Source: Arcobacter acticola | GTDB taxonomy: Bacteria > Campylobacterota > Campylobacteria > Campylobacterales > Arcobacteraceae | NCBI RefSeq assembly: GCF_013177675.1 | Contig: NZ_CP042652.1 | Coordinates: 2,790,001 to 2,854,000 of the forward strand | Length of the DNA stretch: 64,000 bases | Direction of reading: 5' to 3' | Shown here: in pieces, positions 1-64,000 of the stretch | How the letters are laid out: every line of letters starts with the position of its first letter | Position numbering within the stretch: position 1 is the stretch's first letter | The notes under the pieces: generated by a model | Told to the model about the DNA's origin: nothing | Database searches by the model: none | Seen by the model: the letters and a program-made list of their open reading frames with translations, nothing else | Translations under genes and position numbers: made by a program

Positions 1-46
1 AAAACTCTAAAAAATCCACTTTCCCTAAAATTGTTTCAAAGTTCAT
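1..46 (-). CDS. 5' end of an unidentified gene (partial)
   Basis: An ATG at 44-46 on the minus strand opens a frame that stays open to the window edge (MNFETILGKVDFLEF). A purine-rich AAAAAGGG lies just upstream. Only 15 residues are visible, so no product can be named. It would follow the response regulator gene in the same direction after a gap of about 70 nt, so it could be part of that operon or have its own promoter. The short length makes this tentative. Confidence 0.4.
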   Translation of the reverse strand, partial: MNFETILGKVDFLEF

Positions 47-115
47 CTAAACCCTTTTTAATTTTTTGCAAAGTATAACAAATCTTATATAAAGCTCTAG
101 TTTCAAATATTTTTA

Positions 116-775
116 TTAATTAAATTTTCTAACTATGTTTAAGATATATCCCATTCCACCTTGAGAAAGTATTGTATCTTCTGGAAGTTTTTTTCTAAGC
201 CTTTTGATTAGTGCTCTTATATTATCATTTGTGGTTAAATCACCTTCCCAAACATACTGTTCTATTTGTTCAAAAGTGATAATTTTTTCTAAATTTTTTG
301 CAAACAAATTAAATACTAGTATCTCTTTTTTTGCAAGTTTGATTTCCTCTTTTTTATCATCTAAAAGTTTTTCTAAATCTAAATTATAGGTATATCCATT
401 TGGTAGATTTATATCTTTTGAAACTTTTTTACAAAGCTTATCAATTCTAGTTTCAAGTTCATAAATATAAAAAGGTTTTTTTATATACTCATCACAACCT
501 TTTACATAAGCATCTTTTATAGTTTCTAATTCCACATTTGCACTTATTATAATAGCAGGCGTTGTTTCATCCATAACTCTTAATTCTTTTAATAAACTCA
601 AACCATCAATTCCTGGAACATTTATATCCAAAATAAAACAATCATATCCATTATGAATAGATTGTAATGCAAGTTTTCCATCTTCAAACCAATCAACCTT
701 ATAGTTTTTTTCTTCTAAAGCTTCTATAATCAAATTTGAAAGTCGTTTGTTATCTTCTAATAATAATATCTTCAT
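116..775 (-). CDS. OmpR/PhoB-type response regulator
   Basis: This 219-residue protein has an N-terminal receiver domain (residues 1-115) with the acidic pair E7/D8, phospho-acceptor D50 in CFILDINVPG, S78, and the conserved lysine in KKP (K100). The remainder (about 125-219) fits a winged-helix transcriptional regulatory domain. It is expected to bind DNA when phosphorylated. It starts 24 nt after the stop of the sensor kinase gene and is read in the same direction, so the two should form a cognate pair. The divergent DASS transporter next door is a plausible target. The target is inference; the family call is secure. Confidence 0.93.
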   Translation of the reverse strand: MKILLLEDNKRLSNLIIEALEEKNYKVDWFEDGKLALQSIHNGYDCFILDINVPGIDGLSLLKELRVMDETTPAIIISANVELETIKDAYVKGCDEYIKKPFYIYELETRIDKLCKKVSKDINLPNGYTYNLDLEKLLDDKKEEIKLAKKEILVFNLFAKNLEKIITFEQIEQYVWEGDLTTNDNIRALIKRLRKKLPEDTILSQGGMGYILNIVRKFN

Positions 776-799
776 AAACTTACCTATCTTTATATATTT

Positions 800-2971
800 T
801 TACACATTTTTACTAAGAGCAATTAAAATATTAGCTCCATTTTCTTGTTCTACAGCTTTTATATTTCCATCCATTTTATCTTCAATTATTAACTTCACCA
901 TATAAAGTCCAAAGCCATCACCATTTATTTTATCTGTAAAAAAAGGCTCAAATATTTTTTCTAAATTTTCTTTTTTTATTCCTGTTCCATTGTCTTTTAT
1001 ACTTATATGAATATGGTCATTCTCATAAAATGTATCTATAGTGATTTTCCCTTGAAAATACTCTTCTTCTCTTTTTTTCAAAATACTATCTCGTGCATTA
1101 TTTATAATACTCAAAATTGCTTGTTTAAATTCATTTGGATATCCACTTATTATATATTTTTTATTTTCTTGAAAATTCACTTCAACATCAATATAGTTAT
1201 ATTTAATATTATGCTCTATAATTCTTAGTAACTCTTCAATAGCTTCTCTTATTTCAAAATCACTTTTAGACATAGATGGTTTTATAAAAGATCTAAAGTC
1301 ATCAATTGTTTTTGTCATATACTGAACTTGTGTCATTATTTCATCTACAAACTCTTTACTATCTTCTTTTGATAACTCTTTTTTATTTCGTTTATAAAGT
1401 AACTCTTGAGCAATTGTAGAAATCTCAATTAGTGGCGTTTTCCATTGGTGGGCGATTGATGTCATTATTTCACCAATTTCTGATAGTTTTGATCTTTGAA
1501 TAATAAACTGCTCATCTTTTTTTCTTTGATTTTGTAGTTTTTTAATATCTGTCATATCATTTATTATAGTTACTATTCCTGCTTCTTGATTCTTTTTATT
1601 AAAATATTTTTTTCTTCTAATCAATACTTCCATAGAAATATTTTTAAAAGTTAATGTTGTTTCTAATTCATTTATAAAGGCATCACTATCTTTCATTTGA
1701 TTACATAAAGAAGGAAGAATTTCTTCTATTTCTCTACCTATAATTTCTTCTTTTTTCATATCTAGAAGTAAACATAAAGCTTCATTACATCCTAAAAATA
1801 TACCATCATTTGATTTCCAATATATAATACTTTTAATATTATTAAGTAAAACATTATCAAGTTTATTTTGTTCTACTAGTTTTATTTCTAGATTTATTCT
1901 TTTTGTTATATTTACAATCAATCCAATTATTAATAAAAATAATAATGGTAATAAAATAAAGGTGCCATCAATAAATTGTCTATTTTTCTCAAAGAAATTT
2001 TTTGGTTCATTAAGAATAGTTGATAACATAGGTATTTTTGAATTATTTAGATTAAACTTTTCTAATACTTCATAATCAAAATAATACTTAGAAGTAGGAA
2101 TACTAATAGGCAGTAAAGAAGCATCTTTACCTTGCATAATCTCTAAAGTTTTTTTAGCTGCAAGATTTCCTTGCTCTTTTGCATTTACCATAACTCCTCC
2201 AATTACACCTTCACCTAAATGAATCTTATTAAGGGCAAAAATTGGGTATTTGGATGAGTTAAAAAAACTTCTTAATTGTGAAGAAGTGATATATTTTTCA
2301 TTTATATCTTTATACAAAGAACTAAATAAAATAGCACTATTTTTAGGTAGTGAATTTACTTTATTTAATATGGTATCAATATCAATTTTATTATCAAAAA
2401 CAATTTTTATATTTTTTTCAAAACTTTTTACATCATTTAAAATTTGCTCTTTTATAGCTAAAGATGAAAAAGTATCATCGCTGATAATATACAAAGTATT
2501 TAAGTCTGTAATTGTTTTTTTAATCAATTCTATATTTTCTTTTATTTCTTTATATTCCACAACACCTGTCACATATTTTTTTAACTCTAAAGGAATAAAA
2601 TCTTTATCGAAGTTCTCAACTCCAGTAAATACAACAGATGACTCATCAAATAACTTTTTATGATTTTTTAGAACAAACTCATAGGCATAATTATCAGCAG
2701 CAATTACAACTGAATATTTTCTATTTGAGAATTTCTTTTCATACAAATTCATTAAAATATCAAAATATTCTTGACTATCTATTTTTTTACTATCCATATA
2801 TTCTATTGTTAATTCAAACTCTGGATATTTATCTAAAATTTCTTTAATACCTTGGGTTATTCCATCGGTCCATTTTAAGCCATTATTATATGAATGCAAA
2901 AGTAAAATTTCTTTTGAGGAGTTTGCAAATATTGTTGTGATTGTTAAAAAGAAGAGGATTAGAAATTTCAT
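800..2971 (-). CDS. Sensor histidine kinase with periplasmic binding-protein-like sensor
   Basis: This is a 723-residue membrane kinase. A signal-like N-terminus (1-17) precedes a periplasmic region of about 310 residues resembling ABC substrate-binding domains (VVFTGVENF, IIGG-type segments, PIFALNKIHLGEG). One membrane segment follows at about 336-356, then a PAS-like domain (375-475), the H-box IAHQWKTPL with H508, N-box NNARDSI (about 623-629), G1 DNGTGI (660-665) and G2 GDGFGLYM (684-691). It should autophosphorylate on H508 and signal to the adjacent regulator. The large binding-protein-like sensor suggests direct detection of a small periplasmic ligand. It is divergent from a carboxylate symporter gene, with 110 nt between them. 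Confidence 0.92.
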   Translation of the reverse strand: MKFLILFFLTITTIFANSSKEILLLHSYNNGLKWTDGITQGIKEILDKYPEFELTIEYMDSKKIDSQEYFDILMNLYEKKFSNRKYSVVIAADNYAYEFVLKNHKKLFDESSVVFTGVENFDKDFIPLELKKYVTGVVEYKEIKENIELIKKTITDLNTLYIISDDTFSSLAIKEQILNDVKSFEKNIKIVFDNKIDIDTILNKVNSLPKNSAILFSSLYKDINEKYITSSQLRSFFNSSKYPIFALNKIHLGEGVIGGVMVNAKEQGNLAAKKTLEIMQGKDASLLPISIPTSKYYFDYEVLEKFNLNNSKIPMLSTILNEPKNFFEKNRQFIDGTFILLPLLFLLIIGLIVNITKRINLEIKLVEQNKLDNVLLNNIKSIIYWKSNDGIFLGCNEALCLLLDMKKEEIIGREIEEILPSLCNQMKDSDAFINELETTLTFKNISMEVLIRRKKYFNKKNQEAGIVTIINDMTDIKKLQNQRKKDEQFIIQRSKLSEIGEIMTSIAHQWKTPLIEISTIAQELLYKRNKKELSKEDSKEFVDEIMTQVQYMTKTIDDFRSFIKPSMSKSDFEIREAIEELLRIIEHNIKYNYIDVEVNFQENKKYIISGYPNEFKQAILSIINNARDSILKKREEEYFQGKITIDTFYENDHIHISIKDNGTGIKKENLEKIFEPFFTDKINGDGFGLYMVKLIIEDKMDGNIKAVEQENGANILIALSKNV

Positions 2972-3043
2972 ATGATTTTACTTTATTTTATTTATTTGAT
3001 TAGATTTTATCAAAAAAGTCCTATTTTTATCCCTTTAACTTCC

Positions 3044-3049
3044 TATAAT
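3044..3049 (+). promoter_or_regulatory. -10 element for the DASS transporter gene
   Basis: A perfect TATAAT lies 32 nt before the ATG at 3082. AAGGAG at 3071-3076 supplies a strong ribosome binding site. No good -35 is visible, as is usual in this group, where T-rich sequence often replaces it. Confidence 0.6.
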
Positions 3050-3081
3050 TACAGTATATAAAAACTTAAAAAGGAGACTAT

Positions 3082-4488
3082 ATGTCAAGTCAAACAATTA
3101 AATTGATTCTTCCTGTTGCTGTTTTACTAATTTTCTGGTTTATACCAGCACCGGAAGGTTTAAGTGCTAATGCATGGCACTTTATGGCAATATTTTTTGC
3201 CGTTGTTGTGGGTCTTATTGTTGAACCCGTTCCTGCTGCTTTAGTTGGGTTTACTGGAGTTTCGCTTGTTGCTGCTTTAGGATTAATAGGAAATTCAAAA
3301 GAGAGTATCACATGGGCATTATCTGGATTTTCAAATAGTGTTATTTGGTTAATTTTTGCAGCATTTATGTTCGCACTTGGTTACAAAAAAACAGGTCTTG
3401 GAAAAAGAGTTTCATTGGTTATGATTAAATATATGGGTAAAAGCTCACTTGGTCTTGGTTATGCAGTTGCCTTTTCAGATTTAGTTTTATCTCCATTTAT
3501 GCCATCAAACACAGCTAGAAGTGCAGGAACTATCTATCCAGTTGCTTCAAATATACCTTTGATTTTTGACTCAACACCTGAGCATGAGCCAAGAAAACTT
3601 GGAGCTTATATTTCATGGGTTGCGATTGCAACTACTTGTGTTACAAGTTCTATGTTCCTAACAGCACTTGCACCAAACTTACTTGCAGTTGATTTAATTA
3701 ATAAAGGTACAGGACATATGATTTCATGGGGAGCATGGGCTTCTATTATGTTACCACTTATGATTCCATTGTTTTTATTAACTCCATGGTTAGTTTATGT
3801 TGTATATCCACCAACTCAAAAAACTTCTCCTGAAGCTCCAGCTTGGGCTGCTGAAGAGTTAAAAAAATTAGGTGGAATTACTTCAAAAGAACTTCTAATG
3901 GCAGGATTAGCAGTTGTTGCACTTGCACTTTGGATTTTTAGTAAAAACTTTGGAATTGATTCTACAACTACTGCTATTTCAATAGTTTCAATTATGGTTT
4001 TAGCAAATGTAATTACTTGGGATGATGTTATTTCAAATAAAGCAGCATTCAATGTTCTTATTTGGTTTGCTTCACTTGTTGCAATGGCAGCAGGACTTAA
4101 AAAAGTTGGGGTTTTAGATTGGATTGGAAGTAGTACAGAAGTATATCTATCAGGAATGAGTCCTACTATGCTTATACTTTCTATGCTGTTTTTATTCTTT
4201 GTACTTCACTATTTCTTTGCAAGTACAACAGCACATACAACTGCATTAATGCCAATATTCTTAGCAATTGCAGTAAAATTAATGACTCCAGAACAATTAA
4301 TACCTTTTAGTATTTTACTTGCAGGTAGCCTTGGGGTTATGGGAATTATCACTCCATATGCAACTGGACCTTCACCTATTTGGTATGGAGCAGGATACAT
4401 TTCTCAAGGAAGATGGTGGGCACTAGGTGCTATCTTTGGAGCTTTATATTTAGCAGCTATTATCATAGGCGCTTTAATATTTATTTAA
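3082..4488 (+). CDS. DASS-family (SLC13) anion:sodium symporter
   Basis: This 468-residue polytopic inner-membrane protein belongs to the divalent anion:Na+ symporter family, which imports or exchanges C4-dicarboxylates, 2-oxoglutarate, citrate or sulfate. The two diagnostic SNT-type motifs are visible: PSNTARSAGTIYPV (about 140-153) and its counterpart ASTTAHTTALMP (about 378-389). Its length matches the CitT/2-oxoglutarate-malate translocator branch. It is a single gene with its own promoter and a terminator overlapping its stop codon. It diverges from a two-component system that probably controls it. The substrate cannot be fixed from sequence alone; a dicarboxylate is most likely. Confidence 0.9.
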   Translation: MSSQTIKLILPVAVLLIFWFIPAPEGLSANAWHFMAIFFAVVVGLIVEPVPAALVGFTGVSLVAALGLIGNSKESITWALSGFSNSVIWLIFAAFMFALGYKKTGLGKRVSLVMIKYMGKSSLGLGYAVAFSDLVLSPFMPSNTARSAGTIYPVASNIPLIFDSTPEHEPRKLGAYISWVAIATTCVTSSMFLTALAPNLLAVDLINKGTGHMISWGAWASIMLPLMIPLFLLTPWLVYVVYPPTQKTSPEAPAWAAEELKKLGGITSKELLMAGLAVVALALWIFSKNFGIDSTTTAISIVSIMVLANVITWDDVISNKAAFNVLIWFASLVAMAAGLKKVGVLDWIGSSTEVYLSGMSPTMLILSMLFLFFVLHYFFASTTAHTTALMPIFLAIAVKLMTPEQLIPFSILLAGSLGVMGIITPYATGPSPIWYGAGYISQGRWWALGAIFGALYLAAIIIGALIFI

Positions 4489-4510
4489 AAGAGGGAAACC
4501 TCTTTTAAAT
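4483..4510. terminator. Bidirectional terminator between DASS and TauE genes
   Basis: This is a 12-bp perfect stem (ATTTAAAAGAGG at 4483-4494, CCTCTTTTAAAT at 4499-4510) closed by a GAAA tetraloop. A/T runs on both sides let it serve both convergent genes. It overlaps the stop codons of both. Confidence 0.8.
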
Positions 4511-5248
4511 AGTTTGATATACTAAAAAAGACGCAATTAAAAATAGAACAACTTTTATTACTTTCCTATAAATTTCTTGGGGAATCTTATTTTTAACCTT
4601 CAATCCCACAAACATACCAGTCATAACTATAAATAAACTAAAAAAAGAAATACTTAATAACTCTTCATTAAATGAGCCATGCATCGTAAAAAGTATTATT
4701 TGAATAATTTTTCCAAATAAGAAACACAAGTTTGTTGATTGAATAATCTCTTTTTTTGTATGCTTAGACTCAAGAGAATAAATAATCAAAATTGATGCCA
4801 TTACATTTGTTAATCCACCAATAAAACCTGCAACTAATCCAAATACAACTACAGACAATCTTCTTTTCTTTTCTATCCACTGCATTTGTATTTTAAACTT
4901 TTGAATAAAAAGATATAAAAATATTGAAATTGCAAGTAAAAGTTTAAAAAAATCTGTACTGCTGTAAATAAGTATTTGAGTACCTATTGCACTTCCTATC
5001 ATTCCCATTAATGCCAAAGGATAGAACTTTTTCACAGCTTGCAAAAAGTTTCCTTCACTATAAATACTAATTAGATTAATCAAAAGCGTGGGAATAGCTA
5101 TATATAAAATAGCCGTTTTCATATCAGTTATCATGGCAAGAAGTGGAGTTGCAATCATAGGAAAACCAAAACCTATACTTCCATGAACTAAAGAAGAGAT
5201 AAAAATTATAAGTGAAATGATTAATAAAAAATCAGTATTTAAATCCAT
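4505..5248 (-). CDS. TauE/SafE (TSUP) family permease
   Basis: This 247-residue, very hydrophobic protein has about eight membrane segments and the two related halves typical of TauE/SafE permeases. Glycine-rich motifs HGSIGFGFPMIATPLLA (about 22-38) and GFIGGLTNVMAS (about 141-152) match the family pattern. Family members export sulfite, sulfonates or related organosulfur anions. It appears to be a single gene, sitting between dsbD's terminator and a terminator shared with the convergent DASS gene. The substrate is not assignable. Confidence 0.85.
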   Translation of the reverse strand: MDLNTDFLLIISLIIFISSLVHGSIGFGFPMIATPLLAMITDMKTAILYIAIPTLLINLISIYSEGNFLQAVKKFYPLALMGMIGSAIGTQILIYSSTDFFKLLLAISIFLYLFIQKFKIQMQWIEKKRRLSVVVFGLVAGFIGGLTNVMASILIIYSLESKHTKKEIIQSTNLCFLFGKIIQIILFTMHGSFNEELLSISFFSLFIVMTGMFVGLKVKNKIPQEIYRKVIKVVLFLIASFLVYQTI

Positions 5249-5297
5249 AATAAATCCTAAAAAATTTATTATAGGGAAATATTATTAAGAAGTAAAA

Positions 5298-5323
5298 TTA
5301 AAAGAGGGAAATTCCTCTTTTAA
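5298..5323 (-). terminator. Terminator after dsbD
   Basis: A 10-bp stem (arms 5298-5307 and 5314-5323) with a 6-nt loop is followed on the minus strand by a U-rich tract. It overlaps the dsbD stop codon. Its AAAAGAGG core is almost the same as in the terminator at 4483-4510. Confidence 0.75.
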
Positions 5324-7101
5324 AAATTTTTGTTTACTATTTGTAAGAAATCTGTAGGATTTTTATATCCAACAATTTTTGAAGAAGTAACTTCTTTTTT
5401 ATCTTTATCCCAAAATATTAAGCCAGGAGGTCCAACAATACCATATAGTTTTTGTAAAGCTTTGTCATCTTCATTATTAGCCGTTACATCTGCTTTTAAA
5501 AGAGTAAATCCTTGAAGTTTAGCAATTACTGCTTCATCTTTAAATGTAATCTCTTCAAGTTCTTTACAAGCTACACACCATGAAGCCCAAAAATCTAACA
5601 TAACGGGTTTACTTGAGTTTGCAATAGCGAGATTTAATTCTTCTATATTTTTTATTTTTGTAAAAATTAATTTTTCATTACTTACTTGAACAGCTTTTGA
5701 AGAAGTAAATTTCTCAAACGGCTTAAGCGGATTTGTACTCCCACTAATTGCTCCAACTAATAAACTAACTCCTAAAACAAAGATAACAACTGTTAAAGTT
5801 TGAGCTAAAATATTCTTATAAATTTTTAAATAAATTGCAGTTCCTATTAATAATAATGCCCATAAATACATAAGTAATGTAGCATCTAAAACTCTATCTA
5901 ATAACCAAATAGCAACACCTAACATCACAATTCCAAAGATTCTAGTGATTCCTTCCATCCAACCACCTGGTTTTGGCATAAATCTTCCAGCTCCAAGTCC
6001 TATTAGTAATAATGGAACTCCCATTCCTAAACTCATTACAAATAAAGCCATTCCACCAAGAAGTGCATCACCTGTTTGACCAATATAAACTAAAGCACCG
6101 GCAAGTGGAGGAGCAACGCAAGGTCCAACTATTAAAGCTGATAAGAATCCCATAATAGCAATTCCTGCAACTCCTTGTTTTTCTTTTCCATCTGTTGTTT
6201 TATTTAATTTTGTCTGAATTGACTCAGGAAGTCTAATTTCAAAATATCCAAACATAGAAAAAGCAAGGGCCACAAATATAAAAGCAAATACAACTAAAAC
6301 ATAAGGGTTTTGAAGGGCAACTTGTAAGTTTGCACCAAACACACCTGCAATAATTCCTGCAATTGTATAAGCAACACTCATAGATAAAACATAAACTAAT
6401 GAAAGAAAAAATCCTTTACTAGCTGTCATTTTTTCTTTTTGAGAAGCCCCTACAATAATCGAAGATAAAATAGGAATCATAGGGAATACACAAGGTGTTA
6501 AAGAAAGCAATAATCCAAATCCAAAGAAAGTTGCAAGTATTAATAAGATATTTCCATCTTTTAAACTATTTGCAATAGTATCTGTTTCATTTAAATTTGT
6601 ATCTTGTGATACAGTAGATTGTTTATTTTCTTCTACTACTTCTACAGTTTTTGATTCTACTGCTTTTGTCTCTTTTGTAACAATTCCATCAAGAGTTAAA
6701 GTGTATTTCTCACTCATTGGAGCATAACAAAGACCTGCTTTTGAACAACCTTGAAATTTAACTTCAACTTCAAATTCATTTGAATCAACTTTTGATTTTA
6801 ATAATGCAAAAGGAATATCTATACTTTGGTTAGTAAAATGAACAATAAACTCTTCATAAGTTACTGGCTCAACAATATTAACATCTTCAGTAATATTAAT
6901 ACTTTGTGGCTTTGTAATAAATACTTGTAACTTATCATCGTACAAGTATATACTATCGCCTAAATCTAATTTAAAGTTTAGACTATCTTCATTTTTTGTA
7001 AAACTTGTTTTAAAAGCATCTTCTGGTTCTAAAAAATCTTGTTTGAACTCCAAAGAAAATGAGTAAACAAAAGCTAGTAGAAGTAATAGTAATTTTTTCA
7101 T
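5320..7101 (-). CDS. dsbD: Thiol:disulfide interchange protein DsbD
   Basis: This 593-residue protein moves electrons from cytoplasmic thioredoxin across the inner membrane to periplasmic thiol proteins. All three domains are present. A signal peptide (1-16) leads to an N-terminal domain with the redox pair in GCSKAGLCYAP (about 125-135). The membrane domain (about 185-460) has both catalytic cysteines, in LTPCVFP and VGPCVAPP. The C-terminal thioredoxin domain has WASWCVACKEL. Length is normal for full DsbD. It lies 10 nt after a periplasmic thioredoxin gene in the same direction, which is a likely redox partner. Confidence 0.96.
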   Translation of the reverse strand: MKKLLLLLLAFVYSFSLEFKQDFLEPEDAFKTSFTKNEDSLNFKLDLGDSIYLYDDKLQVFITKPQSINITEDVNIVEPVTYEEFIVHFTNQSIDIPFALLKSKVDSNEFEVEVKFQGCSKAGLCYAPMSEKYTLTLDGIVTKETKAVESKTVEVVEENKQSTVSQDTNLNETDTIANSLKDGNILLILATFFGFGLLLSLTPCVFPMIPILSSIIVGASQKEKMTASKGFFLSLVYVLSMSVAYTIAGIIAGVFGANLQVALQNPYVLVVFAFIFVALAFSMFGYFEIRLPESIQTKLNKTTDGKEKQGVAGIAIMGFLSALIVGPCVAPPLAGALVYIGQTGDALLGGMALFVMSLGMGVPLLLIGLGAGRFMPKPGGWMEGITRIFGIVMLGVAIWLLDRVLDATLLMYLWALLLIGTAIYLKIYKNILAQTLTVVIFVLGVSLLVGAISGSTNPLKPFEKFTSSKAVQVSNEKLIFTKIKNIEELNLAIANSSKPVMLDFWASWCVACKELEEITFKDEAVIAKLQGFTLLKADVTANNEDDKALQKLYGIVGPPGLIFWDKDKKEVTSSKIVGYKNPTDFLQIVNKNF

Positions 7102-7111
7102 TTATTTATCT

Positions 7112-7474
7112 TTATTTAAAATTTTCTTTTGATGTTGCCGTTAATTCTTCAACACTTAATACTCCAACATAATCATTCACTGGTTTTCCATTTTTAAAAT
7201 AGACTAAAGTAGGAAGTTTTGAAACTCCATATTTTTTTGCAAGTACCATTTGATTATCAATATTTACTTTAAAAATTTCTACATTATCTGGTTTAACAAC
7301 ATCAAAATCTTCTAAATTTGATGCAAGTATTTTACAAGGTGGACACCAAACTGCATAAAAATCAATAATAACATTTTTATCTTTTATTTTTTCATCAAAA
7401 TTATCAACTGTTAACTCTTCGTATGCAAAAAGAGAAGCTATGCTAATAAGCATTAGCAGAATTATTTTTTTCAT
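7112..7474 (-). CDS. Exported thioredoxin-family protein
   Basis: This 120-residue protein has a cleavable-looking signal (MKKIILLMLISIASLFA) and a minimal thioredoxin fold. The active site is WCPPCK, and the cis-proline segment KLPTLVYFKNG follows. WCPPC differs from the WCGPC of cytoplasmic thioredoxin. With the signal peptide, this indicates a periplasmic reductase or disulfide carrier, probably kept reduced by the DsbD encoded immediately downstream. It is the first gene of the two-gene operon. Confidence 0.9.
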   Translation of the reverse strand: MKKIILLMLISIASLFAYEELTVDNFDEKIKDKNVIIDFYAVWCPPCKILASNLEDFDVVKPDNVEIFKVNIDNQMVLAKKYGVSKLPTLVYFKNGKPVNDYVGVLSVEELTATSKENFK

Positions 7475-7497
7475 TAACGTACCTTATTTTTTTTTGT

Positions 7498-7503
7498 ATT
7501 ATA
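7498..7503 (-). promoter_or_regulatory. -10 element for the thioredoxin-dsbD operon
   Basis: ATTATA on the plus strand reads TATAAT on the minus strand, 23 nt before the thioredoxin start codon. No convincing -35 is visible. Confidence 0.45.
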
Positions 7504-7618
7504 TATTATCTTTGTAAAGAGTTTGTTTATAGTATTAATATAACTAAAAATATAAGTTATTTTATAAGTTTTTATTATATATTTTATGTTAACATTACTT
7601 TTTATTTAAAGGAATTTT

Positions 7619-7972
7619 ATGAATAATTTAGTAGATTTACAAGCTAAAACAGTTGAAAAAATGATTGATGATAATATAGCAATGATTGATGTAAGAAGAC
7701 CTGATGAATGGGCACGCACTGGAGTTATTAAAAATGCTCATCTAATGACTTTTTTTGATGAATATGGAAACCATGATGTTGAAAATTGGATGAAAGATTT
7801 TGAAAAAATAGTGACTTCAAAAGATCAAACTTTTGTACTTATCTGCGCACATGCAAATAGAACAAGAACTATTGGAAATTTTTTAATAGAACAAGGATAT
7901 AAAAATACAGCCCATTTATTTGGTGGAATGGCGGTATGGCAACAAGAACTAAGAGAGACTATTAAGTATTAA
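7619..7972 (+). CDS. Rhodanese-like domain protein
   Basis: This is a 117-residue single-domain rhodanese. It has the MIDVRRPDEWARTGVIKNA segment (about 22-40) and an active-site loop with catalytic C76 in ICAHANRTRT, a variant of the usual CxxGxRS. It probably carries persulfide sulfur in the cytoplasm; no signal peptide is visible. It diverges from the thioredoxin-dsbD operon and converges on the secreted protease gene, with which it shares 4 nt. AAAGGA lies 6 nt before the ATG. Confidence 0.88.
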   Translation: MNNLVDLQAKTVEKMIDDNIAMIDVRRPDEWARTGVIKNAHLMTFFDEYGNHDVENWMKDFEKIVTSKDQTFVLICAHANRTRTIGNFLIEQGYKNTAHLFGGMAVWQQELRETIKY

Positions 7973-8424
7973 TTTTTAATACTCTCTTTTAAATTAAATG
8001 ATAAATCTTTTTTACTCACATCAACAATAAAATCTTGACTTAGAATATCTCTTCCTAGTAAAAAAGCATATGTCATATTTCTTCTATCATTTAAAGAGAG
8101 TTCAGAAACATAAGTTTTTCCTAGAATTATAATCTGCGTTTTTATAAAATATCTTTTTTGAGAAATACCATTTGAGCTTTTTACCTCTTTTATCTTAGAA
8201 ATTTTATTAGTGAAACTTTCTTTACCTAAGATATTACATTTAACAAATTTATCATCAATTTTTTCAATATTTGTACAATGAAGTGATGAATTTGTAGCAC
8301 CTGTATCAATTCTTGATTCTACATTCTCAAGATTGAAAGCTGGAAAATCTAACTTATCAATAGAACCTATAATATCTTTTGCGTATAGATTAAAAACTAA
8401 AAAAAGACAAAAAATTATTTTCAC
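7969..8424 (-). CDS. Secreted retropepsin-like protease (RimB/PF05618 type)
   Basis: This 151-residue protein has an N-terminal signal (MKIIFCLFLVFNLYA) followed by a domain homologous to the cytoplasmic protein encoded at 10427-10849. The aspartic-protease-like motif RIDTGATNSSLHC has D40-T41-G42. The family end motif DRRNMTYAFLLGRDIL lies at about 115-130, followed by VDVSKKDL. Databases often call the family 'ATP-dependent zinc protease', but its fold is retropepsin-like. It is the last gene of the Rim-like operon and starts directly after the stop of the hydrolase gene. The signal peptide places it in the periplasm, unlike its paralogue. Substrate unknown. Confidence 0.82.
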   Translation of the reverse strand: MKIIFCLFLVFNLYAKDIIGSIDKLDFPAFNLENVESRIDTGATNSSLHCTNIEKIDDKFVKCNILGKESFTNKISKIKEVKSSNGISQKRYFIKTQIIILGKTYVSELSLNDRRNMTYAFLLGRDILSQDFIVDVSKKDLSFNLKESIKN

Positions 8425-9474
8425 TTATTCAATAATCTCTTCATTATTAAGTTCATGGAATTCACTTTCATCCATTGCAGAGTCATTAAAATATTCTAAT
8501 TTACTTTCTGCACTTTCCAAGTTCTTTAATTTTGCAATATGGAAGATTGCATCCCCTTCTTGAACAAGAGGAATTTCAGATTTCCCAATAATAACACCAT
8601 CAAAAGTAGCTCTTATTTCATAAATATCATCCCCTAAAGGTTCGTCAATAAAAGCAATTATCTCATCTTTTTTTACTATATCACCAAGTGCTTTTATAGT
8701 TCTTAACATTCCACTTTCACTTGATCGAATCCAGTTGCTATTTCTAGTTATAATTGGTGATTTAATTGTTTTCTTTTTTAATACTGCTGGAAGCATTTGT
8801 ATTTCCCTAAGAACATTTATAATTCCTGCAACTCCAATTCTTATTGAAGTTTCATCAAATCTTAATGCCTCACCCGCTTCATAAAGCAAGATAGGTACAC
8901 CACTATCTTGTGCAGTTCCTCGAAGAGATCCATCTCTTAATTCTGAATGTAAAACAACAGGAGCACCAAAAGCTTTTGCTAATTTAAATGTATATTCATT
9001 ATCAATATTTGTTCGAACTTGTGGAAGATTTGATTTATGAATAGATGCTGTGTGTAAATCAATTCCTAAATCACATCTTAAAACTACTTCATCAAAAAAA
9101 GTTTTAGCTACACGAGAAGCCAGTGAGCCTTTGATACTTCCAGGAAAACTTCTATTTAAATCTCTTCTATCAGGTAAATACCTTGAAAGATTCATTATTC
9201 CATACACATTAACAATAGGAACTAGGATTAAAGTTCCTTTTAATTTATTAAGAATACTTAACTTTCTTAGTCTTCTGATTATTTCAATACCATTTAGTTC
9301 ATCACCATGAATTGCAGCACTTACAAAAACAATTGGACCATCTTTTTTACCTCTTATTACTCTAATAGGAAGATTAGTTGGTGTATTATAAAGCTTTGGT
9401 AATTCAAGATTTATAGTAACTCTTGTTCCTCTTAAAATTTCTGTATCTGCTATTATTAATTTTGAATTTGGCAT
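8425..9474 (-). CDS. Succinylglutamate desuccinylase/aspartoacylase-family hydrolase
   Basis: This 349-residue protein belongs to the M14-like AstE/AspA family. The zinc ligands are visible in AAIHGDELNGIEI (H and E, about 54-66) and DLHTASIHKSN (third ligand H, about 140). The last 100 residues form a small beta-barrel, biotinyl/lipoyl-like domain, seen in several family members. Known members hydrolyse amide bonds of N-acylated acidic amino acids. It lies 8 nt after rimK and directly before the secreted protease. A role in removing or trimming glutamate added by RimK is attractive but unproven. Confidence 0.85.
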   Translation of the reverse strand: MPNSKLIIADTEILRGTRVTINLELPKLYNTPTNLPIRVIRGKKDGPIVFVSAAIHGDELNGIEIIRRLRKLSILNKLKGTLILVPIVNVYGIMNLSRYLPDRRDLNRSFPGSIKGSLASRVAKTFFDEVVLRCDLGIDLHTASIHKSNLPQVRTNIDNEYTFKLAKAFGAPVVLHSELRDGSLRGTAQDSGVPILLYEAGEALRFDETSIRIGVAGIINVLREIQMLPAVLKKKTIKSPIITRNSNWIRSSESGMLRTIKALGDIVKKDEIIAFIDEPLGDDIYEIRATFDGVIIGKSEIPLVQEGDAIFHIAKLKNLESAESKLEYFNDSAMDESEFHELNNEEIIE

Positions 9475-9482
9475 ATTAATTA

Positions 9483-10415
9483 TTAAGCTCCGATGCTATC
9501 TTTTTTGATTTTTCTTTTCTGTGGATTATCTGTATCTGTTGGTTTTGTACTTTTTTCAATAAATTCCATAATTTTTGCAGCTATATTAATATTTGTTGAT
9601 TTTTCAATTCCTTCTAAACCTGGACTTGAATTAACTTCCATTACTAAAGGGCCTCTAGCTGATGGAATCATATCAACACCACAAACACCAAGGCCCATAG
9701 CTTTGGCAGCTGCGATTGCAGTTGCTTTTTCTTTTCTATTCAATTTATATAAAGTTGCACTTCCACCTTGGTGTAAGTTTGATCTAAAATCACCCTCAGC
9801 ACCTTGTCTTTTCATAGCACCAACAACTTCACCATTAACAACAAAAGCTCTAATATCAGCTCCCCCTGCTTCTTCAATATACTCTTGTACAAGTAAGTTT
9901 ACATCCATTCCATAAAAAGCATCTAGAACTGATTTAGCTGCTTTTTCACTATCAACTAATACAACTCCAACACCTTGCGTTCCTTCTAAAATTTTCAATA
10001 CTAATGGTGCTCCACCACTTAACTCAATTACGTCTTTTGCGTTTGATTTATTTGAAGCAAAAACTGTTCTTGGCATATCAACGCTATTTCTTGATAAAAC
10101 CTGTAAACTTCTTAATTTATCTCTACTTCTTGCAATTGCTAAATTTCCTGATGTACTAAATACTTCCATCATTTCAAAGTGTCGAACCATTGCAGTACCA
10201 TAAAAAGTTCTACTTGCACCAATTCTTGGAATTATAGCATCAGGAGTAGGTAATACTTTTCCTTGATAATTAATTACTAATTCACCTTTCATAATTTCAA
10301 TAGTACATCTTAAATAATCAATTACTTTAACTTCCCATCCTTTATTCTTAGCTTCTTCCACTAATCTTCTTGTAGAATATAATTCTTTATTTCTTGATAA
10401 TACATAAATTAACAT
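9483..10415 (-). CDS. rimK: RimK-family alpha-L-glutamate ligase
   Basis: This 310-residue ATP-grasp ligase closely matches RimK, which adds glutamates to the C-terminus of ribosomal protein S6 and can make polyglutamate. Visible features are the N-terminal RimK domain ([23 protein letters not shown]), the ATP-binding segment [18 protein letters not shown] (about 141-158) and the Mg-binding end [17 protein letters not shown] (about 265-281). Length is close to E. coli RimK (300). It lies between a retropepsin-like protease gene (11 nt upstream) and the hydrolase gene (8 nt downstream). The protein substrate is not determined by sequence. Confidence 0.95.
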
Positions 10416-10426
10416 TTTAATCCTTT

Positions 10427-10849
10427 TTATATTGTTTTTGTAAGATATTCTTTTGAAACATCAACTAAAAAACGGTTTGTTAAAAATTTTCTTCCTATCA
10501 ACATTGGATATTTCATATCAGAACGATCTGCTAAGGTAATGATTGTTTTATACTTTTTCCCAAAAAAAGAAACTGTAACTTGAACAGAAGCTCTTAATTG
10601 AACTTTTCCATTTGAACTTTTGATTTTTTTTAGTTTGTATAGTGGCATTTTTATTTTTTTGCCATGGTAAGATGCATGAACTTCATCTAATAATGTAAAA
10701 TGTACAAACTTTTCATCATCAACATAAATATCATCGCAATGTATTGAATTTGAGTCAGCACCTGTATCTATCTTAGCATCTAAATCAAATAAATCTAAAT
10801 CTAAAATAGAAATGATTTCTCTTCTACCTATAATTTTTTTTTGTGACAT
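10427..10849 (-). CDS. Cytoplasmic retropepsin-like protease (RimB/PF05618 type)
   Basis: This 140-residue protein without a signal peptide has [13 protein letters not shown] with D28-T29-G30, the aspartic protease signature. The family C-terminal motif [16 protein letters not shown] is followed by VDVSKEYL. Proteins of this family sit next to rimK in many proteobacteria, and the Pseudomonas member RimB modulates RimK. It is the first gene of the four-gene operon behind a TATAAT promoter, with AGAGGA 6 nt before the ATG. A homodimer would be needed to build a retropepsin active site from one DTG per chain; that is family knowledge, not seen here. Confidence 0.88.
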
Positions 10850-10871
10850 AATAAATCCTCTTTAAAAAAAT

Positions 10872-10877
10872 ATTATA
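10872..10877 (-). promoter_or_regulatory. -10 element of the Rim-like operon
   Basis: A perfect TATAAT on the minus strand lies 22 nt before the start codon of the protease gene at 10849, giving a very short leader. No strong -35 is present. Confidence 0.6.
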
Positions 10878-10907
10878 TCACAAAACTATTTTATAAATTT
10901 AAGGAAT

Positions 10908-11132
10908 CTATTTTTTTGCATCCAGTGCTTTTTGTAAAACACTAATTACATCTTCTAAATTCTCGTAAGGAATATGAGATTTCCATTGAACATCTTGTCC
11001 ATTTAAAGAGATACCAATACTTACAATATCCGGAGTATCTTTCCCATAAGGCTCAGTTACATTAGAGATAGAAATTTTACCTTTTTTAGTTCCTGATAAT
11101 GCTAAACTTCCTAATTCAGTTATTGTAGACAT
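10908..11132 (-). CDS. 74-residue protein of unknown function
   Basis: I do not recognise this protein with certainty. It has no signal or membrane segment and no cysteines. Predicted beta strands (GKISISNV, VSIGISLNG, VQWKSHI) are followed by a C-terminal helix (ENLEDVISVLQKALDAKK). That strand-then-helix layout is loosely reminiscent of small PC4/YdbC-type nucleic-acid-binding folds, but the similarity is weak. AAAAAAGGA precedes the ATG, and TATTAT at 11163-11168 could be its -10. It lies between the phosphodiesterase gene and the Rim-like operon, all in the same direction. Confidence 0.75.
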   Translation of the reverse strand: MSTITELGSLALSGTKKGKISISNVTEPYGKDTPDIVSIGISLNGQDVQWKSHIPYENLEDVISVLQKALDAKK

Positions 11133-11162
11133 ATTAATCCTTTTTTATTTATTTTATTCAAT

Positions 11163-11168
11163 ATAATA
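11163..11168 (-). promoter_or_regulatory. Possible -10 element of the 74-residue gene
   Basis: TATTAT on the minus strand lies 30 nt before the ATG, in the 63-nt gap after the phosphodiesterase gene. Only the -10 is recognisable. Confidence 0.35.
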
Positions 11169-11195
11169 CAACAATAAGCTTTTATTTTATTAAAA

Positions 11196-13244
11196 TTATT
11201 CGATTTTATTAGCAGGTTCTGCCAAATAAAAACCTTGAAATTCATCTACTCCTAATTCTAAAACTGTTTTATATACGTCAGAAGAATGAACAAACTCTGC
11301 AATTACTTTTATATTTAAAGCTTTTGAAAAATCTATAATTGATTTAACAAGTTCATAAGAACTTTTTTCTGTATTAATATTTTTAATTAAGGAACCATCA
11401 ATTTTAATATAATTTGGTCTTATTTTTAAAATATGTGCAAAATTAGAATATCCAGTTCCAAAATCATCAATAGCTATTTGAATACCTTGTTCTCTATATT
11501 TTATAATAAATTCTTCTAGTAAAGTATAATCTGTAATATAATCACTTTCTAATATCTCAAAAACTAATTGTTGTTTCTTTTGATTATCAATTTTATCTAG
11601 GTTTTTATCTAAAGATATTACGAAATCTAAATCTAAAATATCTTTAAAACTCAAATTCAATGAAACTTGTTTTTCAGTTTTTGATAAATCTGCAAATGCT
11701 TTAGAAATAACTTGATTTGAAAGTTGTAAGTATTGTTTTGTTTTTACAGAAATATCAAGAAATAAATATGGACTTAAATAAATAGTTTCACCTTCATCGT
11801 TTTTATCTCTTATTCTCATTAAAGTTTCGTATTTAACAATTTCATTTTCTCTATTAAAAATTGGTTGATAAAAAGGTGTTACTAAATCTTCTTCAATCGC
11901 AAGTTTGATTTTTTCTCGCCAATACATAGATTTTTTTATTACTTCTTTTGTATCTATTTCATTATTGTAAACAAAAAATTTCATATTTGCTTTTTTTGCT
12001 TTTTTAAGAGCAATTCCAGCTGTTTTAATAGGTTCTTCTTGAGCAATTGAAATACCCAAAGTAATGTTTATAAAAATATCTAAAGATAACTCTTCTATAT
12101 GAATAACTCTATTTTTAAAAAGCTTACATAATTCAATTATAAACTCATCATATCTGGAAAACCCCATCATTTTTTTATCAGCAAGACAATAAACATTTCC
12201 ATAAAATCTATAAACATGCACATTATATTTTGTTGCAAATTCATTTAATACTTTTGCAACTTCGATTAAAACTAAATTTCCAGTTGAGAATCCATAAAGT
12301 TCATTTATATCATCAAAAGAATCAATATCAATCAAAGCAATAGATACAAAATCATCATCTTTTATATCATCTTCAAGGGCTGTTCTATTTTTTAGATTTG
12401 TTAATTCATCAATATATAATTTATTCTGAATCTCTTTTGTTTTTTGTTGAACATGCTCATCTAAAGTTTTTCTATTATTCTCAACTTGATCAAGTAAAGT
12501 ATTAAATTGGCTTGCTAAAAAACCTATTTCATCTTTAGATTTCACTCCATTTTCAAACTCATTTTTACTAGAACTAACTTTTTGAACTTCTGAAAACATT
12601 TTATTAATAGGCACTATAACTTTTATTGCAATAAAAATCCCAATTACAGATAAGACACCAAATAAAAGCATAGAAATATTTAAAATTAAAGAATTAATCC
12701 CCTCTATAAAAGAAGAAAAATCATCTTTATAAACTGAAGATGCAATATACCAATTTAATTTTTGATTATATTCAATCCAAGAAATCTTTTGATAAGTATA
12801 GTTGTAAGGGTCATAAATTCTATTCCAACCATACTCAAAAACAGTTCTTTTATTGTATGCCTTTTTTAACTCTTCAAATAATAAATTATTGTTTGCACTT
12901 GGAAGTGGTATAGTTGAAAAATCTTTAGAGTCAAACTCTCCACTTGGATCAAAAACTATTTTTCCATCACCATCAAAAATATAAATATAACCTGTTTGAC
13001 CTAAAGTAGTACTACTAAGAAGTAATTGAACTTCATTTATTAATTTGTCTTTATCTTCAATTGTTCGTGACTTACTGTTAATTATAGAAACTATTTTACT
13101 AAATTGAGTTTTTGAATTATTAATTTCTGTTTCACTCAAATAATTATTTATCTTAGGAGATAAAAAGAACACTACAAAAAATAAATAAGACAAAAGTCCA
13201 ATTATAAATAGCCAACCAATTTTCAAAAATATTTTATTGTTCAT
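11196..13244 (-). CDS. Cache-HAMP-GGDEF(degenerate)-EAL c-di-GMP phosphodiesterase
   Basis: This 682-residue membrane protein has a membrane segment at about 9-30, a Cache-type extracytoplasmic sensor (about 35-185, with TGYIYIFDGDGKIVFDP), a second membrane segment (about 187-209), HAMP, a GGDEF domain (about 275-430) and an EAL domain (about 440-680). The cyclase signature is replaced by FYGNVY (347-352), so the GGDEF domain should be inactive. The EAL domain keeps its catalytic residues: E472 (as ETL), N530, E563, D593/D594 in DDFGTGYS, K614 and E650. The protein should therefore degrade c-di-GMP in response to an external signal. It lies 29 nt after psd and upstream of the Rim-like genes. 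Confidence 0.92.
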   Translation of the reverse strand: MNNKIFLKIGWLFIIGLLSYLFFVVFFLSPKINNYLSETEINNSKTQFSKIVSIINSKSRTIEDKDKLINEVQLLLSSTTLGQTGYIYIFDGDGKIVFDPSGEFDSKDFSTIPLPSANNNLLFEELKKAYNKRTVFEYGWNRIYDPYNYTYQKISWIEYNQKLNWYIASSVYKDDFSSFIEGINSLILNISMLLFGVLSVIGIFIAIKVIVPINKMFSEVQKVSSSKNEFENGVKSKDEIGFLASQFNTLLDQVENNRKTLDEHVQQKTKEIQNKLYIDELTNLKNRTALEDDIKDDDFVSIALIDIDSFDDINELYGFSTGNLVLIEVAKVLNEFATKYNVHVYRFYGNVYCLADKKMMGFSRYDEFIIELCKLFKNRVIHIEELSLDIFINITLGISIAQEEPIKTAGIALKKAKKANMKFFVYNNEIDTKEVIKKSMYWREKIKLAIEEDLVTPFYQPIFNRENEIVKYETLMRIRDKNDEGETIYLSPYLFLDISVKTKQYLQLSNQVISKAFADLSKTEKQVSLNLSFKDILDLDFVISLDKNLDKIDNQKKQQLVFEILESDYITDYTLLEEFIIKYREQGIQIAIDDFGTGYSNFAHILKIRPNYIKIDGSLIKNINTEKSSYELVKSIIDFSKALNIKVIAEFVHSSDVYKTVLELGVDEFQGFYLAEPANKIE

Positions 13245-13273
13245 ATTTCTACTTTATTATTAAATTCTACAAA

Positions 13274-14080
13274 TTACAAAATTTTAGCAATCTTTTGTCC
13301 AAATCTTACATCTTGATTTAATAGATTCTCTATTTCTACAGAATCTTCTTCCCAAATCATAACTACTGTTGAACCCATTTTAAAATAACCTAAGCAATCA
13401 CCCTTAGCTATTTCAATATTATCATATTCATAAACTTTTATTTCTTTTGCATCTGTGTTTGTCTCAACTCTATCTTCAAATTCAAACACCATTTGACCAA
13501 CATTTAAAGCACCCACAAAAACCATATAAAAGATTTTTCCATTATTTTCACACTCTAAAATAACTCTTTCATTTTGAACAAAAAGTTCAAACTCTTTATT
13601 TAAATATTTTAAATTTACAGGATAAAGTTTTCCTGGAACATGAATTAACTTTTTTAATTTAAAATCACAGGCTGCATGATATCTATGATAATCTTTTGGT
13701 GATAAATAAAAGTTCATAAATGAACCATTTTTTACTTTCTCAAAGTTCGAAGTACAATAGTATGTAAGTAATTCTTCAACACTATAACTCATACCTTTTA
13801 TTTGTAATGCAATATCATCATTTAATTTTCCACACTCTGTAATTAAACTATCTGTTGGTGAAATAATTACATCTGTTGACTCATCTATTTCTCTTTTTAT
13901 AACTAATTCTCTTGTAAATAGCGCATTTAAAGATTTATAATGCTTTGCATTTTTAAACTCACTCATATTTAATTTCATTAATTTTACATATGATGCATTT
14001 ATAATTTCTTGTAAAAAAGATGGGAATTCTTTTCTAGCGAATTTACCAAAGTATTGAGAAATTAGATTTGTAATGTGCAT
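13274..14080 (-). CDS. psd: Phosphatidylserine decarboxylase
   Basis: This 268-residue protein matches PSD proenzyme, which makes phosphatidylethanolamine from phosphatidylserine at the inner membrane. The self-cleavage site is in KMGSTVVMIWE near the C-terminus, where the Ser becomes the pyruvoyl group of the short alpha chain. Conserved LSPKDYHRYHAACDF (about 126-140) and ISPTDS segments are present. Length is typical of the compact campylobacterial form. It is divergent from the small Cys-rich gene and followed after 29 nt by the phosphodiesterase gene. Confidence 0.95.
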   Translation of the reverse strand: MHITNLISQYFGKFARKEFPSFLQEIINASYVKLMKLNMSEFKNAKHYKSLNALFTRELVIKREIDESTDVIISPTDSLITECGKLNDDIALQIKGMSYSVEELLTYYCTSNFEKVKNGSFMNFYLSPKDYHRYHAACDFKLKKLIHVPGKLYPVNLKYLNKEFELFVQNERVILECENNGKIFYMVFVGALNVGQMVFEFEDRVETNTDAKEIKVYEYDNIEIAKGDCLGYFKMGSTVVMIWEEDSVEIENLLNQDVRFGQKIAKIL

Positions 14081-14198
14081 TATTTTCCTTTTAAAATTAT
14101 CATTTTTATTATTCTATCCATATTTTCTTCTTAAATTGCTTTAATAAAGAATTAGATATTCTACTGTTAATAATTTATGAGATTTTATAAGGATATAT

Positions 14199-14438
14199 AT
14201 GTACAAAATAGTTGTTGCAAATCAATGTGGATGTTTTAAAAATAGTAATTTAAAAAATAATTTAACTTTTGAATCAAAAGACGAAGCTTTAAGTAAAGCA
14301 ATAGAAATGAAAAATCATATGAATAGTGAATTTTGTAAAAAACACAAATTTGAATTACAAGAAATGTTTAACAATTTTGTAATTTCATTTTATAGTGATG
14401 CAAGAGATAATTGTTGTGGAAATGGTTGTTGCATGTAA
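14199..14438 (+). CDS. Small cysteine-rich protein of unknown function
   Basis: This 79-residue protein carries CGC near the N-terminus (C10, C12), one cysteine near residue 46, and a C-terminal cluster NCCGNGCCM. That arrangement suggests metal or metal-cluster binding, or a thiol-rich partner, but I recognise no family function. No signal peptide or membrane segment is visible. It is a single gene, with AAGGA before the ATG, divergent from psd. Its last codons form the left arm of its own terminator. Confidence 0.75.
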   Translation: MYKIVVANQCGCFKNSNLKNNLTFESKDEALSKAIEMKNHMNSEFCKKHKFELQEMFNNFVISFYSDARDNCCGNGCCM

Positions 14439-14455
14439 GCAACAACTATTTTTTA
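14425..14455 (+). terminator. Terminator overlapping the end of the Cys-rich gene
   Basis: An 8-bp stem (GTTGTTGC at 14425-14432, GCAACAAC at 14439-14446) with a 6-nt loop is followed by TATTTTTT. The stem includes the last coding cysteine codons and the stop. Confidence 0.75.
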
Positions 14456-15564
14456 GGCATTAATATAAACATTTTTCCTTTTTCTTTCATTCTTCCTGCA
14501 TATTCAAATGCATTGTCTCCAAATCCCCAAAAGAAATCTGCTCTAATTTCACCTTTTATTGCTCCACCAACATCAGCAGCCACCATTAATTGATTTATCG
14601 ATTCTTTTGTTACTGGATTCTTTGTATTTAAAAATACTGGCATTCCAAGAGGTATATAATCTGTATCTACTGCTAAATTTCTTTGAGCTGTTAAGACACT
14701 TCCTAAACTTCCTGCAGCACCCTCTTTTGAAATTCTAAAAAAGATATAGCTATCATTTATATTTAAGATTTCATCTGTTTTTGAAGGATTTTTTATAAAA
14801 AAGTTTTTAATTCCTTGAATTGACATTTCATTTCTAGTAACATATCCTTTTTCAAGCATATAATTTCCAATACCAGTAAATGGCCAACCATTTTGCTGTC
14901 CATAACCTACATTTATGATATTTCCATCTTCTAATTGTATTCGTCCTGAACCTTGAACATGTAAAGAAAACAAATCATATTTATCATCAACATAAGCTAT
15001 TACTTCAAGATTTGGATTATTTGGATTTGCTTCTATTTGTTTTCTTGTATCATAAGGAACTATTTTATTTCCAATAATTTTTCCTCTTAATTTATAATCT
15101 TTTAATTTTGGATCATCTGAAACAATTAAATTCTTCGGAATCTTATAAACTGGATATTTATATCTTTTAGTTTTTGTTAGACTTCCATATAAAAGTGGTT
15201 CGTAATATCCTGTAATTATTCCCTCATCACTTGATTTACTATCATAAAGTTTATATGCTTGGAAATTTATAATAAAGAATTTTCTTCCATCGGTTTCAAA
15301 TTGAGCTTTATGACAAATATCTTTAAAAAGGTCATATCTTTTAGATCTATTACAATCCTTTTTAAAAACATCTAAAGCATAATCTAAATCATCTTCAAAA
15401 AATCCTTCAATTTCATAAAAATTTGAAAGATCTAGTCTATTTGAAGACTCAATTTCTTCAAAATCTATTTTTGCTAAAACTTCTGTTTTTTTAACTTCAT
15501 TTTTATTTGAACATCCAAAAATGAAAAATATAGAGAATAAAAGAATTAATATTGAATTTTTCAT
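14446..15564 (-). CDS. mltA: Membrane-bound lytic murein transglycosylase A
   Basis: This 372-residue outer-membrane lipoprotein has a lipobox (FFIFGC) after a short signal. The MltA domain and C-terminal 3D domain are present, with GIITGYYEPLL, LFSLHVQGSGRIQL, GQQNGWPFTGIG and the catalytic-Asp region VAADVGGAIKG. It cleaves glycan strands, leaving 1,6-anhydromuramic ends. I chose the ATG at 15562-15564, which overlaps the upstream stop as ATGA, rather than a TTG three codons earlier. It is the last gene of the dnaK operon. Confidence 0.92.
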   Translation of the reverse strand: MKNSILILLFSIFFIFGCSNKNEVKKTEVLAKIDFEEIESSNRLDLSNFYEIEGFFEDDLDYALDVFKKDCNRSKRYDLFKDICHKAQFETDGRKFFIINFQAYKLYDSKSSDEGIITGYYEPLLYGSLTKTKRYKYPVYKIPKNLIVSDDPKLKDYKLRGKIIGNKIVPYDTRKQIEANPNNPNLEVIAYVDDKYDLFSLHVQGSGRIQLEDGNIINVGYGQQNGWPFTGIGNYMLEKGYVTRNEMSIQGIKNFFIKNPSKTDEILNINDSYIFFRISKEGAAGSLGSVLTAQRNLAVDTDYIPLGMPVFLNTKNPVTKESINQLMVAADVGGAIKGEIRADFFWGFGDNAFEYAGRMKEKGKMFILMPKK

Positions 15565-15863
15565 ATACCACAATTTGATGATGAGTTTATTGAGTGAACC
15601 TCTTTTAATCCACAGTTTTTACAAGAGTATTCAACTTCAATAACACCTGAACAACCATGATTTTTTAAAACTCTACTTGTTATTACTTCTTGAGTAAAGG
15701 TAGTATTTGTATTTTTATCAAAAAAAGTTTTTTTTGTTTCTTTGCAAGTTGGGCATTCTCCACTATTTAGGGAATCTACTCTACTTTTTTTAGTTTTGAA
15801 ATATAAAAGTACTGAGAATATTGAGATTAGGAATAATATTAGTATTATAAAAAGAGTTTGCAT
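15561..15863 (-). CDS. Small membrane-anchored zinc-ribbon protein
   Basis: This 100-residue protein has one N-terminal membrane helix (about 2-22) followed by a short cytoplasmic or periplasmic domain with two Cys pairs (CPTC at about 38-41 and SCKNCG at about 80-85), which should bind zinc. A further Cys lies in HGCSG. Function unknown. It starts 11 nt after the dnaK stop and overlaps mltA by 4 nt, so it is cotranscribed with the chaperone genes. The metal-binding reading is inference from cysteine spacing. Confidence 0.75.
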   Translation of the reverse strand: MQTLFIILILFLISIFSVLLYFKTKKSRVDSLNSGECPTCKETKKTFFDKNTNTTFTQEVITSRVLKNHGCSGVIEVEYSCKNCGLKEVHSINSSSNCGI

Positions 15864-15874
15864 GAAGCAGAGAT

Positions 15875-17761
15875 TTACTCTACTTCTGCGTCGATAACGT
15901 CATCGTCATCTTTTTTAGCTTTTTGATTTGGTTGAGCACCAGCTTGATCTCCACCCTCTTTTTTATACATAGCTTCTGCTAATTTATGAGATTTTTCAGT
16001 TAAAGCTTTAACTTTTTCTTCAATTTGCTCTTTTGTAGCATTATCATCTTTTAAAGTCTCTTCTAAATCAGCTGCAGCATCAATAATCGCTTTTTTCTCA
16101 TCTTCTGAAACAGCATCTTCATTTTCTTCTAAAGTTTTTTTAGTTGAATGTAAAAGACCATCAGCTTGATTTCTCATTTCAATTACTGCTTTTTTCTTAG
16201 CATCAGTTTCTTTATTTGCTTCTGCTTCTTGTACCATTTTTTCAATTTCATCATCACTTAACCCAGATGAACCAGAAATTGTAATTTTATTTTCTTTTCC
16301 AGTACCTTTATCTTTTGCAGATACATTTAAAACACCATTAGCATCAATATCAAATGTTACTTCGATTTGAGGTACACCTCTTCTTGCTGCTGGGATATCT
16401 GAAAGTTCAAACATACCTAAAGATTTATTATCTCTTGCAAATTCTCGCTCACCTTGTGAAACGTGAATAGAAACAGCAGGTTGATTATCTTCAGCTGTAC
16501 TAAATACTTGAGATTTTTTAACAGGAATTGTAGTTCCTTTTTCAATTAATTTAGTCATAACTCCACCTAAAGTTTCAATCCCAAGTGATAAAGGAGTAAC
16601 GTCTAGTAATAATACATCTTTAACATCACCTTTTAAAACTCCAGCTTGCACTGCAGCTCCAGCAGCAACTACTTCATCAGGATTTACACCTTTATTTAAA
16701 TCTTTTCCAAAGAAATCTCTAACAACTTTATTTGCTTTTGGTAATCTTGTTGATCCACCAACCATAATAATTTCTTGAATTTCTTCTTTTTTTAATCCAG
16801 CATCTTTTAGTGCAGTTTTAATGTGCTCTAAAGTTTCATTAATTAAATCTTCAGTCATTGATTCAAATTTTGCTCTTGTTAATGATTTTACCAAGTGAAC
16901 AGGACCAGCTGAACCCATTGAAATAAATGGTAAGTTGATTTCTGTTGATTCAGCTGATGATAACTCTTTTTTAGCATTTTCAGCAGCATCTTTTAATCTT
17001 TGTAATGCCATTTTGTCATTTTTAACATCAAAACCATTTTCGTCTTTAAACTCTTTTGCTAACCAATCAATAATTCTATTATCAAAGTCATCTCCACCTA
17101 GGAATGCATTTCCATCAGTTGAAAGAACTTCAAATGTTCCATCACCGATTTCAAGTACAGTAACGTCAAATGTTCCTCCACCTAAATCGTAAACAAGAAC
17201 TTTTTCTTCACCTTTTTTTTCTAAACCATATGCAAGTGATGCAGCTGTTGGCTCATTGATAATTCTTAATACATTTAATCCAGCAATTGTTCCAGCTTCT
17301 TGAGTTGCTTTTCTTTGTGCATCATTGAAGTATGCAGGAACTGTAATAACAGCGTCATTTACAGGTTGACCTAAATATTCTTCAGCATCAGCTTTTAATT
17401 TTCCTAAAATTTTTGCAGAAATTTCTTGAGGTGTATAAACTTTTCCACCAATTTCAACTGCTGCTGCTCCACTTCTATCTACAATTTTGTATCCAACTTT
17501 TGATTGAGCTTCTTTTGCATTTGGCTCATCCATCATTAGACCCATAATTCTTTTAATAGAATAAATAGTTTTTTCTGGATTTGTTATTGCTTGTCTTTTT
17601 GCAGGATCACCTACTAAAACTTCACCTTTATCTGTGAATGCAACGATTGAAGGAGTTGTATTTTTACCTTCTTTATTAGGGATAATTTTAGCTTCCCCAC
17701 CTTCATAAACTGCGATACAAGAATTTGTTGTTCCTAAATCTATTCCAATTACTTTACTCAT
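15875..17761 (-). CDS. dnaK: Chaperone protein DnaK (Hsp70)
   Basis: This 628-residue Hsp70 has the signatures [18 protein letters not shown] (N-terminus), [19 protein letters not shown] (about 193-211) and [17 protein letters not shown] (about 335-351). A substrate-binding domain and an acidic C-terminal tail ending [11 protein letters not shown] follow. It is an ATP-driven folding chaperone working with GrpE and DnaJ; dnaJ is not in this window. It lies 193 nt after grpE in the HrcA-controlled operon, with AAAGGA before the ATG and a structured spacer upstream. Confidence 0.98.
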
Positions 17762-17814
17762 TTTTTTTCCTTTATTTTATTTTATAAAATTAAGGGAACC
17801 TTTCCTCTTTTTAT

Positions 17815-17876
17815 GTTCTTTAGCGGTTGAAATAAATTCAACCTAAGAACCAATCTAAAGCACAAGCTAGCTTGTG
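17815..17876 (-). other. Two hairpins in the grpE-dnaK spacer
   Basis: The first hairpin (17815-17850) has an outer 6-bp arm pair (GTTCTT/AAGAAC), an internal bulge, and an inner 7-bp stem (17825-17831 with 17837-17843). The second is a perfect 16-nt palindrome, CACAAGCTAGCTTGTG, at 17861-17876. Neither is followed by a U run on the minus strand, so they look like mRNA processing or stability elements rather than terminators. The 193-nt spacer is otherwise AT-rich and without a gene. Confidence 0.6.
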
Positions 17877-17954
17877 TTGTTTCCTTAATCTGTTTTTAAT
17901 TTTTGCTTATATCTTTTCAAATCTATCTAGTTTTCTGACATTACGGTCAAATAC

Positions 17955-18515
17955 TTAGTTAGAAATACTAACCATTGCAGGTCTTATTAATCTATCTTTT
18001 AATAAGTATCCTTTTTGTAATTCTTGAACTATTTGTCCCGTTTCATGATTTTCACTATCTACTTTCATTACTGCATTGTGTACATTTGGATCAAATTCAC
18101 CATCTGTTTCTACTTTTGTAATATTATGCTTTTCAAATGCTGTATTGAAATTTTTAACTGTTAATTCAATACCTTCTTTTAATTTTACTAATAAATCAGC
18201 TGCATCTAACTGTGCATTTGCAGAGTGTAGTGCCATTTCAAGTGAATCAATTGGAGCTAATAAATCTTTTGCAAATTTTTCACTTGCAAAATCAATAGCT
18301 TGGTATTTCTCTTTTTCTAGTCTTTTTTTAATATTCTCAAAATCAGCATGAACTCTATAATATTTATCTTCGCTATCTTTTAATTGTTGCTCTAATCTTG
18401 CAACTTTTTCTTCTAAACTCTCTTCTTTTTCAACAGTCTCTTCTGTTGAGTCACAAGTTGTTTCTTCTTGTTTTATCTCTTCTTCTATTATTTGTTCTTT
18501 TGTTTCTTCACTCAC
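17955..18515 (-). CDS. grpE: Nucleotide exchange factor GrpE
   Basis: This 186-residue cochaperone releases ADP from DnaK. A charged acidic N-terminus (1-35) precedes a long coiled coil (about 35-85) with YYRVHADFENIKKRLEKE. The C-terminal beta domain carries FDPNVHNAVMKVDSE and GYLLKDRLIRPAMVSIS, the family signatures. It lies 8 nt after hrcA, in the second position of the operon. Confidence 0.96.
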   Translation of the reverse strand: MSEETKEQIIEEEIKQEETTCDSTEETVEKEESLEEKVARLEQQLKDSEDKYYRVHADFENIKKRLEKEKYQAIDFASEKFAKDLLAPIDSLEMALHSANAQLDAADLLVKLKEGIELTVKNFNTAFEKHNITKVETDGEFDPNVHNAVMKVDSENHETGQIVQELQKGYLLKDRLIRPAMVSISN

Positions 18516-18523
18516 GTTATCTC

Positions 18524-19318
18524 CTAAAAAGTTGTAATTTTTTCATAAAAATATTCATAATCTTTGGATAATTCACCAACAACTAACATTTTCACATCTT
18601 CATTATTGATTTTGCAATAATTACAGATTCCAATATAATTTACTGGTAAAAGTTTTTCAAAATATAAACCTTCTTTTAGCTCATCTAAATTTTGGCCCTT
18701 TAGAAAACTATTAATTGTATATTCATCAAAATTATAATTCAAAGCTAAATTTAAAAACTCTTTATAGTTAAAAATCTGAAAATCTGAATTTTGTAATGTT
18801 TGGTTTATTGATTCATAAACTTCATATGCACCAACATCTTTTGAAATTCTTGTAATATCTTTTAATTCTAAACCTATCATATCTTTCAAAAATCTATAAA
18901 GTGCATCTGAATACTTAACACTAATAGCAAATGAAGAAAATTCTAATATCATATATTTATTTTCTACATTTAAAATTTCTTTTAATATATCAGATTTCTC
19001 TTTTTTTATAAAAACAGACAGCCCTATATTTGAAGCAAAATATTCCAATGCTCGTAAATTTATTCCTGATAGTTTTTTAAAACTAAGTTTTGTTTCCCAA
19101 TACTGTTTTAAAGCTTCAGTAGTAGGAGTTCTTCCACTACTTATATGTTCTTGTGCAAGATACCCCTCTTCTCCTAGCTTTTTAAAGTAACCTCTAATAG
19201 TTGCAGGAGAATAAGTAATATCATACATAGATTTCAATTGAGTAGAACCAATTGGTTCTAAATGCTCAATATAAGCTCTAATAATAGATTGTAATAAAAA
19301 CTCTTTTTTATCTATCAT
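18524..19318 (-). CDS. hrcA: Heat-inducible transcription repressor HrcA
   Basis: This 264-residue repressor binds CIRCE operators and is titrated by chaperone demand. An N-terminal winged helix has IGSTQLKSMYDITYSPATIRGYFKKL and SSGRTPTTEALKQY. I start at the ATG at 19316-19318 (MIDKKEFLL, the family start). A GTG at 19343-19345 is in frame but lies inside the CIRCE operator. The protein is shorter than the roughly 340 residues of Bacillus HrcA, as in other Campylobacterota. First gene of hrcA-grpE-dnaK. Confidence 0.94.
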   Translation of the reverse strand: MIDKKEFLLQSIIRAYIEHLEPIGSTQLKSMYDITYSPATIRGYFKKLGEEGYLAQEHISSGRTPTTEALKQYWETKLSFKKLSGINLRALEYFASNIGLSVFIKKEKSDILKEILNVENKYMILEFSSFAISVKYSDALYRFLKDMIGLELKDITRISKDVGAYEVYESINQTLQNSDFQIFNYKEFLNLALNYNFDEYTINSFLKGQNLDELKEGLYFEKLLPVNYIGICNYCKINNEDVKMLVVGELSKDYEYFYEKITTF

Positions 19319-19338
19319 AATACGACCACTTTCATAAT

Positions 19339-19365
19339 TTAGCACTCACTATCTTAAACTGCTAA
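19339..19365 (-). promoter_or_regulatory. CIRCE operator (HrcA binding site)
   Basis: TTAGCACTC at 19339-19347 is a perfect CIRCE half. A 9-nt spacer follows, then AACTGCTAA at 19357-19365, which matches 7 of 9 bases of the second half (consensus GAGTGCTAA). The site lies immediately downstream of the -10 and over the expected transcription start, ideal for HrcA repression of its own operon. Confidence 0.93.
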
Positions 19366-19368
19366 AGA

Positions 19369-19398
19369 ATTATAACCTATTGAGTCTTTATTTGTCAA
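19369..19398 (-). promoter_or_regulatory. Consensus sigma-70 promoter of hrcA-grpE-dnaK
   Basis: On the minus strand a perfect TTGACA (19393-19398) is separated by 18 nt from a perfect TATAAT (19369-19374). A consensus -35 is uncommon in this window. It fits a strong promoter held down by HrcA at the adjacent CIRCE. Confidence 0.9.
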
Positions 19399-19547
19399 GT
19401 ATTTTATTTCATTTTTTAAAAGTTTTTTTTAGAATATAAAATAATATTTTTTATATTTGTTTAAGTTAGAATAAACTTTTTCTATGATAAATTATAAATA
19501 ATTGTAATTAATATACGATTTACATATAATTAATTATTTTATGCTAT

Positions 19548-19576
19548 TTGTATTGTAATTAAAATAGTGTTATAAT
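19548..19576 (+). promoter_or_regulatory. Promoter of the TAXI-TRAP operon
   Basis: TATAAT at 19571-19576 lies 17 nt after TTGTAT (19548-19553), a weak -35. The leader is about 50 nt, with AAGGAG at 19619-19624 before the ATG at 19630. Confidence 0.6.
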
Positions 19577-19629
19577 AAACTAATGTGTTAAGTCAAAACT
19601 TTTTACATAACTACAACTAAGGAGAAAAA

Positions 19630-20583
19630 ATGAAAAAAATTGTTACAGCTACATTAGTAGGTATGCTATCAATTCCAGCTTTTGCTGCTGAGTTTATCAC
19701 AATTGGTACAGGTGGAGTTACTGGAACTTATTATCCAACAGGTGGAGCTATTTGTAGATTAGTTAATCAATACAAAAAAGAAACAAAGATCAGATGTTCT
19801 GTTGAATCAACAGGTGGATCTGTTTATAATGTAAATACAATCAAAAATGGTGAACTTGATTTTGGTATTGTACAATCAGATGTTGTATACCAAGCTAGTA
19901 AAGGACAAGGTGCTTTTGAAGGTGCTGCTATTCCTAAACTAAAGTCAGTTATGGCTATTTATCCTGAATTATTAACTTTAGTTACTAGAAAAGATGCAAA
20001 TATTAATTCTATTATGGATATAAAAGGTAAAAGAATTAACCTTGGAAATCCAGGATCAGGAAATGAAGCAACTGCATTAACTCTATTTGATGCAAGTGGA
20101 ATCAAAAAAGAAGATTTAGCATTTGCTGGAGCATTAAAAGCTTCTGAAATGCCAGATGCATTAAGAGATAACAAAATTGATGGATATTTCTACATGGTTG
20201 GACATCCAACTGCAAATATTAAAGATGCTTCAACTTCTGTTGATGTAAAAATAACTCCTCTTGCTGGAGAAAATATTGATTCTTTAATTAAAAAATATCC
20301 ATACTTTGCAAAAGCAAATGTTCCTGGAGGATTATATACTGGTAATGATGAGCCAACTCCTACATTTGGAGTTAAAGCTGTATTAGTTACAAGTGATGAT
20401 GTAAGTGTAAATGCTGTTTATACAGTTGTTAAAGCAATTTTAGAAAACTTTGACGAATTCAAAAAATTACACCCTGCATATACTGATATTACAAAAGAAT
20501 CTTTACTTGATGGATTATCAGCTCCTTTACATGAAGGTGCTAAAAAATATTTCCAAGAAGCTGGATTATTAAAAGCTAATTAA
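19630..20583 (+). CDS. TAXI-family TRAP transporter solute receptor
   Basis: This 317-residue periplasmic binding protein has a signal peptide (MKKIVTATLVGMLSIPAFAA). The TAXI signature region FITIGTGGVTGTYYPTGGAICRL lies at about 22-44, and family motifs VESTGGSVYNVNTI, GIVQSDV and KGKRINLGNPGSGNEATA follow. TAXI receptors bind substrates such as glutamate, 2-oxoglutarate or related acids and pass them to a fused TRAP permease. That permease gene follows after 116 nt containing two large hairpins. The substrate cannot be read from sequence. Confidence 0.95.
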   Translation: MKKIVTATLVGMLSIPAFAAEFITIGTGGVTGTYYPTGGAICRLVNQYKKETKIRCSVESTGGSVYNVNTIKNGELDFGIVQSDVVYQASKGQGAFEGAAIPKLKSVMAIYPELLTLVTRKDANINSIMDIKGKRINLGNPGSGNEATALTLFDASGIKKEDLAFAGALKASEMPDALRDNKIDGYFYMVGHPTANIKDASTSVDVKITPLAGENIDSLIKKYPYFAKANVPGGLYTGNDEPTPTFGVKAVLVTSDDVSVNAVYTVVKAILENFDEFKKLHPAYTDITKESLLDGLSAPLHEGAKKYFQEAGLLKAN

Positions 20584-20590
20584 CTACTAC

Positions 20591-20619
20591 TTATCTAAGG
20601 ATTTTATATCCTTAGATAA
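20591..20619 (+). other. Intercistronic hairpin 1 (TAXI-permease gap)
   Basis: This is a perfect 12-bp stem (TTATCTAAGGAT at 20591-20602, ATCCTTAGATAA at 20608-20619) with a 5-nt loop. It starts 7 nt after the receptor stop and is followed by a short pyrimidine tract (CCTCTTTTT). It may act as a leaky terminator or a 3'-end stabiliser. Confidence 0.75.
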
Positions 20620-20625
20620 ACCTCT

Positions 20626-20669
20626 TTTTCATAGGTCATTTAATATCTATTTTAAATGACCTATGAAAA
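20626..20669 (+). other. Intercistronic hairpin 2 (TAXI-permease gap)
   Basis: This is a perfect 18-bp inverted repeat (arms 20626-20643 and 20652-20669) with an 8-nt loop, 6 nt after hairpin 1. It ends about 30 nt before the permease start. It is long enough to resist exonucleases and could set a high receptor-to-permease ratio. Confidence 0.75.
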
Positions 20670-20699
20670 TAAATTTCATCTACTTTAAAAGGATAAATA

Positions 20700-22808
20700 A
20701 TGGCTATTTATGAAGAAAAACCTCATAATATTTCCCAATTAGAAGAAGAACAAGAACACGAAACACAAGCTATTTTACATGAGCTTGAAGGACAGAGAGT
20801 TTTTGGTTCACAACACTATGAATTTTGGCTTATTTCAGCAATTGCACTTGCATGGTCTATGTTTCAATTATATATCGTAATTGAACCTATTAACTCGACA
20901 ATTTCAAGATCTGTACACTTATCATTTGGTATGGTACTTGCATTTTTAATTTACCCAATGATGAGAAAACCTTACTTTCTAACAAAGATTAGATGGTTTG
21001 GATATACATTTGCAGCTATTGGTTTAGTAACAGCTTCTTATATTGCTGTTTTTTATAATGAAATTTCTTTAAGACCAGGTGATTATACTGCAACTGATAT
21101 TTTTATAGCAGTTGTAGCAATTGTTATTTTACTTGAAGCGGGAAGAAGAGTTCTAGGATTAGCACTAAGTATAATTGCAATTGTATTTTTAGCTTACTCT
21201 TTCTTAGGTCCATATATGCCTGAATTGATTATTCATAAAGGTGCTAGTTTAAATAAACTTGCTGGTCATATGTATTTAACAACTGAGGGTGTATTTGGTG
21301 TTCCACTTGGGGTATCAGCTGGATTTGTATTCTTATTTGTACTTTTTGGTTCACTTTTAGATAAAGCTGGAGCTGGCGAATATTTTATTAACTTAGCTTA
21401 TGCCTTACTTGGGAAATTTAGAGGAGGACCTGCTAAAGCTGCAGTTGTTGCTTCTGGGTTTACAGGTATTATGAGTGGAAGTTCAATTGCAAATACAGTT
21501 ACAACTGGAACTTTTACTATTCCTTTAATGAAAAAAACAGGATTTAAACCAGAACAAGCAGGAGCAGTTGAAACTTCAGCTTCTACAATGGGTCAATTAA
21601 TGCCACCTATTATGGGAGCTGCTGCATTTATTATGGCAGAGTTCTTAGGAATGGCTTATAGTGATGTTGTTATTGCTGCATTTATTCCAGCTTTTGTTGC
21701 ATATTTTGCGTTAATTTATATTGTTCACCTAGAAGCATTAAAGCTTGGATTAAAAGGAATGAATGCAGAAGATCTTCCAAAAAAATGGAAAACTTTTGTT
21801 CAAGGTATTCATTATTTAATTCCTATCTTCTTTTTACTTTATACTTTGATTGTATTAAGACAAAGTGCTGCTAGTGCTGCATTTAATGCGATTATGCTTT
21901 TAATGTTCTTGATGGTAGTTCAACATCCATTTAGAGCTTTTTTAGCAAAAGAAAAGATTACAAAAGAAATTATATTAAGTGGTTTTGTAGATATTTTAGC
22001 AGGTATGATAAGTGGTGCTAAAAACATGGTTCCAATTGCAATTGCAACTGCACTTGCAGGTATCGTTGTAGGAACTATTACATTAACAGGTCTTGGTCAA
22101 GTTTTACTTGATGTAGTTGAAACGTTAGCAGATGGTAATATTTTTGCAATATTAGTTTTAGCAGCTTTAATTTCTATTATTTTAGGAATGGGATTACCAA
22201 CAACTGCAAATTATATCGTAATGGCATCATTAACAGCTCCTGTTATTTTAACACTTGCTGCTGATAATGGATATTTGGTTCCTGCAATTGCAGCTCACTT
22301 ATTTGTTTTCTACTTTGGTATTTTAGCTGATGTTACGCCACCTGTTGGACTTGCTGCTTATGCAGCTGCTGGTATTGCAAAAGCTGATCCTATGAAAACA
22401 GGAGTTATCGGATTCATTTACAATATAAGAACAGCTTTATTACCATTTATGTTTTTCTTTAACCCAGAATTACTATTGATTTCAGGAATAGATGCGTCAA
22501 ATCCAAGTGATCCAATTGGTTGGGTATGGATAACAAATCCTTTAGATATAGCTATAATCTTTATAACTGCCTTTGCGGGAATGATTGCTTTTTCTTGTGC
22601 TACCATGGGATATTTCTTAACGAAAACAAATATAATAGAAAGAATATTATTTATAACTATTGTTCCGTTTATGTTTTTACCAAGAATTATGGAAGCGAAA
22701 TTAGGATTAGGTGATCACCATATTTCATACCTAATTGGTTTTGGGATTTTTGTTGCTTTATACCTAATGCAAAAAGCAAAAATGAGAAAACAAGAAGTTA
22801 TTGCTTAA
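20700..22808 (+). CDS. TRAP transporter fused permease (DctQ-DctM type)
   Basis: This 702-residue polytopic protein joins the small (about 4-helix) and large (about 12-helix) TRAP permease subunits in one chain, as is normal for TAXI systems. DctM motifs include GSSIANTVTTGTFTIPLMKK, STMGQLMPPIMGAAAFIMAE and GMGLPTTANYIVMASLTAP. It couples Na+ or H+ entry to uptake of the ligand delivered by the TAXI receptor. AAAGGA precedes the ATG, and a bidirectional terminator follows. Confidence 0.95.
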   Translation: MAIYEEKPHNISQLEEEQEHETQAILHELEGQRVFGSQHYEFWLISAIALAWSMFQLYIVIEPINSTISRSVHLSFGMVLAFLIYPMMRKPYFLTKIRWFGYTFAAIGLVTASYIAVFYNEISLRPGDYTATDIFIAVVAIVILLEAGRRVLGLALSIIAIVFLAYSFLGPYMPELIIHKGASLNKLAGHMYLTTEGVFGVPLGVSAGFVFLFVLFGSLLDKAGAGEYFINLAYALLGKFRGGPAKAAVVASGFTGIMSGSSIANTVTTGTFTIPLMKKTGFKPEQAGAVETSASTMGQLMPPIMGAAAFIMAEFLGMAYSDVVIAAFIPAFVAYFALIYIVHLEALKLGLKGMNAEDLPKKWKTFVQGIHYLIPIFFLLYTLIVLRQSAASAAFNAIMLLMFLMVVQHPFRAFLAKEKITKEIILSGFVDILAGMISGAKNMVPIAIATALAGIVVGTITLTGLGQVLLDVVETLADGNIFAILVLAALISIILGMGLPTTANYIVMASLTAPVILTLAADNGYLVPAIAAHLFVFYFGILADVTPPVGLAAYAAAGIAKADPMKTGVIGFIYNIRTALLPFMFFFNPELLLISGIDASNPSDPIGWVWITNPLDIAIIFITAFAGMIAFSCATMGYFLTKTNIIERILFITIVPFMFLPRIMEAKLGLGDHHISYLIGFGIFVALYLMQKAKMRKQEVIA

Positions 22809-22811
22809 CCA

Positions 22812-22840
22812 TAAATAAAAGAGCTAAGCTCTTTTATTTA
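22812..22840. terminator. Bidirectional terminator between TRAP permease and response regulator
   Basis: A 14-bp inverted repeat (22812-22825 and 22827-22840) has a central AAAAGAGC/GCTCTTTT core and flanking A/T runs. It overlaps the response regulator stop codon and serves both convergent transcripts. Confidence 0.78.
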
Positions 22841-23560
22841 TTTACTTAAAACCTTTTCAATTATATACCCATAACCTTTATGGGAAATAATAAAATCATC
22901 ATCTTTAATTTTATCTTTTAGTCTTTTCATCACTGTTCTAAATGATGAATCATTTATAGTAATATCATCCCAAACTATTTCTTTAAATTTGTCAACAGAG
23001 ATTATTTCTCCTAGATTTTGAATAAGAACATCTAAAATTTCTGATTCTTTTTTTGATAACTTTACAATTATGTTTTTACAATAAAGTTTATTTGCTGATA
23101 AATCAAAAGTATAACTATTGTTTAAAGATATTAATGCTTTATTTTTTACTTCTTTTGGTTGTTTATCTTTTAAAACTTCTTCTTTTGCTTTTTGTAACAT
23201 TTCCATCATATTATCAATATTTAATGGTTTTACAAAATATCCACAAACTCTTAGATTAATAAGTTTAAGTAAATCTTCTTCATTTTTATGGGCACTTACG
23301 ATTATGAATCTTTGATTAGGAATTAATTTCAAAATCTCATCAATCATTTGAATACCACTTAAGTTTGGCATATTAAGATCTGTTAATACTAAATCAAAAT
23401 TATCATTCTTTTCATAATTTTCTTTTATTAGCAAAATACCTTCTGCTCCGTCTTTAGCAAGAACCACTTCATCAAAAATTGTATTTAAATAAAAAGATAA
23501 AGTTTTTCTAGCTAAGTCTTCATCTTCAACTAATAAAACTCTTGTTTTTAAAATTTGCAT
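22838..23560 (-). CDS. OmpR/PhoB-type response regulator
   Basis: This 240-residue protein has an N-terminal receiver domain with the acidic cluster ED in VLLVEDEDLA (about 9-18), phospho-acceptor D61 in LVLTDLNMPNLSG, S89 in IIVSAHK and K109 in YFVKPL. Residues about 145-240 form a winged-helix DNA-binding domain ending DDFIISHKGYGYIIEKV. It follows its kinase gene by 48 nt and converges on the TRAP permease gene, which is a candidate target. It is the last gene of the long glmU-containing run. Confidence 0.93.
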   Translation of the reverse strand: MQILKTRVLLVEDEDLARKTLSFYLNTIFDEVVLAKDGAEGILLIKENYEKNDNFDLVLTDLNMPNLSGIQMIDEILKLIPNQRFIIVSAHKNEEDLLKLINLRVCGYFVKPLNIDNMMEMLQKAKEEVLKDKQPKEVKNKALISLNNSYTFDLSANKLYCKNIIVKLSKKESEILDVLIQNLGEIISVDKFKEIVWDDITINDSSFRTVMKRLKDKIKDDDFIISHKGYGYIIEKVLSK

Positions 23561-23608
23561 TTTTTACTCTCTTAAATTGTATAATGATTGATTATATCTA
23601 AAATTATT

Positions 23609-26134
23609 TTAAGCCCTTAATTTTATAATAAATTCAACCCCATCATTTAAGTTTTTAGCTTCAATTTTACCCTTCATATTTTTTTCTATAATAACCTTTG
23701 TCATATAAAGACCAATTCCCGTTCCTTGGTCTTCAAACTTTGTTGTAAAATATGGTTCAAAAATACGCTCAATTATTTTTTCATCAATATTTCCACAATT
23801 GTTGAAAATAGAAATAAAAATATTTTTATCTTCTTTATAAATATTAATTTCAATTTTTGCATCAAACTTTATAATTTTACTTTTTATAATCTTTGCATCA
23901 ATTGCATTATTTAATATATTTACAATCACTTGCTCAAATTCATTTTCAAAACCATCAATACTTAAAGATTCACCCAATATATCTAACTTTATTGCATTTT
24001 TTTCAATAGAGGAATGCACTATTTTTGAACTTTGAAGAATTGATTCTTTTATATCAAAAATCTTTCTTTCTTTTGATGGTTTATAAAAATTCCTAAAATC
24101 ATCAATGGTTTGAGACATATAATCAATTTGTAATTTTGCATCTTTTATAACTTCACTTAGTTCATTTTGTGAAATTTTGCCATATGAATCTCTTATAAAA
24201 TAAATTAATAAATTGATATTATTTAAAGGTTGTCTCCATTGGTGAGCAATATTTCCTAACATTTCACCCATGGAAGCTAGTTTATTTTGCTGAACCAATA
24301 ATCTATCTTTCTCAAGATTCTTTTCCAGCTGAAGTTTTACTTTTTCTTTTAGTTCTGCTTCATTCATTTTTAGTTTTGTAATATCATTTAAATATCCATA
24401 AAACTCTATAACATTTCCATTATCATCTTTTATAATAATAGTTCTATTGTAAACCCATTTTATGTTATTGTCTTTATCTACAACCCTATGAATTGAAGTA
24501 AAAGAATCTGCATCATTAAATATTGATTTTTTTATTACTGTAATTAACTGGTTCACATCATCTTTATAAATAAAATCAAAGAATTTAATATTTTTTTCAA
24601 AATCTTTTACATCATATCCATAAGCTTTGATACTTTGAGATACAAATTTTACACTCATATTCTCATCATTTTCCCATCTAAAAATTACGATTCTTCCAAA
24701 CTTAGTTAACAACTCAACATCTCTTAGCTCTTTAGTTAATTTCATCCTTTCATCTATATTCATAGCCATCATTAACATTCTATTTGAATTAAACTCTTTT
24801 CCTCTTTCTAGAATCCATTTATAATTTCCATCTTTAGCTTTTAATCTATATTCACAAACAAAATGTTCACTTTGTTTATTTATATGTTTTTCATACTCAT
24901 TTAAAACTTTTTCTTTATCTTCATTATGAATTAGATTTATCCATTGTTCAAAATCTTGAATATCATTTCTTGTATAGCCAAACATATCTAACCATTTTTT
25001 TGAAAAAAATATTTTCCTTGATTTTAAATCCATATCCCATAATCCATCATTTGATGCGATAATTGCCAATTCATATCTTTCTTTCCACTTCTTAAATAAA
25101 AGATTTTTTTGCTCTAATCTTCTATTATATCTATTGAAAATAGTATTAATAAATCGCCCAAAAATGTTTGCAGATGTAATTAACAATAAAGCAATAAAAA
25201 CGACCACTAAAAAACTCATAACCATTTTGGTTTGATATTGTTCTTCGATATCTCTTTTTTCTTTATTAAAAGGTCCATCTTTAATGAAAATTTTAAATTG
25301 ATATTTAGGGAAAGTGTATGATAAATCATTTTTACTATCTTCTAAAAAATTCTTAATTTCAGATACATCTTTTACTTCATTATTCATATAATAATTTAAA
25401 ATTTTTTTTTCATTTAAATCATAAAAATAGAAATGTGAATTGTTTAAAGTTTTACTTTTTGAATAAATTGAATCATAAATTACCTCTTTAGTAAGAAGAA
25501 CCATATCATCTGTTTTTGAGTAAGCTCCTAAAAACATATTTAGAAATTCTATGTTTTTTAGATAACTTAATTGTATGCTCTTTTTTTGATTATCAATACT
25601 ATACATTAGATTGTTATCACCAATATATTTTATATTTCTTAACATATATTTCTTAAATTTATCAGATTTATTTTCTGAATTTGTAAGCTCAATAAGATTT
25701 TCTAAAATTTCATCACCAAATAAAACAGAATAATCCCTTGTGTCAAAAAGTAAAAATTTTATTTTATTAGCTGATTCTATTTGTTTTAAGTGGGGCTTCA
25801 ATAGTTCAATATCAAATTCATTATTTATTGTCATTTTAGCTTTAATAAAACCTATGATTTCATATATATAATTACCTAGGTCTGTTTCTATATCATCAAA
25901 GCTTGTACTTGTATTATATTTTATACTTGCAATATAGTTTTTTAATACATCATTTTTGTAAAAGTTTTCGCTTTGTATTAAATTGTCAATTTTATTCTTT
26001 TTTTCATATTCAAAGAAAAAATAGATTGAAGTGAATACAAGAATTGAAAGTATAAATATAAATATTAAAGGTGTAAAAACAATTTGATTTTTTATATCTA
26101 AAAGAGTATAAAATTTCTTCTTTTTAAAAAACAT
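23609..26134 (-). CDS. PAS-containing sensor histidine kinase
   Basis: This 841-residue membrane kinase has a membrane segment at about 18-40, a large mostly helical extracytoplasmic sensor region (about 41-303), a second membrane segment (about 304-325) and two PAS domains (about 350-470 and 475-590, the first with SNDGLWDMDL). After a short coiled coil come the H-box NIAHQWRQPLNN with H631, N-box NNAIDAK, and G2 GTGIGLYMTK (804-813). The usual G1 DNG is replaced by NNCGN (about 778-782), a noticeable deviation. The sensor is not a binding-protein type, unlike the kinase at 800-2971. It starts 9 nt after truA. Confidence 0.92.
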   Translation of the reverse strand: MFFKKKKFYTLLDIKNQIVFTPLIFIFILSILVFTSIYFFFEYEKKNKIDNLIQSENFYKNDVLKNYIASIKYNTSTSFDDIETDLGNYIYEIIGFIKAKMTINNEFDIELLKPHLKQIESANKIKFLLFDTRDYSVLFGDEILENLIELTNSENKSDKFKKYMLRNIKYIGDNNLMYSIDNQKKSIQLSYLKNIEFLNMFLGAYSKTDDMVLLTKEVIYDSIYSKSKTLNNSHFYFYDLNEKKILNYYMNNEVKDVSEIKNFLEDSKNDLSYTFPKYQFKIFIKDGPFNKEKRDIEEQYQTKMVMSFLVVVFIALLLITSANIFGRFINTIFNRYNRRLEQKNLLFKKWKERYELAIIASNDGLWDMDLKSRKIFFSKKWLDMFGYTRNDIQDFEQWINLIHNEDKEKVLNEYEKHINKQSEHFVCEYRLKAKDGNYKWILERGKEFNSNRMLMMAMNIDERMKLTKELRDVELLTKFGRIVIFRWENDENMSVKFVSQSIKAYGYDVKDFEKNIKFFDFIYKDDVNQLITVIKKSIFNDADSFTSIHRVVDKDNNIKWVYNRTIIIKDDNGNVIEFYGYLNDITKLKMNEAELKEKVKLQLEKNLEKDRLLVQQNKLASMGEMLGNIAHQWRQPLNNINLLIYFIRDSYGKISQNELSEVIKDAKLQIDYMSQTIDDFRNFYKPSKERKIFDIKESILQSSKIVHSSIEKNAIKLDILGESLSIDGFENEFEQVIVNILNNAIDAKIIKSKIIKFDAKIEINIYKEDKNIFISIFNNCGNIDEKIIERIFEPYFTTKFEDQGTGIGLYMTKVIIEKNMKGKIEAKNLNDGVEFIIKLRA

Positions 26135-26143
26135 TTATTACCT

Positions 26144-26866
26144 TTAATATTTTATTTTTGCTAAATAAAGCCCATTTGCCTTTGCTGGAAGTTTAAATGT
26201 GTGGGTTTCTAATCTTAGCTGTTTTTTTAGATTTTCAATAGTTTGTTTATTATCATTTATTGCCAATAAAAATCCTACCATTAATCTAATTTGAGAACGT
26301 AAATACGAGTTAGCTGTAAATTTAAACACATACATATCTTTATATTTATAAAAAGTCGTATCAAAAACTTCTCTAATCGTAAGCTCTTTATCACTTCCTG
26401 TTTTGTGAAAATATTTAAAATCAAAAACACCTATATATTCTTTTATTGCTGTTTTCAATAATTTTTCATCTACATTTTGTACGTATGTAACAAACTTATC
26501 GTTAAAAGGATTCGTAGGTTTTGTAGTAATAAAATATCTATAGACTCTTTTTTTTGCATGAAATCTAGAGTGAAAGTCATCACTAACTTTTGAAATTTTA
26601 TTTATTTTTATAGAGCTTGGAAGATTTCTATTTAAAACTTCTTTTAATTTAGAAAAATCATCCCAAAAATCAGGAACAATACAGTTGAACACCTGACCTG
26701 TTGCATGAACTTCTTTATCAGTTCGTCCACTTAAAACTATACTTGTATCTATATTTATTCTTTTAAACGCTTTTAAAAGCTTATTTTCAACTGTTAAACC
26801 ATTTGGTTGCTTTTGACTTCCTTGAAATAAACTTCCATCATAGGCAATTACAAATTTTAAATTCAT
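26144..26866 (-). CDS. truA: tRNA pseudouridine(38-40) synthase TruA
   Basis: This 240-residue enzyme isomerises uridines 38-40 in the tRNA anticodon arm. The catalytic Asp lies in SGRTDKEVHATGQVFN. Further motifs are IAYDGSLFQGSQKQPNG at the N-terminus and FKFTANSYLRSQIRLMVG near 205. I start at the ATG at 26864-26866 (MNLKFVIAYDG), 5 nt after the upstream stop. A longer frame beginning at 26926 would overlap the permease gene and adds 20 residues foreign to the family. Confidence 0.95.
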   Translation of the reverse strand: MNLKFVIAYDGSLFQGSQKQPNGLTVENKLLKAFKRINIDTSIVLSGRTDKEVHATGQVFNCIVPDFWDDFSKLKEVLNRNLPSSIKINKISKVSDDFHSRFHAKKRVYRYFITTKPTNPFNDKFVTYVQNVDEKLLKTAIKEYIGVFDFKYFHKTGSDKELTIREVFDTTFYKYKDMYVFKFTANSYLRSQIRLMVGFLLAINDNKQTIENLKKQLRLETHTFKLPAKANGLYLAKIKY

Positions 26867-26871
26867 TAAGA

Positions 26872-27888
26872 TTAATACTCTTTTTTTATTGTTTGAGAAT
26901 ATAAAATATAAGTTCCTATAATCCATACTGTTGGAATAATATATAAAGCATGTAATAAAATCTTATCTCCAATCATTTTTATTAAAACATAATATAAAAC
27001 AACTGCAATTAAAGAGAAAAATACTGCTCTATTTTTTTCATATCTTGGATTAAAATATCCAAAAGTAATCACTAAGAAAAGTGAAAATAAAGGGAATAAT
27101 GAGGTTAAAACAAAAAATGTCAAATCATCAATATCAATATTTTTTTGAATATTATGCTTCCAATAACTATAAGTATCTGTAAAAACTCCTATTTTACTAT
27201 CTGCAATAGAATCATTAATATACATTGATTCATAATCAATTTGATTTAACTCTTTTTCATCAATAATAAAAGCTTTTCCATCAACTAATTTAAAACTTAG
27301 ATTCCCTTTATCATTATCTAAAACAGCCGTTTTACTAATGATAAATTGATCTTTTTTTTCTTCAGTTTTAAATAGTTTTACATCGCTATAAGTTTTATCA
27401 TTTTTATCATTAATATAAATCAACCAGTCTCCAAACTTTTGTCCAAATTCACTTGCTTTTATATTGAAATTTGCCTCTTTTTTCTTTGTTTCTAAAAATT
27501 GTTTTGTTAAGAATTTTGTTTTAGGAATTAAACCTACTGAAACCACTAACAATAATGCAGATAAAAGTAAAGTAAGAGGTAAAAATATTTTTAAAATATT
27601 TACAGGGTTTAATCCAAATGATGTAATAACTGTTAATTCATATTCACTTGCCAGTTTTGCAAGGGTAATAACCATTGATATAAAAAAAGAAATTGGCATA
27701 GTATAAAATATGATTTGAGGTACTACATATGCGAAAAGTCTAAATAATTCAAAGAAATCTATAGTGATTATTGAAGTTAATGATGCGATTTTTACTAAAA
27801 AAACAATTGATGTAATAAAAAATAATCCTAAAAAAATGGGAAAAAAAGTAATTGCAAACTGGGAATATAAATAATGATTTAATTTCAA
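26872..27888 (-). CDS. LptF/LptG family (YjgP/YjgQ) permease
   Basis: This 338-residue inner-membrane permease of the lipopolysaccharide export ABC transporter has three membrane segments in the N-terminal third and three at the C-terminus (about 265-335). A soluble, beta-jellyroll-like region lies between (about 125-255). The start KLNHYLYSQFAITFFPIFLG and LASEYELTVITSFGLNP are family-typical. It overlaps the prepilin peptidase gene by 4 nt. Sequence alone does not tell me whether it is LptF or LptG. Confidence 0.88.
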   Translation of the reverse strand: MKLNHYLYSQFAITFFPIFLGLFFITSIVFLVKIASLTSIITIDFFELFRLFAYVVPQIIFYTMPISFFISMVITLAKLASEYELTVITSFGLNPVNILKIFLPLTLLLSALLLVVSVGLIPKTKFLTKQFLETKKKEANFNIKASEFGQKFGDWLIYINDKNDKTYSDVKLFKTEEKKDQFIISKTAVLDNDKGNLSFKLVDGKAFIIDEKELNQIDYESMYINDSIADSKIGVFTDTYSYWKHNIQKNIDIDDLTFFVLTSLFPLFSLFLVITFGYFNPRYEKNRAVFFSLIAVVLYYVLIKMIGDKILLHALYIIPTVWIIGTYILYSQTIKKEY

Positions 27889-28658
27889 TAAAAGGCCTTT
27901 ATAAATGTTTCTAAATTAAAAAAATATTCCACATAAAATCCTAAAACTAAATAAGGAATAAATGGTGTTTGGATATCTTTTTTTACTATATTTGAATAAA
28001 TTGAAGGTATTATAGCAAAAAAAGCAGCTAAAAATATTGCAAATATGCCTGAACTTAATCCAAGAATAACTCCCATCATTGCAATAATAGGAATATCACC
28101 TTCACCTAAAGCCTCTTGGGTTTTCAAAGATTCATCTTTTAATATTTTTGCTTTTATATTTTGTATATAAAAAGTTATTACAAAATTAAGTAAAACAAGT
28201 GCCCCTGAAAATAAAAATGCATTTTTAAAAGCATCTAAAAGATTAGAATTTGTTGTAAAAAAAGATAAAAATAAAGCTATTAAAAGTAAATAATCAGGAG
28301 CTGCTTTATATTTTAAATCAATAAAAGATAAAACTATTAAAACATAAGATAATAAACACATAAAAATAAATTCAGAACTTAATCCTATTTTTAAAAACAA
28401 AAGTAATGTTAAGAAAGCACTAATACTTTCTACTAAAAAGTATTGAAATGAAATCTTAACACCACAATAAGAACATTTTGCTTTTAAAAATACATAAGAA
28501 AGAATTGGAATATTATGATACCAATAAATCAAATGACCACAAGAAGGGCATTTACTTCTTTTATTTGAAAGTAATGATTCCCCAAGAGGAAGTTTTAAAA
28601 TTAATACATTTAAAAATGAACCAATACAAGCTCCAAAGATAAAACTAAACAGCTCCAA
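27885..28658 (-). CDS. Prepilin peptidase (type IV leader peptidase, A24)
   Basis: This 257-residue membrane protease has an N-terminal methylase domain with paired cysteines in CPSCG and CSYCG (zinc site). The two catalytic aspartates are in FIDLKYKAAPD and LGEGDIPIIAMMG (GxGD-type). It cleaves and N-methylates type IV pilin-like precursors at the inner membrane. No pilus or type II secretion genes are in the window, so its substrates are encoded elsewhere. It overlaps uppS by 14 nt. Confidence 0.92.
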   Translation of the reverse strand: MELFSFIFGACIGSFLNVLILKLPLGESLLSNKRSKCPSCGHLIYWYHNIPILSYVFLKAKCSYCGVKISFQYFLVESISAFLTLLLFLKIGLSSEFIFMCLLSYVLIVLSFIDLKYKAAPDYLLLIALFLSFFTTNSNLLDAFKNAFLFSGALVLLNFVITFYIQNIKAKILKDESLKTQEALGEGDIPIIAMMGVILGLSSGIFAIFLAAFFAIIPSIYSNIVKKDIQTPFIPYLVLGFYVEYFFNLETFIKAFY

Positions 28659-29331
28659 ATCTTCGCTCTCTTCTTGAAAAATCGCTTATTATGTCATCAA
28701 GTTCTGTTTTTGTAAAATCGGGCCAATATGTTTGAACAAAAAACATCTCAGCATAAGCATTTTGCCATAATAAATAGTTTGAAAGACGAACTTCCCCACT
28801 TGTTCTTATCATTATATCCACAGGAGAAATTCCAGCTGTATCAAGGCATGATTCTAGATTTTTTTCACTTACTTCAAGACCTTTTTCGTTTAACTTTTTT
28901 ATGGCTCTTATTATTTCATCTTTTGAACCATAATTTAGTGCTAATACTTGAGTTAATCCATTGCAAGAAGAAGTTAATTCTTGAGTTTTTAATATTCTAT
29001 TTTGTAAAGACTTTGAAAACTTTGATAAATCACCAATAGCTCTAAATCTAATATTATTTTCTAAATAAACTTCTAGTTCTTCTTTTAAATATTTTTCTAA
29101 AAGCTTCATTAGATATTCAACTTCAAGTTTTGGTCTTTTCCAGTTTTCTGTTGAAAAAGCATATAAAGTTAAATACTTTATTCCGATTTTTGCGCAATAT
29201 GTAGTTATTTCACGTACAACCTCTGCGCCTTTTTTATGTCCTGCAGTTCTTTTAAGACCTCTTTCTTTTGCCCATCTACCATTTCCATCCATAATCATGG
29301 CAATATGTTCTGGGAGTCGTAAATCACTCAT
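28645..29331 (-). CDS. uppS: Undecaprenyl diphosphate synthase
   Basis: This 228-residue cis-prenyltransferase makes the C55 lipid carrier for peptidoglycan and surface glycans. Signatures are MIMDGNGRWAKERGLKR (D of the active site at about residue 14), YLTLYAFSTENWKRP and DIMIRTSGEVRLSNYLLWQ near the C-terminus. Overlapping ends with coaBC (8 nt) and the peptidase gene (14 nt) show tight coupling in the operon. Confidence 0.96.
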   Translation of the reverse strand: MSDLRLPEHIAMIMDGNGRWAKERGLKRTAGHKKGAEVVREITTYCAKIGIKYLTLYAFSTENWKRPKLEVEYLMKLLEKYLKEELEVYLENNIRFRAIGDLSKFSKSLQNRILKTQELTSSCNGLTQVLALNYGSKDEIIRAIKKLNEKGLEVSEKNLESCLDTAGISPVDIMIRTSGEVRLSNYLLWQNAYAEMFFVQTYWPDFTKTELDDIISDFSRRERRFGAV

Positions 29332-30595
29332 ATTCGTTAAACTCTGCTTTCAGCTTTTCTAAAATATCTAAAGAAATATCTAATTTTGAGCCTTTGAATT
29401 CATAAGAGTTATTTTTTAAAATTAATTCTATACTATTATTATCACTTCCAAAACTATTCTCTTCATTTATTATATTTAGACAAACCCCATCAAGATTTTT
29501 CTTTTCAAGCATTGTTGTAGCATTTGTAGAAGCAACTTGTTCATCCATTTCAGCTTTAAATCCAATAGAGATTAATCCTTCTTTATCTAAAGATTTTAAA
29601 ATATCCATATTTTGTTTTAACTCTAAATTCCATGAAGTTCCAATCATTTCTTTTTTTAGTTTACCCTCTTGTGGGAAAGATGGAACATAATCACTAACGG
29701 CTGCTACCATAAATAAATAAGGTTTTTTTAGTATTAAAGTTGGACTTGAACTATCCATTAAAGTAGGTTTTGTTAAAACACCTTTTTTAGCAACTCTAAT
29801 TGAATCAACTAAGTACTCATACATTTCATTTGAACTTTCAACTTTTATTAAATGAATACTTGCAGGTAAGTTTTCATGACCTCTAGTGCTAACTAAACAA
29901 ACATCTGCACCTTTATAATATAAAGCACGAGCTAAAGATGAAGCCATTTTCCCTGATGAGAAGTTTGAAAGATATCTAACATCATCAATTCTTTCAATAG
30001 TTCCTCCACCACTTAATACTACTTTTCTATTTATCCAATAATCAACTTTAAGAAGTTCTTTGCAAGTTGCATCAAAAATATCTTGAGGTTCAGCCATCGC
30101 TCCATCACCAACATCTTTGCATACAAGCTCTTTTGTAACAGATGAAATAATCTCATAATTACAAAGTTTTAGCATCTTTAGACTTGCTTGTGTAATTGGA
30201 TTTTTTAGCATATTTGTATTTGCGGCAGGTGCTATTAATTTCATTCTAGGATATGCTAAAGCTGTTTGTAAAAGAAGATTATCTGCTAGTCCATTTGATA
30301 ATCTATTAATTGTATTTGCACTTGCAGGTGCAATTACAAAAATATCTGACCACTTGCCAATATCAATATGATTATAATCTTGACTTTTATCCCAATTTTC
30401 ACTATCTTCACACAATACTTTATTTTGAGATATTGCTTCAAATGTAATTGGATTTATAAACTTTTTTGCACCATCTGTCATAATAACTCGAACAATTGCA
30501 CCTGCTTTTATATAAAGTCTTATTAACTCTAAGGCTTTATAAATTGCAATTGAACCTGTTACTCCAACTAATATCTTTTTATTTTTTAGTAACAT
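29324..30595 (-). CDS. coaBC: Bifunctional CoaBC (phosphopantothenoylcysteine synthetase/decarboxylase)
   Basis: This 423-residue enzyme carries two consecutive steps of coenzyme A synthesis. The N-terminal flavoprotein decarboxylase (about 1-185) has GVTGSIAIYKALEL, the His in YNHIDIGKWSD, APASANTINRLSNGLADN and APAANTNM. The CTP-dependent ligase half (about 190-423) has GGGTIERIDDVRYLSNFSSG and MVAAVSDYVP. Full length for the fused enzyme. It lies 6 nt after glmU. Confidence 0.96.
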   Translation of the reverse strand: MLLKNKKILVGVTGSIAIYKALELIRLYIKAGAIVRVIMTDGAKKFINPITFEAISQNKVLCEDSENWDKSQDYNHIDIGKWSDIFVIAPASANTINRLSNGLADNLLLQTALAYPRMKLIAPAANTNMLKNPITQASLKMLKLCNYEIISSVTKELVCKDVGDGAMAEPQDIFDATCKELLKVDYWINRKVVLSGGGTIERIDDVRYLSNFSSGKMASSLARALYYKGADVCLVSTRGHENLPASIHLIKVESSNEMYEYLVDSIRVAKKGVLTKPTLMDSSSPTLILKKPYLFMVAAVSDYVPSFPQEGKLKKEMIGTSWNLELKQNMDILKSLDKEGLISIGFKAEMDEQVASTNATTMLEKKNLDGVCLNIINEENSFGSDNNSIELILKNNSYEFKGSKLDISLDILEKLKAEFNEYE

Positions 30596-30601
30596 GTTTT
30601 T

Positions 30602-31900
30602 CTACTTTTTTTTACTTGAAAAATGTTTGTAAAAGTAACCATCAATAGTTTTTGCTTTTGCACGTGTTAAAAATAACTGACCTTTTTTTACATTTCCAGT
30701 TACCGTTGAGCCAGCTCCTATTAATACATCATCTTCGATATTAACAGGTGCCACAAACTGAGTATCACTTCCTACAAATACATTTTTACCAATAATTGTT
30801 TGATGTTTATTAATCCCATCATAATTACAAGTTATTGTTCCACAACCTATGTTTGTACCCTCATCAATAGTACAATCACCAAGATATGATAAATGACCTG
30901 CTTTTACACCATTTAAAATAGCTTTTTTTGTTTCAACAAAGTTTCCAATATGTGTTTTATTTAAATCACTACCAGGTCTTATTCTTCCCATTGGACCAAC
31001 ATCACTATTTCTTACAATTGAGTCTTCAACAACAGAGTTTGTTTTGATATGTGAATTTATGATTTTTGAATTACCTAAAAGAGATACTCCATTTTCAATA
31101 ATACTTTCACCCTCAATTTGTACACCCTCTTCTATATAAATAGTATCAGGCAATCTCATAATAACACCAGCTTTTAAGAACTCTTTTTTTATTCTATTTT
31201 GATGAATAACCTCAGCATCAGCTAATTCAACTTTTGAGTTAACCCCTTTGAAGTTCTCCTCATTTACAGCAAGTGGCTTTAAAACTTTTCCTTGCTCTAT
31301 TGCCATTTCAATTAAATCTGTGATGTAATACTCTTTTTGTGCATTATTATTATTTAGCTTTGCTAAGTTTTCAAGTAAGAATTTTGTTTCAAATTGATAA
31401 ATTCCTGCATTTGCAGTTGTGATTGCTAACTCTTGCGCATTTGCATCTTTTTGTTCAACTATTTTTTTAACATTTCCATTTTCAATAATTACTCTTCCGT
31501 AGCCATCAGCACTTTCAAGTTCTAGTACGGACATTACAATAGTTGCATCGATGTCAAATTTTTCCAATTCACTTGCTTGAATAAGTGGCATATCTCCATT
31601 TAAAACTAAAACTTTAGGATATTTTGGAGTGATATTCATAACAGCTCCACCAGTTCCTGGATAGTTTGCATGGTCTTGAATAACATAGTTTATATTTTTG
31701 AAATATTTTTCCATCTCAGTTTGAACTCGTGCTGCTTGATGAAATAAAACCACTGTAATATCATCACTTAATTTTAAAGCCTCTTTTATTGAATAATATA
31801 ACATTGGTTTCCCAGAAATTCTATGTAATACCTTTGGAGTATCAGATTTCATTCTTGTTCCTGCACCTGCTGCTAAAACTATAATTGATTTGTTAAACAT
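30602..31900 (-). CDS. glmU: Bifunctional GlmU (UDP-GlcNAc pyrophosphorylase/acetyltransferase)
   Basis: This 432-residue enzyme makes UDP-N-acetylglucosamine for peptidoglycan and LPS. The N-terminal nucleotidyltransferase has LAAGAGTRMKSDTPKVLH and VLNGDMPLI. The C-terminal left-handed beta-helix (about 245-425) has hexapeptide repeats and the acetyltransferase segment GNFVETKKAILNGVKAGHLSY, NIGCGTITCNYDG. Slightly shorter than E. coli GlmU (456). It starts 14 nt after the ankyrin gene. Confidence 0.96.
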   Translation of the reverse strand: MFNKSIIVLAAGAGTRMKSDTPKVLHRISGKPMLYYSIKEALKLSDDITVVLFHQAARVQTEMEKYFKNINYVIQDHANYPGTGGAVMNITPKYPKVLVLNGDMPLIQASELEKFDIDATIVMSVLELESADGYGRVIIENGNVKKIVEQKDANAQELAITTANAGIYQFETKFLLENLAKLNNNNAQKEYYITDLIEMAIEQGKVLKPLAVNEENFKGVNSKVELADAEVIHQNRIKKEFLKAGVIMRLPDTIYIEEGVQIEGESIIENGVSLLGNSKIINSHIKTNSVVEDSIVRNSDVGPMGRIRPGSDLNKTHIGNFVETKKAILNGVKAGHLSYLGDCTIDEGTNIGCGTITCNYDGINKHQTIIGKNVFVGSDTQFVAPVNIEDDVLIGAGSTVTGNVKKGQLFLTRAKAKTIDGYFYKHFSSKKK

Positions 31901-31914
31901 ATTTTCTTCCTTTT

Positions 31915-33849
31915 TTATATTAGTGCTTCATTAATTTCTTTTTTTAGATTTTCTACAACTTCTTCTAATGCCTTTTGCATTTTTAAATCGTTTGTATTTG
32001 TAACTAACAATTTCTCTAAATTATTTTCCCTATCTTTAAAAAATTGTGCTACTTTTCTATTCTTTGAATTTCTATTATACATAAGAACTCCAGATGCAAT
32101 CAGTGCAATAACAAGTCTTACATGACCAAAAATAGCTGCATAATTTAATAATGTAAATCCACTATTATCAAGCTGATTCATATCAGCACCTGCTGCTATT
32201 AACCATCTTGCAATTTTATAATTCCCATGCCATTGGGTATGATGAAGAGCTGTTCTTCCATGTATATCTGTAATTGTTAAATCAGCTTTTTTTGTTAAAA
32301 GCTTTTCAACAACCGTTAGGTCATTTGCAATTACAGCTTTATGTAAAACAGTTCTTCCATCTACATCTTGAATATCAACACTAACTCTATATTTTAAAAA
32401 ATAGACTAATCGTTCAATAAAAAATTCTCTTTCTTTTTTATCTTTAATTTTCAAGCCTTCTTCAACCATATACATTAATGGTGTTGATCCTCTTTTATCT
32501 TTAATATTTAGATTGACACCATAATTTATAATCATTTTTAATGTTTCAAAATCATTGTATGTAACTAAATCAAATAAAATATTTTTGCCATCTAATCTTT
32601 GTGCTTCAATATTCGGTCTATATGTTAATATTTTCTTTAAAAGAACATCATATTTTTCATTTTCTTTTATAAAAGCTGCTAAGACTGGATTTACTTTTTT
32701 AAAACCTTTTGTAATGGCTATTATTTCTATAATATCATCAAAAATTGTTTTTTCATCTAAATCTTTAGCTTCTAAAGAAGCACCTTTTGAAACAAGGAAG
32801 TCTATCATTTGATAGTTTGAATATCCCTTTAAAATCTCTTTATAAATTATATTCTTATCATTTTCATCGACAACATTTAAATCAGCACCACAATTAACCA
32901 AAAACTCTACATTTGCAAAGTTTTTATTTTCTATTTCAATTTGAAGTGTTGTTTTACCATCTTCGTGTATCTTATCAATATCTAATCCATTGTTTATAAA
33001 CATTAAGGCTAAAGGCAAATACTCTTTTTCAGGGGTAATTAGTTTATATTTACCATCTAACTCTTTTGAAGTATTTTTTTGTAAATCATGAACATACAAA
33101 AGCTCATCCAGAACATTCTTGTTGTTATTATCAACAATATTCATATTTATATCTTTCTTCATTAGAAGTTCTATAATAGGAATATTTTTTGAACCTTGTA
33201 AAATAGTATTAAAAAGTACATTTTGACCATCTTTATCCAAGAAATTTACATTTATTCCATGAACTATCAAAAGTTTTGCTATTTCAATATTATCTTTTAA
33301 AACTGCTTTAAAAAGTGCTGTTTGGTAGTTTTCATCTAGGATATTTAAACTATCAACATTATTTACAACATCTTTTATGATGTTGATATTTTGGCCTTCA
33401 ACTGCATCAAATAATACAGTTTTTCCATAACTATCTTTTATATTAAAATCAGGTCGATTATTCATTAAAATTTGAAATATTTTATAGTCACCTTCTAAGG
33501 CAACATCTTGAAGAATTGTTCGACCCATACTATTTTTACGGTTAATATCAAAACCATTATCAAGAAAAAATCTAATCATTATTCCATCTGATCTTAAAGC
33601 AGCTTCATCTAAAACTGTTCTTCCATATCTATCTTCTATATTTATATTGATATTATTTTTCAATAAAATTCTTATTGCATCTATTTTTCTTTTTGCACTA
33701 AGTATAAAAAGGATACTTCTTCCCTTTTCATCTTTTTTATTTATATCAATACCTTTTTCTATATATTTTTGGATTTTATTAATATCAATATCATCTGATA
33801 GTAGCTCTTTATAAAAAAGATCCTCACTAACTTTAAAAAATCCAAACAC
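31915..33849 (-). CDS. Large ankyrin-repeat protein
   Basis: Nearly all of the first 580 of these 644 residues are ankyrin repeats of about 33 residues, many with the core GRTVLxxA or GKTVLFDAV. The best are near the C-terminal side (DGRTVLHKAVIANDLTVVEKLL and HGRTALHHTQWHGNYKIARWL, each partly quoted). No signal peptide or membrane segment is seen; the last 60 residues are charged and probably helical. It should be a cytoplasmic protein-protein interaction scaffold. Partners are unknown. It heads the operon containing glmU, coaBC and uppS, 57 nt after the helicase gene. Confidence 0.88.
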   Translation of the reverse strand: MFGFFKVSEDLFYKELLSDDIDINKIQKYIEKGIDINKKDEKGRSILFILSAKRKIDAIRILLKNNININIEDRYGRTVLDEAALRSDGIMIRFFLDNGFDINRKNSMGRTILQDVALEGDYKIFQILMNNRPDFNIKDSYGKTVLFDAVEGQNINIIKDVVNNVDSLNILDENYQTALFKAVLKDNIEIAKLLIVHGINVNFLDKDGQNVLFNTILQGSKNIPIIELLMKKDINMNIVDNNNKNVLDELLYVHDLQKNTSKELDGKYKLITPEKEYLPLALMFINNGLDIDKIHEDGKTTLQIEIENKNFANVEFLVNCGADLNVVDENDKNIIYKEILKGYSNYQMIDFLVSKGASLEAKDLDEKTIFDDIIEIIAITKGFKKVNPVLAAFIKENEKYDVLLKKILTYRPNIEAQRLDGKNILFDLVTYNDFETLKMIINYGVNLNIKDKRGSTPLMYMVEEGLKIKDKKEREFFIERLVYFLKYRVSVDIQDVDGRTVLHKAVIANDLTVVEKLLTKKADLTITDIHGRTALHHTQWHGNYKIARWLIAAGADMNQLDNSGFTLLNYAAIFGHVRLVIALIASGVLMYNRNSKNRKVAQFFKDRENNLEKLLVTNTNDLKMQKALEEVVENLKKEINEALI

Positions 33850-33906
33850 TATAGATATTCCTTTTATATTTCTTTGTTTAAGTCTTATATTTTAGCTAAT
33901 TTTTTA

Positions 33907-35478
33907 TTAAATTGCTTTTCTTCTTCTTGGTTTATAATTTTTTTTATCATTTTTCTCATTTTTATGATCAGTATATGTTTTTTTTGGGAAAGTTTTTCTA
34001 GGTATTTCTTCTTGAATTAAACTTCCTCTTAATGATTTTTCTATAAATGAATTAAAAGAATTTCTTAAAATATATGCTTTATCATGGTCAGGAAAAAGTT
34101 GAGGAAATTTGTAAGATAACCATAAATACAATGATATTTTTTTTACTTCATCTTCCACTAGTAATAAATCCCTTTGAGTAATAGCTTTTTTAGGCAAAGT
34201 AATAGATGGTTTATAATGGCAAACTCTTTTTTTAATAACACTTGCAATATAAGCATCATAAGCTTGAATAATAATATTTGATTTAGCAGTAATGGGAGCT
34301 TGAGCTAAAAGATATTTTTCATCAAGTTTTAGATTAAATTTTGTATCAACAATTTTTGCAGCTTCTATCATAGATGAAATATTTGCAGCTATAAATGGTC
34401 CTGAAAAATACATATTATCAGCAAAAAACTTTAATACTTTTGTTAAAGAATTTGTTTTAATATGTGCGGCTAAAGCCTCTAGTTGATTTGCATTTATTTT
34501 TACTTTAAAAGGTGGTTTTATAGTTCTTATTGGAGCTTCAAACTCAACTTTAATATGTTCTAAAACATCTCTTCTGGTGGCACCTAAAAACCCTGCTTCA
34601 AAGTGACCATAACGCCCTGCACGACCTGCTATTTGAGTGATTTCATTTACTGTTATTTTTCTTTTACTAACACCATCAAATTTTGTATCTGTTGTAAACA
34701 AAATAGTTTTAATAGGAAGATTTAATCCCATCGCAATTGCGTCTGTTGCTATTAAAATCTGGCTTTTCTTTTCTCTAAATCTTTGTGCTTCATCACGTCT
34801 TACTTCAGGTGATAAATTTCCATAGATAACTGAAACTGTATAGTTTTTTTGAAGTCTATGTTTTAGTTTTAAAACATCTGCTCTTGAAAATGCTATTAAG
34901 GCAGTTCCATCTTCTAGTTTATCTAAAGCTGTCCATTTTGATAAAACTTTTAGTTCATTTTTTCTTTGGTGTTTTACTATCTCTAAATCTTCATCTAAAT
35001 ATGCAGCTATTCTTTTAACAGCATCAAGTGCATTTACACTTCCTGTCATAATGATTTTTTTAGCAGGACATCCAATAATTGCATTTACCCATGCCCAACC
35101 TCTATCTATATCATCAAGCATTTGAACTTCATCAATAACAGCCACATCAACATCTAAATCAAAATCTAGCATTTCAATTGTAGAGCAAACATGAGCTGCA
35201 TCTTCATTTAACATTTGTTCTTCACCTGTGATTAGTGAAGCTTCAAGATTCGAAGCTTTTAAATCTTCATAACCTTCAAGTGCTAAAAGTCGCAAAGGTG
35301 CTAAATAAAGTCCAGAGTTTGCCTCTTTTAATTTTTGCATTGCATTATATGTTTTACCACTATTTGTAGGTCCAACATAAAACTCTAGCTTTCTATTTAA
35401 ACTTCTAGCTAGCGGATATAAGGTTTTTAAATCACAATTTAATAGTGATTGTAGTTGTTGTTGCCAATTTTCTTTCAT
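33907..35478 (-). CDS. Suv3-like superfamily 2 helicase
   Basis: This 523-residue helicase resembles the mitochondrial RNA helicase Suv3. Visible motifs are I (FYVGPTNSGKTYNAM, about 34-48), Ia (YLAPLRLLALEGYE), II (AVIDEVQMLDD, with DEVQ), III (IIMTGSVNALD), V (ILIATDAIAMGLNLP) and VI (TQIAGRAGRYG). The basic tail ending NYKPRRRKAI may bind RNA. Suv3 acts with exoribonucleases in RNA decay; whether the same holds here is inference. It follows the decayed toxin-antitoxin locus. Confidence 0.88.
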   Translation of the reverse strand: MKENWQQQLQSLLNCDLKTLYPLARSLNRKLEFYVGPTNSGKTYNAMQKLKEANSGLYLAPLRLLALEGYEDLKASNLEASLITGEEQMLNEDAAHVCSTIEMLDFDLDVDVAVIDEVQMLDDIDRGWAWVNAIIGCPAKKIIMTGSVNALDAVKRIAAYLDEDLEIVKHQRKNELKVLSKWTALDKLEDGTALIAFSRADVLKLKHRLQKNYTVSVIYGNLSPEVRRDEAQRFREKKSQILIATDAIAMGLNLPIKTILFTTDTKFDGVSKRKITVNEITQIAGRAGRYGHFEAGFLGATRRDVLEHIKVEFEAPIRTIKPPFKVKINANQLEALAAHIKTNSLTKVLKFFADNMYFSGPFIAANISSMIEAAKIVDTKFNLKLDEKYLLAQAPITAKSNIIIQAYDAYIASVIKKRVCHYKPSITLPKKAITQRDLLLVEDEVKKISLYLWLSYKFPQLFPDHDKAYILRNSFNSFIEKSLRGSLIQEEIPRKTFPKKTYTDHKNEKNDKKNYKPRRRKAI

Positions 35479-35481
35479 TTA

Positions 35482-35628
35482 TTAATAACTTTCTTTTCTA
35501 TGTAAAATTCTACCTATAATTATAATATTTTCTTCAACATCAAAAAGAACTCTATAATCACCAATTCTAAGTCTATAAGCTGGTTCAAAATTTGTAAGTT
35601 TTTTTATATTTTGTAGATTGAGTAATTT
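35482..35628 (-). pseudogene. C-terminal remnant of a RelE/ParE-type toxin
   Basis: The minus-strand frame from 35628 to the TAA at 35482-35484 reads 48 residues. They include IKKLTNFEPAYRLRIGDYR, then VLFDVEENIIII and GRILHRKESY, the conserved C-terminal half of RelE-family toxins. There is no start codon and the N-terminal 35-40 residues are missing. The fragment continues in frame after the antitoxin's TAG. It looks like the product of an internal deletion and should be non-functional. Confidence 0.75.
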
Positions 35629-35799
35629 CTAAGTTCTAAAATTGATTTTTTCTTCACTTCTTGTCTCTTTTAAAAGTTTCAAATCTTCCATATCTTCTTT
35701 TGATACTATTTCTAATCCATCATCTTTAAAATGCTCTAACATCCATAAAACTTTATCAACAATGGTGTCATCTTTTATATTTATTACTAATGATTTCAT
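35629..35799 (-). CDS. Truncated antitoxin of a RelE-type module
   Basis: This is a 56-residue protein (MKSLVINIKDDTIVDKVLWM...) with a short N-terminal strand and helices typical of small toxin-antitoxin partners. I start at the ATG at 35797-35799, which has GGAG 6 nt upstream; a GTG at 35811 is part of that ribosome binding site. The C-terminus (EEKINFRT) stops abruptly and is followed in frame by toxin sequence, so the antitoxin's own end was probably lost in the same deletion. It may be a decaying relic. Confidence 0.6.
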   Translation of the reverse strand: MKSLVINIKDDTIVDKVLWMLEHFKDDGLEIVSKEDMEDLKLLKETRSEEKINFRT

Positions 35800-35957
35800 A
35801 AATTTCTCCACATTTTAAATATTTTTAAATTATATCTAAGAAGCTTGATTTTTTACCTTTAATAAAACAAATACCATTCATTCAATATAATTCCAAATAA
35901 AAGAAATAGAAAAAACAATGGTTCTAATAATTGTAGAACCTAATTTCAAGGAAAATA

Positions 35958-37082
35958 ATGAATTGTGAATATTTTGGTAAATGTGCTTCATGTACACTAT
36001 ATGATAAAAACTATGAAGAGCAACTAGACTTCAAAATACAAAGGGAAAAAGAAAGATTTTCAAACTTTACATCTATGGATTTTGACATTATAAAAAGTGA
36101 AGATAAAGCTTTTAGAAATCGTGCAGAGTTTAGAATTTGGTGGGAAAATGATGAAAATGGAAATCATACTATTTCATATGCTATGAATGATTTTAATAAA
36201 AATATATTAGAAATAGACTCATGTCAAATAGTAAGTCCTCATATTCAAGAAGTTATGCCAAAACTTTTAGAACTTATAAGTAAAGAAAAAGAGCTTGAAG
36301 ACAAACTTTTCGCAGTTGAATTTCTAGGAAGCACAACAAATGACCTACTTGTAACTTTGATTTACCATAGAAAACTAGGTGAGGCATGGAATATTCTTGC
36401 AAAAGAGCTTGAAAGCAAAGTAAATATCAAAATCATAGGAAGAAGTAGAAAACAAAAACAAATCATAAGTGAAGATTTGATTTCAGAAAAACTAAATATA
36501 AACAACAAAGATTATAATTTTGAATATCAAGAAGGTGGATTTACTCAACCAAATACAAATGTAAATATTCATATGATTGAATGGGTTTTAAATAATATCC
36601 AAGACTCTTCAAAAGATTTATGCGAACTTTACTGTGGTGGTGGAAACTTTACAATACCACTTTCTACAAAGTTCAATAAAGTCCTAGCAACTGAAATCTC
36701 AAAAACCTCTATAAAATCAGCAAGAAGAAACTGTGAGTTAAACAATATCTCAAATATAGATTTTATTAGAATGAGTGCAGAAGAATTTGTACAAGGACTT
36801 CAAGGAGTACGAACTTTTGAAAGACTAAAAGATATAAATCTAAAAGATTATAACTTCGATACCATATTTATGGACCCTCCTAGAGCTGGACTTGATGATA
36901 TCACAAGAGCACTGGCAAAAGATTTTGAGCAAATAATATATATATCATGTAATCCAGAAACACTACATAGAGATTTACATGAACTAGTAAAAACCCATGA
37001 AATAGTGAACTTCGCACTATTTGATCAGTTTGCCTATACAAATCATATAGAAAGTGGAATAATTCTAAAAAAGACTAGATAA
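35958..37082 (+). CDS. trmA: tRNA (uracil-5-)-methyltransferase TrmA
   Basis: This 374-residue SAM enzyme forms 5-methyluridine 54 in tRNA. Visible are FRNRAEFRIWWEND (about 54-67), SAM-binding ELYCGGGNFTIPLS (about 221-234), DPPRAGLDD (about 312-320) and the nucleophilic cysteine in YISCNPETLHRDL. Length is near E. coli TrmA (366). The N-terminus carries an extra cysteine cluster (C3, C9, C12: CEYFGKCASC) absent from the E. coli enzyme. Confidence 0.93.
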   Translation: MNCEYFGKCASCTLYDKNYEEQLDFKIQREKERFSNFTSMDFDIIKSEDKAFRNRAEFRIWWENDENGNHTISYAMNDFNKNILEIDSCQIVSPHIQEVMPKLLELISKEKELEDKLFAVEFLGSTTNDLLVTLIYHRKLGEAWNILAKELESKVNIKIIGRSRKQKQIISEDLISEKLNINNKDYNFEYQEGGFTQPNTNVNIHMIEWVLNNIQDSSKDLCELYCGGGNFTIPLSTKFNKVLATEISKTSIKSARRNCELNNISNIDFIRMSAEEFVQGLQGVRTFERLKDINLKDYNFDTIFMDPPRAGLDDITRALAKDFEQIIYISCNPETLHRDLHELVKTHEIVNFALFDQFAYTNHIESGIILKKTR

Positions 37083-37121
37083 TTTAATCTAATTTTAAGA
37101 AATGGTATGTAATACTTTCAG

Positions 37122-37127
37122 TATAAA
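37122..37127 (+). promoter_or_regulatory. Probable -10 element of the flagellin gene
   Basis: TATAAA lies 133 nt before the flagellin ATG and about 7-10 nt before the first hairpin of the leader, so transcription would begin almost at that hairpin. I see no sigma-54 (GG-N10-GC) or sigma-28 match in the gap. Confidence 0.45.
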
Positions 37128-37132
37128 GATTA

Positions 37133-37230
37133 GGGACCAATGGGTTCCGAAGAGAAGAAAAACTTTCCTCTCTATGCTTGGGCCTTTGAAAAAAGAAGCA
37201 AGAAGGTTTTCGGAAGTGATTTAAAATCAC
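37133..37230 (+). ncRNA. Structured 5' leader of the flagellin mRNA
   Basis: The 177-nt gap before the flagellin gene is unusually structured. A GGGACC/GGTTCC hairpin with a 4-nt loop occupies 37133-37148. A stem with arms 37151-37160 and 37164-37173 has an AAC loop. TTCCGAA at 37145-37151 can instead pair at long range with TTCGGAA at 37209-37215. A palindrome GTGATTT-A-AAATCAC occupies 37216-37230. AAGGA at 37249-37253 is left free. It could stabilise or regulate flagellin mRNA, or yield a small RNA. It matches no riboswitch I know. Confidence 0.5.
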
Positions 37231-37259
37231 AATGTCGTCATATATAAAAAGGATTTATT

Positions 37260-38459
37260 ATGATTATCAATACAAATATCTCATCTCTTACTGCTCAAGA
37301 AGCATCAAAAAACACAAATAACACTCTTTCAAGTTCATTAGAAAAACTTTCTACTGGTCTTAAAATAAACAAAGCGTCTGATGATGCATCTGGTTTAGCA
37401 ATTGCTGATAAACTAAGAACTCAAGTAACTTCTATTAATCAAGGTGTTGCAAATGGTAACTCAGCAGTTTCTTTACTTCAAATTGCTGATAAATCAATGG
37501 CTGAACAATCAACTATTCTTGATACTATTAAAGCTAAATTAATTCAAGCATCAACTGATACTACTTCTGCAGAAGGTAGAGAAGCTATCAAAAATGATGT
37601 TCAAAAATTATTAACTCAACTTGATAATATTGCAGAACAAACTAATTATAATGGTATGGATTTATTAAATGGAAATTCGTTTTCATTCCAAGTAGGAGAA
37701 GGGGCAACAGATACAATTGTTGCAAAACCATCATCTGCTTCAAATACAAGTAGTTTAGGTAGTGCTGCAAATAATTTAACTGCAACATTAGTTCATACAA
37801 CAGGAGCTAACACGTCGACTGCTCAAGTAGACACTATAACATTTGGTGATGGTGGAGGGACATGGGCTGCTGGAGATACTGCATCAGTTCAAATTAAATC
37901 AGCAACATCTGATGAAACTTACACTTATTCATATACTGTAACTGCAGCAGATATTGCTGCTGATGGTACAACTGCTGTAGAAAACGCTGTAGGAACAGCA
38001 ATGATTGCATTGATTAATGTAGATACTGCAAGTCATGGTATTACTGCTGGTGGTACAAGTCCTGCTGTTACTCTTACTGCGGGAACTGCGGATGTAAGAT
38101 ATGAAAATACTTCTTCAGTAGGAAAATCTCTTTCTGGTTTAACTTCAGCGAATCTAGCAAATGATACTTTAACTTCTGCTGTTGCAAAAGATTATCAAAC
38201 AGTAGTTGATGGAGCTATTGATGGATTAAATAGTTTAAGATCTGAATTCGGTTCTACTCAAAACCAAGTTGAATCAGCTGTTAGAAACTTAATGACTCAG
38301 TCTACTAATTTAAGTGCCGCTGAATCTATTATTAGAGATGTTGATTATGCGGAAGAATCTGCAAACTTCAACAAACAAAACATTATTTCTCAAGCTGGTT
38401 CATATGCAATCAGTCAAGCAAATACTGTTCAACAAAATGTTTTAAAATTATTACAATAA
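37260..38459 (+). CDS. Flagellin
   Basis: This 399-residue protein is the filament subunit secreted by the flagellar export apparatus. The N-terminal D0/D1 domain (1-140: INTNISSLTAQEASKNTN, LSTGLKINKASDDASGLAIA) and C-terminal D1/D0 domain (about 315-399, ending SYAISQANTVQQNVLKLLQ) are well conserved. The middle (about 145-310) is a Thr/Ala/Ser-rich, surface-exposed variable region. Residues 88-96 (DTIKAKLIQ) replace the QRVRELAVQ type sequence recognised by TLR5. It is followed by a strong terminator. No second flagellin gene is in the window. Confidence 0.95.
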   Translation: MIINTNISSLTAQEASKNTNNTLSSSLEKLSTGLKINKASDDASGLAIADKLRTQVTSINQGVANGNSAVSLLQIADKSMAEQSTILDTIKAKLIQASTDTTSAEGREAIKNDVQKLLTQLDNIAEQTNYNGMDLLNGNSFSFQVGEGATDTIVAKPSSASNTSSLGSAANNLTATLVHTTGANTSTAQVDTITFGDGGGTWAAGDTASVQIKSATSDETYTYSYTVTAADIAADGTTAVENAVGTAMIALINVDTASHGITAGGTSPAVTLTAGTADVRYENTSSVGKSLSGLTSANLANDTLTSAVAKDYQTVVDGAIDGLNSLRSEFGSTQNQVESAVRNLMTQSTNLSAAESIIRDVDYAEESANFNKQNIISQAGSYAISQANTVQQNVLKLLQ

Positions 38460-38481
38460 TAATTTTTACTAAAACACTTTT

Positions 38482-38515
38482 AAACCTAAGTCTTTTTGGC
38501 TTAGGTTTTTTTTTG
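38482..38515 (+). terminator. Flagellin terminator
   Basis: A 9-bp stem (AAACCTAAG at 38482-38490, CTTAGGTTT at 38500-38508) with a 9-nt loop leads into nine consecutive T. This is the strongest intrinsic terminator in the window. Confidence 0.9.
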
Positions 38516-38583
38516 TTTAAAATAAATTAAAAGTTAAAGTCGTTTTTAGTTAAAATAGCATTATCTTTAAAATAAGGTTATAT

Positions 38584-38784
38584 ATGCAAAACAACACAAT
38601 CCCCCAAGACATTATAAAAATACAAAAAAAATTAGCTTTATTTGAGAAAGATTCAAGAAATTATAAAAAATATACAAAAATTCTTGCGAAGCATATAAAA
38701 ACATATACTATGAAAAAAAGAGTTAATGCTCATATTAAGACTATTGAGAGTATTGAAAAGATATCTCAAGAAGAAAGTAAATAA
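38584..38784 (+). CDS. Small basic protein of unknown function
   Basis: This 66-residue, lysine-rich, predicted all-helical protein (EKDSRNYKKYTKILAKHIKT) has no cysteine, signal or membrane segment. AAGG lies upstream of the ATG. It sits between the flagellin terminator and recA. I recognise no family. Coding use (A/T-ending codons) matches its neighbours, but short length keeps confidence moderate. Confidence 0.6.
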   Translation: MQNNTIPQDIIKIQKKLALFEKDSRNYKKYTKILAKHIKTYTMKKRVNAHIKTIESIEKISQEESK

Positions 38785-38827
38785 AAATATTGCAATTTGT
38801 AATATAAATCTACCCTTCATAAAAAAA

Positions 38828-38836
38828 CTGCTAGAA
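38828..38836 (+). promoter_or_regulatory. Extended -10 element before recA
   Basis: TGCTAGAAT is an extended -10 (TG-N-TAGAAT) lying 44 nt before the recA ATG. No LexA-type box is apparent in the gap. Confidence 0.4.
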
Positions 38837-38880
38837 TTCCCTCATAAAAAATAAGAAATAAAATCAACATAGGAAATATT

Positions 38881-39930
38881 ATGGATGAGAATCAAAAAAA
38901 ATCATTAGACTTAGCAATTAAACAAATAGATAAAACATTTGGTAAAGGTACTTTAATCAGACTTGGAGACAAAGTTGTTGTTCCAACTGAAACTATTAGT
39001 ACAGGTTCTTTAGGACTTGATTTAGCACTTGGTGTTGGTGGTCTTCCAAAAGGAAGAGTTATTGAGATTTATGGACCTGAGTCATCTGGTAAAACTACAT
39101 TAACATTACATGCAATAGCAGAGTGTCAAAAAGCTGGTGGTGTTTGTGCATTTATTGATGCGGAACATGCTTTAGATGTTGTATATGCAAAAAATTTAGG
39201 TGTTGATACTGATAATTTACTTGTTTCACAACCTGATTTTGGTGAGCAAGCTTTAGAAATACTTGAAACAGTTATTAGATCAGGTGCTGTTGATTTAGTA
39301 GTTATTGACTCGGTTGCTGCTCTTACTCCAAAAGTAGAGATTGATGGAGATATGGATGACCAACAAGTTGGTGTTCAAGCAAGACTTATGTCTAAGGCTC
39401 TTAGAAAAATCACTGGTTTACTAAATAAAATGAACTGTACGGTTATTTTCATTAATCAAATCAGAATGAAAATTGGAATGACAGGTTATGGAAGTCCAGA
39501 AACAACGACAGGTGGAAATGCCCTTAAATTTTACTCATCTGTAAGACTTGATATTAGAAGAATTGCTACACTTAAACAAGGTGAAAATTCAATTGGGAAT
39601 AGAGTTAAAGTAAAAGTTGTAAAAAACAAGGTTGCTGCTCCATTTAAATTAGCTGAATTTGATATTATGTTTGGAGAAGGTATCTCAAAAACTGGTGAAT
39701 TGGTTGATTATGGTGTTAAACTTGATATCGTTGATAAAGCTGGAGCTTGGTTCTCTTACGGTGATTCGAAAATTGGTCAAGGAAGAGAAAACTCAAAAGT
39801 GTTCTTAAAAGACAATCCAGAAATAGCAACTGAGATTGAAAGAAAAATTTTAGAGTCAATGGGAATTAACGATGCTTTAATTAGTAGCACTTCAGATGAC
39901 CTTGAAGATGAATCAGAAATTGAAGAATAG
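38881..39930 (+). CDS. recA: Recombinase RecA
   Basis: This 349-residue recombinase drives strand exchange and DNA repair. Walker [11 protein letters not shown] (about 66-75), Walker [11 protein letters not shown] (about 140-149), the L2 loop [25 protein letters not shown] and the C-terminal acidic tail ([11 protein letters not shown]) are all present. Normal length, not interrupted by an intein. Monocistronic: terminator at 39956-39985. Confidence 0.98.
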
Positions 39931-39955
39931 AAAACTAAAATAATAATTTATTAAC

Positions 39956-39985
39956 AAAAGGGAATTTTTATTCCCTTTTCTCTTA
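39956..39985 (+). terminator. recA terminator
   Basis: A 10-bp stem (AAAAGGGAAT and ATTCCCTTTT, 39956-39979) with a TTTT loop is followed by CTCTT. It stands 26 nt after the recA stop. Confidence 0.75.
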
Positions 39986-40046
39986 AAATAATCTACAAAA
40001 AACACTCTACAAAACCTACAAAAGCAAATAACAAATTTTTTTTAGC

Positions 40047-40052
40047 TATAAT
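40047..40052 (+). promoter_or_regulatory. -10 element of eno
   Basis: A perfect TATAAT lies 29 nt before the GTG start of eno, after an 8-T tract. AGGAG lies 6 nt before the start codon. Confidence 0.55.
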
Positions 40053-40081
40053 CATTAAAATTATGAATATAGGAGACTTAA

Positions 40082-41356
<1,275 letters not shown>

Positions 41357-41374
41357 TAAGAGTAGATAAAACAA

Positions 41375-41608
41375 TTGACTGCATATAAAAAATTCATATT
41401 AATAGTATTTATATCATTAATTATTACAATATTTTTCTCTTATCATGCAGTTAATGTTCTCTTTGGAGATAACTCTTTACAAGTTTATAATTCATTGAAA
41501 TATAAAAAAGAGTATCTTGAGGGAGAAATTCTACGATTACAAAGAGAAAATGCTTATTTGCAAAAAGAGTATTTTGAATTAAAAAATTTGGAGCCAGAAC
41601 AACAATGA
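41375..41608 (+). CDS. FtsB/DivIC-like septum formation initiator protein
   Basis: This 77-residue bitopic protein has a single membrane helix (about 6-24) and a short periplasmic coiled coil with heptads (KYKKEYLEGEILRLQRENAYL), ending QRENAYLQKEYFELKNLEP. Size and layout match FtsB/DivIC, which link the early and late divisome. The start is TTG at 41375-41377 with only a weak ribosome binding site, so low expression is likely. It overlaps the AMIN gene by 4 nt (ATGA). Confidence 0.82.
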   Translation: MTAYKKFILIVFISLIITIFFSYHAVNVLFGDNSLQVYNSLKYKKEYLEGEILRLQRENAYLQKEYFELKNLEPEQQ

Positions 41609-42372
41609 AAACTTTATTCTTATTTACATTAACAATCATTCTATCAATAAATTTAAATGCAAGAGAAAATCCCTTTGCAGTTACAGATGCATACGAAGAA
41701 GCATCAGCTAAGATTTTTGAAATAAATGAAACTCCCAAGACATTAGAAGCTGCTCAAGAAGCTCAATACATCAAAGAAATGCAAGAAAAAATGTCAAAGG
41801 TAACAAGCCTAAATCCAGATGCAAATAAAAATAAAGTTGAAGAAGCTGTAAATAGAATTGCCCCTATTATAAAAGATACTCCTCCTGCATTGAAAACTTA
41901 TTCAAAAAAAGAAGTTGACTCAATGATTCAAAAAACTAAATCTCAAACTGAGCAAAAAACTAAAGAAATAGTTAAAAAAGAATTATCAAAAACTCAAGCA
42001 GTAGAGCCTACGCAAGTGGTTTATGTAAAACCTAGACCTGATGTTATTGATGAAGATGAATTAATTAGCAAACAATTATTGTCATTTCTAAAAATAGAAT
42101 TTAATGATAATAAATTAATCATTCATACAGATCATGAAGTTTCTAAAAAGTTTTCTATCATAAAAGAAAATAAAATTATTATTGACTATAAAGCAAAAAT
42201 CAATTTTTTAACTAAAAAAGATGACATTGATTCAAGAAATTACAAAAAAATCACTATTGGTAATCACAAAAATGAAGGTTATTTCAGAGTTGCTATTGAA
42301 TTAATTGACAAACCATCTAAATATGATGTTAAATATGAGAGTAACTTAATTACTATTTCTAAAATAAACTAA
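41605..42372 (+). CDS. Exported AMIN-domain protein
   Basis: This 255-residue protein has a signal peptide (MKTLFLFTLTIILSINLNA) and a Lys/Gln-rich, helical central region (about 50-150). The C-terminal domain (about 165-253) resembles AMIN, a peptidoglycan- or polysaccharide-binding module found in cell-wall amidases and secretins. No amidase domain is attached. Coupling to the FtsB-like gene suggests a cell-envelope or division role. Its last 27 nt overlap the end of the convergent antiporter gene. Confidence 0.75.
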   Translation: MKTLFLFTLTIILSINLNARENPFAVTDAYEEASAKIFEINETPKTLEAAQEAQYIKEMQEKMSKVTSLNPDANKNKVEEAVNRIAPIIKDTPPALKTYSKKEVDSMIQKTKSQTEQKTKEIVKKELSKTQAVEPTQVVYVKPRPDVIDEDELISKQLLSFLKIEFNDNKLIIHTDHEVSKKFSIIKENKIIIDYKAKINFLTKKDDIDSRNYKKITIGNHKNEGYFRVAIELIDKPSKYDVKYESNLITISKIN

Positions 42373-43506
42373 GCTGGTAATTATTCTTATAATTACCATA
42401 ACTAGTAATACCTCTAAGATAGAAGCTAAAATAAACGCATAATAATACTCTTGGGTTATAGAGTGGTTATTATATGCGATTGTAGATACCGCAATCAATA
42501 AAGTTAATGGCATTGCGTGTGATAGGCCTAACATAAAGAACTTATTCCATCCCATCTCTTTTACAAATAATAGCGAAGCTAATAATCTAATCACAATCAT
42601 TGCAAGTGTTATTAATAAAGCTTTATTTACTAAATCCCAATTAAGAATTGCTTCAATCTCAAGTGATGCCCCAACTGATATAAAAAATATAGGAACTAAC
42701 CAACCAAAACCAAAATGCTCTAATTTATGCGGTAATTGTTTATTATGATCTTCAAAAAATGTAGTAATAAATATACCTGCGATAAATGCTCCAAAGGCTA
42801 TTTCTAAATGCAGATACATCATAACTGTGATCATTAAGAAGAATATAGCCATAGAGATTCTTATATCTTGTTCTTGATGATCTTCATGTGGCATTAAATA
42901 GTTTTTAATTTCTGGAAACCACCAAATAAGATTATGAAACAATTTGTAAATTAAAATCATCGAAACCAAGAACAAAATAAATAAAGCCATTGTTTTATAA
43001 AAATCTATTCCTACTCCAAACTCTAATCCAGCAGAAACTGTAGTTAAAGCAAAGATAGATAATATCTCACCAATTAGTCCTACAATAAAAGCTATTTTAA
43101 TCCATTCAGTATCACCATACTCTTTTTTAAGAGCTGCTAGAACTCCAATGGAGATAAGAGGTAGAATTACTATAAATATATATCCTAGTTCGAAATATAA
43201 GGTTATAAGAATAGAACAGCCAAATAAAACCACATTATATAAAAGAGATTTTTTCAGCATTGAAGGAGAAATAGACAGAAGTTTTTTCAAATCTATTTCA
43301 AGTCCTGCAAGGAACATTAAATATAAAAATCCAAGTTCAGCAACAAGGTGGAAAATAGGATGCTCAACAATAAAAGCTAAATACGCAGCTATTGCTCCCA
43401 TCATAATTTCAACAGGAATAGTTGGTAGTTTTAAAAGCTTAGATACTAATGGAGAAGTAAATATTATTAGTGATATTGATATAATTATTAATATTTCTTC
43501 ACTCAT
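42346..43506 (-). CDS. CPA2-type cation:proton antiporter
   Basis: This 386-residue membrane protein has about 12-13 helices, of the Kef/NapA-like CPA2 family. FLAGLEIDLKKLL (about 65-77), VGLIGEILSIFALTT and FFISVGASLEIE are typical. There is no C-terminal TrkA/RCK nucleotide-binding domain, so it is not a full KefB/C. It probably exchanges Na+ or K+ for H+ at the inner membrane. It starts 8 nt after bioB. Confidence 0.88.
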   Translation of the reverse strand: MSEEILIIISISLIIFTSPLVSKLLKLPTIPVEIMMGAIAAYLAFIVEHPIFHLVAELGFLYLMFLAGLEIDLKKLLSISPSMLKKSLLYNVVLFGCSILITLYFELGYIFIVILPLISIGVLAALKKEYGDTEWIKIAFIVGLIGEILSIFALTTVSAGLEFGVGIDFYKTMALFILFLVSMILIYKLFHNLIWWFPEIKNYLMPHEDHQEQDIRISMAIFFLMITVMMYLHLEIAFGAFIAGIFITTFFEDHNKQLPHKLEHFGFGWLVPIFFISVGASLEIEAILNWDLVNKALLITLAMIVIRLLASLLFVKEMGWNKFFMLGLSHAMPLTLLIAVSTIAYNNHSITQEYYYAFILASILEVLLVMVIIRIITSLVYFRNSN

Positions 43507-43514
43507 TAAATTTC

Positions 43515-44384
43515 CTACTTCTCGTCTGGCATTACATGAAAGTTTTTAGCTATTTTATAACCAAATGATTCAAGTGCTTCAACATCATCTTTAGGAGTTT
43601 TTCCAGCAGTTGTTAAATAATCACCAATAACAAAGGCATTAGCCCCTCTTTTGAATATTTCATATTGCTCATCACCAAACATTAACTCTCTTCCACCTGC
43701 AACCATTATTTTATGTGCATTTGGAATCATTTTTCTTGCTAAGGTAATTAAATCAAAAGCTTCTTCTCTACTTATAGTATTTTCAACTATTGGTAAAGCT
43801 GCATTTGGATGGAAAAAGTTTAAAGGAACATTCATAGGGTCAAGTGAATTTATAGCTTCAATCATTGAAATTCTATCTTCTTGCGTTTCACCCATTCCAA
43901 AAATTCCACCACAAACAAGTTTTAATCCAGCTTCTTTTACATTTAAACATGTTTGATATCTCTCATCCCAAGAGTGAGTTGTACAAATTGTTGGATAAAA
44001 GTCTCTTGATGTTTCTAAATTATGATTATAATTATCAACACCTGCTGCTTTTAATTCTTTTAATTGCTCAACAGTTGCAGTTCCATTACATGCAATTAAT
44101 CTAAGACCTAAATCTGCTTTTTTAATAGCTCTTGCAGCTTCAGCAATAAACTTTGTTTTCTTTTCAGTTAAACCAAGTCCAGCAGTAACTAAACAAAATC
44201 CAACAGCACCATTTGCTCTTGCACTTCTAGCTTCTGTTAAAATTTGCTCAATACTTTTTAATGTATATCTTTGAATATCTGCTTTGTATCTTACACTTTG
44301 TGTACAGAATTTACAGTCTTCATTACAAGTACCACTTTCAACATTACAAATAGCACATAAAAATATTTCTTCATTATCGTTCAT
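43515..44384 (-). CDS. bioB: Biotin synthase
   Basis: This 289-residue radical-SAM enzyme inserts sulfur into dethiobiotin. The [4Fe-4S] triad is in GTCNEDCKFCTQS (CxxxCxxC). Residues NYNHNLETS and the C-terminal AFVIGDYLTTAG are family motifs. I start at ATG 44382-44384 (MNDNEEIFLC), 11 nt before the upstream stop, with GAAGAA upstream. An upstream ATG at 44417 would add 11 lysine-rich residues. The protein lacks the longer N-terminus of E. coli BioB (346), as usual in Campylobacterota. Confidence 0.95.
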   Translation of the reverse strand: MNDNEEIFLCAICNVESGTCNEDCKFCTQSVRYKADIQRYTLKSIEQILTEARSARANGAVGFCLVTAGLGLTEKKTKFIAEAARAIKKADLGLRLIACNGTATVEQLKELKAAGVDNYNHNLETSRDFYPTICTTHSWDERYQTCLNVKEAGLKLVCGGIFGMGETQEDRISMIEAINSLDPMNVPLNFFHPNAALPIVENTISREEAFDLITLARKMIPNAHKIMVAGGRELMFGDEQYEIFKRGANAFVIGDYLTTAGKTPKDDVEALESFGYKIAKNFHVMPDEK

Positions 44385-44886
44385 ATATATATTCTTCTTT
44401 CTTGAAATTTTTTTCATTGATTTTTTTAAAGTAACGTGAGATTATATACTCATTTTCTTTAATCTCTAGTTGAACGCACTCTATGAAAGGCTTTTCTCTA
44501 GCACAGACTTCTCCTGGGTTTACGAAAAGTGTCTTATTTTTATAATCTTGCTCAAACATATGAGTATGTCCAAAAATCACCACATCGCTATCAGGGGTAA
44601 GATAATATGGTAGATGCATAAGTTTAAATTTTGTATCTTTTATTTGAAAATAATAGGGCTCTTGTTTTATATTATACTTAGAAGATAATTGAAGTAAATT
44701 TCTATCATTATTTCCAAATACTGAAACATATTTAAGTTTTGACTCTTCTAAAAGTTGTAGATTTTTTTCAATACATAAATCTCCAGCATGAACTAGATAC
44801 TCACTATTAATCTCTTTTAAGAAGTCAATTACTTCTTTGGTATAGTCACTTTTTAGGTGACTATCCGATAAAATTCCAATCTTCAT
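44374..44886 (-). CDS. YfcE/MJ0936-family metallophosphoesterase
   Basis: This is a 170-residue calcineurin-like phosphodiesterase. All metal-binding motifs are present: ILSDSHL (D8, H10), VHAGDLC, VFGNNDRN and VIFGHTHMFEQ. Family members hydrolyse phosphodiester or phosphomonoester bonds in vitro and have few assigned biological substrates. It starts 2 nt after topA and overlaps bioB by 11 nt. Confidence 0.9.
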   Translation of the reverse strand: MKIGILSDSHLKSDYTKEVIDFLKEINSEYLVHAGDLCIEKNLQLLEESKLKYVSVFGNNDRNLLQLSSKYNIKQEPYYFQIKDTKFKLMHLPYYLTPDSDVVIFGHTHMFEQDYKNKTLFVNPGEVCAREKPFIECVQLEIKENEYIISRYFKKINEKNFKKEEYIYER

Positions 44887-44888
44887 AA

Positions 44889-47273
44889 TTATTTGTCAGC
44901 ACTCTTTTTACTTGTAGGTTTTTTAGCTGTAGTTTTTTTTGCAGTTGTTTTCTTAGCTGTTGTAGTTTTCTTTGCAGGCGCTTTTTTTACACTTACTGTT
45001 GATGTTCTACCTTTTGATTTAGAATCATTTGCAATAATATCAAGGCATTCTTCTAAAGTTAAATCTTTAGCTTCTTTACCTTTTGGTATTTTGAAATTTT
45101 TTCTTCCTTGTTTTATATAAGCCCCATATTGACCTATTAAAATTTGAATCTTTTCTTTTTCAAATACTTTTATTGTAGCTTTTTCTTTTGCTTCATCTAA
45201 CTCTTTGATTATCTCTAATGCTCTTGGTAATTCAACAGTATAAGGATCATCAGTTTTTAATGAATAATATTTCGTTTTTATTTGTAAATATGGTCCAAAT
45301 CTTCCAATATTTGCTTTTATCTCTTCTCCACTTGAATCAAGTCCTACAACTCTTGGAAGTGTAAATAAGAACATTGCTTCTTCAAATGTTATTGTATCCA
45401 TATTCAAGTTATCAGGAATTGCTACAAATTTTGGTTTTTCTTCATCATCTTTTGTACCAATTTGAATAAATGGACCAAATCTTCCAACTCTTGCACTTAC
45501 AGGTTTTCCAGATTTTGGATCAATTCCAATTTCTCTTACTTGTAAATAATCTTCTTTATTAACACTTTCTTCTTTTTCATCAATAGTTTTTTTGAAATTA
45601 CCATAGAATTCTTTCATCACTTCTTCCCAAGCGATTTTCCCTTCTGCTATTTCATCAAACTCTTCTTCGATTTTTGCTGTAAAGCCTAAATCTATAATAT
45701 TAGAAAAGTGATCAACTAAAAAGCTATTTACAATTTCACCTGTTGGTGTTGGAATTAGTTTTTTATCTTCTGTTTTACTTACATATTCCCTTGCTTGAAT
45801 TGTTGAAATTGTTGGAGCATAAGTTGAAGGACGACCTATTCCTTCACTTTCAAGTTTTTTAACCAGTGATGCTTCTGTATAACGAGCAGGTGGTTTTGTA
45901 AAGTTTTGTTCAGATTCTAAGTTTTCTAACTCTAAAATTGTTCCTACTTTAATATTTGGTAAGATTTTTTCTGTACTATCAAGTGCAGCTTCTGGATTAT
46001 CACTACCTTCTGTATAAGCTCTCATAAATCCTGGGAAAATAATTCTTTGACCTTTTACTTGAAATTCAAACTCTTTATTTTTCCCTGCATCAATCTTATA
46101 AGTTGTATTAGCTATTTTTGCAACTGCCATTTGTGTTGCAAGTGTTCTTTTCCAAATTAAGCTATAAAGTTTATATTGAATATTTTCAACATAAGGTTTT
46201 ATTTCACTTGGTTTTAAAGCTAAATTTACAGGCCTAATAGCTTCGTGAGCTTCTTGTGCACCCTTTGCTTTAGATTTGTAAAATCTTGGTTTACTTAAAG
46301 AATATTCTTTTCCATACTCTTCTTCAATAACAGCTTTTGCAGCACTTGTAGCAACTGTTGAAAGATTTAAGGAATCTGTTCTCATATAAGTAATTAAACC
46401 ACCCGTATGATTTGGGATATTCCCAACATTTCCTTCATATAGTTGTTGAGCTACAATCATTGTTTGCTTAACTGAAAGTCCAAGTTTTCTACTTGCTTCT
46501 TGTTGAAGTGTTGATGTTGTAAATGGAGCTGCTGGATTTCTTGTGCTTTCTTTTTCTTCAATATCTGATAATTGATAGATACCTTGATTTAAAGAGTCTT
46601 CAATTTTTAATGCTTGTTCTTCATTTGTTACTTTTGAAGTTTTTCCATTAATTTTTGCAAGTTCAGCTTTTAATTCTGGATTTATAAAATCTGCTTTAAT
46701 TCTCCAGTATTCTTCTGGAATAAACTCTCTAATTTCATTTTCTCTATCTACTATAATTCTAACAGCAACCGATTGAACACGACCAGCGCTTAAACCATAT
46801 CTTACTTTTTTCCATAAAAGTGGAGATAATTCATATCCAACAGCACGGTCAAGTATTCTTCTAGCTTGTTGAGCATCAACTAAGTGTTGATCAACATCTC
46901 TAGGATTTGCTAATGCTTTTAAGATTGCATCTTTAGTGATTTCATGAAATACAATTCTTTTAATAGGGTTTTTCTCAATTTTTAACGCAGGAATAAGATG
47001 CCAAGCAATAGCTTCTCCCTCCCTATCCTCATCGGCCGCTAGGTAAATGGTAGTATCTTTTGTAATATGTTTTTTTAAATCACTTATTACTTTTTTCTTA
47101 TCTGTTGATATTAAATATTTTGGTTTAAAATTATCTTCTGGATCAAATCCTAATTGAGATTTTGGTAAATCTCTTACGTGACCCATTGAGGCCATTACTA
47201 CATAATCACTACCTAAAAATTTTGAGATTGTCTTCGCTTTTGCGGGGGACTCCACTATTACTAAATTCTTCAC
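44889..47273 (-). CDS. topA: DNA topoisomerase I
   Basis: This 794-residue type IA topoisomerase relaxes negative supercoils. The Toprim domain starts with VESPAKAKTISKFLG (about 5-19) and has LAADEDREGEAIAWHL. The active-site tyrosine is in GGLITYMRTDSL (about 300). The C-terminus carries three GRFGPxxQ-type repeats (ending GRFGPFIQIG, GRFGPYLQIK and GQYGAYIKQG) and a Lys/Ala/Thr-rich tail (AKKTTAKKTTAKKPTSKK). No zinc-ribbon cysteine pairs are present, unlike E. coli TopA. Confidence 0.97.
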   Translation of the reverse strand: MKNLVIVESPAKAKTISKFLGSDYVVMASMGHVRDLPKSQLGFDPEDNFKPKYLISTDKKKVISDLKKHITKDTTIYLAADEDREGEAIAWHLIPALKIEKNPIKRIVFHEITKDAILKALANPRDVDQHLVDAQQARRILDRAVGYELSPLLWKKVRYGLSAGRVQSVAVRIIVDRENEIREFIPEEYWRIKADFINPELKAELAKINGKTSKVTNEEQALKIEDSLNQGIYQLSDIEEKESTRNPAAPFTTSTLQQEASRKLGLSVKQTMIVAQQLYEGNVGNIPNHTGGLITYMRTDSLNLSTVATSAAKAVIEEEYGKEYSLSKPRFYKSKAKGAQEAHEAIRPVNLALKPSEIKPYVENIQYKLYSLIWKRTLATQMAVAKIANTTYKIDAGKNKEFEFQVKGQRIIFPGFMRAYTEGSDNPEAALDSTEKILPNIKVGTILELENLESEQNFTKPPARYTEASLVKKLESEGIGRPSTYAPTISTIQAREYVSKTEDKKLIPTPTGEIVNSFLVDHFSNIIDLGFTAKIEEEFDEIAEGKIAWEEVMKEFYGNFKKTIDEKEESVNKEDYLQVREIGIDPKSGKPVSARVGRFGPFIQIGTKDDEEKPKFVAIPDNLNMDTITFEEAMFLFTLPRVVGLDSSGEEIKANIGRFGPYLQIKTKYYSLKTDDPYTVELPRALEIIKELDEAKEKATIKVFEKEKIQILIGQYGAYIKQGRKNFKIPKGKEAKDLTLEECLDIIANDSKSKGRTSTVSVKKAPAKKTTTAKKTTAKKTTAKKPTSKKSADK

Positions 47274-47326
47274 TAAAAAACCTTACATTATTTTGAAGTT
47301 TGCATTCTAACATAAATTGATTAATT

Positions 47327-48112
47327 TTACTTATAAATTATTATCTCTTCTTCTATATCTATATTAAACTGCTCTTTAACTTTACTTTTCACTTTTTCTA
47401 TTAAATATACCGCATCTTCAAAAGTTCCATCACCATAATTTACTAAAAAATTTGCGTGTTGTTCTGAAAAGCTCATATCACCTTTTTTTATACCTTTTAA
47501 TCCAACTTCCTGAATTAATCGACCTGCAAAATCACCTTTTGGGTTTTTAAAGCAAGAACCAGCACTTGGTACATGCGGTTGATTATCTCTCATTTTATTA
47601 AACTCTTTTAATTGTTCTTTACAAAAACCATGTTCTATATTAAAAACTACTTCATAAACAATATCATCTATTTTTGTTTCTCTATAAGAATAATTTATAT
47701 CTTCTTTTTTTACATAACCATCTTTTGTTTTAATACTATGAATGTAATTAAACATTTCCCATGATTTTAAACCTGCATTCATTTTAACTAAACCACCTAA
47801 ATTTCCTGGTAATTTAGCCAAAAACTCTAGATTTGCAATATCATTATTTCTAGTATATGTTAAAAGTTTACCCGATGTTGTTGCACATCCTACATAAAGT
47901 AAATTTTCTTCTTGCTTAATATAATCAAACTCTTCACCCAAAATAGCAAACTTTATATTTGTATTTGGAGATATTAGTAAATTATTTGCTCTACCAATTA
48001 TTTGATAATCACTATAATCACCTATTTCATTTATTACAAGTACATCTAAAACTGGACCAATTTTTATTGAAGAGTATTTTTTGAAATCTATTGTTCTTAT
48101 ACTATTTTGCAT
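47327..48112 (-). CDS. murB: UDP-N-acetylenolpyruvoylglucosamine reductase
   Basis: This 261-residue FAD enzyme completes UDP-MurNAc formation for peptidoglycan. FAD-binding and active-site segments KLPGNLGGLVKMNAG (about 100-114), SYRETK, and SAGSCFKNPKGDFAGRLI with the catalytic Ser are visible. FSEQHANFLVNYGDGT lies near the C-terminus. Shorter than E. coli MurB (342), matching the compact type II form. It lies 3 nt after mqnD. Confidence 0.95.
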   Translation of the reverse strand: MQNSIRTIDFKKYSSIKIGPVLDVLVINEIGDYSDYQIIGRANNLLISPNTNIKFAILGEEFDYIKQEENLLYVGCATTSGKLLTYTRNNDIANLEFLAKLPGNLGGLVKMNAGLKSWEMFNYIHSIKTKDGYVKKEDINYSYRETKIDDIVYEVVFNIEHGFCKEQLKEFNKMRDNQPHVPSAGSCFKNPKGDFAGRLIQEVGLKGIKKGDMSFSEQHANFLVNYGDGTFEDAVYLIEKVKSKVKEQFNIDIEEEIIIYK

Positions 48113-48115
48113 TTA

Positions 48116-48979
48116 TTATCTTGCTCTTAACTCTTCATATTCTGTAGGAATTAGAAAATCTTGCGATTTAATTAGATTTTCATAAAAACCATTTTTATAA
48201 CCTAATTCATATAATTTATCTAAAGCTTTATATTGTAAATCACTCATTAAAACTGAATTATCATTTGCATATAAATCTAAATATTTATCTAAAGTTTGGG
48301 CATCTACTCTAATCAAACCTTTTTCAAGTAACATTGGAGCTAAAACTTTTCTATTTTTATTTGCAACTTCCACTGCTTTTATTAGCGTATTTTCATAATC
48401 AATTGCACTATGAATAGGAATTGATCGTCTTAAACACATTCCACCAAGTGGCAAGGGCAATCCACCACCACTTAATTCAACCCAAACATCCCACATTTCA
48501 CGCTCTACTTCTAACTCTTGATCATAAGTTAAAATTGATTCATGTATTAAAACACCTGCATCAACAGTTCCATCAAGAACAGCTTTTTCAATATCTAAAA
48601 AATTCATATATGAAATTCTTGCATTTGGATATGCAATTTTAAATAAAAGAGCATTAGTTGTAAATTCACCACTAAGTGCTACTTTAAAATTTCTTTTTAA
48701 TTTTGTTCCTTTTCTTTTTATAAGTTTAGGACCATATCCCTCACCAAAAGAAACTGCTGTTTTTAATAAGGCATAATCATCTTTGATAAAAGGATATAAA
48801 GCAAATGATATAGCACAAATGTCATACTCACCTTTTAATGTAGCTTGATTTAATGTTTCAATATCTGCTGCAATATTTTCAAATTTGGCATCTTTAGGAG
48901 TTAACCATCCAAATTTAATTGCATAATACATAAATATATCATCAGCATCAGGTGAGTGTGCAACACTAATATTTTTCAA
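48116..48979 (-). CDS. mqnD: 1,4-dihydroxy-6-naphthoate synthase (futalosine pathway)
   Basis: This 287-residue enzyme of menaquinone synthesis by the futalosine route has a substrate-binding-protein fold. Matches to MqnD include HSPDADDIFMYYAI at the N-terminus, DAGVLIHESILTYD (about 145-158) and GGGLPLPLGGMCLRR. I start at the TTG at 48977-48979, which has AAAGGA 6 nt upstream and gives the family N-terminus. A TTG at 49015 lacks a ribosome binding site. It heads the mqnD-murB-topA-bioB run. Confidence 0.92.
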   Translation of the reverse strand: MKNISVAHSPDADDIFMYYAIKFGWLTPKDAKFENIAADIETLNQATLKGEYDICAISFALYPFIKDDYALLKTAVSFGEGYGPKLIKRKGTKLKRNFKVALSGEFTTNALLFKIAYPNARISYMNFLDIEKAVLDGTVDAGVLIHESILTYDQELEVEREMWDVWVELSGGGLPLPLGGMCLRRSIPIHSAIDYENTLIKAVEVANKNRKVLAPMLLEKGLIRVDAQTLDKYLDLYANDNSVLMSDLQYKALDKLYELGYKNGFYENLIKSQDFLIPTEYEELRAR

Positions 48980-49051
48980 TTTTATTCCTTTATTTTTCGT
49001 AAGTGATTGTAACAAGTTATGGTTTATTTTATGGTTATAGTATTTTTAGTT

Positions 49052-49540
49052 TTATAAATTATATTCATATTTGAGTTTTTTCACAATTTCAAATACTGAA
49101 CTTGCATAATTAAGTCCTGTAGTACTTTTATATTTCCAACCAGTATTATAACTAGCCCAAACTTTTATCCAATTGTCTTTATGAACATTTCTCCAATAAT
49201 CTATTTCAACTATTGCATTAGCAGTTGAAAAACCTGCATCATATACAAGTTTTTTTGCAAAATAATTTCTATTATAAATATTATCTTGAACTTTTTGTCT
49301 TCTAATTACACTTTTAATATTTGCTTGAAATAATCCATAATCTTTACTAACATTGTTTATTAATTGTTTTCCCACAGATGATTCTTTTATAGCAATTGCC
49401 ATCAATGTATATTTCATAAAATTGTCATTTGTTAGTGATTTGATTTTTTTTAGAATTATTATATCCGTATTAGTAAGACCTAAAGAATTACTATAACAAA
49501 GGTTAACAATCAGTAAAAAAAGAATTATTATTTTTTTCAT
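49052..49540 (-). CDS. Small exported lytic-transglycosylase-like protein
   Basis: This 162-residue protein has a signal peptide (MKKIIILFLLIVNLCYS) and a domain resembling SLT lysozyme-like folds. AIAIKESSVGKQL contains the expected catalytic Glu, followed by DYGLFQANI and a WASYNTGW segment typical of transglycosylases. It would cut peptidoglycan in the periplasm, for example for secretion or flagellar assembly. It stands alone between the nuo terminator and mqnD. The domain match is by eye, so moderate confidence. Confidence 0.78.
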   Translation of the reverse strand: MKKIIILFLLIVNLCYSNSLGLTNTDIIILKKIKSLTNDNFMKYTLMAIAIKESSVGKQLINNVSKDYGLFQANIKSVIRRQKVQDNIYNRNYFAKKLVYDAGFSTANAIVEIDYWRNVHKDNWIKVWASYNTGWKYKSTTGLNYASSVFEIVKKLKYEYNL

Positions 49541-49557
49541 AAGGTAAGTTTACAATA

Positions 49558-49587
49558 ATTCTAATCATTTTTACAAATGATTAGAAT
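49558..49587 (-). terminator. Terminator-like hairpin after the nuo operon
   Basis: This is a perfect 13-bp stem (ATTCTAATCATTT at 49558-49570, AAATGATTAGAAT at 49575-49587) with a 4-nt loop, 9 nt after the nuoN stop. The U run is broken (ATTATTGT), so termination may be partial. Confidence 0.7.
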
Positions 49588-49596
49588 ATAAATTTA

Positions 49597-51099
49597 CTAA
49601 AATCCTGCGTTAGATACGTAAAAAGTGATTATATTTAATAATGGATCTATTAAAAATATAGAGATTAATGTTAAAAATACTGCAAATCCAACTGCTGATT
49701 TCATTGGCAATGAACCATTCTCCATAAATTTAGTTTTTGATCCCTCTTCTGGATCTCTTAAGAACATATAAGAAATTGGTCTTAAATAATAGTATGCAGC
49801 AATTACTGAGTTTAGTACAATAATTATTGCCAATGCAATTTGACCAGCATTTACAGCACTTGCTACTAAATACATTTTACCCCAAAATAGTGCAAAAGGA
49901 GGAAGTCCAGTAAGTGCAAATAAGAACATCGCTAAAATAGATGCTGTAAATGGTGAAATTTTTGCAAGTCCTGAGAACTTTCTAAAAGCATAAGGAGAAC
50001 TGTAATCATTGTACTCTTTACCTCTATTCATCCATAACATACCAAATGCTCCAAAATTTGTTATTGTAAATAAAATCCAATATAAAAATAAAGCACTTGT
50101 TGCTTGTTGAGTTCCTATTACAATTGCAGCCATTGCCATACCTGCATTTGAAATTGAAGAGTATGCAAGCATTCTTTTTATATCTTTTTGTTGTAATGCA
50201 ATCAAATTTGGAACTGTAATTGTTAAGATAACAGTTACATAAAGCATTGTTTGAATAATAGGATCATTTGCATGTATAAATATTTCAAAGAATCTAAGAG
50301 CTACAACAAATCCTGCCATTTTAGGAACAACTGATAAAAATCCTGCCATTGCTGAAGTTGAACCTTGGTAAACATCTGGTACCCAAACATGATAAGGAAA
50401 TAAAGATAATTTAAACCCAATAGCAGCAAACATAAACACGAATCCAACTAATACTAAAACATAATTAGCATAATTTTCATGTGATAAGAATCCTTCTTGA
50501 GTTAATACCTGTGCAATTTGTGCAAGTTCAAGTGAACCTGTAATTCCATAAAATATCATAGAACCAAATACAAAGAATGCAGCTGCTAAAGCTCCCATTG
50601 TAAAATACTTAACTGCAGCTTCAATAGAAACCATTCTATTATGCATTGCAATCATTGTATATAAAGCTAAAGATGCAGTTTCAAGTCCAACAAAGATTAA
50701 GATTAAAGAATCACTACTTACCATAAACTGGAATCCTGCAACTGCAAATAAATACAGAGCAAAATATTCAGCATATCTAAAATCTTGGAATCTTAATTTT
50801 GATAAACCTAAAAGAATAAATAAAATTGAACCACCAATAATAATACATTGAGATAAGATTGCAATTCCATCAAGTAACATCAAATCAAATACACCTCTTT
50901 CATCACCGCTAAATGCTAAAAGTGTAAATAAGTCAAATATTAGAAATAGTACAACTAAAATTACATATAAAGATTTATGTTTATCTTTATTAAATAGGTC
51001 TGTTAATAAAATACTTAATGCACCTATAATTGCAATAACCATCGGTGCCAATGTTCCCAAGTTTAGAGTATCTAAACTTATATTAATAGGCTCTAGCAT
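49597..51099 (-). CDS. nuoN: Complex I subunit NuoN
   Basis: This 500-residue, 14-helix antiporter-like subunit belongs to the complex I membrane arm and contributes to proton pumping. Conserved lysine-bearing segments include AVKYFTMGALAAAFFVFG, GFKLSLFPYHVWVPDVYQG and DIKRMLAYSSISNAGM. It is the last gene of the nuo operon and overlaps nuoM by one base. Confidence 0.97.
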   Translation of the reverse strand: MLEPINISLDTLNLGTLAPMVIAIIGALSILLTDLFNKDKHKSLYVILVVLFLIFDLFTLLAFSGDERGVFDLMLLDGIAILSQCIIIGGSILFILLGLSKLRFQDFRYAEYFALYLFAVAGFQFMVSSDSLILIFVGLETASLALYTMIAMHNRMVSIEAAVKYFTMGALAAAFFVFGSMIFYGITGSLELAQIAQVLTQEGFLSHENYANYVLVLVGFVFMFAAIGFKLSLFPYHVWVPDVYQGSTSAMAGFLSVVPKMAGFVVALRFFEIFIHANDPIIQTMLYVTVILTITVPNLIALQQKDIKRMLAYSSISNAGMAMAAIVIGTQQATSALFLYWILFTITNFGAFGMLWMNRGKEYNDYSSPYAFRKFSGLAKISPFTASILAMFLFALTGLPPFALFWGKMYLVASAVNAGQIALAIIIVLNSVIAAYYYLRPISYMFLRDPEEGSKTKFMENGSLPMKSAVGFAVFLTLISIFLIDPLLNIITFYVSNAGF

Positions 51100-52625
51100 T
51101 ATTTAACCTCCCCAATAGAGTTTAAAGCTCTTAATTTTTCTTTTGTATCTTCATTTACAGCTTTTATTTCCATAACTTTTGTAAGTTGCGTAACTGATGT
51201 ATTTAATGGATCTAAAATTACTTTTGGATAAATACCTAAAGCAACAATTAAAACTACTAATGAACCTAAAGCAAAAAGTTCTCTTCCATGAATATCTTTC
51301 ATATCTTTATTTTCTTGTTTAACTAGTTTTCCAAAGAACGTTCTTTTATACATAGCTAACATATAAACAACACTTAAAACTATTGTTAGTGAAGCTATAA
51401 ATGTTAAAATAGGTGAATATTTAAAGAATCCTAATAAAGATAAAAACTCACCAATAAACCCAATAGTAAGAGGAAGTCCAACAGATGCAAATAACACAAC
51501 TGCATAAACAAGTGCAAACATTGGCATATTTTGAGCTAATCCACCAAACTCTTTTATCATCTTTGTTTTACGTCTATCATATAAAACTCCAACACTCATA
51601 AACAGTGCTCCTGAAACAATACCATGTCCAATCATCAAATAAACAGCACCTGAAATTCCTTCAACGTTTAATGCAAATACTCCAAGAGTAATAACACCCA
51701 TATGAGAAATTGATGAATATGCAATCATTTGTTTCATATCTTCTTGAGCATAAGCAACCATTGCCGTATAAATAATTGCTATTAGTCCAAGTGTAGCCAT
51801 AAATCCTACAAAGAAAACAGATGCATCAGGGAATAATGGAAGAGAAAATCTTATAAATCCATAAGTTTCCATTTTTAGTAATACTGCTGCTAAAATTATA
51901 GATCCAATTGTTGGAGCTTGTGAGTGAGCTAATGGTAGCCATGTGTGAAATGGAAACATCGGTACTTTTACAGCAAACCCAAAGAAGAATGCAATAAATA
52001 GCCATAGTTGCAAATCAAAAGGAAGAACAACGTTATACCAATCAAGTAAAGAGAAACTCCATACACCTGTTGTTTCATGGTAAATATATCCAAAATATAA
52101 TATACCAATAAGCATAATTAATGAACCTGTAAATGTATACAAGAAGAATTTAATTGCTGCATAAAATCTTTTTTCTGCTCCCCAAAATCCAATAATATAA
52201 AACATAGGAATAAGTGTTAATTCCCAGAAAATATAAAACATTATAAGATCTAAAGAAGCAAAAACTCCAACCATTGTCATTTCTAAATAAAGCATTGTAA
52301 TAATTAAGTTTTTTACATCTTTTGTTTCAGTAAGACCAATTAAAGCGATCATAGTCATAAATGTAATCATTATTATTAAGAATAAAGAAACACCATCAAC
52401 TCCAACTATATAATGAATACCATAAGAGTCTATAAGAGGTAACATTTGAACAAATTGCATACCAGTAGCATTTGTATCAAAGTAATACCATAATAAAAGA
52501 GATAATACAAACTCAACAACAGTAACAACTACTCCATACTGTCTCATAGAATCTTTTTCTATTAGAAAACCAACAGTAGCTGCAGCTGCTGGGAAAAATA
52601 TCAGCATTGATAAAATATTTTCCAT
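51099..52625 (-). CDS. nuoM: Complex I subunit NuoM
   Basis: This 508-residue antiporter-like membrane subunit has a glutamate-containing helix region (FYIFWELTLIPMFYIIGFWG), FAVKVPMFPFHTWLPLAHSQAP and EDMKQMIAYSSISHMG. These segments hold the conserved Glu and Lys that relay protons. Shares one base with nuoN and lies 12 nt after nuoL. Confidence 0.97.
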   Translation of the reverse strand: MENILSMLIFFPAAAATVGFLIEKDSMRQYGVVVTVVEFVLSLLLWYYFDTNATGMQFVQMLPLIDSYGIHYIVGVDGVSLFLIIMITFMTMIALIGLTETKDVKNLIITMLYLEMTMVGVFASLDLIMFYIFWELTLIPMFYIIGFWGAEKRFYAAIKFFLYTFTGSLIMLIGILYFGYIYHETTGVWSFSLLDWYNVVLPFDLQLWLFIAFFFGFAVKVPMFPFHTWLPLAHSQAPTIGSIILAAVLLKMETYGFIRFSLPLFPDASVFFVGFMATLGLIAIIYTAMVAYAQEDMKQMIAYSSISHMGVITLGVFALNVEGISGAVYLMIGHGIVSGALFMSVGVLYDRRKTKMIKEFGGLAQNMPMFALVYAVVLFASVGLPLTIGFIGEFLSLLGFFKYSPILTFIASLTIVLSVVYMLAMYKRTFFGKLVKQENKDMKDIHGRELFALGSLVVLIVALGIYPKVILDPLNTSVTQLTKVMEIKAVNEDTKEKLRALNSIGEVK

Positions 52626-52637
52626 TTACATAACCCC

Positions 52638-54497
52638 TTAAAGTACTGATAAAACTAAGGCAAATACTAATCCGAAGATTAGTCCAACTGCCATTAGTCT
52701 CAGTGATGATGATAAATTACCAGTTTGAATTGGTCTTATTCCTACACCTAATTTATTAATAAAGTGCGCAAGACCATCAATTGATGCATCAATTAATTTA
52801 GTTTCTACAACTTTCCACATCCATACAGATATTGCATAATATGGTTTAGAAATAAAGTTTTCATAAAACTTTGGAATAAAATATTGATTACTTAATAATT
52901 TATAAATTCCTGTAGTTTCCCAATTTTTGCTAAATCCACTATTTCTATATTTGTAAACTGCAACTGCAATACCGAATATAGCAACTGCACTTGTAATTAA
53001 AATTAAAATCCAAGCTGTTGAATGATTAAGATTTGAAGCTTTCCATGTTGGAAGAATTTTAGTTACAAACTCAACAAATGAATGTTCAAACCATCCAGCA
53101 ATTACCGCTAAAATAGCAAGTGGAATCATTGCTGCGATTACAAAGTTTTTAGCTTCATGTGGATGATGTTCTTCATTTGAATAATTTTGTTCTCCAAAGA
53201 ATATTTTCATAACAAGTCTAAATGAATAAAATGCAGTTAAACCAGCAGTTACCCATAAAACACCCCATAATACTAATGCATCAGCATTAAATGCAGCTTC
53301 TAGTATTTTATCTTTTGAGAAGAATCCAGCAAGTGGGAAAATACCAGCAAGTGCAAGAGAAGCCACTGCCATAATAATAGATGTTGACTTCATTTTTTTA
53401 TGAAGACCACCCATTTTTCTGATATCTAACTCATCATCCATAGCATGCATTACATTTCCAGCACCTAAGAATAATACTGATTTGAAAAATGCATGAGTTG
53501 CAAGGTGAAATAATGCAACCCAATAAGCTCCAAGACCAGCTGCTACAAACATATATCCAAGTTGTGATAATGTTGAGTATGCAATAATTCTTTTCATATC
53601 ATTATTTACTAAAGCCATTGAAGCAGCAAATATAGCTACAAATGCTCCAAGAGCTGCAATTGCATATCCAACTTCAGGAACTAAAGTATAAAGTTCATTT
53701 GATCTAATTACTAAATAAACCCCAGCTGTTACCATTGTTGCTGCGTGAATTAATGCTGAAACCGGTGTTGGTCCTTCCATTGCATCTGCAAGCCATGTAT
53801 GAAGTGGGAATTGAGCTGATTTACCCATCGCTCCTAGGAATAATAAAGCTGCTATCCAAACAAGTGTAGAATTTTCTAAAGTTGAAACTTGAGCAAATAC
53901 GATATCGTATTGTAAACTTCCAATATTCCAGTAAATTAAAAACATTCCAAGAAGTAAACCTAAGTCCCCAACTCTGTTCATAATAAAAGCTTCGTTTGCA
54001 GCCCAAGTTGCTGATTCTTTGTGATACCAAAAACCAATTAACAACCATGAACAAACTCCAACACCTTCCCATCCAATAAATAAAACAGCAAAGTTATCAC
54101 TCATTACTAAAACAAGCATAGAAAATACGAATGCTGATAGGTATGAGAAATATCTATTAAAACCTTTGTCATGTTCCATATATCCAATAGAATGCACATG
54201 CACCATAGTAGAAACAACAGTTACAACTGTCATCATTACAACACTTACATGGTCAACTACAAATCCAAAAGGAATATTTAAATTTCCAATTACAATCCAA
54301 TCAAATAAAGTTATTTGTAAAATTGTATCTGTAGTATAAATAAAATGTAAAAGATTTAAAGATGCATACATTGAAACAGCCAACATAAAAGATGTAAACC
54401 ATCCTGTAAATGCTGTTTTTGGCTGAGTTGAAAATAAAGCAGCAATTAGTGAACCTACAAGTGGTGCAAAAAGTGCTATATATATAAATTTTTCCAT
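52638..54497 (-). CDS. nuoL: Complex I subunit NuoL
   Basis: This 619-residue distal antiporter-like subunit has the long lateral helix expected at its C-terminus. FIGWEGVGVCSWLLIGFW (about 140-157), GKSAQFPLHTWLADAMEGPT and NDMKRIIAYSTLSQLGYM are diagnostic. It lies 2 nt after nuoK. Confidence 0.97.
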   Translation of the reverse strand: MEKFIYIALFAPLVGSLIAALFSTQPKTAFTGWFTSFMLAVSMYASLNLLHFIYTTDTILQITLFDWIVIGNLNIPFGFVVDHVSVVMMTVVTVVSTMVHVHSIGYMEHDKGFNRYFSYLSAFVFSMLVLVMSDNFAVLFIGWEGVGVCSWLLIGFWYHKESATWAANEAFIMNRVGDLGLLLGMFLIYWNIGSLQYDIVFAQVSTLENSTLVWIAALLFLGAMGKSAQFPLHTWLADAMEGPTPVSALIHAATMVTAGVYLVIRSNELYTLVPEVGYAIAALGAFVAIFAASMALVNNDMKRIIAYSTLSQLGYMFVAAGLGAYWVALFHLATHAFFKSVLFLGAGNVMHAMDDELDIRKMGGLHKKMKSTSIIMAVASLALAGIFPLAGFFSKDKILEAAFNADALVLWGVLWVTAGLTAFYSFRLVMKIFFGEQNYSNEEHHPHEAKNFVIAAMIPLAILAVIAGWFEHSFVEFVTKILPTWKASNLNHSTAWILILITSAVAIFGIAVAVYKYRNSGFSKNWETTGIYKLLSNQYFIPKFYENFISKPYYAISVWMWKVVETKLIDASIDGLAHFINKLGVGIRPIQTGNLSSSLRLMAVGLIFGLVFALVLSVL

Positions 54498-54499
54498 TA

Positions 54500-54799
54500 T
54501 TACCCTTTCATCCCAGCTATATCATCTAAATTAATAGAACCTGTTCTTTTATACCAAAGAATCAAAAGTCCAAGTCCAATAGCAACTTCACTTGCTGCAA
54601 CTGCAATAATAAAGAAAGCAAAAATTTGACCTGATAAGTCTCCATGAAATTTTGAAATTGCTGCTAATCCCACATTTACAGCATTAAGCATAATTTCAGT
54701 TGAGAAAAAAAGCATTAAAACATTTTTTCTTTTTATTACACCTATTAATCCTATGCAAAATAGAATTGTAGATAATATTAAATAAGCATTAAGTGTCAT
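54500..54799 (-). CDS. nuoK: Complex I subunit NuoK
   Basis: This 99-residue, three-helix membrane subunit has the conserved glutamates in STEIMLNAVNVGLAA (about 33-47) and AVAASEVAIGLGLLI (about 65-79), which lie on the central proton path. It overlaps nuoJ by 4 nt (ATGA). Confidence 0.97.
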   Translation of the reverse strand: MTLNAYLILSTILFCIGLIGVIKRKNVLMLFFSTEIMLNAVNVGLAAISKFHGDLSGQIFAFFIIAVAASEVAIGLGLLILWYKRTGSINLDDIAGMKG

Positions 54800-55374
54800 T
54801 TATTATCCTTTTTAGCAGTATCAAGTTTGATTTTTTCATCAATTTCATCTTCTTTCATTTCAGAATATGAAATATCCATTTTTTTACCAGCTAAAACAAT
54901 TCCACCAATCATTGCAACTAAAAGCATAATAGCTGCTACTTCAAATGGAACCAAATATTTAGTAAATAAAATTAATCCAACATCAACTGAATTTCCATAA
55001 GCTGGATGAACAGGATTACTAGCTTCAACACCTTCACCAATAATTGGAGCTATTAAAACAATAACAACAATTAAAGCTACCATTCCTGATAATAAAAATA
55101 CAAGTCTTGGATTTTTTACTTTTTCTTTTACTTCTGAAAGTGAATCAAAAAACATCATTCCAAAAGCGTATAAAGACATAACAGCACCTGTATAAACTAC
55201 AATTTGAACAGCACCTAGAAAATCTGCTTCTAATAAAAAGAAAAAAGCAGAGATAAAAATCATTCCAGCTGCAAGTGAACTTAATGCATATAAAGCATTA
55301 TTAGTTAAAACGGTAATACTAAACATACTAATAGTTAAAACAGAAAATATAATAAAAGCTACAATTTCAAACAT
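54796..55374 (-). CDS. nuoJ: Complex I subunit NuoJ
   Basis: This 192-residue membrane subunit has five helices and a charged C-terminal tail. The conserved helix VQIVVYTGAVMSLYAFGMMF (about 56-75) takes part in redox-coupled conformational change. Spaced 9 nt after nuoI. Confidence 0.96.
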   Translation of the reverse strand: MFEIVAFIIFSVLTISMFSITVLTNNALYALSSLAAGMIFISAFFFLLEADFLGAVQIVVYTGAVMSLYAFGMMFFDSLSEVKEKVKNPRLVFLLSGMVALIVVIVLIAPIIGEGVEASNPVHPAYGNSVDVGLILFTKYLVPFEVAAIMLLVAMIGGIVLAGKKMDISYSEMKEDEIDEKIKLDTAKKDNK

Positions 55375-55383
55375 TCAATCTCC

Positions 55384-56004
55384 TTAGTATGATAATGGTG
55401 TTTTTTTGATTTTTTTATCTGCATCTGGTGACACCGAACCATATCCATCATATTCCAATTGAGCACCAAGACCATTAGCACTTGTTAAAATATCTTCTTT
55501 AAGTGAGAAGTGCGCTCTTTGTTCACTTGAGTTTTCATATCTTCCACCATGAACGATGGCAAGTTCTGGACAAACTTCAGCACAATATCCACAGAAAATA
55601 CATCTTCCCATATTAATTGTATATTCCATAACTTCTTTTCTAGAATTTTCATCAATTCTAGTTTCCATTCGGATACAATTTGCAATACAGATTTTTTCAC
55701 AAAGTCCACAACCAATACATCTCTCTTCACCTGACTCTAAAAGCCTAAGAAGTTTATGTACAGCTCTATATCTAGGCCCTATTGGTAACTTTTCTTTTGG
55801 ATATTGAACTGTTGCCATTTCACCTTTGAAAAGTGCTCTATACATTATTCCAAAAGTGATTTTTAATCCAACAAAAAGTTCACCTTTTACAGATCTAGTT
55901 GCTACTTGTTTAAAAGTTTCCCAATTAGTTTTTGGGTAATTATCCTCTTGAACTGTAATATAATCTTCACTTATATTTCTATTTTTAAATTGATTTAGTT
56001 CCAT
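55384..56004 (-). CDS. nuoI: Complex I subunit NuoI (two [4Fe-4S] clusters)
   Basis: This 206-residue ferredoxin-like subunit of the peripheral arm carries clusters N6a and N6b. Both motifs are intact: CIGCGLCEKICIANC (about 97-111) and CIFCGYCAEVCPELAIVHG (about 136-154). It passes electrons from NuoG toward NuoB. The N-terminal extension of about 50 residues is longer than in E. coli. Confidence 0.97.
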   Translation of the reverse strand: MELNQFKNRNISEDYITVQEDNYPKTNWETFKQVATRSVKGELFVGLKITFGIMYRALFKGEMATVQYPKEKLPIGPRYRAVHKLLRLLESGEERCIGCGLCEKICIANCIRMETRIDENSRKEVMEYTINMGRCIFCGYCAEVCPELAIVHGGRYENSSEQRAHFSLKEDILTSANGLGAQLEYDGYGSVSPDADKKIKKTPLSY

Positions 56005-56013
56005 AATTACCTC

Positions 56014-57006
56014 CTAAAACATCATCACAAAACCAGTAACTAAAACATTTAGTACTGCAAGTGGCATTAAAATTTTCCAACATAACCACATTAATTGATC
56101 TGGTCTAATATGTGGCCAAGAAGCTCTTGTCCATAAGAAAACAAAAATCAAAAACATAACTTTTAATACAATTGCAAATCCACCTGGAATAAACCATAAT
56201 GGATTAAATCCACCTAAGAATATAAGTGCAATTAAAAATGAAATTGTAAAAAGGTTCGCGTATTCTCCGATAAAGAACATACCCCATCTCATACCTGAAT
56301 ACTCAGTTGCATAACCAGCAACTAATTCAGCTTCATGCTCTAAAAGGTCAAAAGGAGTTCTATTTGTTTCAGCAAATCCAGCAATTGTAAACAATAAAAA
56401 AGCCAATGGTTGAGACCAAATAATCCAATCACCAAATCCACCTGATTGATAGTTATTAATATCAATTAAAGATAAAGATCCAACCATCATTAATGGAGCT
56501 AAAAGTGAAAGACCTGAAACAACTTCATATGATAAAAGTTGAATTGCAGTTCTCGCACCTCCAAGAAGCGCCCATTTATTAGCAGAACTCATACCACCAA
56601 GTAATGGACCATAAAGTCCAACAGCCCCAACAGACATAACAAATAAAACACCCACATTAATATCAGAAATAATTGGTCTAACCGTATATCCAAACATCTC
56701 AAATTCTGGGAAAAAAGGAACTGCACTCATAGCTATAAATGCAGTTGCAGCCGTAATAAGAGGAGCTATCATAAAGATTGGTTTATTTGCATTTGCAGGA
56801 ATAAAATCCTCTTTTGTAAATAGTTTAATACCATCTGCTGCTATTTGTAATAATCCATAAGGCCCAACATTTGTGGGTCCTAGTCTTCTTTGCATAAATG
56901 CTAAGATTTTTCTTTCAATATATGTTGTAAATCCAGCAAGTGCTGAAAACACAGCTAAAACAATTACAACTTTAACAATAGTTTCTATTATAATACTTGT
57001 TTCCAT
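56014..57006 (-). CDS. nuoH: Complex I subunit NuoH
   Basis: This 330-residue membrane subunit forms most of the quinone chamber. Family segments ERKILAFMQRRLGPTNVGPY (about 31-50), AETNRTPFDLLEHEAELVAG (about 212-231) and TRASWPHIRPDQLMWLCWK are present. Lies 1 nt after nuoG. Confidence 0.97.
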   Translation of the reverse strand: METSIIIETIVKVVIVLAVFSALAGFTTYIERKILAFMQRRLGPTNVGPYGLLQIAADGIKLFTKEDFIPANANKPIFMIAPLITAATAFIAMSAVPFFPEFEMFGYTVRPIISDINVGVLFVMSVGAVGLYGPLLGGMSSANKWALLGGARTAIQLLSYEVVSGLSLLAPLMMVGSLSLIDINNYQSGGFGDWIIWSQPLAFLLFTIAGFAETNRTPFDLLEHEAELVAGYATEYSGMRWGMFFIGEYANLFTISFLIALIFLGGFNPLWFIPGGFAIVLKVMFLIFVFLWTRASWPHIRPDQLMWLCWKILMPLAVLNVLVTGFVMMF

Positions 57007-57007
57007 A

Positions 57008-59482
57008 CTATACCTTTGCTACTTTTGCTTTATTAAATCTATAAACATTAAATAAGCTATTTGATAAAGAATTTTTCATAAATGTTGAAACATAAGCTAT
57101 ATTTCCAGCTATTTGAACATCAACATAGGCATTTAATTCTAAGCTTTGATTATTAGCATTTACTTTTACTTTATCACCATTTTGTAATTCAAGTTTTTCA
57201 AAAGCTGCTTTTGAAAAGAAAATTCCATCTTGAAGTTTTTCTTTAAATTCATGTGCAATTGCTGTGAACTCATTAAACTGATTAATTGGGTTTGCTTTAT
57301 AAATAAGAATTTCATCATCATTTAATGTAATTTTTTCAATACTTATTTCTTTTACATCATTTTGAGTAGATATTGATGTTTCTATTAAATCATAACCTCT
57401 ATACTCAACTTGATCATTTCCAAATTTATTTGGTAAATCATCAAATCCTATTGCTTTATAACCTTTATTAACAGGAAGTTTTGGTGTATATTCTATTGTA
57501 TATTCAATATCATCATTTAAAACTTCATTTGCAACTTCGTTTAAAGTATAACCTTTAAAAGCAAGTGCTGCATTTGTAGGAATTACTTTTTTATCAATAT
57601 TTGTAAAAGTTCCCTCTTGTTGATTTAGCGCTGGAATATCTAAATTTCCATCACCTAAAGCTGATAATTCAAAATCAGCTTTTACGTTATAACCAACACT
57701 AAATCCATCTACTTCATTTGAAAGTGTACAAATTTGAGATACACCTAAAGTATTTGTTTGAGATGGAATAATTACAACATTAAAATCAGTACATCTATCT
57801 ATTAATCCACAAAGTTTCGCTAAATTTTCACTATTTGGATGAGTTATTAAATCCTCTCCAACAATTAAAGAGAATGTATCTTTTTTAGCAAGCATATCAT
57901 TTAATAAATCTAAGAAACTCTCATCTTTTCCAAAATCAGCTAATAAAGAGATGTATTCATAAGAAACTTCTTTTGAAACATTTTTAGAAACAACTTTTTT
58001 AAGCTCTTTTTCTTCACCTGTTGCTTCATCAACTACAATCTCTACAACATTTTCTTTTACAACTTCTGTAAGAGTTTTTGTTCTTGTTTCTTTTAATGAA
58101 TCAATATAGCTTTGAATTTCTGCTGGTAAGTCTTTTGCAAACTTATATAAAATAAAGTATAAAATTGATTCTTCAACCATAGCATCATGGTAGATAAATT
58201 CAGTTGTTTTACCTTTTTTACCAATTTTTTCCATAACAGGATCAGCTACAGGATGAAAATATAAACCAGCACCTTTATTCATAATTACTGAGTTATTAAA
58301 TGCATATCTAGCATTTGGTAAATCTGATTTTAAATATGATCCCACAGAAATTACAAAGTTTGAATTATGAACTTCTGATAGTTTTGATGAATATAGAGAT
58401 TTACCTGAAGTTTTACTATAGTTTATCAAGAATTCTTGGTATCTTTTTGCATCTTCATTTACAAGTTTAACGCCTGTGAAATCAGCAATTTTTTGTAAAA
58501 TTAAAGCCTCTTCATTTGTAATAAATGAGTTAAATTTAATATTTTTAGCTTTTTTAAATGCTTCAATAGCTTCTTTAAAAGCTTTTGTATCTTTTGATTC
58601 AACTTTGTTTTCAAAATCATAAGCAAATCTTCCTGAACCATTTACAGTTGAGTAATGAGGCTCATTTGTTACCCTATAGATTTTTTTAGTTGCATGTTTA
58701 TCAATTGATTCGTGTTTAATTTCATAATACATAAAAGCACAATCAGATGAGTGAGGATTAGCAGCTGGTATTTTTTTAAGCTCCCAAGCATTTGAAGTAT
58801 ATTGGAAATCATGTGAAACTAAAGCTCCAACAGGACATGCTGCAATACATTCACCACAGTTTGTACAGGCATCTGCATCATAACCAATAAGTGATTTATT
58901 TAGTTTGTTCCACATTGCGTATGCATCTTTTGGCATTTCATCTTTAAATGTTTTTTCAATTGCATCGCTTGGTCTTTTTACAGTACTTAATGCATTTGAT
59001 CCAACCATATCTTGACATACAGTTACACATCTTTCACATACGATACAAAGCGCTGGGTCATAATTCATAACTCCCCAGTGTTGTGTTGGTCTGTGAATAT
59101 CTTTTATACTATAGCTTTGAGAATCAACTTTCATATATAAAGAGTAGTTTTGTAATTCACATTCACCACTTTGGTCACAAACACCACATTGTAATGGATG
59201 ATTTACATCGTAAACTTCCATTATTGCACGTCTTTCTTTTTCTATGTTTTCAGTAACAGTAGAAATCTGCATATCAGGTTTTACTTTTGTATTACATCCA
59301 TATACTTGTTTTCCATCAGCCTCAACTAAACATAATCTACATGCAAGTGTTGGTGAACATCTTGTCAAATAACAAACAGCAGGAACAAATACGTCATTTG
59401 CACGAGCTACATTTAATATTGACTCACCCTCTTTTGCTTCAACAGTTTTACCATCAATTGTTAGTGTAATCATATCACTCAT
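57008..59482 (-). CDS. nuoG: Complex I subunit NuoG
   Basis: This 824-residue iron-sulfur subunit has a [2Fe-2S] domain with C37, C48, C51 and C63, a second set HPLQCGVCDQSGECELQ (C99, C102, C108), and two [4Fe-4S] motifs CIVCERCVTVC (146-156) and CTNCGECIAACP (206-217). The molybdopterin-oxidoreductase-like rest shows no N7-type CxxC motif. Without a NuoEF pair it is the likely electron entry point, accepting from a flavodoxin- or ferredoxin-like donor. A segment at about 368-450 is paralogous to the next upstream gene product. Confidence 0.96.
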   Translation of the reverse strand: MSDMITLTIDGKTVEAKEGESILNVARANDVFVPAVCYLTRCSPTLACRLCLVEADGKQVYGCNTKVKPDMQISTVTENIEKERRAIMEVYDVNHPLQCGVCDQSGECELQNYSLYMKVDSQSYSIKDIHRPTQHWGVMNYDPALCIVCERCVTVCQDMVGSNALSTVKRPSDAIEKTFKDEMPKDAYAMWNKLNKSLIGYDADACTNCGECIAACPVGALVSHDFQYTSNAWELKKIPAANPHSSDCAFMYYEIKHESIDKHATKKIYRVTNEPHYSTVNGSGRFAYDFENKVESKDTKAFKEAIEAFKKAKNIKFNSFITNEEALILQKIADFTGVKLVNEDAKRYQEFLINYSKTSGKSLYSSKLSEVHNSNFVISVGSYLKSDLPNARYAFNNSVIMNKGAGLYFHPVADPVMEKIGKKGKTTEFIYHDAMVEESILYFILYKFAKDLPAEIQSYIDSLKETRTKTLTEVVKENVVEIVVDEATGEEKELKKVVSKNVSKEVSYEYISLLADFGKDESFLDLLNDMLAKKDTFSLIVGEDLITHPNSENLAKLCGLIDRCTDFNVVIIPSQTNTLGVSQICTLSNEVDGFSVGYNVKADFELSALGDGNLDIPALNQQEGTFTNIDKKVIPTNAALAFKGYTLNEVANEVLNDDIEYTIEYTPKLPVNKGYKAIGFDDLPNKFGNDQVEYRGYDLIETSISTQNDVKEISIEKITLNDDEILIYKANPINQFNEFTAIAHEFKEKLQDGIFFSKAAFEKLELQNGDKVKVNANNQSLELNAYVDVQIAGNIAYVSTFMKNSLSNSLFNVYRFNKAKVAKV

Positions 59483-60288
59483 TATGCTTCAACCTTTTCA
59501 ATCTTTACTTGTTTATATCTATATCCATTAAAAACATCATCAATGTTTTTAACTTTTAAAATGGCAATTGTTCCATTTAATGTTTCATCAACTTTTAAAG
59601 TTCTTTTTATTTTTTCATCTTTAGAATTTATATAAATTTCATCACCATTTGCAACTTTTGCAATATTTGCAAATGTTTTACTAGCTATTAATTCATCATT
59701 TTGATTTTCATCAATAAGTTTATAAACCAAAGTTCCATTAAAAGATTTTAATTCTTCAATCTCTTCTAAATCAAAATTTGTACATGAATTTATTTTCTTT
59801 TCTAAATCTTCATTTAGAACTATTAATTCAAAATTTGTGTATTTTTTAATAAGAGCTAATAATTTAATTATGTTTTCTATTCTTTTGTGCTCTAATAAAT
59901 CATCACCGATTATCAATAGTTTATTATTTGCTTCTAAATAATTTTCATATGCTTCTTCAAACTCTTCTTCTCCAGCTGAACTTTCAGCAGAAATATAACC
60001 TAAATCTAAATCATCAATAAATTTTCTAGTTTTATCATCACACTCTTTTACAAAAGTATCTAATAATAAAGCACAAATACCCTCTTCACTTCCAACTTCA
60101 TATTTTATAAACTGTGTGTAATAAAGCTTCATATTAATATTATCAATTGGGTGTATATATGTAAATTTTGCATTAGTTTTAGCAATAGATTCAATAATAC
60201 TATTTGTTACTTCTTCCCTATTATCTGCAAGCATTGAACCAAGAGATATTATAAAATCACTTTTAGAAATAAGCTCTTTTCTATTCAT
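59482..60288 (-). CDS. NuoF-position protein, paralogous to part of NuoG
   Basis: This 268-residue protein occupies the nuoF slot but has no NADH/FMN glycine-rich motif and no CxxCxxC cluster. Segments DFIISLGSMLADN and NKLLIIGDDLLEHKRIENII match NuoG's NFVISVGSYLKSD and FSLIVGEDLITHPNSENLA, so it appears derived from the NuoG molybdopterin-like domain. Equivalent genes occur in Campylobacter and Helicobacter nuo operons. I start at ATG 60286-60288, with GAGG upstream; it overlaps the previous gene by 8 nt. Confidence 0.85.
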   Translation of the reverse strand: MNRKELISKSDFIISLGSMLADNREEVTNSIIESIAKTNAKFTYIHPIDNINMKLYYTQFIKYEVGSEEGICALLLDTFVKECDDKTRKFIDDLDLGYISAESSAGEEEFEEAYENYLEANNKLLIIGDDLLEHKRIENIIKLLALIKKYTNFELIVLNEDLEKKINSCTNFDLEEIEELKSFNGTLVYKLIDENQNDELIASKTFANIAKVANGDEIYINSKDEKIKRTLKVDETLNGTIAILKVKNIDDVFNGYRYKQVKIEKVEA

Positions 60289-60559
60289 CACCTTTTTCCT
60301 CTTCTTTTTGCTCAACTATTTTAGGTTCTGGCTTAATTTTTTTTACTACCAGCGTCCAATCAACTTCAGTAAATTTAATAGAATTCATAAGTGTATAACC
60401 AGCTTCATATATAACATCTGCAGATTTTTGAATATTATCAAAATCTCCAATTTCAAAAATAATAATTGCTACTTCTTCTGCTGCAATTTGTTTATCCATT
60501 AACTCCAACATTCTGTCATAGAAGTCATTTTTTAAATATCTTAAATCAAATCTTTTCAT
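60281..60559 (-). CDS. NuoE-position protein without iron-sulfur ligands
   Basis: This 92-residue protein sits in the nuoE slot. It contains no cysteine, so it cannot carry the NuoE [2Fe-2S] cluster. The C-terminus is charged (PEPKIVEQKEEEKGDE). Small proteins in this position are typical of campylobacterial complex I, and are thought to adapt it to a non-NADH donor. It lies 9 nt after nuoD. Confidence 0.85.
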   Translation of the reverse strand: MKRFDLRYLKNDFYDRMLELMDKQIAAEEVAIIIFEIGDFDNIQKSADVIYEAGYTLMNSIKFTEVDWTLVVKKIKPEPKIVEQKEEEKGDE

Positions 60560-60568
60560 AACTTCCCC

Positions 60569-61795
60569 TTACCGATCTATTTCGCCAAATACAATGTTTA
60601 AGTTACCTATTACTGTAACAACATCGGCTAATTGTAATCCTACTAATAACTCTTCTAAAATAGCAGTATGTTGGAAACTAGGAGTTCTAATTTTCATTCT
60701 ATATGCATATGGACTTCCATCACTTACAACAAAATATCCTAACTCACCTTTTGGTGATTCAGTTGCAACATAAACTTCTCCAACAGGTGGTCTCATACCT
60801 TGAGTTACAAGAACAAAATGTTGCATTAAAGAGTAGTTTTGAGTCATGATTTGCTCTTTTGGAGCTGAAATGTAATTTGGTGAATGAGCCATTAATTGAG
60901 ATTCAGACTCTTTATACATAGGAACTAATTGTTTTAATATTTTTGAAGATTCTTTCATCTCTTGTATACAAATTTTATATCTTCCATAACAGTCATTTGT
61001 ATATGAAATTGGAACATCAAAATCAAGTTCAGGATAAAGACCATAAGGCATCTCTTTTCTTAAATCCCATTTAATTCCAGCCCCTCTTAATACAATTCCA
61101 GAACAGCCCCAATCTTTTGCCATTTGTGCAGTTATAACTCCAACATTTTCAAGTCTCATTTTCCAGATTCTATTTTCTGTTAGAAGTCCTTCATATGTTT
61201 TAAGTTCTTGTTCTAAAACATCTAAAAAACTCATACAGTCATCAATCCAGTTTGAAGGTAAGTCAAGTGGAACTCCACCAATTCTTACAGCACTATGAGT
61301 AAGTCTAGCTCCACAATAGTCTTCTATTAAGTCCATTGCGTATTCTCTTTCTCTAAAGCAATATAAGAACATAGACATAGCTCCAACATCAAGTGCATGA
61401 GTTGCAAGCCAGAAAAGGTGTGAAGTAATTCTATTTAACTCTAAAAGCATAGTTCTAATAACTTCTGCTCGTCTTGGAGCTTCGATTCCTAGAAGTTTTT
61501 CAATTGCTAGGGCATAACCATAGTTATTTGAAGTAGCAGCAATATAATCCATTCTATCTGTTGTTGGTAAGAATTCATTATAAATCATATTCTCAGCCAT
61601 TTTTTCCATACCTCTATGAAGGTATCCAATCATTGGTCTTGATTTTACAACTTCTTCACCTTGAAGTTCTAAGATAAGTCTTAGCTGACCGTGAGCAGAT
61701 GGATGCTGTGGACCGAAGTTCACCATCATAGTATTATCATCACGCTCAAAGTGAATATTTTCAAAAAAAGGTTTTAGTCTATTTGGTTGTTGCAT
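60569..61795 (-). CDS. nuoD: Complex I subunit NuoD
   Basis: This 408-residue quinone-site subunit is homologous to the large subunit of NiFe hydrogenases. [20 protein letters not shown] (about 24-43) contains the quinone-contacting His. [17 protein letters not shown] and [13 protein letters not shown] follow, with FGEIDR at the C-terminus. It is separate from nuoC, unlike the fused E. coli NuoCD. Confidence 0.97.
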
Positions 61796-61800
61796 ATTTT

Positions 61801-62604
61801 CTACCTTCTTCTTTTTAAAACAACTGATTCTTCAGGTTTTAATTTTTTCATAATTTTTGATGTGTTTTCTTCTTGGTAAGAAATACCCGTTTCTGGTTCA
61901 AATTGAGAAATATCTGTATCAAATGGAACTTCATGTCCAAGTCTTGCAAATCTTGTTGTGTCATATCTATCAATTGCTGCTGGATCTCTTTGTTCAGGGC
62001 CTATTATATCTCTAGCTTCCTTTCCAAAGATTTTATCAACTTCATACCATGAAGCTGCTTCATCACCTTGCAGTGGATATGTTTTTTTAAGTGGATGATC
62101 ATACCAATCATCTGGCATTATCAATCTTTTTAGATTAAAGTGATTAGATACTTTTACACCTAACATATCATACATTTCTCTCTCACTCCAATTTGCTGAT
62201 GAGAAAAAAGAAGTTAATGAAGGTATTTCTTCATCTTTTTGTAAGAAACATTTAATTCTTAGTCTTTTGTGTTTTGATAGTGATAAAAATTCATAAAAAA
62301 TTTCATATCCATCACGTGCAGCTAAATAATCAATTGCTGATAATTCCATTAACATGTCATACTCTAATTTTTCTTTTAGAAGTTTTACACATGAAATTAA
62401 GAAACTTTTATCAATAATAATTACTAAGTGAGTATGTTCAATATAAGCTTTTTGAACATTAATACTATAGTTGATTTCTTCAAAATCTTTTGCAAAGATT
62501 TCATCTGAATCTATTGGAAATCGTGGAACGGGAGGAGATACGAAAAATCTATCTGAAAAATAAGCTTGTCTTTGAACATTATCTTTTGGAGTATATTTTC
62601 TCAT
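61801..62604 (-). CDS. nuoC: Complex I subunit NuoC
   Basis: This 267-residue peripheral subunit has the 30-kDa family signature [20 protein letters not shown] (about 139-158) and [12 protein letters not shown]. An N-terminal extension and C-terminal tail make it longer than the usual domain. Shares one base with nuoB; lies 5 nt before nuoD. Confidence 0.96.
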
Positions 62605-63113
62605 TACACTAACCTCTTTTTCTTAATAGCTCTAAAAATTGATTCTTTTCTGATTTTTTGCTGAAGTGTCATAAGTGCATATTGTAGTGTTTCCGGTCTT
62701 GGTGCACAGCCTGGAAGATAAATATCAACAGGGATAATTCTATCTGCACCTTGAACAGTTGCATATGTGTTAAACATTCCACCTGTATTTGCACATGATC
62801 CCATTGAAATAACCCATTTAGGATCTGGCATTTGATCATATAATCTTCTCATGAATTCAGCATGTTTTTTTGTTAAAGTTCCTGCGATTATTAAAACATC
62901 TGATTGTCTAGGACTTGCTCTAAAAATTGTTCCAAATCTATCGAAATCATATCTAGAAGCTCCTGTTGCCATCATTTCAATAGCACAACATGCTAATCCG
63001 TAAGTCATTGGCCATAATGAATTAGAACGACCAAAATTAACTAATTTATCAATAGTTGTTAGTTTAATTGCCGTTGCATTATCTTGTAAATAATTTATTT
63101 TATGCTGTGCCAC
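62604..63113 (-). CDS. nuoB: Complex I subunit NuoB (cluster N2)
   Basis: This 169-residue subunit holds cluster N2, the last cluster before quinone. Ligands are C42/C43 in [12 protein letters not shown]107 in MGSCANTGG and C136 in LPGCAPRPE. It starts with GTG at 63111-63113, supported by AAGGAG 7 nt upstream, and overlaps nuoA by 19 nt. Confidence 0.97.
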
Positions 63114-63484
63114 TCAAGTGCTCCTTTTTTCCATGCGTATAAAAAGCCTATTGCTAAAATAGTAAAGAATAGTATCATCTCAACAAAACCAAACCATCCA
63201 AGAAGTTTAAAGTTAATTGCCCAAGGGAACATAAATATAATCTCTACATCAAATAAAATAAACAATAAGGCAGTTAAATAAAATTGCGTTGATATTGTGT
63301 TTGGTTGTTTTGTAACTTCTGGCCCACACTCATAAAGTGTTGTTTTTAATTTTTCTGTGTCAAGTCTTGCAATTTTTCTACTTACATATCTTGCTAGCCA
63401 TACGGTTGCACCAAAAGCACCAAATGTTACAATAAACATAACAAATGCACCAAAATAGGGATGTGCAAATTCCATGTGTGTCAT
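63095..63484 (-). CDS. nuoA: Complex I subunit NuoA
   Basis: This 129-residue, three-helix membrane subunit next to the quinone channel is the first gene of the nuo operon. [20 protein letters not shown] (about 51-70) and [12 protein letters not shown] (about 78-89) are signature segments. AAAGGATAG precedes the ATG. Transcription must start in the AT-rich gap to the right; I could not fix a single promoter. Confidence 0.97.
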
Positions 63485-63794
63485 TTAATCTATCCTTTTA
63501 AAGCTAAAAGTTTTAATCTACAAATACAATACTAAATTTGTGATAAATAGCCACTTATATAATAATTATGAATAATATTGTAACCTAATAAAAATAAGCT
63601 TATACTTTAATGTTTTTCTAAGGATAAAAGCTAAATTGGTACAAAAAGAAACATTAAATCTATAGTAAAATTTTTATAATAAAAAAGTATAATTTATTAA
63701 TTTCTTAAAATATTATTAATTATAATGATTAATTATACTTTTTAAAGATGAGATATTTGTGATATTTTTTAAATAACATTTTCGTTAAGTAAGT
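63485..63794. other. AT-rich gap upstream of nuoA
   Basis: This 310-nt stretch holds no convincing gene. It must contain the nuo promoter near its left end. A 13-bp perfect inverted repeat (AAAAAGTATAATT at 63682-63694, AATTATACTTTTT at 63731-63743) lies nearer the ATPase gene and could be a loose terminator or a binding site. Confidence 0.7.
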
Positions 63795-64000
63795 TTAGAA
63801 AAAACCTACTTTATTTTCACTGTCAAATTGACCTTTTTGCTCTTTTGTAATTTGCTCTTTGAAATTTTCAACTTTAAAAATTGGCTCATCGCTAACAGCT
63901 ATTTTATAAGCTGTATTTTTAATTACAAGCTCTATTTGTCCACCCGTTAGTTCATATTTAGCTAACTCTTCAATATCAAAGTCTTTTTCTAAAGGAAGAG
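63795..64000 (-). CDS. C-terminal end of an AAA+ ATPase (partial)
   Basis: A minus-strand frame enters at the window edge and stops at 63795-63797. The 68 visible residues include IEELAKYELTGGQIELVIKN, which resembles the lid region of AAA ATPases (alpha-helical arginine-poor end with TGxxI..V..N). The rest, with Walker motifs, would lie outside the window. The exact protein cannot be named. Confidence 0.65.
   Translation of the reverse strand, partial: LPLEKDFDIEELAKYELTGGQIELVIKNTAYKIAVSDEPIFKVENFKEQITKEQKGQFDSENKVGFF

Follow-up and report, generated by a model that had tools for sequence, protein, structure and literature searches.

The window, a 64,000-nucleotide stretch of the Arcobacter acticola genome, contains a flagellin gene of 399 codons on the plus strand (37260–38459; Flagellin_N, E 4e-36; Flagellin_C, E 5e-27). 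Its 5' neighbour is a methyltransferase gene (35958–37082) that we take to be trmA-like, and a presumably recA-like gene (38881–39930) lies on its 3' side. Directly after the flagellin gene, on the same strand, is a gene for a small basic protein of 66 amino acids (38584–38784; 16 K+R, 7 D+E). Ahead of the flagellin gene are, in order, a promoter box TTAATCTAATTTTAAGAAATG with an extended -10-like element TGTAATAC after it (37084–37117, plus strand), a structured leader and the start region. The leader matches our model R1 from P1 to P4 (37126–37234, plus strand) with 107.2 bits and E 1.9e-19, a score to which the window's own copy contributed as a member of the R1 training set. A second R1 match in the window, on the minus strand at 649–770 (21.2 bits, E 0.039), is probably a chance match.

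The leader is built from short helices set between invariant junctions, all on the plus strand. P1 (37133–37148) has six pairs and the 4-nt loop AATG, is preceded by an invariant UA, and is the GGGACC/GGTTCC hairpin claimed in the initial annotation. An invariant GA (37149–37150) leads into P2 (AGAGA/UCUCU, 37151–37173), the second stem of that annotation, and an invariant AUG (37174–37176) follows. P3 (CUUG/CAAG with a downstream AANGU, 37177–37207; 37177–37180 pairs with 37199–37202) had been missed and is supported equally to P1 and P2. P4 (GUGAUUU/AAAUCAC, 37216–37230) is the 15-nt palindrome GTGATTTAAAATCAC that had already been recognized. The leader is also, as had been noted, enriched in G+C (approximately 0.35–0.42 vs approximately 0.18 in the gap immediately upstream). 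Folding energy is too weak to count as evidence for the leader, with z = -1.4 and 21 of 200 shuffles folding equally well; what raises the leader above chance is conservation and compensatory change.

The leader is widespread in Arcobacteraceae. A search with 37090–37290 matched 35 of 60 relatives, and the aligned flagellin upstream regions contain the near-invariant blocks UUAGG, UCCGAA, UAUGCU, and CAAGAA. Across 398 genomes of the order, a covariance model built on 31 copies hit 43, of which 37 belong to the family itself. We rejected the six weak matches in other families (E 0.012–0.096), five of which have no flagellin start behind them and the sixth of which (L090) falls below threshold. 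At E 0.01, the leader model matches 73 of 104 Arcobacteraceae genomes, which is a lower bound since two genomes missed by the model (G416 and G420) have a leader recognizable by eye. A flagellin-N match is found in 94 of the 104.

Compensatory change supports the three core helices. In a MAFFT alignment of 31 sequences, 94.2% of cells pair and double changes occur at 10 of 20 pairs, with a covariation score of 0.280 vs 0.121 after shuffling. A second comparison took, out of 91 cores (P1–P3), the 54 that are less than 90% alike, in an alignment based on sequence alone: compensatory changes occur at 11 of 15 pairs, 96.7% of cells are paired, and the score is 0.422, compared with 0.150 for shuffled cores and at most 0.110 for slid partners. 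By helix, the paired fraction in these cores is 98.1% for P1 (double changes at 4/6 pairs), 92.9% for P2 (5/5), and 99.1% for P3 (2/4), and, in the 31 sequences, it is 86.4% for P4 (2/5). RNAalifold predicts the identical 15 pairs. P4 varies widely in sequence among genera, and a hairpin is present in most tails folded. Across 89 cores counted after merging identical copies, the P1 loop reads RAUK in 85, and the third P1 pair stays weak, being GU in 63 and never G-C; the pattern used to pick cores fixes GG, CC, ATGC, and AGAA, so that invariance at those positions is partly built in, while the varying pairs are unaffected. We excluded a spurious start in L016 (minus strand, 526) and nine second flagellin copies lacking the motif. 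Taken together, these comparisons indicate that the leader is a genuine conserved folded RNA family ahead of flagellin genes across Arcobacteraceae. The core idea of the initial annotation, that flagellin has a structured leader with a probable regulatory role, is upheld: of the refuting outcomes which that annotation had named, absent conservation or covariation did not occur.

Its proposed switch, in which a TTCCGAA/TTCGGAA helix excludes the first hairpin, finds no support in the comparison of 91 copies: all seven pairs are possible in three copies, with a run of six in six more. Mutual information among the cores, computed with one core having a 3-nt P1 loop left out, is confined to the helices and adjacent columns. 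No pair beyond these stood out as a pseudoknot, and no alternative fold joining the core to the start site was found. We also considered and rejected a conserved reading frame upstream of flagellin. In the window, an ATG frame stays open across the leader, yet core lengths span all three residues modulo 3 and the longest closed frame varies among copies from fewer than 5 to 40–44 codons; this argues against conserved coding in the leader.

Leader copies are tied to flagellin genes. A flagellin start lies behind 79 of 81 family copies and behind 93 of 95 distinct copies in a wider set from which identical copies had been merged. One exception is at the end of a contig (L150). The other is an orphan copy (L068, 412–515) that lies behind a flagellin gene but is itself followed by none, and is perhaps the remnant of a lost array gene. 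In the tandem flagellin arrays of L075 (G411) and L071 (G032), a leader copy stands ahead of each gene, and those of L075 alternate between having the promoter box and lacking it. A box matching at 16 or more of 21 positions is found upstream of 73 of 93 copies, where the background rate is 0.013 per stretch of 70 bases. Among the other 20 copies, 15 lie 47–178 nt past a flagellin stop codon, three lie 9–15 nt past a small gene, and two have no upstream frame in the stretch fetched. Boxless copies are thus mostly in mid-operon, which favors control after transcription and suggests that a transcript may also carry the leader internally, barring promoters of another kind.

This placement, at the 5' end as well as between genes, could also be expected of an element that protects or matures the flagellin mRNA, tandem arrays included, without sensing anything. 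Flagellin needs abundant mRNA. A plain protective hairpin, however, would need neither invariant junctions nor a third P1 pair that is never G-C in 89 cores, and we regard such a stability or processing element as rather improbable.

The promoter box is conserved upstream of the leader and also precedes a flgK-like gene. The upstream-box pattern, allowing up to two mismatches, occurs in 23 of 37 genomes, and its reversed control in none. The box has, as a rule, one further occurrence per genome outside flagellin; at all 15 such loci examined, the next gene begins like flgK (hook-associated protein 1), and its leader is short and has no P1–P3 core. The box common to flagellin and flgK, TTAANCTAANNTTAAGAANTG, is seen at 37084–37117 in the window and at L136, L137, L139–L143, L145–L148, L152, L155, L156, and L160. 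It is possibly a stand-in for the sigma-28 class of late genes. Judged from the position of the box, transcription is predicted to start at approximately 37119–37125, upstream of all the hairpins. The TATAAA at 37122, which had been read as the promoter, falls where box-directed transcription would start; that reading is probably wrong, and the conserved box and -10 element at 37084–37115 would take its place.

Conservation of the box as DNA immediately upstream invites the view that the whole region is a promoter or binding site in which the hairpins are incidental. We consider this highly unlikely: the compensatory changes exceed those of both shuffled and slid controls, and the leader is retained where the box has been lost and in another neighborhood, after an rRNA operon (L015).

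The leader ends in a start region with a recurrent layout. In the window (37237–37262, plus strand), it comprises the Shine-Dalgarno site AAAGGA (37248–37253), a conserved spacer UUUAUU, and the AUG, over which a weak hairpin is possible; of 91 leader copies, 72 have GGAUUUAUU before the AUG. A 12-bp helix that masks the Shine-Dalgarno site occurs in 19 tails of the 81 distinct ones, all from one clade, with shuffle p values between 0 and 0.035. The other tails mostly have a 5–7-nt match to the start codon region that is mostly not significant, and over all 81 the median shuffle p is 0.245, with p ≤0.05 in 24. Masking is clear in the one clade and no more than suggested beyond it; in the window's own tail it is not significant (p 0.65). 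In the tails inspected, P4 has no long U run after it and so does not form an intrinsic terminator at the leader end. The U-rich strand opposite AAAGGA in the one clade could point to an RNA thermometer, a hairpin over the Shine-Dalgarno site that melts with temperature. Masking in 19 of 81 tails only, together with an Rfam search of the window and ten other loci that returned no thermometer and a P1–P3 core that melting would leave unexplained, makes this very improbable.

The usual flagellar regulators are largely missing from Arcobacteraceae. CsrA was found in none of 104 Arcobacteraceae genomes but in 18 of 23 from other families, and FliA passed the cut-off in 0 of 37, again vs 18 of 23. 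RpoN is present in 11 of 37, including the window's genome (19 of 23 elsewhere), and FliW in 31 of 37 (19 of 23 elsewhere). We therefore rejected CsrA and FliA as leader regulators, both being absent from the family genomes searched, and RpoN as a general explanation, being present in just 11 of 37. FliW was also set aside as the leader's partner since it was not found in five leader-bearing genomes (G009, G021, G023, G029, and G034). FliW is retained without its usual partner CsrA at G000:C1:406861-407166, outside the window, and in 30 other genomes among the 37. The absence of CsrA and FliA leaves a gap in known flagellin control. The A. butzleri genome paper (PMC2147049, 2007) reports that RpoN and FliA are lacking and that flagellar control is possibly "a completely novel system". 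The leader is a good candidate for the missing flagellin control element in a family without the usual factors.

The small basic protein encoded beside the flagellin gene accompanies the leader across the family. Its relatives occur in 81 of 104 Arcobacteraceae genomes, and six g31 genomes encode a 64–66-residue basic protein between the promoter box and the leader. At 31 loci chosen by the analyst rather than at random, its neighbors include recA in 20, flagellin or the leader in 13, and both in two, the window being one of them. Among the 104 genomes, with three unlisted ones placed by elimination, leader and protein occur together in 70, the leader only in 3, the protein only in 11, and neither in 20. 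This association has a Fisher p of 8e-11, or 8e-6 within the 94 flagellin genomes, both values taking no account of phylogeny. The three leader-only genomes (G005, G016, and G438) are each less than 90% complete, and two of the protein-only genomes are G416 and G420, which do carry a leader when inspected by eye. Ten of the 94 flagellin-bearing genomes have neither leader nor protein, showing that flagella can do without the leader. No genome of genus g2 appears among the matches listed for the protein, and by eye, the leader is absent from six g2 flagellin-like upstream stretches (five in G031 and G452, one in G454). The protein has no Pfam or NCBIfam match over the cut-off; prediction from the single sequence folds it into a short helix and a long one (pLDDT 90.8), for which a PDB fold search gave nothing at E 0.001 or better. 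It has likely been missed by annotation lists that start at 80 amino acids. Its position and co-occurrence make it the best candidate for a partner of the leader.

We consider it fairly probable that the leader is a cis-acting, flagellin-specific RNA of Arcobacteraceae that acts post-transcriptionally, with a core bound by a trans-acting factor and an output in P4 and the start region. P1–P3 and their invariant junctions (UA-P1-GA-P2-AUG-P3-AANGU) would form the recognition core, and the factor would more likely be a protein than a small molecule. Binding would determine how accessible the Shine-Dalgarno site and start codon are, or how stable the mRNA is, in response to a signal that may be hook completion or unexported flagellin. 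This reading is favored by the covariation against shuffled and slid controls and its agreement with RNAalifold, by the placement at flagellin genes with an own copy for each tandem gene and with boxless copies, by the anti-Shine-Dalgarno helix of the one clade and the recurrent start-region spacer, and by the gap in known control that the missing CsrA and FliA leave. It is disfavored by masking that is not general, by a search that found no alternative fold between core and start site, and by the ten flagellin-bearing genomes without a leader. We judge post-transcriptional action likely, with translational control as our best guess. Ribosomal-protein and other protein-binding mRNA leaders place a compact conserved fold directly ahead of the start codon, in genes of one kind. 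The leader, too, combines a covarying fold with one kind of gene, but it serves flagellin, and its binder is a candidate only.

Three short helices surrounded by numerous invariant unpaired positions, close to a start codon, are also what one would look for in a riboswitch, whose P1–P3 core would bind a small molecule, for example, a motility second messenger, and gate translation. Riboswitches that sense signalling molecules mostly control several different genes. Here, 93 of 95 copies are at flagellin genes, no Rfam class matches in the window or at ten other leader loci, and no alternative pairing to the start site was found, and we hold a riboswitch to be unlikely. Returning to a protein-bound leader, we tentatively entertain, as less likely than not, a more specific version, in which leader and small protein (38584–38784) constitute a flagellin checkpoint that replaces sigma-28 and CsrA: core binding would gate translation, the shared box would time flagellin and flgK, and FliW may feed in.

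Comparable systems exist in other bacteria. According to PMC4894983, the flaA mRNA of Campylobacter jejuni, from the same order, likewise has a structured flagellin leader under post-transcriptional control by an RNA-binding protein, within a CsrA-FliW system of which Arcobacteraceae share FliW. There, however, CsrA binds GGA in two stem-loops, whereas in Arcobacteraceae CsrA is absent and the core helices contain no conserved GGA, the sole regular GGA being that of the Shine-Dalgarno site. For Caulobacter and Brucella, PMC4347634 describes FlbT as a flagellin-specific factor proposed to bind the flagellin 5' UTR; this is similar in kind, but belongs to another lineage, and the candidate protein of Arcobacteraceae has no Pfam match over the cut-off. 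A flagellin RNA element without CsrA would show that post-transcriptional flagellin control can be rebuilt from different parts, and the covarying leader RNA and the conserved small basic protein beside it provide two testable handles.

The leader family may be new to description. Against Rfam 15, no family reached its gathering cut-off in the window, with only chance-level matches (E up to 10) in 36900–37400, and at ten other leader loci, the only matches were to rRNA, in L015. Searches of open-licence PubMed Central listed no work on an Arcobacter flagellin leader. A structured-RNA screen of Arcobacter sp. L covered 38 intergenic regions, and its main text states that most novel regions were confined to Arcobacter and left unnamed (PMC6429828); 'flagell' does not occur in that main text, whose tables are in supplements. 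The flagellin leader could be among these unnamed regions. Thus, we did not find the family described in Rfam or the open-licence literature, although the supplements of PMC6429828 may hold it unnamed. The exact core pattern had 0 matches in viral contigs. It was found in 14 stretches of genome contigs (Arcobacter, Aliarcobacter, Campylobacteraceae, and Epsilonproteobacteria), and one unplaced 'bacterium' MAG also has it.
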